From assembly GCA_016180085.1 (NCBI GenBank), contig JACPBX010000008.1:1-34078 (forward strand): 34,078 nucleotides of DNA, read 5' to 3'. The notes under the pieces were generated by a model, which saw only the letters and a program-made list of their open reading frames with translations, ran no database searches and had not been told where the DNA came from. Every line of letters begins with the position of its first letter. The first letter of the stretch is position 1. This document shows, one piece after another, positions 1 to 34,078 of the stretch. The DNA is from Candidatus Woesearchaeota archaeon. GTDB lineage: Archaea > Nanobdellota > Nanobdellia > Woesearchaeales > UBA10216. Both the position numbers and the translations under genes were made by a program.

Positions 1-423
1 ATAGCTGTACTCCTTTACTGTCCTGTGCGCCTCGTCAAACCCTATCAGCACAACATCTTCAAAGCCTATCTTTCCTGCGAGCAGGTCATTTTCCAGGCCC
101 TGCGGGGTGCTGAATATTATGCTGGCTTTTTCCCAAAGTTCTATCCTTTTTTCAGGCGCCACCATTCCGGTAAGCACAGCCATTCTTTCCTCTTCTATTT
201 CGAAATGCTTTTTGAACACCTCATGGTACTGGTCAATGAGCGGCCTTGTCGGGCCCATGAGCAGTATCTTGCCGTGGGGATAGAGCCTGAGCCTGTGTGC
301 GGCCAGCATCAGGAATATGTTTGTTTTTCCGAGCCCTGTCGGAAGCACCACAAGCGTGTTTTTTGCTGTCGCGGTAGCAAGTATGGTTTCCTGGTAAAGC
401 CTTGGCGTGAATCCTTTTATCAT
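1..423 (-). CDS. hef: Hef/FANCM-type DEAH helicase, N-terminal part (runs off the window)
   Basis: The reading frame opens with ATG at 423 and stays open for 141 codons to the window edge, so the protein is incomplete. It starts MIKGFTPRLYQETIL, has a Walker A motif PTGLGKT (about residues 28-34), a TRPL segment typical of motif Ia, and a DEAH box (FDEAHR, about 128-133). The order RLYQE then LVVLPTGLGKT is characteristic of the archaeal Hef / FANCM superfamily 2 helicases, which act on stalled replication forks and branched DNA. Full Hef carries a C-terminal XPF-type nuclease domain, which would lie outside this window and cannot be confirmed. A TATA-like stretch (GTTTTTAAC, about 446-455) lies about 28 bases before the start, so the message may be leaderless. 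A generic DEAH helicase is the alternative. Confidence 0.85.
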   Translation of the reverse strand, partial: MIKGFTPRLYQETILATATAKNTLVVLPTGLGKTNIFLMLAAHRLRLYPHGKILLMGPTRPLIDQYHEVFKKHFEIEEERMAVLTGMVAPEKRIELWEKASIIFSTPQGLENDLLAGKIGFEDVVLIGFDEAHRTVKEYSY

Positions 424-468
424 GCCGGCTAAAAAATAGTTTCAAAGTTAAAAACTTATGCAAAGCCC

Positions 469-804
469 CTATGCCAAGAAGTCAAAGCCCTGGTGGGCTT
501 TGTAGCTTACCACAGCTGCAGCCGCAAATATCAGCATTATGACGAGCCAGTTGCCTGTCCTGTGCCCGAAAAGGTAGCCAACCAGGAACGCAAGGCTTAT
601 GGCCTTGAACGGCAAAGGATCATTTTCCCTTTTCACGTAGCTCAGCCTGCCGGCGACTAGTCCTGCTGCTGCAACAACAAGGTATGAAAAAGTCACATCA
701 ATAATAAGTTTTCCAGCAGCAAAGCCAGTTGCGAGCATGCCCAAAAACGATAGCTCTACCCAGTTAGTGAGAAATTCAAAGCCCCTCTTCCCCCATATTT
801 CCAT
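469..804 (-). CDS. Small hydrophobic membrane protein, function unknown
   Basis: The chosen start (ATG at 804) gives about 111 residues beginning MEIWGKRGFEFLTNWVEL, followed by four hydrophobic segments separated by short basic or polar turns (RLSYVKRENDP, GHRTG). I do not recognise a family. The frame stays open up to an ATG at 897. However, an archaeal TATA-like sequence (ATATTTAAAAAC on the minus strand, about 854-866) lies inside that extension, so the upstream ATG would be poorly placed. The leader contains a short repeated GGCAAAGCC-like pattern. The gene lies downstream of the M50 protease gene on the same strand, with only about 100 bases between them, and could be partly co-transcribed. 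Function is unknown. Confidence 0.6.
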   Translation of the reverse strand: MEIWGKRGFEFLTNWVELSFLGMLATGFAAGKLIIDVTFSYLVVAAAGLVAGRLSYVKRENDPLPFKAISLAFLVGYLFGHRTGNWLVIMLIFAAAAVVSYKAHQGFDFLA

Positions 805-906
805 TTTCGAGACTTTGCCGGGCTTTGCCGGCTTTGGCTGCTGCAGGGCTTTTAATGTTTTTAAATATTGTGCAAAACCGGCGCAACAGCATTGCACAGA
901 ATTTGG

Positions 907-1665
907 CTACCAGCTTCCCATCTTCGGCTCCAGGAAATTGAAGTAGGTTATTGCCGTGAGCAGCCCTATTATCAGCGATGCTGCTATTGCAAGCCATACG
1001 CTTAGCCACGGAATCAGCAGCAAAACTCCGCAGCTTATAATGGCGCCAAACACGAATGGATAGGCTGTTTTGCTGGCGTACATTATGTTTGCCCCGTCCA
1101 ATGGCGGGATTGGCAGTGTGTTCGTTATTGCAAACAGCACGTTTACGAGCACTATCTTTTCAGCTAATTCTTGGGGCAGAAAGCCCATTCCCTTGACAGC
1201 AATTGCCAGGAACAGGTTTGAAAGCGGGCCTGCCAGCGATACCTTCCCGAGGTCGTAGTAGCCGAGCTGGTACCTGAAATAGCCTAGCCTGTGCTTTTCC
1301 ATTATGTTCAGGAACACGCCGCTGTAAGCCAGGAATATCACCTTGCCGTAAGTCATGAAAGCCAGGATAATGCCTGCGAGCAGCCCGTAAAGGAAGGGCT
1401 TGAACTCGGTCTTGTAGCCCATGTTCAGGCCGAGTATCCTGTGGGCTGATTCGTGGACAAAAACAGCAATTGCAACAGCAACCATGCTCAGCGCGAAATT
1501 GCTGATAAACACGCTCAAAACAAACTGCTCGCCTTCAAAGCTGAAGCCGACTATGAACGCCATTGCCAATACTGATACGAGCAGCCACAGCTGCTCGTTC
1601 CTGCCGAACTTATAGTATCTCCTGATCCTGTCTATCCAGTCGTAAAACGTGTACAGCGATGGCAT
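907..1665 (-). CDS. Site-2-type intramembrane metalloprotease (M50 family)
   Basis: This 252-residue protein has about six membrane segments. It carries the zinc-binding HExxH motif as HESAH (residues 71-75) inside a hydrophobic helix. It also has the family's second signature, NTLPIPPLDG (about 182-191), whose Asp190 is the expected third zinc ligand. AGPLSN (145-150) between them is also typical of M50 proteases. Members cut membrane-embedded substrates to release regulators or to clear signal peptides; the substrate here is unknown. No PDZ or CBS domain is present. The start is ATG at 1665, with a TATA box (CATTTAAAAAG, about 1715-1725) overlapping the end of the upstream traB-like gene, giving a leader of about 30 bases. 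Confidence 0.85.
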   Translation of the reverse strand: MPSLYTFYDWIDRIRRYYKFGRNEQLWLLVSVLAMAFIVGFSFEGEQFVLSVFISNFALSMVAVAIAVFVHESAHRILGLNMGYKTEFKPFLYGLLAGIILAFMTYGKVIFLAYSGVFLNIMEKHRLGYFRYQLGYYDLGKVSLAGPLSNLFLAIAVKGMGFLPQELAEKIVLVNVLFAITNTLPIPPLDGANIMYASKTAYPFVFGAIISCGVLLLIPWLSVWLAIAASLIIGLLTAITYFNFLEPKMGSW

Positions 1666-1718
1666 CTTCTTTCTGTGGTTCTCCTCTTTTTGTTCTCATT
1701 TACTCCCTTCTTTTCTTT

Positions 1719-2405
1719 TTAAATGCTTCGCTCAGCCTGTTTTTTTACAAGCCTGATTAGCTCCCTCTCGTGCCCCGCTCCGACCACGGCAACAATCCTG
1801 CTTTGCGGCTCCATTTTAATTATCCTTGCAAGCATGTTTGCCATGTAATTGTCCCTGTCTGTTACAAGCGCCTTGTAAAGTTGAGGGTATCTCTCTTTGA
1901 CTTTTTTCATCGCCATCCTGACAAAGCTCTCAGGGGGAACTTTTGTAAGGTCTAACTTTACATTCATTTTTTCATTATCAATCCCGGCCATCCCGAAAAG
2001 CAGGTCCCTGACGAGCTTAAGCTTCTCCGTCAGGCTTATTCCAGATATTCTGCCCATCGTTATGTTGAAGGGCTGGTCTATCAGGGCCACCCTTGTGCCA
2101 TTCTGCCTTGCAAGCTCAACTGCAGCCTTCATCTCCTCGCCAGGGCTTGCTCCAATCATTTTGCCAAGCTTTCTTTGCAGAAAGTTGCCTATGAGGAAGA
2201 ACAGTGTTCCTGTCATCCCCATCACTTTTATTATTGAAAGGCTGAACCTCGGCTTCTGCCCGGAAAGCATGACGTGGAGCCTTGCGTGGTCAAGCTCCAC
2301 AGCAACTATGTCCGGCTTCTCTGCCAGTATTGCCTCTTTTACCCTGCTCACGCTGTCCTTTGCAATGTGCGAGGTTCCAATCACGGTCAAATTGCCATAT
2401 TTCAT
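1719..2405 (-). CDS. traB: TraB/PrgY/GumN-family protein
   Basis: The 228-residue sequence has the TraB-family signatures in order: GTSHIAKDS near the N-terminus, VAVELDHARL (about 35-44), GASPGEEM with a following AAVELA helix, LIDQP, RDNYMA and VGAGHE near the C-terminus. The conserved Gly/His/Glu positions belong to the TIKI/TraB fold, proposed to be a metal-dependent peptidase; PrgY-type members inhibit peptide pheromones. Many archaeal TraB proteins carry a C-terminal membrane domain. This one ends soon after VGAGHERELIRLVKKQ, so it is a short, probably soluble form apart from one hydrophobic stretch (about 63-77). It has its own TATA box (TTTAAAC on the plus strand, 2441-2447), divergent from the PRC-barrel gene. 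Confidence 0.8.
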   Translation of the reverse strand: MKYGNLTVIGTSHIAKDSVSRVKEAILAEKPDIVAVELDHARLHVMLSGQKPRFSLSIIKVMGMTGTLFFLIGNFLQRKLGKMIGASPGEEMKAAVELARQNGTRVALIDQPFNITMGRISGISLTEKLKLVRDLLFGMAGIDNEKMNVKLDLTKVPPESFVRMAMKKVKERYPQLYKALVTDRDNYMANMLARIIKMEPQSRIVAVVGAGHERELIRLVKKQAERSI

Positions 2406-2439
2406 CTTCGGTTGATTTTCGTTCTCAGCAGTAATGATT

Positions 2440-2472
2440 ATTTAAACTGTGCCGCCAAAAAGTTTATATATT
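2440..2472. promoter_or_regulatory. Divergent promoter pair between traB-like and PRC-barrel genes
   Basis: Two archaeal TATA-like boxes face away from each other. ATTTAAAC (2440-2447) reads to the left as GTTTAAAT and is correctly placed for the gene starting at 2405. GTTTATATAT (about 2462-2471) reads to the right towards the gene at 2563. Spacing is consistent with transcription starts near 2416 and 2495. Confidence 0.6.
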
Positions 2473-2525
2473 GCTGTGGGAATAGAAACAAGGTTTCGCT
2501 TTAAAGCATTTATCGTTTTTTGATT

Positions 2526-2546
2526 GACCTTTTTGCTAAAAAGGTC
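2526..2546 (+). repeat. Perfect inverted repeat (9-bp stem, 3-base loop) in the leader of the PRC-barrel gene
   Basis: GACCTTTTT (2526-2534), loop GCT, AAAAAGGTC (2538-2546) form a perfect hairpin. It lies inside the predicted 5' leader, between the TATA box at about 2465 and the start codon at 2563. The Shine-Dalgarno-like GAGGTG (2551-2556) begins only four bases after the hairpin, so the structure could influence ribosome access. It could also be a regulator binding site. Confidence 0.5.
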
Positions 2547-2562
2547 ATTTGAGGTGAATGGG

Positions 2563-2838
2563 ATGCTTAGGACAAAAAGGGTAACAGAAGTTTACGAGAT
2601 GAGGGTTTTTACCGATACCGGTGATTATTTTGGGGACGTTGAAGAGGCGCTTCTCACCCAGACGAAAGTCATCGGCTGGAGGGTTAAAGCCACAAGGAAC
2701 TCGGTCCTGAGCAAGCTTCTTGGCAGCGCCAAGGGCGTTGTTGTGCCCCATCAGCTGGTAAAGTCCGTTGGGGACGTAATGATAATCTCAAAGGCGGCTA
2801 TGCCAAGCTATACGTCTGAGGAGCCTGCTAGCGTTTGA
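2563..2838 (+). CDS. PRC-barrel domain protein
   Basis: The 91-residue protein has the compact PRC-barrel pattern: TEVYEMRVFTDTGDYFGDVEE at the N-terminus, a basic middle, then KGVVVPHQLVKSVGDVMIISKAA near the C-terminus. Small single-domain PRC-barrel proteins are common in archaea. Some are CdpB-type partners of SepF/FtsZ in cell division, and others are RNA-binding relatives of the RimM tail. Nothing in the neighbourhood decides between these roles. I chose ATG at 2563, preceded by GAGGTGAATGGG, a good Shine-Dalgarno with 6-7 base spacing. The open frame extends upstream to a TTG at 2524, but that would sit on the leader hairpin. The leader of about 70 bases is long for this genome. Confidence 0.75.
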   Translation: MLRTKRVTEVYEMRVFTDTGDYFGDVEEALLTQTKVIGWRVKATRNSVLSKLLGSAKGVVVPHQLVKSVGDVMIISKAAMPSYTSEEPASV

Positions 2839-2864
2839 CGCGTCTGATAAGTGGCTCTATAACT

Positions 2865-4127
2865 CTACCTTGGTAACTGTGGCAGCGTTGGTTGCCTCGG
2901 CAGTAGCCTGTCATATGCTGCTATTTCTGCTGGCTTCAGAATCTCCCTTTCAGGTCTTGTGATTATTGCCACAACCTCTCTTTGTGTTCTTTCATCAAAA
3001 CAGGTTACATATCTTCCGAAGCTTTGAAGGGGATTTTCAGGCATTTCTATAGTGACGGGCTCCTTCCCAAGATTTCCCACCCAAACGCTTGGTGGTACTT
3101 TAAGCATTACCAATGGAAGGCCTATACCGAGCTTATAGTCGTGAACTAAGTGCGCACTTCTTCCGTCAGGTCTTGTCAGTACTATGGCTGTGGTTTTGTA
3201 TTTGGTTCCCCTGAAGTCTGTGGCAAATCCGCCAAAGCTGTAGCCATCCTGTTGTCTTCTTTCTCTTATTCTCCTGATTATTTCCTGAACCCGCCCATCT
3301 ATGTTTTTCATGTGTTTGATAACCTCAAGCGTCATTTCTCCATCGCTTATCCGTTGTCGTGTTTCTTCTGTAATGGCTCCTTGTGTTAAAAGGTAATCAT
3401 CTATGGTTGCTTCTTTCTTTTTGCCCAGCTTATCCATAAGTAGGGTCTCGATGGCTTCTCCAGTCCCGATTTTAAACGGAACGCTGAATCTTCCTTTTTT
3501 TGCTGTGTGAGTCAGGGCGACAGCAACGTGGTAGCAAGCCACACCGACACTGAAAACAGGAAAGCCGGATAAATCGGACCAGCCGTTTGATGCCCTTCCT
3601 CTTAGCTGTGGTCCTCTTGTGCCATCTCCTGCAGAAGGTGAGGCGCCAAGCATTTTGCCATAATTACTCTTGGCAATGTTTTTTAAGTAAGTTGGGCACT
3701 GGCATGCAAACTCAACTATGTTCCCGACGTCATCAAGCATAAGTGTTACCTGTCTATGCCTTTCTTTCCTTTCATCCCCCCGTCTTTTCACACCTATGTA
3801 AAAAATCCCCCCTCCTGAGAAGCCTTCACTTATTACCGGATCGCCCTCAAGCAGGTGAAGCGAACCTTCGTGATCCCTTCTAATCTTTTCTTCTAGCACT
3901 TTGTACAAATTTTTACCGTGCATTTCCGCAGCCCTTCTTATTGCCGGGAAGCTGGGTGTTTTGTCGCTCAGTGATGCACTGGCCAGCCCCTCGAGGTCTT
4001 GTCGGAGCCGGTCAGACTCCATAAACGCAATTTGGGCCTCCGCAAAAGAGGATGGAGGCAGAACTATTTTGCTGTCACCGCGTGTTGTAGTCACTCCTTC
4101 AAAAAGCTCATTTATTCCACTGTCCAT
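2865..4127 (-). CDS. SWIM zinc-finger-like protein of unknown function
   Basis: The 420-residue protein contains the ligand pattern of a SWIM zinc finger: Cys142-Gln-Cys144 (FACQCP) and Cys198-Tyr-His200 (VACYHV). That is C-x-C-x53-C-x-H; the usual linker is far shorter, so the finger holds a large insertion rich in Gly, Ser and Arg. SWIM fingers bind DNA or proteins. Before the finger is a predicted beta-rich stretch (VKRRGDERKERHRQVTLML) that fits the strand preceding known SWIM motifs. The C-terminal 200 residues are mixed alpha/beta with a charged helix (about 270-295) and no motif I recognise. ATG at 4127 is preceded by a TATA box (plus strand CATATAAACC, 4150-4159) at leaderless distance, divergent from the DUF59 gene. 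Function is unknown. Confidence 0.6.
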   Translation of the reverse strand: MDSGINELFEGVTTTRGDSKIVLPPSSFAEAQIAFMESDRLRQDLEGLASASLSDKTPSFPAIRRAAEMHGKNLYKVLEEKIRRDHEGSLHLLEGDPVISEGFSGGGIFYIGVKRRGDERKERHRQVTLMLDDVGNIVEFACQCPTYLKNIAKSNYGKMLGASPSAGDGTRGPQLRGRASNGWSDLSGFPVFSVGVACYHVAVALTHTAKKGRFSVPFKIGTGEAIETLLMDKLGKKKEATIDDYLLTQGAITEETRQRISDGEMTLEVIKHMKNIDGRVQEIIRRIRERRQQDGYSFGGFATDFRGTKYKTTAIVLTRPDGRSAHLVHDYKLGIGLPLVMLKVPPSVWVGNLGKEPVTIEMPENPLQSFGRYVTCFDERTQREVVAIITRPEREILKPAEIAAYDRLLPRQPTLPQLPR

Positions 4128-4188
4128 AATGACCGGTAGTCTTTTCTATCATATAAACCTTTTTAAAACAAGAAAGCCTTCTTGCATT

Positions 4189-4500
4189 ATGTCTGAAACA
4201 TCAGGCCTCATCAAAGAATCCGTCCTCGAGCAGCTCAAGCAGGTAGAGGACCCGGAGCTCCATTACAACATAGTTGACCTTGGCCTTATTTACGGGGTCA
4301 AGATAGACCAGGGCATGGTTGTTATTGATATGACCTTTACCTCGCCAATGTGTCCCGTCGGGCCTTATATCGTTTCAAAGGTTGAGGAAGTGGTAAAGAA
4401 GCTTCCGGGCGTTACTGGCGTTACGATAAACATCGTCTGGGAGCCGCTGTGGAGCCCTGACTGCATGTCTGAAGAGGCCAAGGTTGCGCTTGGGATATGA
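4189..4500 (+). CDS. MIP18/DUF59-family Fe-S assembly protein (SufT/PaaD-like)
   Basis: The 103-residue protein is a single DUF59 domain: DPELHYNIVDLGLIYGV (about 21-37), a beta strand VVIDMTFTSPMCPVGP containing the conserved Cys55-Pro, and a C-terminal WEPLWSPDCMSEEAK. Relatives (SufT, CIA2/MIP18, PaaD) help mature Fe-S proteins. With a full SUF operon elsewhere in this window, a role in target maturation is plausible. The start is ATG at 4189. A TATA box CTTTTTAAAAC (about 4158-4168) is about 25 bases upstream, giving a leaderless mRNA; the longer upstream open frame crosses the promoter and is not coding. Confidence 0.85.
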   Translation: MSETSGLIKESVLEQLKQVEDPELHYNIVDLGLIYGVKIDQGMVVIDMTFTSPMCPVGPYIVSKVEEVVKKLPGVTGVTINIVWEPLWSPDCMSEEAKVALGI

Positions 4501-4515
4501 TTCTGAACAGCAATG

Positions 4516-4523
4516 TTTAAATT
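4516..4523 (+). promoter_or_regulatory. TATA box of the tRNA-Gly gene
   Basis: TTTAAATT lies 26-33 bases before the first base of the tRNA, the expected archaeal box A distance. Confidence 0.6.
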
Positions 4524-4548
4524 GGCTTTGAGTTTCTTGTTTGTTTAC

Positions 4549-4619
4549 GCGGCAGTGGTCCACCGGCACGACTCGACCTTCCCAAGGTCGCAAAGCGGGT
4601 TCAATTCCCGCCTGCCGCA
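4549..4619 (+). tRNA. tRNA-Gly, anticodon CCC
   Basis: The sequence folds as a complete cloverleaf. The acceptor stem is GCGGCAG (4549-4555) with CTGCCGC (4612-4618), discriminator A4619. The D arm has a short GUC/GAC stem and a GG pair in the loop. The anticodon stem CGACC/GGTCG encloses the loop TTCCCAA, giving anticodon CCC, which reads the glycine codon GGG. The T arm is GCGGG-TTCAATT-CCCGC. No CCA is encoded and there is no intron. The next gene's ATG starts at 4624, only four bases after the discriminator. Confidence 0.95.
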
Positions 4620-4623
4620 TTAC

Positions 4624-5139
4624 ATGACTATACGTTTGGCAACAGCGAAAGACATTCCCAAATTAGCCCTCCTTGAGAGGAAAGCTTACGGGAAGCAAGG
4701 ATATAGTGAGCAGTTTATTTTAGGGAAGCAAAGGCACTTTCCTGATGGCCTGATAATCTCCGAGCACGAAAATAAGATAACTGGCTACATTCTTTACGAT
4801 TCTCTGGGTGAGCATGAGATTTCCCCGGATTTTCGCATTGTCAGCTTGAAAGAGCCGATTGAAGGCAGATGGATGCATATTGTTGCATTTACAACTGAGA
4901 CAAACTACAAGGATTTTGAGCATGATGCCAATCTTCTTCGCACAGCGGAAAAATCGGCAATTCTCAACGGCTGTAAGTTTGCTTATGTCCCTCTGCCAAA
5001 AGAGCACACATTTGATAAGCATGGTGCGCACCAGTTTTGGGAGCGCAACGGCTACCGGAAAATTGGGAGCATTCAGTGGCTGCCTGAGTCAGGGAAGCCT
5101 GTTGAATGTTATTTCTACAAAAAACAGCTGACAGGTTAA
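4624..5139 (+). CDS. GNAT-family N-acetyltransferase
   Basis: The 171-residue protein begins MTIRLATAKDIPKLALLERK, the usual first strand and helix of a GNAT fold. It continues through a central beta sheet (GLIISEHENKITGYILY), and ends with AHQFWERNGYRKIGSI, matching the typical motif B (Ala-x2-Phe/Tyr-x4-Gly-Tyr) of acetyl-CoA-dependent acetyltransferases. The P-loop-like motif A is weak. The substrate is unknown. The first ATG after the tRNA, at 4624, is the start; a longer frame upstream reads through the tRNA and is not coding. There is no room for a separate promoter, so the mRNA must come from the tRNA-Gly transcript. tRNA 3' processing would leave an mRNA with a four-base leader. Confidence 0.7.
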   Translation: MTIRLATAKDIPKLALLERKAYGKQGYSEQFILGKQRHFPDGLIISEHENKITGYILYDSLGEHEISPDFRIVSLKEPIEGRWMHIVAFTTETNYKDFEHDANLLRTAEKSAILNGCKFAYVPLPKEHTFDKHGAHQFWERNGYRKIGSIQWLPESGKPVECYFYKKQLTG

Positions 5140-5170
5140 ATTTATATTGCATTGCCAATCGCAAGAACGT

Positions 5171-5842
5171 ATGAAGCTATCACCGACAGAATTTGACAGA
5201 AAGCTGCGTGAAGGCAGGCTCCGCCTTTCAGTTGTAGGCATGTCCAACGTTGGCAAGACTAGGCGGGCAAAGAGCCTCGTTGCCGACCAGAGCCTGAACT
5301 TTGTGTGGCTGCACGGCGATGACCTCGTTGAGGCAAAGCTGCAGCCTTACCTTGAAGGCAAAGGATTTAAGGGTGTCAACGGAGTTGCTGCATGGATGGG
5401 CCAGCCTTATGAAGCCCGCTATCCCGAAACCCAAAAGCTGTTTCTTCAGTTTGAGGAGTCAGCAATGGCTGAGATTGTCTTTTCCGTTGGCAAGAACATT
5501 GTCGTTGACACTACAGGGAGCGTTATTTACCTTCCACAGAATGTGCTGCAGCGGCTGAAGGAGAGCACCCTTATAGTTTACCTTGAAGCCACAGAGGATG
5601 TTAAAAAACTGCTTTTCGAGCGCTATATCTCCAATCCAAAGCCTGTTATCTGGGGTGGCAGCTTTAGCCGCAAACATGGTGAATCAGACCTTGACGCGCT
5701 TAGGCGCTGCTATCCGCAACTGCTGGAATACAGGGCTGTAAGATACAGGAAGCTTGCCGACATCACCATCCCGCATAATGTTCTTCGCGACACTTCCGGC
5801 AGGCAGTTCCTGAATGAGATTAAGAAGCGGCTTCCGCAGTAG
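5171..5842 (+). CDS. P-loop kinase, shikimate-kinase-like fold
   Basis: The 223-residue protein has a Walker A motif GMSNVGKT (residues 23-30) in the arrangement seen in shikimate kinase and other small-molecule kinases (strand LRLSVVG then loop then RRAKSL helix). A probable Walker B / lid region NIVVDTTGSVIYLP follows near residues 110-125. VIYLEATEDVKKLLFERYI resembles the nucleotide-binding strand and helix after the lid. The substrate is not evident. ATG at 5171 is preceded by TTAAATTTATATT (about 5135-5147) at leaderless promoter distance, so the earlier in-frame ATG at 5147, which overlaps that box, is rejected. A twin-hairpin repeat begins 10 bases after the stop codon. Confidence 0.65.
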   Translation: MKLSPTEFDRKLREGRLRLSVVGMSNVGKTRRAKSLVADQSLNFVWLHGDDLVEAKLQPYLEGKGFKGVNGVAAWMGQPYEARYPETQKLFLQFEESAMAEIVFSVGKNIVVDTTGSVIYLPQNVLQRLKESTLIVYLEATEDVKKLLFERYISNPKPVIWGGSFSRKHGESDLDALRRCYPQLLEYRAVRYRKLADITIPHNVLRDTSGRQFLNEIKKRLPQ

Positions 5843-5852
5843 TTTTCCGATT

Positions 5853-5903
5853 CCCAAGTCGCGTTTGACGCGACTGGGCCCAGTCGGCTGCTGCCGACTC
5901 GGG
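5853..5903. repeat. Twin-hairpin palindromic element, intergenic copy
   Basis: Two hairpins stand back to back. The first is CCCAAGTCGCG (5853-5863), loop TTTGA, CGCGACTGGG (5869-5878). The second is CCCAGTCGGC (5879-5888), loop TGCT, GCCGACTCGGG (5893-5903). Each stem is about 10 bp with a single unpaired base. In both, the extra base lies on the outer arm, so the 51-base unit is a near-dyad around GGGCCC. A structurally matching 50-base unit with a different sequence lies inside sufS at 23079-23128. It lies 10 bases past the kinase stop and before the promoter of the FNR-type gene. No T-run follows, so it does not look like an ordinary terminator. Confidence 0.65.
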
Positions 5904-5966
5904 GACTGCTTTACCAAAGGGGTCACCCTAGTAAACTTTTTAATCCAGCCATTTTCCCACCGTTAC

Positions 5967-6707
5967 ATGCTGAACATTAGGGAAATTGTAATAAAAATAG
6001 CTGACATCCGTGCATATTCGGAAAACCTCAGGGTTTTCAGGCTCACGCTTCCTGAAGGCAGCGGCTTTTCATTTGTTCCCGGCCAGTTTGTGATGGTTTC
6101 GCTTCCAGGCTTTGCTGCCGCGAATGGCAGGAAAATAGCCAAGTCATACTCAATAGCATCCTCGCCTTCCGAGACGGGAATTCTGGAGCTTTGCATAGCC
6201 CTCTATCCCTCGGGCGCCCTCTCTCCGAAACTGTTCCAGAAAAATGTCGGTGATGAGGTTGTTGTGACAGGGCCTTACGGCGTATTTCAGCTCAAGCAGT
6301 CTATCCAGTCGGGAACTGTTTTTATGGCCGGGGGCACAGGTCTCGCCCCTTTGATGAGTATGCTTCGTTCGCTCTACGCAGGAGGCTACAACGAAAAGCT
6401 CTGGCTTTTTTACAGTGCCAGCGAGCCAAAGCTGTTTTTGTTCAAGGAAGAGCTTTTGGGCTATCAAAAAAACAACAATCTGCAGCTTATTGCTTCAACC
6501 AGCAGGCCGGACAATACCTGGGAATGGGAAAAGGGCAGGGTGACAGACACGTTCCCAAGCTTTCTGCATCAGTTGCAAGGCGATGGCGTCCCAAGCGAGT
6601 CAAGGCAGTTCTACATCTGCGGCCCTCCGCTGATGGTTTCTGACACGGTTAAGATGCTTGAGCAGATCGGCTTCAAAAAGGAGAACATCCACAAGGAGCA
6701 ATGGTAA
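5967..6707 (+). CDS. FNR-type FAD/NAD(P)H oxidoreductase
   Basis: The 246-residue protein has the two-domain ferredoxin-NADP reductase layout. The N-terminal FAD domain has VPGQFVMVSLPG and the FAD-binding KSYSIASSP (RxYS-type motif with Lys in the first position). The C-terminal nucleotide domain has FMAGGTGLAPLMSML and the terminal CGPPLMV motif. There is no C-terminal 2Fe-2S cysteine cluster as in PyrK or sulfhydrogenase gamma subunits, so it is a free-standing diaphorase. It probably passes electrons between NAD(P)H and one of the ferredoxins encoded in this window; the partner is inferred. ATG at 5967 is preceded by an ACTTTTTAATCC promoter-like box (about 5935-5946). The stop is two bases from the convergent endonuclease III gene. 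Confidence 0.8.
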   Translation: MLNIREIVIKIADIRAYSENLRVFRLTLPEGSGFSFVPGQFVMVSLPGFAAANGRKIAKSYSIASSPSETGILELCIALYPSGALSPKLFQKNVGDEVVVTGPYGVFQLKQSIQSGTVFMAGGTGLAPLMSMLRSLYAGGYNEKLWLFYSASEPKLFLFKEELLGYQKNNNLQLIASTSRPDNTWEWEKGRVTDTFPSFLHQLQGDGVPSESRQFYICGPPLMVSDTVKMLEQIGFKKENIHKEQW

Positions 6708-6709
6708 AG

Positions 6710-7333
6710 TTACAGCCGCTTTGTAACCCCATTCTTTGGGCAAACCTTATCCAGCACGCACTTGCTGCAGTAAGGAATCGGAGCGCGGCACACAGCCCTG
6801 CCGTGGTCTTTCAGAAGCCAGGTTATTCTCTTCCATTCGCTTTTAGGCACAACAGCCATCAAATCTTTTTCTACTTTGTCTGGGCTGGTGTTTTTGGTGA
6901 GACCCAAACGATAGCCAACCCGTAAAACATGTACATCGGCGGCAATTCCTGAAACTTTGTTAAATGCATTTATGAGAATTACATTTGCAGTCTTTCGCCC
7001 AATTCCAGGAAGCGTCACTAATTCGTCCATCGTTTCAGGCACCTTGCCGCTGAACCTGGCCATTATAATCCTGCACGCCTCCCTGATGTTTTTTGCCTTG
7101 TTGTTGAAGAACGTGATTGACTTTATGTCGCCTTCCTCCAGCTTTGTAAAATCTGCAGCTGTTTTGTATTTCTGAAACAGTTTCGCTGTCACAGCGTTGA
7201 CTGCCTCGTCACGGCATTGCGCCGAAAGAACGGCAGCCACCATCAGCTGCAAAGGATTTGAAAAATTCAGGTAATATCTCGTATTTGGGTACTGTTTTTT
7301 CAGGATTGCTGTTATTTCCTCTGCCTTCGCCAT
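6710..7333 (-). CDS. nth: Endonuclease III (DNA glycosylase/AP lyase)
   Basis: The 207-residue protein has the HhH-GPD fold with the hairpin LPGIGRKTAN (residues 109-118) carrying the catalytic Lys114. Asp133 lies in ADVHVLRV, the usual catalytic Asp (the family norm is VDTHV). The C-terminal 4Fe-4S loop is complete: Cys182-x6-Cys189-x2-Cys192-x5-Cys198. It removes oxidised pyrimidines from DNA and nicks at abasic sites. I chose ATG at 7333; a GTG three bases upstream is also in frame. The gene begins 22 bases after the zwf-gnd stop, with no separate TATA box visible, so the two are probably co-transcribed. Confidence 0.93.
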   Translation of the reverse strand: MAKAEEITAILKKQYPNTRYYLNFSNPLQLMVAAVLSAQCRDEAVNAVTAKLFQKYKTAADFTKLEEGDIKSITFFNNKAKNIREACRIIMARFSGKVPETMDELVTLPGIGRKTANVILINAFNKVSGIAADVHVLRVGYRLGLTKNTSPDKVEKDLMAVVPKSEWKRITWLLKDHGRAVCRAPIPYCSKCVLDKVCPKNGVTKRL

Positions 7334-7355
7334 CACTAACCCTACCCCGTCACTA

Positions 7356-9740
7356 TCACTTTATGGAGTGCCCGCCGAACTGCTCCCTGAGCCCCGAGAG
7401 GACTTTTCCAGTGTAAGTTTTGCTGTTTTTCTCCGACCACTTCCTGAACTGCATGGCCCCCTCAATGATTTTTGCCTTGGCCTTGAGTTCCTTTGCTGTT
7501 TTGACTGTCCAGGCCCCTTCTCCCGTGTGGCCAACCTTGCCCGAAACTCCCTTTAGGTCTTCTCCGTGAAGCTCAAAAGCCGCCTTGAGCCAGCCGGCGA
7601 GCCTTGACTCTATGACGCTGCCGTGGTTGTAAATGTCCGCAACCCTTTTCAGGTCAAGCCTGTAACCTGACTTTTTCAGAATCTCAAAGCCTTCTGCCAG
7701 GGCCTGCATCATGCCGTACTCAATTCCGTTGTGCACCATCTTCACAAAGTGGCCTGCCCCTGCTCCCTGGAAGAACTGCACGCCGTTTGTGGCGGCGTAA
7801 TCAACTAGCAGGGGCAGCAGGTATTCATAGTCCTTTTTCTCACCGCCAACCATGAGGCATGCCCCTCGCCTTGAACCTCCCGGCCCTCCTGACACGCCAA
7901 CATCCGCAAACCTTATCCCTCTCCTGGTCAGCTCATTGTGCCTCCTTGCCGAGTCCTTGTAGTATGAGTTTCCGCCGTCAACTATTATGTCACCCTTCTG
8001 CAGACAGTGGACAAGGCCATTGTGCTCCATTGTACCGAATATCATTTCGTCTACCGGATTTCCTGCGGGCAGCATGAGCCAGATTATTCTTGGATGTTTT
8101 AGCTTGCCCACAAGTTCCTGCAGCGAGTAAGCTCCTTTAAGGCCGTGCTTTTCAAACTCCTTGGTTTTCTCTGCTGTCCTGTTGTAGGCCACAACCTTCC
8201 AGTCCTTTTCGTGCATCCTTAGCGCCATGTTGCCGCCCATCCTGCCAAGCCCGATTATGCCAAGTTCTTTGGCGAATCCCGGCCGCACAGACTCTTCTTC
8301 TATTCTTGCCGACATCCTTGAGGCGTAGTCAGTATCTGGCATGTACGTCCTCAGCGGCACAGCGTTATTCTTCCATGCATATACATAGGGGTCAATGAAT
8401 TTCCACATGGCATTTACTTCCTCACTGCTTATGAAGAGGGTCTGGTCTCCTACGATGCAATCCAGAAGGAGCCTTTCATACTCTTCAACGTACTGTACCC
8501 GGTTCTCTGCTTCCCTGTAAAGCATCTTCAAAGCTCTTTTGTCTATTTCTGACGTGAGGCCTGGCTTTTTGAGCCAGAAATGGACAGTTATGGCCTCCAC
8601 CGGCTCCAGGCTGAACACGACCTCACTGTGGTAGTGCTTGGCGGCTGTTGGCTGGCACAGGCATGGCGCCGGGTGCTTTAGCACAACAACTATCTCTTTC
8701 TTGGGCTCTCCCATTCTTTTGCCGCTTTCCATTATTATTGGGACGCCCTGCCACCTTTCATTGTCAATGTACGCCCTGATTTTGAAGTAGGTCTCAGTTT
8801 GCGATTCTGGCGCTACACCATTAATTTTCCTGTAGCCGTCGTACTGTGCCCTGAAGGAGTTGTTCCTGATTTCCTCCTCAGCCGGTATTTTCAGTGCCTT
8901 CAGCACCCTTGCCCTTTGCGTCCTTATGGCGTTCGGCTCCAGCTTAACAGGATGGTCCATGGCAGCAAGCGCAAGCATCTGCAGCAGGTGGTTCTGGCCT
9001 ACATCCCTGAGGCAGCCTATGCTGTCGTAAAAGCTTCCTCTGTCATCAACGCCCAGCTCCTCAAACACCCTGATATGTATTCGCTCTATGAACTGGTTGT
9101 TCCAGCTCTGCTCGAAAAGGCTGTTGGAGAACCTGAAAGAGAGTATGTTTTGCAGCATGTCCTTGCCCAGGTAGTGGTCTATCCTGTAGATTTGCTCTTC
9201 CTTGAACAGCTTGCCCAGCAGTAGGTCCAGTTCTTCAGCTGTCTTGAGGTCCTTGCCAAAGGGCTTCTCAACCATTACCCGTGTCCAGCCCTCTTCCGGC
9301 CCGCATCCTTTTGTCAGGCCTGAGGCTGCCAGGTTATTGAATATGTTCTTGTAGAACTCCGGGGCAACTGCAAGGTAGAACAGCTTGTTGGTGCACACTC
9401 CCCACTGCGAATCTATCTGCCCAATTTTCTTAGCCAGGCTCTTGTATGTGGTTTTTTTGTCAAAAAGCCCCTTGTGGTAGGAGAAGAGCTGCAGGAAAGG
9501 CTTCAGCTCAGGGTCGGCCTTTGTTGTGTCCTTGTGCTGGCTGAGGAATTCCGCAACCATTCTCCTGAAGTCTTTGTCAGAGTAGTCACGCCTGGAAACC
9601 CCCACTACCCTGAACATCCTTGGCAGCATGCGCTTCTTGTGGAGGTGGAACAGGGCAGGCACTATTTTCCTGGCCATCAAGTCGCCTGTTGCGCCGAATA
9701 TTACTACTGTTGACGGAATGTTCTGTTTCGGGCTGAGCAT
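7356..9740 (-). CDS. Fused glucose-6-phosphate dehydrogenase / 6-phosphogluconate dehydrogenase
   Basis: One uninterrupted frame of 794 residues joins two consecutive oxidative pentose phosphate enzymes. Residues 1-485 are a Zwf-type G6PDH: Rossmann motif GATGDL (16-21), substrate motif RIDHYLGK (186-193), and the catalytic-His region VGQNHLLQ (His251). Residues about 492-794 are a short, GndA-type decarboxylating 6PGDH: GLGRMG (497-502), DGGNS (588-592), GVSGGPGG (615-622), and HFVKMVHNGIEYG with catalytic Lys667. NRTAEK (520-525) after the second Rossmann strand favours NADP(H). The joining segment is short (RMSARIEEESVRPGFA). No lactonase domain is present between the two, so the lactone would hydrolyse spontaneously or through a separate enzyme. 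A TATA box GGTTTATATC (about 9767-9776) lies 27 or more bases before ATG 9740. Confidence 0.92.
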   Translation of the reverse strand: MLSPKQNIPSTVVIFGATGDLMARKIVPALFHLHKKRMLPRMFRVVGVSRRDYSDKDFRRMVAEFLSQHKDTTKADPELKPFLQLFSYHKGLFDKKTTYKSLAKKIGQIDSQWGVCTNKLFYLAVAPEFYKNIFNNLAASGLTKGCGPEEGWTRVMVEKPFGKDLKTAEELDLLLGKLFKEEQIYRIDHYLGKDMLQNILSFRFSNSLFEQSWNNQFIERIHIRVFEELGVDDRGSFYDSIGCLRDVGQNHLLQMLALAAMDHPVKLEPNAIRTQRARVLKALKIPAEEEIRNNSFRAQYDGYRKINGVAPESQTETYFKIRAYIDNERWQGVPIIMESGKRMGEPKKEIVVVLKHPAPCLCQPTAAKHYHSEVVFSLEPVEAITVHFWLKKPGLTSEIDKRALKMLYREAENRVQYVEEYERLLLDCIVGDQTLFISSEEVNAMWKFIDPYVYAWKNNAVPLRTYMPDTDYASRMSARIEEESVRPGFAKELGIIGLGRMGGNMALRMHEKDWKVVAYNRTAEKTKEFEKHGLKGAYSLQELVGKLKHPRIIWLMLPAGNPVDEMIFGTMEHNGLVHCLQKGDIIVDGGNSYYKDSARRHNELTRRGIRFADVGVSGGPGGSRRGACLMVGGEKKDYEYLLPLLVDYAATNGVQFFQGAGAGHFVKMVHNGIEYGMMQALAEGFEILKKSGYRLDLKRVADIYNHGSVIESRLAGWLKAAFELHGEDLKGVSGKVGHTGEGAWTVKTAKELKAKAKIIEGAMQFRKWSEKNSKTYTGKVLSGLREQFGGHSIK

Positions 9741-9925
9741 CCTGCTGGCCGTATTGAGTTTTTGATATAAACCTTTTGTTTGCGGCTTAAACGCATTTTT
9801 TTGTCTTTGTTTTCCTGTACACTGATGTTTCGGGTTTTTTATAGTGCGAATGCTAGTTTTCGGCTGATTTGTTCGAGTTTTTCTCGAGGTTTTCTTTTAG
9901 CTTTTGAAGCATCGGCTGCCATTTT

Positions 9926-10318
9926 TTAATAGCGCTCAATCCTCAGGCCCTTTACTCTTGAGAAGTGTTTGATATTCCGTGTCAGGACTGTTTCGTTTTC
10001 CAGCAAAGCGGTTGCGGCTATCATTGCGTCAATGTTGTCTATGCCCTGGCCTCCCTTTGCAAGTGTTCCATGAATCTCCCCTGCTTTTTCAGCCATAGGC
10101 GCTGTCAGGGCAATCGTGCTTATCCCTGACAGGGCTCTCATGACTTTAAGCCTTTCTTCCTCGCTTTTTTTTGAATGGCCTACGCCCGACCACAACTCAA
10201 ATATTGCTGCACTGCTCACCCGATACGTTTCACTTTTTTCCACAAGCTTCCTGTGCCTATTTAGCGCGCCTTCATCCATCTCCATAAGATCAATTATGAA
10301 GCTAGTATCCAGTATCAT
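9926..10318 (-). CDS. vapC: VapC-type PIN-domain toxin ribonuclease
   Basis: The 130-residue PIN domain starts MILDTSFIIDLM with the metal-binding Asp4. It has Glu41 in AAIFELWSG, the paired acidic residues Asp94 and Asp97 in GIDNIDAMIAATAL, and ends with VLTRNIKHF, the usual fourth-ligand area (Asn115). These are the expected active-site residues of VapC RNases. The start ATG overlaps the stop of vapB by four bases, the normal toxin-antitoxin coupling. The 185 bases downstream to the zwf-gnd start hold only the zwf promoter and a questionable 27-codon frame. Confidence 0.9.
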   Translation of the reverse strand: MILDTSFIIDLMEMDEGALNRHRKLVEKSETYRVSSAAIFELWSGVGHSKKSEEERLKVMRALSGISTIALTAPMAEKAGEIHGTLAKGGQGIDNIDAMIAATALLENETVLTRNIKHFSRVKGLRIERY

Positions 10319-10548
10319 TCAAATCTGGCCCACGTCTTTTTTATTCTTTCTTCTGTAGTCGCCCTTGAAGATTTGAGGTGCGCCCTCATGTCATCCGCTT
10401 CCTTTTTTGTCAAAAGTCCAACTAGCTCTGCTAGCGGGTCTTTATTTGTTATGCGCATTATGGCATCTGTGAAGCTCTCGTCTTCACTTTTTGTGCTTTT
10501 TAGGCGGTTATACGCATTCTCTGTAATTGTTATCGTTTTGACAGCCAT
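10315..10548 (-). CDS. vapB: VapB antitoxin (DUF217 type)
   Basis: The 77-residue protein starts MAVKTITITENAYNRLKSTK and continues with ESFTDAIMRI, the arrangement of archaeal DUF217 VapB antitoxins: an N-terminal ribbon-helix-helix-like DNA-binding part and a C-terminal toxin-binding tail rich in charged residues (KKEADDMRAHLKSS). I chose ATG at 10548 rather than the upstream end of the open frame (10644), because TATA box and operator lie between the two. The promoter box (minus-strand GTTTATATAAG, 10570-10580) is at leaderless distance. Confidence 0.88.
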   Translation of the reverse strand: MAVKTITITENAYNRLKSTKSEDESFTDAIMRITNKDPLAELVGLLTKKEADDMRAHLKSSRATTEERIKKTWARFE

Positions 10549-10558
10549 AATTAAACAC

Positions 10559-10576
10559 ATATAAGTGCACTTATAT
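10559..10576. promoter_or_regulatory. 18-bp perfect palindrome at the vapBC promoter
   Basis: ATATAAGTGCACTTATAT is a perfect palindrome, 10 bases upstream of vapB and overlapping its TATA box. It lies between vapB (minus) and the ferredoxin-DUF4346 gene (plus), 37 bases before that gene's own TATA box. It is well placed to be the autoregulatory operator of the VapB/VapBC complex. Confidence 0.65.
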
Positions 10577-10645
10577 AAACATTTCGGTTTATGCATGAGT
10601 TTGTTCAAGAAACATTTAAGTAACGGAAGCTTTTCCGGCAGCATA

Positions 10646-11227
10646 ATGGCCGATTATGAAGTCCGTGTTGACAGGAAAAAATGCATCGGAGCCGGCTTTT
10701 GCGAAAAGCTAGTGCCGAGGATGTTTAAGGTTGATGCCAAAAATAGGGCCACACTAAATAATGGCGTTGTTGTGGGCGATGAAGCCGTCGCCTTGACAGT
10801 GGGCGATACCGACCTCAAAGACAGCGTAATGGCTGCTAAGGTCTGCCCTTCTTATGCCATTTCAGTAGCCAATAAGGCAACGGGCGAAAACATGCTCGAC
10901 ATTGAGCCTGAGATGCACATTCCGGTGAAGATGATTGATGCCCATTACGACAGCATGAAGGAATGGTCTATGGACCCTCTCGGCTTTTTCACAATAAAGC
11001 CGTTTCCTGACGAAGGCTTAATCAGAGTCAGGTACTACAATGCCAAACACCAGCTTGCAGCAGAAATAGAGGGCAAAACTGCAGAGGAGCTTTACAACAC
11101 CATCTGCCGTGAGGGACTAGTCTCAGGCTTATCTCATGCAGCTTACTTGGGCAGCGAACTCCAGAAAGCTGAAATTGCCATTAAGAAGCGCCTGCTTTAC
11201 GTGCAGGATGACCCTCTAAAGATTTAG
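10646..11227 (+). CDS. Ferredoxin fused to a DUF4346-type domain
   Basis: The 193-residue protein has an N-terminal ferredoxin with Cys13 and Cys19 in KKCIGAGFC and Cys67 in AKVCPSYA. This three-cysteine C-x5-C...C-P pattern matches single-cluster 3Fe-4S (or 3Cys-ligated 4Fe-4S) ferredoxins. From about residue 105 the sequence is a different domain, with DPLGFFTIKPF, then GLIRVRYYN and GKTAEELYNTICREGL, then LGSELQKAEIAI. This resembles DUF4346, known from archaeal proteins linked to pterin or methyl-transfer chemistry. The joint role is unknown. ATG at 10646 follows a CATTTAAG box (10613-10620) at leaderless spacing. The stop overlaps the convergent ldh stop by four bases. Confidence 0.72.
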   Translation: MADYEVRVDRKKCIGAGFCEKLVPRMFKVDAKNRATLNNGVVVGDEAVALTVGDTDLKDSVMAAKVCPSYAISVANKATGENMLDIEPEMHIPVKMIDAHYDSMKEWSMDPLGFFTIKPFPDEGLIRVRYYNAKHQLAAEIEGKTAEELYNTICREGLVSGLSHAAYLGSELQKAEIAIKKRLLYVQDDPLKI

Positions 11228-12144
11228 CCCAATTTTCTTATGTACTGGCCAAGAGTTTTTGCTGACCTGTGCAGCAATGCCTGTTCCTGCTTGTTAAGCG
11301 TTAGTTCTATAGTTCGTTCTATCCCTTTCCTGTTAATGACACATGGTATGCTCAGGCATACGTTGTTAACGCCGTAATAGTTGCTTACCAAGGTCGATAC
11401 AGGGAACACGTCGTTTCTGTCTGTAAGTATCGCTTTTACCACCTGCGTTATTGCAAGCCCTATTGCGTAGTAGGTTGCGCCTTTCTTTGCTATAACCTCA
11501 TACGCGGACTCTTTTGTTTTCCTAAATATCTGCTGCAGTGCCTTGGCGCTGTATTCAGGGAATTCCCTCAGCGGCTTCCCTGAGATGTTTGCCGTGCTCC
11601 ATACTGGAAATTCTGTATCGCCGTGCTCCCCAAGCACAAACGCATGGACGTGCTGCGGGCTGACTTTGAACCTGTGGCTTAGCCAGTACCTGAGCCTTGC
11701 CGTGTCAAGCAGCGTGCCTGAGCCTATGACCCTTCTTTTTGGGAAGCGCGAGTACTTTAGCGCGAGGTATGTTAAGATGTCAACGGGGTTTGTCACTATC
11801 AGAAGTATGCAGTCAGGGCTGTTCTTTGCTATCTTCGGGATTATTTCCCTGAAAATCCTGGCGTTCTTCTCAACAAGGTCAAGCCTTGTTTCGCCTTTGC
11901 CCTGGTGCAGGCCTGCGCACACTATTACTATGTCAGCCCCTTTGCAAAGGCCGTAATTGTTCCCAAAGGTTATTTTGGTTGTGTTTACGAACTGCAGGCC
12001 GTGCTTCAGGTCCAAAGCCTCGCCTTCTGCCCTTTGCCTGTTTATGTCTGTCAGTGCAATCTCAGTAGCCAGGCCTTCAATCATCAGCGCATAGGCTGCT
12101 GTTGCCCCTACAAACCCCGCTCCCACAATTGCAATTTTTGGCAT
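11224..12144 (-). CDS. ldh: L-lactate dehydrogenase
   Basis: The 306-residue protein is a complete LDH/MDH-superfamily enzyme: GAGFVG (8-13), Asp33 at the end of the second strand (NAD preference), TNPVD (118-122), and the catalytic pair Asp147/His174 (GEHGDTEFP). The substrate loop reads HQGKGETRLDL. Gln81 occupies the position that is Gln in lactate and Arg in malate dehydrogenases, so lactate is the better call; Arg87 and Arg150 are also kept. It would reoxidise NADH by reducing pyruvate. The gene starts three bases after the dut stop, so it appears to be the last gene of an nrdR-dut-ldh run, an unusual companion for nucleotide genes. Confidence 0.85.
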   Translation of the reverse strand: MPKIAIVGAGFVGATAAYALMIEGLATEIALTDINRQRAEGEALDLKHGLQFVNTTKITFGNNYGLCKGADIVIVCAGLHQGKGETRLDLVEKNARIFREIIPKIAKNSPDCILLIVTNPVDILTYLALKYSRFPKRRVIGSGTLLDTARLRYWLSHRFKVSPQHVHAFVLGEHGDTEFPVWSTANISGKPLREFPEYSAKALQQIFRKTKESAYEVIAKKGATYYAIGLAITQVVKAILTDRNDVFPVSTLVSNYYGVNNVCLSIPCVINRKGIERTIELTLNKQEQALLHRSAKTLGQYIRKLG

Positions 12145-12147
12145 AAG

Positions 12148-12573
12148 TTACCCTGTGCTCCCGAACCCGCCTCTCGTTTTCCCCATTTTGTCAGTTTCTT
12201 CCCATTCAAACCTGTCCACTTTCACAAATATTCCCTGCGCTACCCTTTCGCCTTTCTCAACTTTAACAACTTTATCTGTGTTGTTATAGACCTGCACTTT
12301 TACCTCATCGCCTTCTCCGCAGTAGTCGTTGTCAATTACGCCTATGCCGTGGGGCTTAATCAGCCCTTTCTTTCTTGGCGTAGAGCTTCGCAGCGCAACC
12401 AGCAGCATATATCCTTGCGGCGTTTCAACAATAATGTTTCCTGGAATAAGTGCAATCTCGCGCGGCTTTATCTCCATGTCCTCCCTAGAATAAATGTCAA
12501 ACCCCACCGAGCCGGAAGTCTGGTAAGTCGGCAGAGGCAGTGACTTGTCTACGCGCTTTATTTTGACTTTCAT
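12148..12573 (-). CDS. dut: Trimeric dUTP diphosphatase
   Basis: The 141-residue protein shows all five dUTPase motifs in order: GSVGFDIYS, RSSTPRKKGL, GVIDNDYCGEGDEV (with the catalytic Asp), KVEKGERVAQ, and the C-terminal Phe-arm KTRGGFGSTG. It hydrolyses dUTP to dUMP, keeping uracil out of DNA and feeding dTMP synthesis. The length is typical. It starts nine bases after nrdR and ends three bases before ldh, so the three share a transcript. Confidence 0.95.
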   Translation of the reverse strand: MKVKIKRVDKSLPLPTYQTSGSVGFDIYSREDMEIKPREIALIPGNIIVETPQGYMLLVALRSSTPRKKGLIKPHGIGVIDNDYCGEGDEVKVQVYNNTDKVVKVEKGERVAQGIFVKVDRFEWEETDKMGKTRGGFGSTG

Positions 12574-12582
12574 TGTAGTACC

Positions 12583-13029
12583 CTATTTCTTAATCAGCTT
12601 CTTCAGCTCTTTCTCGAAGCTTTCCAGGTCGGCGAACTGCCTGTAGACCGAAGCGAACCTTATGTAAGCGACTTTGTCGAGCTTCTTCAGTTTTCTCATA
12701 ACCAGTTCGCCAACGTGGCTGCTGCTTACCTCTTTCTTTTCTTCGTTTCGCAGCTCGGCCTCTATCTCATCAACTGCATGGTCTATCTTTTCCTGCGGTA
12801 TGGGTCTTTTCTCGCAGGCTTTCGTCATGCCGTTTCTGAGCTTCTCGCGGTTAAAGGGCTCCCTTCTCCCGTCCTTTTTCACAACTACGAGGTCAAAGGG
12901 CTCAATCCTTTCGTAAGTCGTAAACCTTTTTTTGCAGCGAAGGCACTCTCTCCTGCGCCGCGTTGCCTCGTTTGCTTCGCGTTTGTCAACTACCTTGTGA
13001 TCCTCGTTGCCGCAGTAGGGACAGTTCAT
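12583..13029 (-). CDS. nrdR: NrdR, ATP/dATP-sensing repressor of ribonucleotide reductase
   Basis: The 148-residue protein is a textbook NrdR. It has an N-terminal zinc ribbon (MNCPYC with C3/C6, and [14 protein letters not shown] with the second pair), then an ATP-cone from about residue 48 ([20 protein letters not shown]), and the family's [13 protein letters not shown] near the C-terminus. In bacteria NrdR senses ATP/dATP through the cone and represses RNR genes by binding paired NrdR boxes. NrdR is mainly bacterial but occurs in some archaea. Two candidate boxes sit upstream of nrdJ in this window. A TATA box (minus-strand CATTTAAAAAC, about 13048-13058) gives nrdR its own promoter. Confidence 0.95.
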
Positions 13030-13074
13030 TGCAACCGTAGGAATGCTTCGCAGCTGTTTTTAAATGTTGCTGCA

Positions 13075-13641
13075 TCAAATTGGCAGCTCTGATTTCAGCT
13101 TCGATATTAATGCTTCAGTTTCCAGGCTCCTGTTTTCTACTACCCAGCTGTATAGCAGTGGGCTCAGCGTCACGGAGAATGCAAGGTTTCCTGCCAGATG
13201 CAGGAGAGTGAATGGTATTTGTCCTGTCACTGCCTGCACGAATGGCTGTGCGAAAAAGAGAGGGCCTATTGTCAGGCCTGTGGCAGCATCGTAAGCCAGA
13301 GTCCCTAATACAGAAAATATTGCATAGTTTTTGACAGAGCTTTTTCTGCTTTTGAAAAACCATGCGGCGCCAATCCCAACTGCCCCGTAGGCAGCCGCTG
13401 TTATCAATGTCCAGATTCCAGCCTTTTTGGTGAATAAGTCGAACAAAGTTATGCTGAGGAAGCCAAAAGCAAACCCTCCCAAGTAGCCGAATTTTTTGCT
13501 GAAAGGCATGTTTGCGGTCATCACAGGCTCAATATTCGGCGGCCTGAATGGTATTAGCCTTATTGCGAAGCATGCAACAAAACCTATAACGTATTTTGCC
13601 AAATTATTTTTGGCGAGTGTAATTTCCTTCATCTTTTCCAA
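13075..13641 (-). CDS. ECF-transporter S-component-like membrane protein, possible cobalamin uptake
   Basis: The 188-residue protein has about six hydrophobic segments and the sequence RLIPFRPPNIEPVM near the N-terminus, followed by GGFAFGFLSITLFDL and YDAATGLTIGPLFF. This arrangement is typical of energy-coupling-factor S components and related small vitamin-uptake membrane proteins. The family call is by pattern only. The gene overlaps the end of the cobalamin adenosyltransferase gene by 13 bases and belongs to the nrdJ transcript. Cobalamin or a cobinamide precursor is therefore the natural guess for its substrate; that is inference. No ECF ATPase or T component lies in the window. Confidence 0.6.
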   Translation of the reverse strand: MEKMKEITLAKNNLAKYVIGFVACFAIRLIPFRPPNIEPVMTANMPFSKKFGYLGGFAFGFLSITLFDLFTKKAGIWTLITAAAYGAVGIGAAWFFKSRKSSVKNYAIFSVLGTLAYDAATGLTIGPLFFAQPFVQAVTGQIPFTLLHLAGNLAFSVTLSPLLYSWVVENRSLETEALISKLKSELPI

Positions 13642-14174
13642 TACTCGTAGTTTGGCTTTTCTTCCGTAATGCTCCTTCTTCTGTTCTCAACCCTTGCCAT
13701 TATGTGGAGCAGCGATGACAGCCTGTTGGCGTACTTAAGCAGCAGCGGGTTAACCTCCGCGGATTTTGCCAATCTTACCAGCTGCCTTTCAGCCCTTCTT
13801 GAGACAGTCCTGGAGAGGTGGAGCAGGGCTGCCTCTTTGCTTCCTCCCGGCAGCAGGAAGGAGTGTTGGGGCTCCACAAACCTTTCGCATTCCGCGATTA
13901 TTTTTTCAATCCTTTCAACGTGCTTTTCTGTTATTTTCGGAACAGTTTCCACCGCAGCTCCAAGCTCTGCGCATATTGTGTGAATATCATCCTGCGCAGA
14001 CTTCAAAATTCTAACTGTATCATCAGAGCCGGCAAAAGCCCCCACAACGCCAATCACAGAATTAAGCTCGTCATAAGTGCCAAGGGCTTCTATCCTATCA
14101 TCATCCTTCTCTACGCCTGTTTTCCCAAGCAAGCACGTCGTTCCATTGTCTCCTTTGCCAGTGTACAATGCCAT
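13629..14174 (-). CDS. PduO-type cob(I)alamin adenosyltransferase
   Basis: The 181-residue protein carries the PduO-family signatures: YTGKGDNGTTCLLG at the N-terminus (ATP binding), RIEALGTYDELNS (about 27-39), FLLPGGSKEAALLHLSRTV, SRRAERQLVRL, and a C-terminal NRLSSLLHIMARVENRR. It transfers adenosyl from ATP to cob(I)alamin, making adenosylcobalamin. That is the cofactor needed by the class II ribonucleotide reductase encoded just upstream in the same direction. The gene lies 16 bases after the mini zinc-ribbon gene and 13 bases into the following membrane protein gene, so this is one operon. Confidence 0.95.
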   Translation of the reverse strand: MALYTGKGDNGTTCLLGKTGVEKDDDRIEALGTYDELNSVIGVVGAFAGSDDTVRILKSAQDDIHTICAELGAAVETVPKITEKHVERIEKIIAECERFVEPQHSFLLPGGSKEAALLHLSRTVSRRAERQLVRLAKSAEVNPLLLKYANRLSSLLHIMARVENRRRSITEEKPNYEYWKR

Positions 14175-14189
14175 TTTTGGTTTTAGCTG

Positions 14190-14306
14190 TCATGTGCAGA
14201 TTCCCCAGCCGCATTCCTCGTTCTTGCAGCTGAAGCATGTGCCGTCATCCGTGTCTTCCTTTTCCACCGGGCCGCCGCAGTTAGGGCATTTCGTTATTTC
14301 GTTCAT
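14190..14306 (-). CDS. Mini zinc-ribbon protein resembling the NrdJ C-terminal cysteine tail
   Basis: A 38-residue frame begins MNEITKCPNCGGPVEKE and ends CGWGICT. It has six cysteines: C7-x2-C10-x13-C24-x2-C27-x4-C32-x4-C37. The last 30 residues of NrdJ, encoded just upstream, have the same order and spacing (C995-x2-C998-x10-C1009-x2-C1012-x4-C1017-x4-C1022). Matching residues include CPxC, CxSCxNExCG and a final Cys. It therefore looks like a free-standing copy of the RNR tail. In NrdJ enzymes the tail cysteines relay electrons from thioredoxin-like donors to the active site. The gene sits 15 bases after nrdJ and 15 before the adenosyltransferase gene, so it is co-transcribed with both. 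It is too short for most gene callers. Confidence 0.75.
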   Translation of the reverse strand: MNEITKCPNCGGPVEKEDTDDGTCFSCKNEECGWGICT

Positions 14307-14321
14307 TTTTTCCTGCTAATG

Positions 14322-17300
14322 TCATACTTCGCACTTGCTGAAGCCGCACGTTTCGTTAAGGCAGCTGTGGCAGCCGTTTTCGATTTTCAGCGTTTTATTG
14401 CTGCACGATGGGCATATGCTCAGCTTCATGTCAGAGGCTGTTATCTCTGTGCTGTTTTTGCCGTGCCCCTGCCTTGCTTCCGCGGCTGCTGCAGTCTCCA
14501 AGCCTGCAGCTGCTTTTGTGAAGACATACCTTCCTCCGTCTTTTTTAATCTGGCCGTTCTTCGCAGCGCTGTAGACTGTTGTCAGCCTTCCATCTGGCAG
14601 GGCTATCACATCATCTCCCCTCATGAGCCTTTGTTCGCCATCAACCTCAACATCATACTGCTCTTCCGCTGCTTTTTGGAACTCTGATTTCTGCGTGCCA
14701 GTGCTCAGTATCGGGTAGCGGGAGCCTTCCCTGTAGATGGTTATGCCCTTGAGGCCGTTCTTCCACGCGTCAAGGTAGATGTTTGATATGGTCTCAGGGT
14801 CAATGTCCTCAGGCAGGTTTACTGTTGATGATATGCTGTGGTCAACATATTTCTGCCATAGGCCCTGAGTCATTACCCTCTTGCCCGGGTCGATGAAATG
14901 TGCTGTCCTGAAGAAATGGGCGGGCAGTATGCGCTTCAGCTCATCAGCATCCTTGCATTTTTGCGCTTCTTCAGCCAGGTTGTGCTGCTGGATGTACGCA
15001 TCCACAGTCGAATGAAATATCTTGAAGAACATGTTGCTTCCTCCGGAACTCAGGCCCTCAGACCTCCTGGTGTAGTAAAGCGCGAATACAGGCTCTATGC
15101 CCCCGCTGACACCTATGAAATTCCTGTCACCAAGCTTGTAGCCGAGCACTATGTTGGATATTGTCCCTGTTGGCGCTATTGAAAGGATTGCGATGTTCCT
15201 GAGCCCTTTCTTCCTTATGAGTTCCTTTGTTTCGTCTGTAAGCACTTCCTGGAAGAAGTTTCCCTTGCTGTAGGCCTGATACTCGAATATCGGCGATGGC
15301 GATTTCTCCTCTGCCAGGCTTGCTGATGCCTGGTAAGCAGTATTCGAGAACAGTTTGGCAGACTCTTCGAGTATCTTTACGCCTTCCTCGCTGTCATAGC
15401 CAATGCCAAGCTGGTTAAGCATGTCTGCTATGCCCATAACACCCAATCCAACTCTTCTGGTTTCGTAAGCTGCCTTTCGCTGCTTTTCAAGCGGGTTCAG
15501 GAGCTCATTCCACGTAACCACGTTGTCCAAAAATCTCACTGCAAGCGCGGTTGTTTCCTTGATGCCGCCCCAGTCTATCTCTGCCTTGTCTGTGTAGCCG
15601 CTTTTGACAAACCTCGACAAATTGACAGATGCCAGGTTGCATGCCCCGCCGTCCTCAAGAGGAACCTCGGCGCAAGGGTTCGTGCTCGCTATTGGCCTCC
15701 CAACATAGTTGGATGGCGAGTACTTGCTCATTGTAGACCAGAATATGAGCCCTGGCTCGGCTGTCCTGTAGTTGCCTTCTATAAAGGCGTTCCAGATGGT
15801 TCTTGCCTTAACCATCCTCTTTATCTCGTTAGTCTCGCGCGAATTGTAATAAAGCATGAAGTCTCCTGCTTGCTTTATTGCAAGGTCAAACTCAGAGCCC
15901 CTGTCAGGAACGACAATGTCGCCAAACATGTCCCTCCTTCCAGCGTCAGCCAGGTCCCTTCCGCTTAACGGTCCTGCGCCGTGCTCTGACAGGAACCTGT
16001 TAAGCTCTTGCAGCGTGTCAAATGTTTTCAGCAGCCTGTATTTTTCTATCGGCTTCGATGGTATGCCGTATGAGTAGTGCACTGCCCCGCCTTGCATTAT
16101 TCCAAGTCCGGATACTGCCTTGTCTTTCAGATAAACAAGGAGCTTTTCAGTGCCATACCTATTCTGCTCATCAACCGCCTGCATGAACTCGTCTGATATC
16201 TTCAGGCTTATGTTGGCGAACCTCACCTGCGTGTTCTCCCTCACCTGCCGTTCTATTTCCCTGAGCTGCTTCTCATTGAACTGGTTCGACCACTTGCACT
16301 GCTCGACTATCTGGTTCGTCACCCAGTTCGGCATCTTCTTCACGTTTATGAAGTGCTGGCTGTCAGGGTGCTTTATGTCAATGGTGAGCATGAGGGCTCC
16401 CCTTCTTCCTGACTGCCCGATCAGCCCCGTGGTTAACGAGAAAAGCTCCATGAAGGAGACGCTTCCTGTTGAGGTATCGGCCGCGTTGTGAACTACTGAG
16501 CCTTTCGGCCTTAGCACAGATATGTCCACCCCAATCCCGCCGCCATAAGAATAAGTCCTGGCGCATTCGTAAGCAGACTGGTAGATTGACTCTATGTTGT
16601 CCTCTGCTATGAGCGAAACAAAGCAGTTGGCAAGTGTCTTTAGCCTGTATAAATCTCCCCCACCGGCAATCACTCTCCCTCCCGGCACAAAATAGCCCTC
16701 GTACAGCGCCCTGTAGAACCGTGCTGCCCATTCCTGCTGCTTTTCAGGCGTTGACTCAACAGCCGCCATAAAAGCTGCAAGCCTTGAAAACGCATCCTCA
16801 GGCCTTTTCTCAATCAGCTTGTTGCTAAGGTCCTTCAGGAAATATTTCTTCTGGTAGATGCTTGTTGCCAGCTCATTCGCATTAAGGTAGTCTCCTGGGT
16901 GAACAGGCATTTCCCCTTTCTTTTGCAGGTCTTTCAGGTAGAACAAAAGGTTCTTGTAAGCCTCAATCCTGTCATACCCTATAATTGATGCAAGCTTGCT
17001 CTTGTGGGCGAACATGTCAAGCAGCGCTGTCTTCTCACCATCGCTGCCCTTTGCAGCCTCAGCGGCCGCCTGCCTTAGTTCGGCCCTCTTTGCCCTGTAA
17101 AGTATGTACGCCTTCGCTGTCTTGGCATGGCCTTCCTCTATGAGTATCTTTTCAACAGCATCCTGGACCTCTTCCACTGTTGGTATCTTCTCGTTTTTTG
17201 ACACAAAATCAACGACAAGCCCTGACAGCCTATCTGCCTCTTTCCTGTCGCTTCCGCCAACAGACCTTGCAGCCTTCATGATGGCAGAGGTTATTTTTTC

Positions 17301-17396
17301 ATCGTCAAAGTTAACAACCCTTCCATCGCGCTTGACTATCTTGGGAATCCTGCTGACGGACATGGCTTTCCCTGCATCGAAGGCTTTTGGTGTCAT
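14322..17396 (-). CDS. nrdJ: Adenosylcobalamin-dependent (class II) ribonucleoside-diphosphate reductase
   Basis: The 1024-residue protein starts with an ATP-cone (about 15-105, KRDGRVVNFDDEKI), the allosteric dATP/ATP site. The 10-stranded barrel follows: TLANCFVS with Cys258 (first redox cysteine) and the catalytic loop NPCAE with Asn573, Cys575 and Glu577. The tail has six cysteines (995-1022). There is no separate radical-generating subunit nearby and a cobalamin adenosyltransferase gene lies two genes downstream, so class II is the clear call. It reduces ribonucleotides for DNA synthesis. No intein is visible; an extra stretch of about 85 residues (around 430-510) precedes the DFMLYYNSRETNE region. 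ATG 17396 is preceded by GAGGT, eight bases upstream. The leader of about 60 bases contains one NrdR-like box, with a second at the transcription start. Confidence 0.93.
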   Translation of the reverse strand: MTPKAFDAGKAMSVSRIPKIVKRDGRVVNFDDEKITSAIMKAARSVGGSDRKEADRLSGLVVDFVSKNEKIPTVEEVQDAVEKILIEEGHAKTAKAYILYRAKRAELRQAAAEAAKGSDGEKTALLDMFAHKSKLASIIGYDRIEAYKNLLFYLKDLQKKGEMPVHPGDYLNANELATSIYQKKYFLKDLSNKLIEKRPEDAFSRLAAFMAAVESTPEKQQEWAARFYRALYEGYFVPGGRVIAGGGDLYRLKTLANCFVSLIAEDNIESIYQSAYECARTYSYGGGIGVDISVLRPKGSVVHNAADTSTGSVSFMELFSLTTGLIGQSGRRGALMLTIDIKHPDSQHFINVKKMPNWVTNQIVEQCKWSNQFNEKQLREIERQVRENTQVRFANISLKISDEFMQAVDEQNRYGTEKLLVYLKDKAVSGLGIMQGGAVHYSYGIPSKPIEKYRLLKTFDTLQELNRFLSEHGAGPLSGRDLADAGRRDMFGDIVVPDRGSEFDLAIKQAGDFMLYYNSRETNEIKRMVKARTIWNAFIEGNYRTAEPGLIFWSTMSKYSPSNYVGRPIASTNPCAEVPLEDGGACNLASVNLSRFVKSGYTDKAEIDWGGIKETTALAVRFLDNVVTWNELLNPLEKQRKAAYETRRVGLGVMGIADMLNQLGIGYDSEEGVKILEESAKLFSNTAYQASASLAEEKSPSPIFEYQAYSKGNFFQEVLTDETKELIRKKGLRNIAILSIAPTGTISNIVLGYKLGDRNFIGVSGGIEPVFALYYTRRSEGLSSGGSNMFFKIFHSTVDAYIQQHNLAEEAQKCKDADELKRILPAHFFRTAHFIDPGKRVMTQGLWQKYVDHSISSTVNLPEDIDPETISNIYLDAWKNGLKGITIYREGSRYPILSTGTQKSEFQKAAEEQYDVEVDGEQRLMRGDDVIALPDGRLTTVYSAAKNGQIKKDGGRYVFTKAAAGLETAAAAEARQGHGKNSTEITASDMKLSICPSCSNKTLKIENGCHSCLNETCGFSKCEV

Positions 17397-17416
17397 GTTT
17401 CATTACCTCACAATAA

Positions 17417-17432
17417 ATACAACCTGTTGTGT
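17417..17432. promoter_or_regulatory. Candidate NrdR box 2 (proximal)
   Basis: ATACAACCTGTTGTGT resembles the 16-base palindromic NrdR box (ACACNATATATNGTGT-like). On the minus strand it reads ACACAACAGGTTGTAT. It lies in the nrdJ leader, 21 bases before the start codon, and starts exactly 33 bases from the other box. Confidence 0.6.
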
Positions 17433-17449
17433 TTCTCTCCCGTCTAGAA

Positions 17450-17465
17450 CCCCAATATGTTGTGG
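17450..17465. promoter_or_regulatory. Candidate NrdR box 1 (at the transcription start)
   Basis: CCCCAATATGTTGTGG, read on the minus strand as CCACAACATATTGGGG, matches the NrdR box pattern with CACAA-CATATTG at its core. It covers the expected transcription start, about 25 bases from the TATA box. The two boxes are separated by 17 bases (33 between starts, close to three helical turns), matching the tandem geometry known for NrdR. Confidence 0.6.
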
Positions 17466-17476
17466 TTTCTGGATTT

Positions 17477-17494
17477 ACTTGTATTTAAAGGTTT
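17477..17494 (-). promoter_or_regulatory. nrdJ core promoter, identical 18-mer to the SUF promoter
   Basis: On the plus strand the sequence is acttgtatttaaaggttt; on the minus strand it gives a TATA box CTTTAAATAC (17481-17490) with flanking bases. Exactly the same 18 bases occur at 26727-26744, before the SUF regulator gene. Confidence 0.65.
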
Positions 17495-17598
17495 TTGTGC
17501 CAAAAACTATATTAGCCATAACTCATGACAGAATTTCTAGCTGCTGGTGATGTAAATTCAAAAGCATCAATCGCAGTTGGTATAAGTTTTATATAAAA

Positions 17599-17880
17599 TC
17601 ACTGGTTCGTCTTCCAGTACTTCTTCTGCCCCAAAATCAATGCCGCGGTAAAAAGCAGGTATGTGAGCAGGTAGCTAATCTCTGTGAGGAAGAATCCGAA
17701 ATCGACAACATCCTTGCTCTGGCCGAATCTGAATCCGAAGCCTAAAGAAAACAAAACCGGAATGAAGAATATGGGATAGAAGCTTTTCCTGCTTGTTTTG
17801 AACCGCGAAAGAAAATTGTTAAGAAGCATCATTAAGATTAACACCACAACAAATTCCCCAACTGCCTGCCACGCTTGCAT
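17599..17880 (-). CDS. Small membrane protein, function unknown
   Basis: The 93-residue protein begins MQAWQAVGEFVVVLILMMLL and has three hydrophobic segments (about 8-24, 34-50, 64-83) with a basic stretch between the first two (SRFKTSRKS) and a basic tail (GQKKYWKTNQ). I recognise no family. ATG 17880 is followed upstream by a very A/T-rich region (ATATATAATAAAATATATAATT-like, within about 17897-17925) that offers several TATA boxes. The gene stands alone between the nrdJ promoter and a divergent membrane protein. Confidence 0.55.
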   Translation of the reverse strand: MQAWQAVGEFVVVLILMMLLNNFLSRFKTSRKSFYPIFFIPVLFSLGFGFRFGQSKDVVDFGFFLTEISYLLTYLLFTAALILGQKKYWKTNQ

Positions 17881-18034
17881 TTTACCAACCGCAACTAATT
17901 ATAATTATATATTTTATTATATATTTTCTAAAGTGTGGAAAGCAGTATATGTTTAAAAAACTTTTGGATTTGGCATTACACATTTGACTGCGGCAGCTAA
18001 AGCTTTAAAAACATTCAGCGGCATTTGCAACTGC

Positions 18035-18436
18035 ATGCCTGGCGCTTTTGTGCATATTGCTGTTGGTCTGTTATCAGCAGCCATTGTGCACCTGAAGCAT
18101 TTCAAGCCTGAGTTCAGCCTTGCAATTTTCATTGGAAATCTCCTTCCTGATGTCCTGAAATTCGGCTTGACTGCAATAAAGCAGGGAACGCTCAGGATTT
18201 TCAGCGTCAAACAGGACGGCCTTTTCAACACTTTAGCATCAACAACTTCCAGCTCTGCAAACTGGTTCACTCTCGGCTTCTTCCTGTTGCTGCTCATAAC
18301 CTTCTTTTACCATTACCACGTCATCAAGAAGAAAAAGCTTTGGGAGTACGAGGAACTCTACATATTCTTGCTGATTGGCATCGTAACGCATCTCATCATG
18401 GATGCGCTTATAATTGAGAAAGGGCCGTGGTTTTAA
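18035..18436 (+). CDS. Membrane protein with metal-hydrolase-like His/Asp motifs
   Basis: The 133-residue protein starts MPGAFVHIAVGLLSAAIVHL. It then has FIGNLLPDVLKFG, a hydrophobic stretch of about 20 residues ending HYHVIKKKK, and IVTHLIMDALI near the C-terminus. A His near the N-terminus followed by NLLPD, and a late THLxxD, recall the DUF457/YdjM-type membrane-bound putative hydrolases, which are about this size or somewhat larger. That is tentative. ATG 18035 is favoured: the box CTTTAAAAAC (about 18003-18012) is at leaderless distance, whereas the alternative TTG at 17984 lies upstream of that box. The stop overlaps the convergent endonuclease IV-like gene by four bases. Confidence 0.55.
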   Translation: MPGAFVHIAVGLLSAAIVHLKHFKPEFSLAIFIGNLLPDVLKFGLTAIKQGTLRIFSVKQDGLFNTLASTTSSSANWFTLGFFLLLLITFFYHYHVIKKKKLWEYEELYIFLLIGIVTHLIMDALIIEKGPWF

Positions 18437-19260
18437 TCCTTCTCATAAATTCTCTTCAGCATAAGTGCATCGCCTTCAATGTTCGGGCTCTCGCTTATCA
18501 CAACTCCTCCAATCTTAAACTCGCGCCAGCTGCGGACAATTTCCTCGTAATTCAAGTCGGATTCCTTCAGCGTCAGATGGTTTAGTTCGCCTTTGTCGCT
18601 GTAGTTGACCCCGGCTATTTGTATGTGCATATTCTTTAGTGCTTCCTTCCCCAGTTCTTTCTCTACAGCGGCAAGTATTTCGTTGAATTCTATGAGGCTG
18701 TTGTTTTTCCCATCACGGGCGTGCATGTGCGCGTAGTCTATGCAAGGCATTACCTGCTCAATCTCCTGGCACAGCCGCAGTATCTCGCTCAAGCCCCCAA
18801 ACTGGCTTCTTTTGCCCGTTGTTTCAGGCCTTACCCATATTCCGCAGCCAGCGTCCTTTAGTTCGGCAACAACCATTTTCATTTGTTGCTTCACTTTTTC
18901 ATATACCTTCTCTTTGCTGATGCCTAAATAATAGCCGGGATGGAAAGCAACGCTTTTCGCCCCGCAGAGCCAGGCAACTTCCGCGGCTTTTATCAGCCGT
19001 TTTTTGCTAGCCTCCAATTTGGCAGTTTCAGCAGCATTCAGATTGATGTAGTAGGGGGCATGGCATGTCAGCATAACCTCTGCTTTCTCAGCGGCAGCTT
19101 TGATTTTCGGGGCATTTTCCTTGCTAATATTGACTGATTGCACGAATTCAAGCTCCATTGCATCAAGGCCAAGCCCTCTCACTGCCCTTATGCCGGAAGC
19201 TGTGTCAGTTCCTTTGGCTGCCATTGGGATGCCTGCTGTGCCGAAGAGGAGCTTAAGCAT
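18433..19260 (-). CDS. Endonuclease IV-like TIM-barrel protein
   Basis: The 275-residue protein follows the AP endonuclease family 2 / xylose-isomerase-like barrel: LLFGTAGIP at strand 1, MLTCHAPYYINL (strand 3), VAFHPGYYLG (strand 4), IWVRPETTGKRSQFGGL (strand 5, metal Glu), CIDYAHMHARDG (strand 6, with the conserved Asp and His) and VVISESPN near the C-terminus. His, Glu and Asp metal ligands of endonuclease IV are present in most expected places. It probably cuts DNA at abasic sites and so complements endonuclease III. ATG 19260 is chosen because it falls just after the HEPN gene's stop codon at 19265. A GTG at 19278 would overlap that gene. Confidence 0.78.
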   Translation of the reverse strand: MLKLLFGTAGIPMAAKGTDTASGIRAVRGLGLDAMELEFVQSVNISKENAPKIKAAAEKAEVMLTCHAPYYINLNAAETAKLEASKKRLIKAAEVAWLCGAKSVAFHPGYYLGISKEKVYEKVKQQMKMVVAELKDAGCGIWVRPETTGKRSQFGGLSEILRLCQEIEQVMPCIDYAHMHARDGKNNSLIEFNEILAAVEKELGKEALKNMHIQIAGVNYSDKGELNHLTLKESDLNYEEIVRSWREFKIGGVVISESPNIEGDALMLKRIYEKD

Positions 19261-19264
19261 TTTA

Positions 19265-20251
19265 CTACAAATCACCACTAAGATTATATTGATTCAAAAG
19301 AAGTTTATTTTGTAACTGTTTATTAAAACCAAGTAATCGTAATATCACAATTTCCATTATTTTTTGCAGGATAAATAGCATTTGGGGTTTATTCATCAAC
19401 TTTTGCGAATTTAAATTATGAACTAGCTTCGTTCTAATTTCCACCAGATTAGTTAAAACTTTATCTGGATTTTTGGAATCAAATCCTAAATCTAAACTTC
19501 CCAAGTAACTCCTAACTTTTTCATATGTGTTCCTTTCGTACAAAAAACTCCTTAGAATATTCCTTTTAAGCAGGCTTAATTTATTTCTATCTTTAACGCA
19601 GTCTTCCAACGCAGCCGATACCCCATCTTTAATCTTTTTTAATTCCTCTTCCGTAAATATTCTGAGTTTCTTATTTAAGCTATTCTCATTAGCCAAGCGC
19701 TCCAAACTTATCCAACATATCAAAAATTGCAGCTCCGTGATCATATCAGAATGTGAGACAAGGTAAGCGTGTATGACTTTTATAATTTCACTGCATTTAG
19801 ATGCAGTGGTTGTGTTTAGTTTTGCAAGAGCATAATCTATAAAAAATGTTATATCTCTCGTAAAAAAGACACCGTGCGTATTAATTCCGTGTATTAAATC
19901 GGAGTGTCTATTTTCTATCAGTTCAATATGCTTATAGTAAAACCTCGGATACTTTTTCCCTTTCCCATACTCGTAATGATAGTTAAAAAAAACGCTACGT
20001 TTTTGTGCAAAAGAATAAAGCCACTCTAACCAATCAGCCAGCTTTAAAGCTTCATCTCTGTTTGTCGCACGAATATAACACTTTGCAGTTTTCCAAGCGT
20101 CTTGTGCATGAGGATTGTTGATTTTTGTTCTTTCTTTTTCGAATATTTCGGCATATTTTAATGGCACTATTCTTATACATAAGTCTTCATTTATGTACTG
20201 TTTTCCTCTCGGGATGTATAAATTATAGAAATCAAATACGTATGTGTGCAT
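19265..20251 (-). CDS. HEPN-type putative ribonuclease, AT-rich accessory gene
   Basis: I do not recognise a close family. This 328-residue protein has a C-terminal half that looks like a HEPN domain. A helix with ELQFLICWISLERLAN is followed by a long insert, then EIRTKLVHN, which holds the RNase motif R-x4-H (Arg273, His278), and a final helix LQKIMEIVILRLLGF. This order is seen in the Apea-like/HEPN groups linked to abortive infection and RNA cleavage. The N-terminal 170 residues are rich in aromatic residues and lack a known motif. The gene is clearly richer in A/T than its neighbours, as seen by eye. It begins seven bases after the iscA-fusion stop and ends four bases before the endonuclease IV-like start. 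That suggests a transferred gene placed at the end of the SUF transcript. The longer frame start at 20293 would overlap iscA; ATG 20251 follows GGATAGGTG. Confidence 0.55.
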   Translation of the reverse strand: MHTYVFDFYNLYIPRGKQYINEDLCIRIVPLKYAEIFEKERTKINNPHAQDAWKTAKCYIRATNRDEALKLADWLEWLYSFAQKRSVFFNYHYEYGKGKKYPRFYYKHIELIENRHSDLIHGINTHGVFFTRDITFFIDYALAKLNTTTASKCSEIIKVIHAYLVSHSDMITELQFLICWISLERLANENSLNKKLRIFTEEELKKIKDGVSAALEDCVKDRNKLSLLKRNILRSFLYERNTYEKVRSYLGSLDLGFDSKNPDKVLTNLVEIRTKLVHNLNSQKLMNKPQMLFILQKIMEIVILRLLGFNKQLQNKLLLNQYNLSGDL

Positions 20252-20258
20252 TTTGCAC

Positions 20259-20810
20259 CTATCCAAACGAGCTTCCGCAGCTGCACACTGCATGCGCGTT
20301 CGGGTTGTCCACTTTGAAGCCGGAGCGGTTCAGCGTTTCAACGTAGTCAATCACTGCGCCTTTGAGGGCTTCCGCGCTCGCGGCATCCACAACGATTTTT
20401 AATCCGCTTTTCTCTAAAATTACGTCGTTGCTGCCGCTTTCATCGTCGAGAGAAAAATCGTAGCTGTATCCTGCGCAACCACCTGGCTTTACCTCAACTC
20501 TGAGGTTGAATCCTGAAATGCCCTGCTTCTTCATCATTTCCTTTACCTTTTCCACAGCCGCATCAGTGACATCAAACTTGTCCGGTTTTTCCTTTGGCCT
20601 TTCAGAGTCTATTTTTGCTGCTGCGCGGTTTAATTCCGTCAGCATATTATTGAAATCTTTCTCATTCATCACTGTCGCAGCTGCTGTTTTGAGTTGCTCC
20701 TGGTAAGGTGTGCCGCAGCCCGTCATCTTCATTCCAAATCCGGCCATTGCATCAGCTAATTGGGGGTATTTCAGCATTATTTCGCCAATTGTTGTTTCTG
20801 CAGTTATCAT
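20259..20810 (-). CDS. DUF1858 domain fused to an A-type Fe-S carrier (IscA/SufA-like)
   Basis: The 183-residue protein has an N-terminal DUF1858 module (about 1-65: MITAETTIGEIMLKYPQLADAM..., with Cys32 in TGCGTP), a family also found in ScdA/RIC-type proteins. A linker follows, then a HesB/IscA domain from about 79. The carrier's three cluster-binding cysteines are present: Cys112 in PGGCAGYSY and Cys176/Cys178 in AVCSCGSS. It should receive and pass on Fe-S clusters. The fusion suggests DUF1858 assists cluster loading or sensing. The start overlaps the ferredoxin stop by four bases, so it belongs to the SUF operon. Confidence 0.85.
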   Translation of the reverse strand: MITAETTIGEIMLKYPQLADAMAGFGMKMTGCGTPYQEQLKTAAATVMNEKDFNNMLTELNRAAAKIDSERPKEKPDKFDVTDAAVEKVKEMMKKQGISGFNLRVEVKPGGCAGYSYDFSLDDESGSNDVILEKSGLKIVVDAASAEALKGAVIDYVETLNRSGFKVDNPNAHAVCSCGSSFG

Positions 20811-21067
20811 ATGATTTTCTCCCCAGTATCCTTATTTTTCAGGTGTATTACGTTTACAGGGCAGGCTTCGGCTGCGGTCTGGTCCTCTTCGAAATCCTTG
20901 TCATCTTCATCTATTTCGAGCTCCTGCCAGCCGTCTTCCCTCTGCTTCCCAGATCTTATGTCTGACTTGCCGTCTTCGTTCATCTCCCAGCGCTTTGGGC
21001 TGACAGCAGCGCAGGCAGCGCACCCAATGCAGTTTGGCCTGTCGTGCTCAAGCAAATACTTCGTCAT
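20807..21067 (-). CDS. 4Fe-4S ferredoxin
   Basis: The 86-residue protein holds a single-cluster ferredoxin pattern: Cys13-x2-Cys16-x2-Cys19 (PNCIGCAACA) and Cys69-Pro (AACEACP-like, EACPVNVIHL). A long acidic stretch (EIDEDDKDFEEDQ) in the middle suits docking to basic electron partners. It overlaps the sufC end by 20 bases and the iscA fusion start by four, so it is translated with the Fe-S assembly genes. It probably supplies electrons for cluster assembly or is itself an early client; that is inference. Confidence 0.88.
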   Translation of the reverse strand: MTKYLLEHDRPNCIGCAACAAVSPKRWEMNEDGKSDIRSGKQREDGWQELEIDEDDKDFEEDQTAAEACPVNVIHLKNKDTGEKII

Positions 21068-21812
21068 TAGGCAACACCTTTATGGACTCGTAGCCTTGGC
21101 TTTCTATCTGGTGCGCAAGCTCAGGCCCTCCGCTTGTCGCAACTCTCCCGTCAATCATAACATACACCCTGTTTGGCTTTACATAATTGAGTATTCTCTG
21201 GTAATGTGTTATCAGCAGTATGCCCGTCTCAGGAGTGGCCAGCTTGTTTATCCCGTCTGCAACAACCTTCAGCGAGTCAACATCCAGGCCGGAGTCTGTC
21301 TCGTCAAGTATTGCCATTTCGGGCTTCAGCATTGCCATCTGGAGTATCTCAGCGCGTTTCTTCTCCCCGCCTGAAAAGCCTTCGTTGATGTAGCGGTGCA
21401 TGAATGATTCGTCAATTTTAAGCATCTTCATTGTTTCCTTGAGCTGCTTTATGAATTCTGCAACAGCTATCGGGTTCTTTTTGTCTCTGCGGCTGTTCAT
21501 GGCTGTCCTCAAAAAATTGGCCGTGCTCACCCCGGGAACTTCGCTTGGGTACTGGAATGACAGGAACAGCCCTTTTCTGGCGCGCTCGTTCGTTGGCAGC
21601 TTTGTTATGTCTTCGCCCTTAAACATTATCTGCCCTTTGGTTACCTTGTAGCCTGGGTGGCCAAGTAGCGCATAGCCCAATGAGCTTTTCCCTGCGCCGT
21701 TTGGCCCCATCAAGGCAACTACTTCGCCCTTGCTGACATCAAGGCTTACCCCTTTGAGTATCTCTTTGCCTTCAACTTCCACACGCAGGTCTTTTATTTG
21801 CAGTTCGTTCAT
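21048..21812 (-). CDS. sufC: SufC ATPase of the Fe-S scaffold
   Basis: The 254-residue protein is an ABC-type ATPase with Walker A GPNGAGKSS (about 35-43), a Q-loop in FLSFQYPSEVPGV (the SufC-specific signature), the ABC signature FSGGEKKR, Walker B MAILDETDSGLD and the H-loop ITHYQRIL. SufC drives conformational change of the SufB-SufD scaffold during cluster assembly. Length and motifs are normal. It lies 22 bases downstream of sufU and overlaps the following ferredoxin by 20 bases. Confidence 0.97.
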   Translation of the reverse strand: MNELQIKDLRVEVEGKEILKGVSLDVSKGEVVALMGPNGAGKSSLGYALLGHPGYKVTKGQIMFKGEDITKLPTNERARKGLFLSFQYPSEVPGVSTANFLRTAMNSRRDKKNPIAVAEFIKQLKETMKMLKIDESFMHRYINEGFSGGEKKRAEILQMAMLKPEMAILDETDSGLDVDSLKVVADGINKLATPETGILLITHYQRILNYVKPNRVYVMIDGRVATSGGPELAHQIESQGYESIKVLPNDEVFA

Positions 21813-21833
21813 TTTTCGCCTCTGCGGCTGCCG

Positions 21834-22253
21834 CTATTTTGCTAAATTCGCCCTGTTTGCTTCGTACTGTATTATTCCCTTTTGCACTGCCCTCAGGGCC
21901 AGCAATGCGCATTTTATCCTTACAGGCCCGGGGTTTATTTTGGTTATTTCAAGCATGTCGTTTTGGGTCATTGCAACAACCGCCTTTACGCTTTTTCCAT
22001 GTATCTGTTCAGTGAGCATCGAGGCTGCCGCCTGGCTTATTGCGCAGCCCTTCCCGTTGAACATGGCTTCCTTTACTGTGCCGTTTTCCATTTTCAGCTG
22101 CACAGTTACCTCATCGCCGCAAACCGGGTTGTAGTCGTGGTAGCTTACATCGGCATCGGCCATGTTTCCGAAGTTTCTCGGGTTCTGGTAGTGGTCCATT
22201 AACTCCTCTCTATACAGGTTTTCTATCCCATCCGAAGCTGCTGCATTTGCCAT
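21834..22253 (-). CDS. sufU: SufU/IscU-type scaffold or sulfur-acceptor protein
   Basis: The 139-residue protein has YREELMDHYQNPRNFG near the N-terminus, NPVCGDEV with Cys45 and Asp47, GKGCAISQAAASML with Cys70 and IKCALLAL with Cys115. The insertion between the Asp and the GxGC motif and the GCAIS sequence favour SufU, the zinc protein that takes sulfur from SufS, over classical IscU. In the SUF operon it sits directly after sufS, as in Gram-positive bacteria. I chose ATG 22253; a GTG at 22262 is in frame. A short TATA-like stretch (GATTATATTGTG) upstream may add an internal promoter. Confidence 0.92.
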   Translation of the reverse strand: MANAAASDGIENLYREELMDHYQNPRNFGNMADADVSYHDYNPVCGDEVTVQLKMENGTVKEAMFNGKGCAISQAAASMLTEQIHGKSVKAVVAMTQNDMLEITKINPGPVRIKCALLALRAVQKGIIQYEANRANLAK

Positions 22254-22269
22254 TTTAATCACAATATAA

Positions 22270-23586
22270 TCACAGCCTATTATCGCTTTTTGCCCATGAT
22301 TCAGCGGTTTGGGCTGGCTTTTTTAGCTTTGCGGCTATTTTCCCAAGTGCCTCAGCGAACTTTTCTATTTCTTGTGTGGTGTTGTAGAGGTAAAAGCTTG
22401 CCCTTGTTGAGCCTGCTGTGCCCAGAAGCCTGGCAAGCGGCATGGCGCAGTGGTGGCCTCCCCTGACAGCTATTCCCGCAGCATCCAGGAATGCTGATAC
22501 ATCGTGCGGGTGGGCTCCGTTAAGGTTGAATGCAACCAAGCCACTTCTCTTGGCAGCATCCTTTGGCCCGTATACGGCAACACCCTCTATTTCCTGCAGC
22601 CTTTTTAGCGCCAATTTTGTAAGCAGTATCTCATGCTCCCAAACGTTTTCCATCCCAACCTTCTGCAAATAGTCAACAGCTGCCGTCAGCCCGACGGCTC
22701 CGGCCATGTTTGGAGTTCCTGCCTCAAACTTCCAGGGCAGCTCGTTCCACTTTGCGCCTTCTAAGCTTACCTCGCTTATCATGTCCCCTCCGTAAAGGAA
22801 AGGTTCCATTCCCTCAAGCAGCTCCCTTTTGCCGTAAAGCACCCCTACGCCTGTTGGCCCGAGCATTTTATGCGCTGAGAATGCCAGGAAGTCGCAGCCA
22901 AGCTCTTTCACGTTCACCGGCATGTGTGGCACTGACTGCGCGGCATCGACAACAGTTACAGCTCCAATTTCCTTCGCTGCAGCAATGATTTCCTTGGCTG
23001 GATTTATTGTTCCCAGAACATTTGAAACGTGCGTGAATGCAACTATTTTCGTTTTCTTCCCTATTGTTTGCCGCAGCTGCAAATCGGACGATGTCCGATT
23101 GCACATTCCGCTTGTGGCGGAATTGTGCTGTAGCTTTAATTCGCCGTTGCCGTCTATTTCCAAAAACCTGAGCTTTGCCCCTGTCCTTTTCGCTGCCTGC
23201 TGCCACGGGACAATATTGCTGTGGTGCTCCATCTGCGTCAATACTATCTCGTCACCTTTCTGCAGCTGCTGTGACAAAGAGCTTGCAACAAGGTTGATTG
23301 ATTCTGTGGTGTTCTTTGTGAAAACAACCTCCTCCATACACTCAGCGCCGATGAAACCGGCAACCTTTTCATGGGCTTCGTCATACGCTGCAGTAGCTTC
23401 CTGGCTCAGCCTGTGCACTGCCCTGTGCACGTTTGAGTTGTAGGTTTCATAATAATCATTCGTTGCCTGTATTACCTGCCTCGGCTTTTGCGTTGTTGCA
23501 GCGTTGTCAAGGTAAACCAGCGGCTTCCCGTAAACCTTCCTTTTCAATATAGGGAAGTCCTCTCTTATCCTTTCAGCGTTAAGCAT
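22270..23586 (-). CDS. sufS: SufS cysteine desulfurase with an in-frame palindromic insertion
   Basis: The 438-residue protein is a group II cysteine desulfurase: YLDNAATTQKP, METHHSN-like MEHHSNIVPW, DAAQSVPH, the PLP lysine Lys240 in FSAHKMLGPTG and the sulfur-accepting Cys380 in RGGHHCAMPL. It supplies persulfide to SufU and the scaffold. Compared from memory with Bacillus-type SufS, about 16-17 additional residues (about 154-170, between GELKLQ and LRQTIGKKTK) are present. The DNA for this segment is the twin-hairpin element at 23079-23128, and the frame stays open. The added loop is on the surface side of the strand before THVSNVLG, so activity is probably kept. It overlaps the end of sufD by eight bases. 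Confidence 0.95.
   Translation of the reverse strand: MLNAERIREDFPILKRKVYGKPLVYLDNAATTQKPRQVIQATNDYYETYNSNVHRAVHRLSQEATAAYDEAHEKVAGFIGAECMEEVVFTKNTTESINLVASSLSQQLQKGDEIVLTQMEHHSNIVPWQQAAKRTGAKLRFLEIDGNGELKLQHNSATSGMCNRTSSDLQLRQTIGKKTKIVAFTHVSNVLGTINPAKEIIAAAKEIGAVTVVDAAQSVPHMPVNVKELGCDFLAFSAHKMLGPTGVGVLYGKRELLEGMEPFLYGGDMISEVSLEGAKWNELPWKFEAGTPNMAGAVGLTAAVDYLQKVGMENVWEHEILLTKLALKRLQEIEGVAVYGPKDAAKRSGLVAFNLNGAHPHDVSAFLDAAGIAVRGGHHCAMPLARLLGTAGSTRASFYLYNTTQEIEKFAEALGKIAAKLKKPAQTAESWAKSDNRL
23079..23128. repeat. Twin-hairpin palindromic element, copy inside sufS
   Basis: Hairpin A is GCAAATCGGAC (23079-23089), loop GAT, GTCCGATTGC (23093-23102). Hairpin B is ACATTCCGC (23103-23111), loop TTGTG, GCGGAATTGT (23117-23126), extendable by GC on each side. 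Each stem has one unpaired base, and in both it lies on the outer arm. The length and this mirrored-bulge layout match the intergenic copy at 5853-5903, but the primary sequence differs. It adds about 17 codons to sufS without breaking the frame. Confidence 0.65.
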
Positions 23587-24853
23587 TTTTCAGCAGCTCC
23601 TCCCCGGCATCTTCCATTTTTGCCCTTATCGTGTGCCGCAGGTCTTCTGCAAGCTCCTCAAACGGCATCTGCTTCAGGAGCGGCTCGAAGAAGCCCTCCA
23701 CAACAAGCCTTACCGCTTCCTTCTCACCCACCCCTCTGCTCATCATGTAAAACAGCTTTTCCTTGTCAAGCTGCCCGACAGATGCTTCATGGGATGCTTT
23801 CACGTCGTAGTTGTCTATTTCAAGCTTGGGTATCGGCGATGCCCTTGCCGAGTCGCTTAGCAGCAGCACATTTGCTTTCTGGTGGCCTTCTGAGTTTGGG
23901 GCAGTGCCCATTATCTTGGTGAAGCTCTGGGCTATGACCCTTGCCCTTCCTTTCAAAGCGCCTTTTATTTTCATGTTGCTTGTTGTGTTCCTTGCGTTAT
24001 GCACTGCCTTTGTCATTATGTCCAGCTTTTGCGCGCCCTCCCCGAAAAAGGCTCCAAAAATATTAGTTGCGGCTCCCTCTCCGTTCAGCATGCTGACAAT
24101 CTCCTGCTTTGTATTTTGCCCGCCAATGCCAGCATCTACCCAGTCAACGCTTGCCCTTGTGTCAGCATAGGCGTTCCTTGACATAAGGCTGTTAACGTTA
24201 GTGCCGAGCTTTTGCACTGTTGCGAACCTCACAACAGATCCGGGCCTGGCAGTCACATTTATGACCTCTATTCTGCAATCTTTTTTGGTGTTCCCGTCCG
24301 AACTATCCAAACTGTCGGATGTAATCGTCTCAACAACTTCCAGAGTCGAGTCTTCTTCGGCAACTACAACCACATGAACAATCTCTGTCTGCTTCTGGGC
24401 CAGGCTGATGGCAGCCTTCCCGGCTTTGGCACCCTTGCGGGCATAAATGAACAGGCCGTTGTTCCAGAAGGCTGCGTGCAGCGCTTCCATTCTGTTCTGG
24501 AAAGCGGCCTTGCCGTACTTGCCGATAAGCAGCGGCTTCAGAACAGCCTCGTATTTTGAGGCTGCAACAGAAAGGTCCTCAACGACAACGCCATTTTCTT
24601 CTTTGCTTCCATGGCTGGTGATGCTCGTTAATGGTTTCAGCTGCCTCTCGTCCATATCAAGTGCCGAGCTCACATGCAGGCCGTATGTCAGCTGCGGCAT
24701 TGCCAGATTTTCAAGCTGCCCGAATGCCTCAAGCCTTGCTTGAAGCAGCCAGTCTGGCTCGCCCTTTGCCTTTGACAGACGTATTACTGTTTCCTCAGTC
24801 AGCTGTGTCAACTCTTCCGGCTCTGTTTTCTTGATTGTATTTGTTGATTGCAT
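23579..24853 (-). CDS. sufD: SufD scaffold subunit
   Basis: The 424-residue protein matches SufD/SufB architecture. A helical N-terminus is followed by a right-handed beta-helix core and the C-terminal signature YDVKASHEASVGQLDKEKLFYMMSRG, with GVGEKEAVRLVVEGFFEPLL after it. With SufB and SufC it forms the SufBC2D scaffold. The N-terminal domain is shorter than in SufB. ATG 24853 was chosen; the frame opens with a TTG at 24871. A linker near TITSDSLDSSDGNTKKD carries a small imperfect hairpin in the DNA (24295-24321). It sits 40 bases after sufB and overlaps sufS by eight bases. Confidence 0.92.
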   Translation of the reverse strand: MQSTNTIKKTEPEELTQLTEETVIRLSKAKGEPDWLLQARLEAFGQLENLAMPQLTYGLHVSSALDMDERQLKPLTSITSHGSKEENGVVVEDLSVAASKYEAVLKPLLIGKYGKAAFQNRMEALHAAFWNNGLFIYARKGAKAGKAAISLAQKQTEIVHVVVVAEEDSTLEVVETITSDSLDSSDGNTKKDCRIEVINVTARPGSVVRFATVQKLGTNVNSLMSRNAYADTRASVDWVDAGIGGQNTKQEIVSMLNGEGAATNIFGAFFGEGAQKLDIMTKAVHNARNTTSNMKIKGALKGRARVIAQSFTKIMGTAPNSEGHQKANVLLLSDSARASPIPKLEIDNYDVKASHEASVGQLDKEKLFYMMSRGVGEKEAVRLVVEGFFEPLLKQMPFEELAEDLRHTIRAKMEDAGEELLKNA

Positions 24854-24893
24854 CGTCTTGTCCCCAATCAAAATTCCAACAGTGGCAGAAATA

Positions 24894-26315
24894 CTACCCT
24901 ATTGCCCCTGTCATGTCAAGCTGTATCAGCCTGTTGAGCTCAACCGCATACTCCATCGGCAGCTCCTTCATTATCGGCTCGATAAAGCCCGAGACTATCA
25001 GCCTTAAAGCCTCCTCCTCCTTCAATCCCCTGCTCATTAAGTAGAATATCTTCTCTGTGCTCAGCCTCCCGACTGTTGCCTCGTGCGCGATTTCAACCTT
25101 TTCCTCGTTGATGTCCATTACCGGCACTGTGTTTGACTTTGATTCCTCATCCATTATCAGGGCATCGCACACAGCGCTTACCCTTGAGTTAGTCGCTCCC
25201 TTTACAACCTTAACCAGCCCACGGTAAGTCGTTATACCGCCCCGGCTGCTGATGCTCTTCATCTTTATCGTTGAGGACGTGTTCTTTGCGAGGTGGTATA
25301 CTTTGGCTCCGGTGTCCTGGTTCTGGCCTTTTCCTGCGTAAGCTATGCCGAGGTGGTCTGCCCTTGAGCCTTCTCCTTTAAGCAGGCTGCACGGGTAAAG
25401 CATTGTGCCTTTTGACCCTGCATTCCCTCCAATCCATTCAACCACGCCATTTCGTTCAACAACAGCCCTTTTCGTGTTAAGGTTGTATGTGCTTTTGCTC
25501 CAGTTCTCGACGCTGCTGTACCTGACCCTGGCTCCTTCTTTCACGTAAATCTCCACCCCTCCCGCATGAAGGGAATTTACGTTGTATTGCGGGGCTGAGC
25601 AGCCTTCCACGTACGATACTTCGCTGAATGGCTCTGCGACTATGAGAGTGTGCTCAAACTGGCCTCCCTTTCTTGCGTTCATCCTGAAGTATGCCTGCAA
25701 TGGCATAGTTACCTTTACGCCGCGAGGCACGAAAATAAAAGTGCCCCCACTCCAGACAGCAGCGTGCAGCATGATGAGCTTGTGGTCGTTTATCGGTATG
25801 CAGTTTGTCATGAAATACTCCTTTACAAGCTCGGGGTATTTCTGCACTGCAACGTCCATGTCCTCAAATATGACGCCCTTCTCCTCCCATTCTCTTTTCA
25901 GGTTGTGGTAAACAACCGAGCTGTCGTACTGCGCCCCTGCGCCGGCAAGGGCCTTTCTCTCGGTTTCAGGTATGCCAAGAAGGTCGAACGTTTTCCTTAT
26001 CTCCTCAGGCACCTCTTCCCACTTGTTGCTTTGGATTGCATCCGGCTTTGCATAGTAAACTATTTCATCAAAATTTATGCCGCTCAGGTCAAGCCCCCAG
26101 TCTGGCACAGGTGTTTTCCTGAACCACTCGTAAGCCTCAAGCCTTTTCTTCAGCATCCATTCTGGCTCGTTCTTGTCCTTTGAAATGAGCCTTATTACTT
26201 CCTCGCTGAGTCCTTTCTCTTTTACAAGGTAGTTCTCTGGCTGCCTGAGATTGTGGATTCTCCCGGCAGCTTCCTCAATCTGCAACAAAAGTTCCTGGTT
26301 TGTCATTTTAAGCAT
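24894..26315 (-). CDS. sufB: SufB scaffold subunit
   Basis: The 473-residue protein is full-length SufB: PVPDWGLDLSGINFDEIVYY near the N-terminus, GVIFEDMDVAVQKYPELVKEYF, GGTFIFVPRGVKV, VSYVEGCSAPQYNVNSLHAG and the C-terminal EIAHEATVGRLSTEKIFYLMSRGL, followed by FIEPIMKELP. SufB is the subunit on which the cluster is built, interacting with SufC and SufD. It begins three bases after the stop of the regulator gene and is the first structural gene of the operon. Confidence 0.97.
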   Translation of the reverse strand: MLKMTNQELLLQIEEAAGRIHNLRQPENYLVKEKGLSEEVIRLISKDKNEPEWMLKKRLEAYEWFRKTPVPDWGLDLSGINFDEIVYYAKPDAIQSNKWEEVPEEIRKTFDLLGIPETERKALAGAGAQYDSSVVYHNLKREWEEKGVIFEDMDVAVQKYPELVKEYFMTNCIPINDHKLIMLHAAVWSGGTFIFVPRGVKVTMPLQAYFRMNARKGGQFEHTLIVAEPFSEVSYVEGCSAPQYNVNSLHAGGVEIYVKEGARVRYSSVENWSKSTYNLNTKRAVVERNGVVEWIGGNAGSKGTMLYPCSLLKGEGSRADHLGIAYAGKGQNQDTGAKVYHLAKNTSSTIKMKSISSRGGITTYRGLVKVVKGATNSRVSAVCDALIMDEESKSNTVPVMDINEEKVEIAHEATVGRLSTEKIFYLMSRGLKEEEALRLIVSGFIEPIMKELPMEYAVELNRLIQLDMTGAIG

Positions 26316-26318
26316 CCG

Positions 26319-26687
26319 CTAAGCCCTTAAAAAACAGACATCGCACCCCGCAGGCAAATCAGCAACCGACTCGTGCACTCTGCAAAGAATCTTTTCGCTC
26401 TTTGCCATTGCCAGTATGTTCTGGGTTTCCCTGACAAGGTCGCTTTTCGTTTTTATCCTTTTAACAGCAGCAGCTATCTCCTTGTTTATGTGGTCATTGA
26501 ACTTTACCTCAGCAGCCCTTTTTGAGCTGAGGTACTGGCTTATGGTTGATTCCTGCACGCACAAAAGCCCGGCTATGTCTTTCTGGCTCATTCCCTGCTT
26601 CTTCATGGCAGCAGCCATCCCGCTCCTTATGGCTGGCAGTATGTAAAAGACTTCAACCTCCTGCGGCTGTATTATCTGGAGTTTCAT
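26319..26687 (-). CDS. HTH regulator with a cysteine tail, probable SUF operon repressor
   Basis: The 122-residue protein has a Cro-like helix-turn-helix (about 24-56: MAAAMKKQGMSQKDIAGLL, then ESTISQYLSSKR) and a C-terminal cysteine cluster: Cys102 (ILCRVHESV) and Cys115-x2-Cys118 (PAGCDVCFLRA), plus Cys43 in the HTH. This layout resembles the archaeal COG2522-type regulators with a C-terminal metal or cluster site. Being the first gene of the SUF transcript and three bases before sufB, it is probably a repressor that senses cluster status. The ligand is inferred. I chose ATG 26687, which follows GAGGGTGGTG. An ATG at 26711, 25 bases from the TATA box, would allow a leaderless form with eight more residues. 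Confidence 0.75.
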   Translation of the reverse strand: MKLQIIQPQEVEVFYILPAIRSGMAAAMKKQGMSQKDIAGLLCVQESTISQYLSSKRAAEVKFNDHINKEIAAAVKRIKTKSDLVRETQNILAMAKSEKILCRVHESVADLPAGCDVCFLRA

Positions 26688-26713
26688 TTTTACACCACCC
26701 TCGGGCAACATAA

Positions 26714-26727
26714 TTCACTATTGTGAA
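26714..26727. promoter_or_regulatory. Inverted-repeat operator at the SUF promoter
   Basis: TTCAC-TATT-GTGAA is a perfect 5+5 inverted repeat with a four-base centre, lying between the TATA box (26731-26740) and the regulator gene start. A protein bound here would cover the transcription start, so it is a good candidate for autoregulation by the cysteine-tail HTH protein. Confidence 0.55.
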
Positions 26728-26744
26728 CTTGTATTTAAAGGTTT
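26727..26744 (-). promoter_or_regulatory. SUF core promoter, identical 18-mer to nrdJ promoter
   Basis: acttgtatttaaaggttt on the plus strand (TATA box CTTTAAATAC on the minus strand, 26731-26740) equals the sequence at 17477-17494. The next base on each side differs, so the identity is confined to these 18 bases. Confidence 0.6.
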
Positions 26745-26831
26745 GCGGTCTTTGTTGCGCATTAAAAGTTGCCACTCTAAAGTCATTAATTAAGGAAAGT
26801 TTTATAAGCCTGTTAAACTTCTCACCATTGC

Positions 26832-27884
26832 ATGGCAACTCAGCTTACTCCGGTGCAAATTCTCACAGCCAAGCAGCTTTTTGCAGTCTCTGCAGACCCG
26901 AGGCGTTTCTTATTGGCTTTTAAGGTCCTTGATACGGTTCCAAGAACCAATTCAGGCCTGGAAGAGAAACTGCGGTTAACCCACCCTGAAGTTGAGCGCT
27001 TGTTGCCGGAGTGGTGTGGGGATGGCGGCAAATATCTTGGACTGATGTGTGGCCGTGCCCTTTCGGCAATAGGCCTTGCAGCTTTTGAAGAAGTTGAAGT
27101 GACAACCTCCAGAAACTCGACCTTTCCAGCGATGGCGTGGCACAGCACACCGCTGGCTTCAAGGCTTTTCAACCTGGCCCATTATGTGCAGGAAGCAGCT
27201 TATCAGCTTGGCATCAGCCCTTACATCCTTTTTGGCAGGCTTTCGGGGCCGAGGCTGAAAGCGCCTCTGAAAAAAGCGCTCATAATATCCGAGCTTGCTG
27301 CCCAGGCGAACTATACTGCAGGCACTCCTGTGCCTATCGGAAACCTAGAGGACAGGGTTGGCTTGCCAACCAATGTTATATATGATCATTTGGAAAGGTT
27401 TAGGCTGGCTGGTCTTGTTGATATGGAGCCTCTCCCGGCAGGTGATGGGAAGATGTTTAACTACAGATGGTCGGCTGACGAGCCCCCATCACAAGCTCTT
27501 GCCGCAACTTCTGGAGCCAAGCTTTCGGCTGCAGTTAAAATCTTGTATGAGTCAAAATTATCCCAAAATGGCGCTTTTGTCCCGGCAAGCAGTTTTTATC
27601 CAGGCGTTTACAGCGGGTCCTTCGGAGTTAGGCGCGCTTTTAGCGGCTTTGTTGCCTCAGGCGTTGTTGAGCGGCGTACGAAGTACCACGATCTTCCAGT
27701 AAGGCCGTCACAGCTATGCATCGACGCAGCAGTAAAAAATATTGATCCGGCCATTGCTGCAATAGCTGGCAGCCAAAAAGAGCTGGAGAAAGCCAGGGCT
27801 TATGCTGCCTCGTTTAATGCCAACAAGTCTGCAAGGCTTGTAGCAATTACTGAAAGTTTCTTGTTCGCATCAAAAATTATATAA
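26832..27884 (+). CDS. Protein with two winged-helix-like segments, function unknown
   Basis: I do not recognise a family for this 350-residue protein. Residues about 145-195 (KALIISELAAQAN, then IGNLEDRVGLPTNVIYDHLERFRLAGLVDMEP) look like a winged helix, with a typical turn and a recognition helix. A second, weaker copy lies at about 237-295 (AAVKILYESKL, then RRAFSGFVASGVVERRT). The N-terminal 140 residues have no clear motif. A DNA-binding role is plausible. It is divergent from the SUF regulator; the TATA-like AGTTTTATAAG (about 26797-26807) gives a leaderless start at ATG 26832. Its own C-terminus overlaps the GAPDH promoter box. Confidence 0.55.
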   Translation: MATQLTPVQILTAKQLFAVSADPRRFLLAFKVLDTVPRTNSGLEEKLRLTHPEVERLLPEWCGDGGKYLGLMCGRALSAIGLAAFEEVEVTTSRNSTFPAMAWHSTPLASRLFNLAHYVQEAAYQLGISPYILFGRLSGPRLKAPLKKALIISELAAQANYTAGTPVPIGNLEDRVGLPTNVIYDHLERFRLAGLVDMEPLPAGDGKMFNYRWSADEPPSQALAATSGAKLSAAVKILYESKLSQNGAFVPASSFYPGVYSGSFGVRRAFSGFVASGVVERRTKYHDLPVRPSQLCIDAAVKNIDPAIAAIAGSQKELEKARAYAASFNANKSARLVAITESFLFASKII

Positions 27885-27906
27885 ACGCCTCTTGTGTCGT
27901 CTGTAG

Positions 27907-28938
<1,032 letters not shown>

Positions 28939-29012
28939 CGTCTTTAGCAATAGTAATAAAATCAGCACACTTTATGGCAAAATTTAAATAAACCGCGCCC
29001 TCACCCAAGGGT

Positions 29013-29402
29013 ATGGTTACACCTGCCATAAAACAAGTCGATTTGGTGGATCTTCTGGCAGCTATCAGGAGGGGTGATGTACCGACTTCTCAAGTTGTCA
29101 GAACTGATGGATGGCCTTGTGGCATTACCGATTCTCAAGCAGGACTTGCATACGTGGGTTATCTAGGCAGGGCTCTAAACAGGGCTCTAGAGGGCAGTAC
29201 CCTGCTTCCTTTGATAATAAGCGATAACACTAGAGCCGGACTTGATCCTTCAATGGTCGCATCTCTCCTTAAAGCCGCTTCTGAAGAAGGTTCGCATGTA
29301 AACATAGAGGGCTTGTTGTTAAGTCAGCCTGTAGGTGTTACTCCTCCGTACATCTTGCATGTGAGGGCAGTTGAGTATAGGGGCGTGAGAGTTTCAATGT
29401 AG
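29013..29402 (+). CDS. Small protein of unknown function
   Basis: The 129-residue frame begins MVTPAIKQVDLVDLLAAIRR and has balanced hydrophobic and charged residues with no membrane segment. It has two probable helices at the N-terminus, one from about 86 to 92 (LLKAASEEG), and a beta-like end (PPYILHVRAVEYRGVRVSM). I recognise no family. A TATA box AAATTTAAATAAACC (about 28980-28994) precedes ATG 29013 at leaderless distance, which supports expression. It lies between gap and another unknown gene. Confidence 0.5.
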   Translation: MVTPAIKQVDLVDLLAAIRRGDVPTSQVVRTDGWPCGITDSQAGLAYVGYLGRALNRALEGSTLLPLIISDNTRAGLDPSMVASLLKAASEEGSHVNIEGLLLSQPVGVTPPYILHVRAVEYRGVRVSM

Positions 29403-29465
29403 TGTTTACTTCTAAGTAGTTAATGAGAGCAAGTTTTATAAACAAAAGTCGCTTCCCCGCCCTTT

Positions 29466-30275
29466 ATGAATTCGCACAGCCCGGACCCGCTGGAGACAAT
29501 AATTGTTTCCGATGCGGATTTCATGCAATCCTACGCTCCAGCGAGCCATCCTGAGGCAGTTGAAGGGCTTGACGCCCTGGCTGATGCAGGATTCAGGCTG
29601 CCGCTTACTTACCTCTCCGAAGGCTTTCGCCAATTGAGCACCTTGGCTTGGGTTGTGCAGTTTAGCGGTAACATGCAAACAAACTACGGGGTAAGCTATC
29701 ATTTCAGGGAGTGTGCCTTTGCCGGGCGCAGCAGAGTAACTGGAAATCTTAAAAAATTCGCTTCCCGCAGAGAAAGTAAGGGCCCAAATCACCCTCGTAA
29801 TTCCCATTACCATTATAACCGCTTGTCGCATAACGGCACTTTAGTCGGCAGAATGTTGAGCCAGCTTGGCGTGCGCAGGGAACAGTCCCAGAACTTGGGG
29901 CTTGCTGTTCCGCCGCATTTTCTTAATTTAGCTACGGCCTACGCCTATGGTCAAACATCATTTGACGGGACAGCGAAACTGCTGCTTGAGGATGCTGTTA
30001 GTGCAATGTTCTACACCAGCATGGCTCAGTCTACTGGGCAAGGTTTTAAGATTTTGAGGCTGCCGGCCCAAACCACCAGGGCTGCAGCACTGAACTTGGC
30101 TACCCAGATCAGCCACGTGATTCAGTCTGTTTTTCCAGATGAGGAAATTGACTCTTCCATTCGCCAAATTAAGTCGAAGTCTAAGAAGCTTCCTGACAAA
30201 ACGCCCATTTACAACCCTTTTGTGAGGTTCTCCCCTCAGGCTTATGAGCGTATAGCTTCTGTTCTTGGGCCGTGA
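29466..30275 (+). CDS. Unknown protein with a possible degenerate LAGLIDADG-like half
   Basis: This 269-residue frame is not recognised with confidence. Residues about 118-170 (RLSHNGTLVGRMLSQLGV, then AVPPHFLNLATAYAYGQTSFDG) are reminiscent of the LAGLIDADG homing-endonuclease half, where leucine-rich helices precede a proline and a helix ending in an Asp. The usual catalytic acidic residue is not clearly aligned (FDG near 160). The N-terminal part contains a Tyr/His-rich segment (NSHYHYNRL). The C-terminus ends with SPQAYERIASVLGP. A TATA-like AAGTTTTATAAAC (about 29432-29444) is 20-30 bases before ATG 29466. The frame end overlaps the pgk promoter region. Confidence 0.45.
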   Translation: MNSHSPDPLETIIVSDADFMQSYAPASHPEAVEGLDALADAGFRLPLTYLSEGFRQLSTLAWVVQFSGNMQTNYGVSYHFRECAFAGRSRVTGNLKKFASRRESKGPNHPRNSHYHYNRLSHNGTLVGRMLSQLGVRREQSQNLGLAVPPHFLNLATAYAYGQTSFDGTAKLLLEDAVSAMFYTSMAQSTGQGFKILRLPAQTTRAAALNLATQISHVIQSVFPDEEIDSSIRQIKSKSKKLPDKTPIYNPFVRFSPQAYERIASVLGP

Positions 30276-30328
30276 GCGTCGCGGGCACCGGCAAAAACTA
30301 TTTATACGCTCTTCCTATTGCAGCAGCT

Positions 30329-31531
30329 ATGTCGCTTAAGCTTCCGTCCATTAAGGACAAAAATGTTGAAGTTGCCGGCAAGACTGTTCTCGTCAGGGCC
30401 GGCATTGACGCGCCCCTTGACGACAAAGGCAACGTGACTGATGACACGAGGATTCAGGAAGCTGTTCCCACAATCAAATACCTCTCGCAGAAAGGTGCAA
30501 AGGTTGTTTTGCTGGTGAAGGTCGGCCGGCCGGGCTGGAAAGTTGTTGAATCACTCAGGGTTACGTCAATAGCTAAAAGGCTTTCCGAGCTGCTGGGGCA
30601 GGAGGTAAAGGCGCTTGGGGACTGTGTTGGTGATGAAGTTGAAAAAGCTGTTGGCGAGCTGAAAGACGGCGATGTTGTGATGCTCGAGAACGTGTTCTTC
30701 CATCCTGAAGAGGAAACTAACGACTCTGTTTTTGCCCAGCAATTGGCAAGGCTTGGCCAGGTTTACGTTAACGACGCTTTCTCAAGCTCTCACAGGAATC
30801 AGACTTCTATTGTTGGCATTCCCAAGCACTTGCCGTCTTATGCCGGGCTGCTGCTTGAGAAGGAAGTGAAAGTCCTGACTGCCGCCCTTGAGAAGCCAAA
30901 AAGGCCTTTTGTCGTTGTCTTGGGAGGGGCCAAGGTCTCTGACAAGATTGGGGTAATCCGCAACCTGGGCCTTAAGGCTGACAAAATCCTTATCGGAGGG
31001 GCCATGATGTTCACTTTTTACCGCTCTCGCGGGTTTGATGTTGGCAGCAGCAGGTTTGAGTCAGACAAGGTCTCTCTGGCCGACGACCTCCTGAACGAGT
31101 TCCAGGGAAAAATTGTGCTGCCTGTTGATGTTGTTGCGGCTGACAAGTTTGCAAACGACGCAAGGTCACAGGTTGTGGCGGCCAGTGAACTCCCCCATGG
31201 TTGGATGGGCCTTGACATCGGCCCTGAGTCTGTAAGGCGCTTCATAAAAGAGCTCTCGGAGGCAGGCACGATAATCTGGAGCGGTCCGCTGGGCGTTTTT
31301 GAGTTCCCGAACTTTGCAGAAGGGACAGCAGCCATAGCGAAGGCAATCTCTGAAATGACTGGCAAGGCGACCACTATAATTGGCGGAGGCGACACGCTCT
31401 CTGCAGTTGAAAAAGCCGGCTTGAAAGGTAAATTCGGCCATTCCTCAACGGGCGGTGGGGCAATGCTTGAGCTGCTGGAAGGCAAAACCCTGCCTGGAAT
31501 TGCTGCGCTGGCAGAGGCGGCAGCCCGCTAG
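30329..31531 (+). CDS. pgk: Phosphoglycerate kinase with altered substrate-side residues
   Basis: The 400-residue protein is a full PGK. The nucleotide side is normal: GGAKVSDKI, SGPLGVFEFPNFAEGT, GGGDT and HSSTGGGAMLELLEGKTLPG. On the 3-phosphoglycerate side the first loop reads VRAGIDAPL where VRVDFNVPL is usual, so Asp and Asn are replaced at 25 and 27. The usual S-H-L-G-R-P is V-K-V-G-R-P (Lys64 for His). LENVRFH reads LENVFFH (Phe123 for Arg). Arg23, Arg41, Arg67 and Arg156 remain. Some of these changes may be a family trait in small-genome lineages. ATG 30329 follows CTATTTATACG (about 30298-30308) at leaderless spacing. It forms the classical pair with gap, but two genes separate them. 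Confidence 0.92.
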   Translation: MSLKLPSIKDKNVEVAGKTVLVRAGIDAPLDDKGNVTDDTRIQEAVPTIKYLSQKGAKVVLLVKVGRPGWKVVESLRVTSIAKRLSELLGQEVKALGDCVGDEVEKAVGELKDGDVVMLENVFFHPEEETNDSVFAQQLARLGQVYVNDAFSSSHRNQTSIVGIPKHLPSYAGLLLEKEVKVLTAALEKPKRPFVVVLGGAKVSDKIGVIRNLGLKADKILIGGAMMFTFYRSRGFDVGSSRFESDKVSLADDLLNEFQGKIVLPVDVVAADKFANDARSQVVAASELPHGWMGLDIGPESVRRFIKELSEAGTIIWSGPLGVFEFPNFAEGTAAIAKAISEMTGKATTIIGGGDTLSAVEKAGLKGKFGHSSTGGGAMLELLEGKTLPGIAALAEAAAR

Positions 31532-31541
31532 TCATCGCCGG

Positions 31542-31557
31542 TTATTTCTTATTTTGT
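31542..31557 (+). terminator. T-rich stretch after pgk, possible archaeal terminator
   Basis: TTATTTCTTATTTTGT begins 11 bases after the pgk stop codon. Archaeal termination needs mainly a T-rich tract on the coding strand, so this fits, but no other signal supports it. Confidence 0.35.
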
Positions 31558-31563
31558 TACCAA

Positions 31564-31580
31564 AAAGTTTATATATAAAC
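31564..31580 (+). promoter_or_regulatory. Strong TATA box of the coiled-coil protein gene
   Basis: AAAGTTTATATATAAAC is a long A/T box about 30-45 bases before the GTG start at 31610, consistent with a transcription start near 31600 and a leader of about 10 bases. Confidence 0.6.
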
Positions 31581-31609
31581 GTATCACTTGACGATAGCTA
31601 ATTTAGTGG

Positions 31610-33916
31610 GTGGGGTTTTGGAAGTTGGCTATCTCTGAAGACGAGGTTAGGAAGTCTTTTGCACGGGTTAAGGAGGATATTCTTCAGCTCAAGCGCTCTG
31701 TCAACAAGCAGGCCTTTGCAGGCGAGGAAACAGGCAGGGCTTTGGGCAACCTTTTGCAGAAGGATGAGTTCTATGCGTTCATCAAGCGCCTTGGCTCCAA
31801 GATAGAGGAGCTCGAAAACCAGTTTCCATCAAAATCAGATTCAGAGGACGTCCAGGAGCTTGCATCCGAGTTGAGGGAGGAAATCTCAGGCCTCAGGAAG
31901 GCGGTTGAGCGCAAGGACGAGCTTGCTGGAGAGATTCAGCAGGTCAGGAAGCTGCAGGGCAAGGTCCTTGAGCTTGAGGGGCTTTCTATTCCAAAGCCTG
32001 AGTTTTCCAGGGAGATTTCCAGGCTCAAGGCAGAACTCTCTTCTCTAAGGTCAGAAACTTCAGCAAAAAGCAGCGAGCTCTCTTCTTCAGCATCCTCCCT
32101 GGCAGGCTCGCTGGCAAAGCTGACCAAGGACCTTACAGATTTTGGCGCAAGGCTCAACTCGCTCGCAACCAGGGCTGTTGTGAAGGATGACATTTCCTCA
32201 TTTACTGAAAGGATTGAGTCGTCAAGCCAGGAGATGTCTAGAGGGTTTGCATCACTGAAGCGCGATTTTGATAAAAAAGCGCATGATGTTGACAGGAAGG
32301 TGTCTTTTGTCGGCTCTTTCGAGGATAAGCTGTCTTCGCTTGGTGAGAAGCTTGCCTCGGCTGAAACCGCCATAGCTGCCATTAATGAGAGCTTATCAAG
32401 GAAATTCATTGACAAGCACAACTTTGAGAAATCCGTAGCTGAGCTGAGGTCAAAGCTGAACGAGACCAGGCAGCTTGTTGACTCCTCAATGAGCGAGGTC
32501 AACCTTGACGATTACGTTACAAGGCGCTCGCTGAAGCAGCAGCTCTCCTCGGTTTCTGACTCTGTTCCGGCAGCTGTTGATTCTGCCCTGTCGTCAAAGC
32601 TCTCTTCTGTTGAGGAGCAGTTGCGCTCGCTTAAGTCGCAGCTTGACTCGCTTCAAAGGGCTTCGGGGCAGCGCCATACAAGGGACATCTCGAAGCTAAG
32701 GGAGGAGATTGAGCGTTTTTCATCAGAGTTTGTCCAGTTCAGCGATTTCGCATCCAAGCTTGACAGGCTGCAAAAGTCTTCTGAGGATGCTTGGAACGAC
32801 GCCAAAAAGGAAATGAAGCGCCAGCGGGAGCTTCTCGAGGAAAGGCTCAGGTCGCTTGAGTCCCACTACCGCTCTTCAAATGACTCGCTCAAGGCAGAGC
32901 TTGATGAGCTGCGCAGCCAGACTAAGTCGTTGTCCAAGGCTGATGCGGCTGCAAAAGTGGAAATGGCAAAGATCAGCACCTCTGCCGCAAAGGTTGCTGC
33001 CAAGACAGCTACCGAGCTTCTTGAGGAAGCCGGGGAGGAGGAACGCGCCGTGAGGAAGCCTGGAAAAGGCCTTTCGCCCCTTGCAGTTTCAATCGTAATC
33101 GTAGCCCTGCTCATACTCGGCTCATTGGCGTATGTTGTTCTCAAAGGGCAGGAAGCAGGGGTAACACCCACAAACATTACGCAAAACATTTCTTTGCCGG
33201 AAGAAGCGCCAGCAGAAGCAGCCCCGCAGCCCCAGCCCACTCCAGTGCCAGGCGCTGAGGCTGCTGAACAAATTGTTGAAGAAGCTGAAGTGGTTGAAGT
33301 AACACCGCCAGCAGAGGCTGAGGAAATCGCTGCTGCAAACATTACTGTCCCGGAAGCCCCTGCCGAACTCGTAGCCAATGTTTCAGAAAACATTTCAGTT
33401 GCTGTTCCGAATGTTTCGGTTGAATCAGTGCCGGTTACTGAGGACAAAAACAAGAAATGCAAGGAAGAGCTGGAATGCACGAAGCGCTCTGACTCAGGAT
33501 ACTGGTTTGACTGCTACTTTGACGAATCCCTGATGGATTGCAGGTGCTTTGTCGGCTCAATTGAAAAGTGCCCGCAGCTGCTGGTAGAGAACGAGAGCGT
33601 GGCAGCTTCTGCGCCGCCAGCAGAAGGCGCAAAGGAAGAAGAAAAAGGCAAAACCCCTGGTCTGAGGTATTATGGCGCTGTGGCGTTTGTAGTGCTTGTT
33701 GTCCTCTTCTTCGCCTACAGGATGCTTTTTGTGAAAGAAGAAAAAACCGAAAAGGCGACCGAACAGCAGAGGGAGAAGGGCAAGGAACAAAAAGAATCCA
33801 AGTCAGAGAAAGCTGCTGCCAAGAAGCAGGAAAAGGAAAAAGAGAAGCCCGCAAAGGCGGAAAGCGAAGACGAAGACGTTATCGACCTGGAAGAGTTCTT
33901 TGAGAAGAAAAGCTGA
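31610..33916 (+). CDS. Large coiled-coil protein with two membrane anchors and an external cysteine domain
   Basis: The 768-residue protein starts with GTG at 31610. Residues about 10-475 are almost entirely charged coiled coil (Leu/Ser/Lys/Glu repeats such as SKIEELEN, RLKAELSSLRSE). A first membrane segment lies at about 489-511 (SPLAVSIVIVALLILGSLAYVVL). The loop between the anchors, about 512-685, is Pro/Ala/Glu rich with several N-glycosylation sequons (NIT, NIS, NVS). It contains a compact cysteine-rich module at about 615-658 (KKCKEELEC, DCYFDE, MDCRCF). A second anchor follows at about 686-706 (YYGAVAFVVLVVLFFAYRML) and then a highly charged Lys/Glu tail. Topology would put the coil and the tail on the cytoplasmic side and the glycosylated loop outside. 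I recognise no family; a cell-envelope or cytoskeletal anchor role is inferred. Confidence 0.7.
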   Translation: MGFWKLAISEDEVRKSFARVKEDILQLKRSVNKQAFAGEETGRALGNLLQKDEFYAFIKRLGSKIEELENQFPSKSDSEDVQELASELREEISGLRKAVERKDELAGEIQQVRKLQGKVLELEGLSIPKPEFSREISRLKAELSSLRSETSAKSSELSSSASSLAGSLAKLTKDLTDFGARLNSLATRAVVKDDISSFTERIESSSQEMSRGFASLKRDFDKKAHDVDRKVSFVGSFEDKLSSLGEKLASAETAIAAINESLSRKFIDKHNFEKSVAELRSKLNETRQLVDSSMSEVNLDDYVTRRSLKQQLSSVSDSVPAAVDSALSSKLSSVEEQLRSLKSQLDSLQRASGQRHTRDISKLREEIERFSSEFVQFSDFASKLDRLQKSSEDAWNDAKKEMKRQRELLEERLRSLESHYRSSNDSLKAELDELRSQTKSLSKADAAAKVEMAKISTSAAKVAAKTATELLEEAGEEERAVRKPGKGLSPLAVSIVIVALLILGSLAYVVLKGQEAGVTPTNITQNISLPEEAPAEAAPQPQPTPVPGAEAAEQIVEEAEVVEVTPPAEAEEIAAANITVPEAPAELVANVSENISVAVPNVSVESVPVTEDKNKKCKEELECTKRSDSGYWFDCYFDESLMDCRCFVGSIEKCPQLLVENESVAASAPPAEGAKEEEKGKTPGLRYYGAVAFVVLVVLFFAYRMLFVKEEKTEKATEQQREKGKEQKESKSEKAAAKKQEKEKEKPAKAESEDEDVIDLEEFFEKKS

Positions 33917-33941
33917 AATGCTTAAAAGTTGGCTGGCATAG

Positions 33942-34078
33942 TTAACTTCTATCAACTGCCAGTAACTTGTTTCTGCCGTGCAGCCCGCTTTTTATCCTGA
34001 AAATCTTTCCCGTTTCCTTTTTCAGCAGCCGAAGCAGCTCCTTGTTGGCCTTGTCTTTCTCAGCCTCAGCAGCTATCG
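33942..34078 (-). CDS. DUF167 (YggU-like) protein, C-terminal fragment
   Basis: The frame has a TAA stop at 33942-33944 and is open to the window edge, giving the last 45 residues only. It reads ...AEKDKANKELLRLLKKE, then IFRIKSGLHGRNKLLAV. The DUF167 signature is a conserved GKANKxLxxLL segment followed by a basic loop with SGxxSRxK. Here KANKELLRLL and SGLHGRNK match it well, although the usual Gly-Lys pair is Asp-Lys. The biochemical role of the family is unknown. It converges with the coiled-coil gene, whose stop lies 25 bases away. Confidence 0.72.
   Translation of the reverse strand, partial: IAAEAEKDKANKELLRLLKKETGKIFRIKSGLHGRNKLLAVDRS

Follow-up and report, generated by a model that had tools for sequence, protein, structure and literature searches.

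Paired NrdR-like boxes, a probable operator, at an archaeal nrdJ promoter and their association with nrdR across a DPANN phylum

In this study, we asked whether two palindromes that precede the gene for a class II ribonucleotide reductase (RNR) in a member of the Woesearchaeota could be the operator of NrdR, a repressor known from bacteria, placed on an archaeal promoter. The window, by which we mean the whole 34,078-nucleotide stretch analyzed, is contig 39 of a genome of ~1 Mb. A first-pass annotation had proposed that two palindromic 16-mers upstream of nrdJ resemble the bacterial NrdR box, and both their coordinates and a combined matrix score of 23.1 agree with that description. Box 1, the promoter-side copy farther from the gene (17450–17465, minus strand; CCCCAATATGTTGTGG on the forward strand, CCACAACATATTGGGG in gene sense), scores 12.8 bits and has a central AT together with C4 and G13. 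Box 2, the gene-proximal copy (17417–17432, minus strand; ATACAACCTGTTGTGT forward, ACACAACAGGTTGTAT in gene sense), scores 10.2 bits and keeps C4 and G13 around an unusual central AG. These scores come from a position weight matrix that was written from the bacterial NrdR-box consensus before relatives were scanned, and that was then checked on the operators of E. coli. The strict published expression C.[AT].A[AT].[AT].G fits box 1 and neither box 2, with its AG centre, nor box 2 of E. coli nrdAB. As a classifier it was not selective enough for whole loci, giving 32 pairs in the host genome, and it was blind to AG-centred boxes; the matrix was therefore used in its place.

The two 16-bp palindromes have starts 33 bp apart, are separated by a 17-bp spacer and leave 20 bp between box 2 and the start codon of nrdJ. 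Written in gene sense, the promoter is ...ACAAAAACC TTTAAATA caagtaaatccagaaa CCACAACATATTGGGG ttctagacgggagagaa ACACAACAGGTTGTAT ttattgtgaggtaatgaaac ATG, in which TTTAAATA is a TATA box (17482–17489, minus strand), read from the sequence and conserved in position among relatives, whose centre lies ~20 bp upstream of box 1. Archaeal transcription begins ~25 bp past the TATA box, so that an element at 17489–17482 on the minus strand places the predicted start at about 17460, within the upstream box, as had been proposed for the distal palindrome. The proposed separation of about three helical turns, as in known operators, holds in part: the 33 bp are real, and the 17-bp spacer sits at the upper edge of what bacterial NrdRs tolerate, since their spacers are mostly 15–16 bp, with 14–17 bp (or 24–27 bp) accepted (PMC12051234). 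Spacers of 17 bp support both binding and repression in bacteria (PMC12051234). C4 and G13 are the positions that NrdR of Streptomyces coelicolor reads via D15 and R17 (PMC9110341).

A fitting repressor is encoded on the strand of nrdJ, its gene beginning 4.4 kb farther downstream, a position that was also borne out. The nrdR gene (12583–13029, minus strand) specifies a 148-residue protein with a zinc ribbon (PF22811, residues 1–40) and an ATP-cone (PF03477, residues 48–134), which scores 195.5 bits against the TIGR00244 equivalog model (cut-off 124.65) and aligns end to end with the solved NrdRs of E. coli (E = 3e-42) and S. coelicolor (8e-32). Its two CxxC pairs are intact, and so are the residues with which the S. 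coelicolor protein touches DNA, namely D15, R17 and the RRRR motif (PMC9110341); the loop between R17 and RRRR carries a two-residue deletion. NrdR repressors bind DNA only with ATP or ADP plus dATP, and their ATP-only oligomers do not bind; the ATP-cone suggests that the window's NrdR would sense ATP and dATP. NrdJ carries an ATP-cone of its own, so dATP would act on enzyme and gene alike, as in bacteria.

Between the operator and nrdR lies a compact set of genes on the minus strand. The first is nrdJ itself (14322–17396; 1024 aa), an adenosylcobalamin-dependent RNR with an N-terminal ATP-cone according to its Pfam matches and TIGR02504 (above cut-off). It is followed by a PduO-type cob(I)alamin adenosyltransferase gene (13629–14174; PF01923, TIGR00636), whose product makes the NrdJ cofactor, and by an open reading frame with a weak match to ECF transporter S components (13075–13641; PF07155 at 29 bits, cut-off 26.7) and no NCBIfam match, a candidate for uptake of the cofactor or a precursor. 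Beyond nrdR come a dUTPase gene (12148–12573; PF00692) and, still on the minus strand, a malate/lactate dehydrogenase gene. The gaps within the cluster are at most 50 bp, or the genes overlap, from which we infer that co-transcription is likely; as nrdR belongs to the same tightly packed cluster as nrdJ, NrdR is probably autoregulated. Shortly before nrdR lies a TATA-like stretch, which makes a second, box-free promoter possible for this gene.

Three further features of these coding regions were recorded. The gap between nrdJ and the adenosyltransferase gene is filled by an open reading frame for a 38-aa CxxC mini-protein (14190–14306, minus strand). The mini-protein (MNEITKCPNCGGPVEKEDTDDGTCFSCKNEECGWGICT) contains CPNC, CFSC and other cysteines and resembles the cysteine-rich C-terminus of NrdJ. 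At the nrdJ loci of five relatives (G048, G064, G123, G144 and G374; loci L067, L066, L065, L069 and L068, respectively), an in-frame insertion interrupts the NrdJ match at profile position 281/282; its length varies widely from one relative to another, and it may be an intein. Elsewhere in the window (7356–9740, minus strand), a single 794-aa open reading frame combines glucose-6-phosphate dehydrogenase (zwf) with a 6-phosphogluconate dehydrogenase that is of gnd-related type.

We regard it as very probable that the palindromes are the operator of the NrdR encoded in the same cluster, and that an NrdR tetramer would repress from the predicted start site. As dATP rises, tetramers loaded with ATP and dATP would settle on both boxes, each box held by a pair of zinc ribbons about three helical turns from the other. 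Lying just downstream of the TATA box and across the start, the tetramer would keep RNA polymerase from initiating at nrdJ. Most likely the whole cluster would be silenced, from nrdJ through the adenosyltransferase, ECF-S and nrdR genes to that for dUTPase, and nrdR would thereby limit its own expression.

The manner of repression can be judged from the placement of the boxes across loci. At 35 of 43 loci with a clear TATA element, the centre of this element falls mostly 16–25 bp (range 11–30) before box 1; given a start ~25 bp past TATA, box 1 would usually overlie the start, with box 2 over the part transcribed first. NrdR might instead bind here and act mainly by bending DNA in competition with TBP/TFB, or as a roadblock after initiation. 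NrdR bends each box by ~90 degrees (PMC9110341), and in some relatives box 1 is just 9–12 bp from the TATA centre, as would suit such a mode. At most loci, however, the boxes start 16–25 bp downstream of that centre and leave both TATA and BRE free, and we consider bending or a roadblock the rather less likely course. The simplest mechanism would be the exclusion of polymerase, or of open-complex formation, at the predicted start site.

Palindromes by themselves do not name the protein that binds them, and these could in principle serve a different, archaeal regulator while NrdR acts elsewhere. The distribution of box pairs across the host's phylum, in which the NrdR zinc ribbon (PF22811) is present in 273 of 371 genomes, argues against this. 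The nrdJ and nrdR loci were taken from genomes with and without nrdR, a pair being defined as at least 18 bits at a spacing of 31–33 bp. Pairs were found at RNR or nrdR loci in 39 of 64 NrdR-positive genomes versus none of 30 NrdR-negative ones (Fisher p = 1.8e-9), a comparison in which the groups are imperfectly matched, as the positive loci are longer on average and include nrdR promoters, and in which the negative calls rest on incomplete MAGs. Counted by family, pairs occurred in 21 of 29 with nrdR and in 0 of 19 sampled without it (Fisher p = 3.8e-7), and in mixed families (e.g., f9, f65 and f80) only the NrdR-positive members had them. Scanning 121 kb of NrdR-negative loci yielded zero pairs, and when spacings from 17 to 69 bp were counted, strong pairs piled up at 31–33 bp in NrdR-positive loci only. 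That spacing suits an NrdR tetramer, and the recurring box (C4, A6, A8/T9, T11, G13) fits the bacterial NrdR box. A different regulator is thus improbable. About one-third of the NrdR-positive genomes have no clear pair at the sampled loci, some of which are truncated; some of these genomes probably regulate another RNR copy.

Paired boxes upstream of nrdJ or nrdRJ are therefore conserved in relatives that carry nrdR and were not found in the sampled relatives that lack it, so that the refuting condition named in the first-pass annotation, a lack of such conservation, did not hold. The proposal of a bacterial repressor–operator pair at work on an archaeal TATA promoter is supported by this co-occurrence, by the retained DNA-contact residues and by the overlap of box 1 with the TATA-predicted start at most loci, but the phylum-wide spread does not fit a lone import from bacteria. 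An NrdR tree resolved no bacterial donor, the sequences being short, the bacterial rows few and the branch support weak, and it was compatible with one acquisition by the phylum as well as with several. At linked loci of the phylum the pair usually precedes the nrdR of an nrdR–nrdJ unit, whereas in the host's family it precedes nrdJ and nrdR lies downstream. One locus (L058; G294:C7:52000-60457) has two tandem nrdJ genes (open frames of 1003 and 721 aa) with nrdR behind them, and a tandem box pair precedes the first nrdJ.

The closest named relative of the window is a Candidatus Woesearchaeota (locus L032), whose NrdJ is 94% identical. Within the host's family, nearly all contigs showing both genes have nrdR after nrdJ on the same strand within ~0.5–1.4 kb. 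Both boxes are kept at the same place in all eight genera compared; in one of them (L067) the pair at this place is weaker, scoring 12.7. Mean pairwise identity among these genera is 73% for box 1 and 80% for box 2, and 36, 35 and 39% before, between and after them, respectively; because the matrix chose where the boxes lie, the box identities are biased upwards, an effect to which the homologous positions and the C4/G13 of both boxes, invariant in 8/8 genera, are less exposed. The central AT of box 1 is likewise found in all eight. The starts are 33 bp apart in the host's genus and 31 or 32 bp in the others (spacers of 15–17 bp). Fixed boxes with a spacing that drifts by 1–2 bp are the pattern expected under selection for a flexible tetramer, as bacterial NrdRs accept 14–17 bp (PMC12051234).

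These data also bear on the suggestion that what is conserved here is a promoter, or an RNA element in the 5' untranslated region such as a cobalamin riboswitch or hairpins, and that the palindromes are incidental to it. Cobalamin is used by nrdJ, box 2 would fall in the leader, and members of the genus share a well-conserved sequence directly around the promoter. Outside the genus, however, only the boxes and TATA are conserved, with spacer and flanks at 35–39% identity, and box 1 straddles the expected start and would be only partly transcribed. A riboswitch or structured leader upstream of nrdJ was rejected after an Rfam search of 16900–18100 gave no match up to E = 1, and we hold an RNA element of any such kind to be very improbable.

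The tandem pair is real and not a product of chance. Its score of 23.1 is the best in the 854 kb scanned of the host genome (about 85% of it), where the next scores are 17.1 and 15.8, so that no second convincing pair, and no further NrdR regulon, was found there. The strongest single boxes elsewhere in the genome lie in seemingly coding-like sequence and lack a strong partner at a suitable distance. In 13.6 Mb of dinucleotide-shuffled sequence (400 window shuffles) there were four pairs of at least 18 and none of at least 20, and when the 300 bp upstream were shuffled 5000 times, a score of 23 was reached once. Single boxes this strong do occur 24 times in the 854 kb, but with the pair unique in the genome, unmatched at 20 bits or more in the shuffled sequence and conserved across genera, the likelihood of a chance resemblance in AT-rich intergenic DNA is negligible.

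The arrangement has clear counterparts in known systems. As with nrdRJ of S. coelicolor (PMC9110341), an NrdR with a zinc ribbon and an ATP-cone faces a class II nrdJ target in an autoregulated operon (predicted as such here) with two boxes about three turns apart over the start region. The S. coelicolor promoter is of the sigma-factor type, and its nrdR precedes nrdJ, an order seen in other families of the phylum but not in the host's, where nrdR follows nrdJ. The same matrix gave 23.0 for boxes 1 and 2 of nrdAB, 23.5 for nrdHIEF and 26.4 for nrdDG of E. coli, and the 23.1 obtained here is comparable with these verified operators. Box 2 of E. coli nrdAB (GTACTACAGGTAGTCT) shares with box 2 of the window an AG centre and a C-N-ACAGGT core, and binds NrdR tightly as part of boxes 1 and 2 (PMC12176259). 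The E. coli operators differ in their 31-bp spacing (33 bp here), in serving class I and III RNRs and in their bacterial promoters.

Haloarchaea offer an archaeal precedent, with nrdR-nrdB-nrdA operons that came from bacteria and place NrdR beside RNR genes (PMC3019208). At six such loci (L214–L219; nrdR-nrdB-nrdA or nrdR-nrdA-nrdB), we observed NrdR-like boxes at about 2924–2970, upstream of nrdR. Both groups have an archaeal NrdR next to RNR genes and, downstream of a TATA-like element, box-like sites in tandem. The haloarchaeal RNRs are of class I, however, and the spacing there is 29 bp (a 13-bp spacer) at all but one of the six loci, that of Natronomonas, where the pair is weaker and its spacing 30 bp. 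Haloarchaeal NrdR lacks R17, having G or E at that position, and spacing and protein seem to have co-varied.

NrdR and its paired boxes were already known in bacteria, as was the haloarchaeal case of NrdR beside transferred class I RNR genes (PMC3019208). In the literature collection searched, no paper contains both NrdR and Woesearchaeota, and NrdR is named in none of the papers listed for NrdR with DPANN terms. What appears to be new, as read from genome sequences, is the operator anatomy on archaeal promoters, its spread across a phylum and the probable inclusion of cofactor-supply genes. Recent papers call NrdR rare in archaea (PMC9110341, PMC12176259) and state in general terms that a few archaeal RNRs are under its control (PMC9110341, PMC12051234), in contrast to its presence, operator included, in about three-quarters of the genomes sampled from a single archaeal phylum. 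It seems somewhat more probable than the contrary that NrdR with its paired operator is a general dNTP-feedback switch of RNR throughout this DPANN phylum, which would occupy the start site on TBP/TFB promoters and here extend to the adenosyltransferase, ECF-S and dUTPase genes. One repressor–operator module used with two unrelated machineries for starting transcription would be a clean case of its kind, and it would give uncultured DPANN archaea, whose regulation is little known, a candidate circuit for dNTP control that can be tested.
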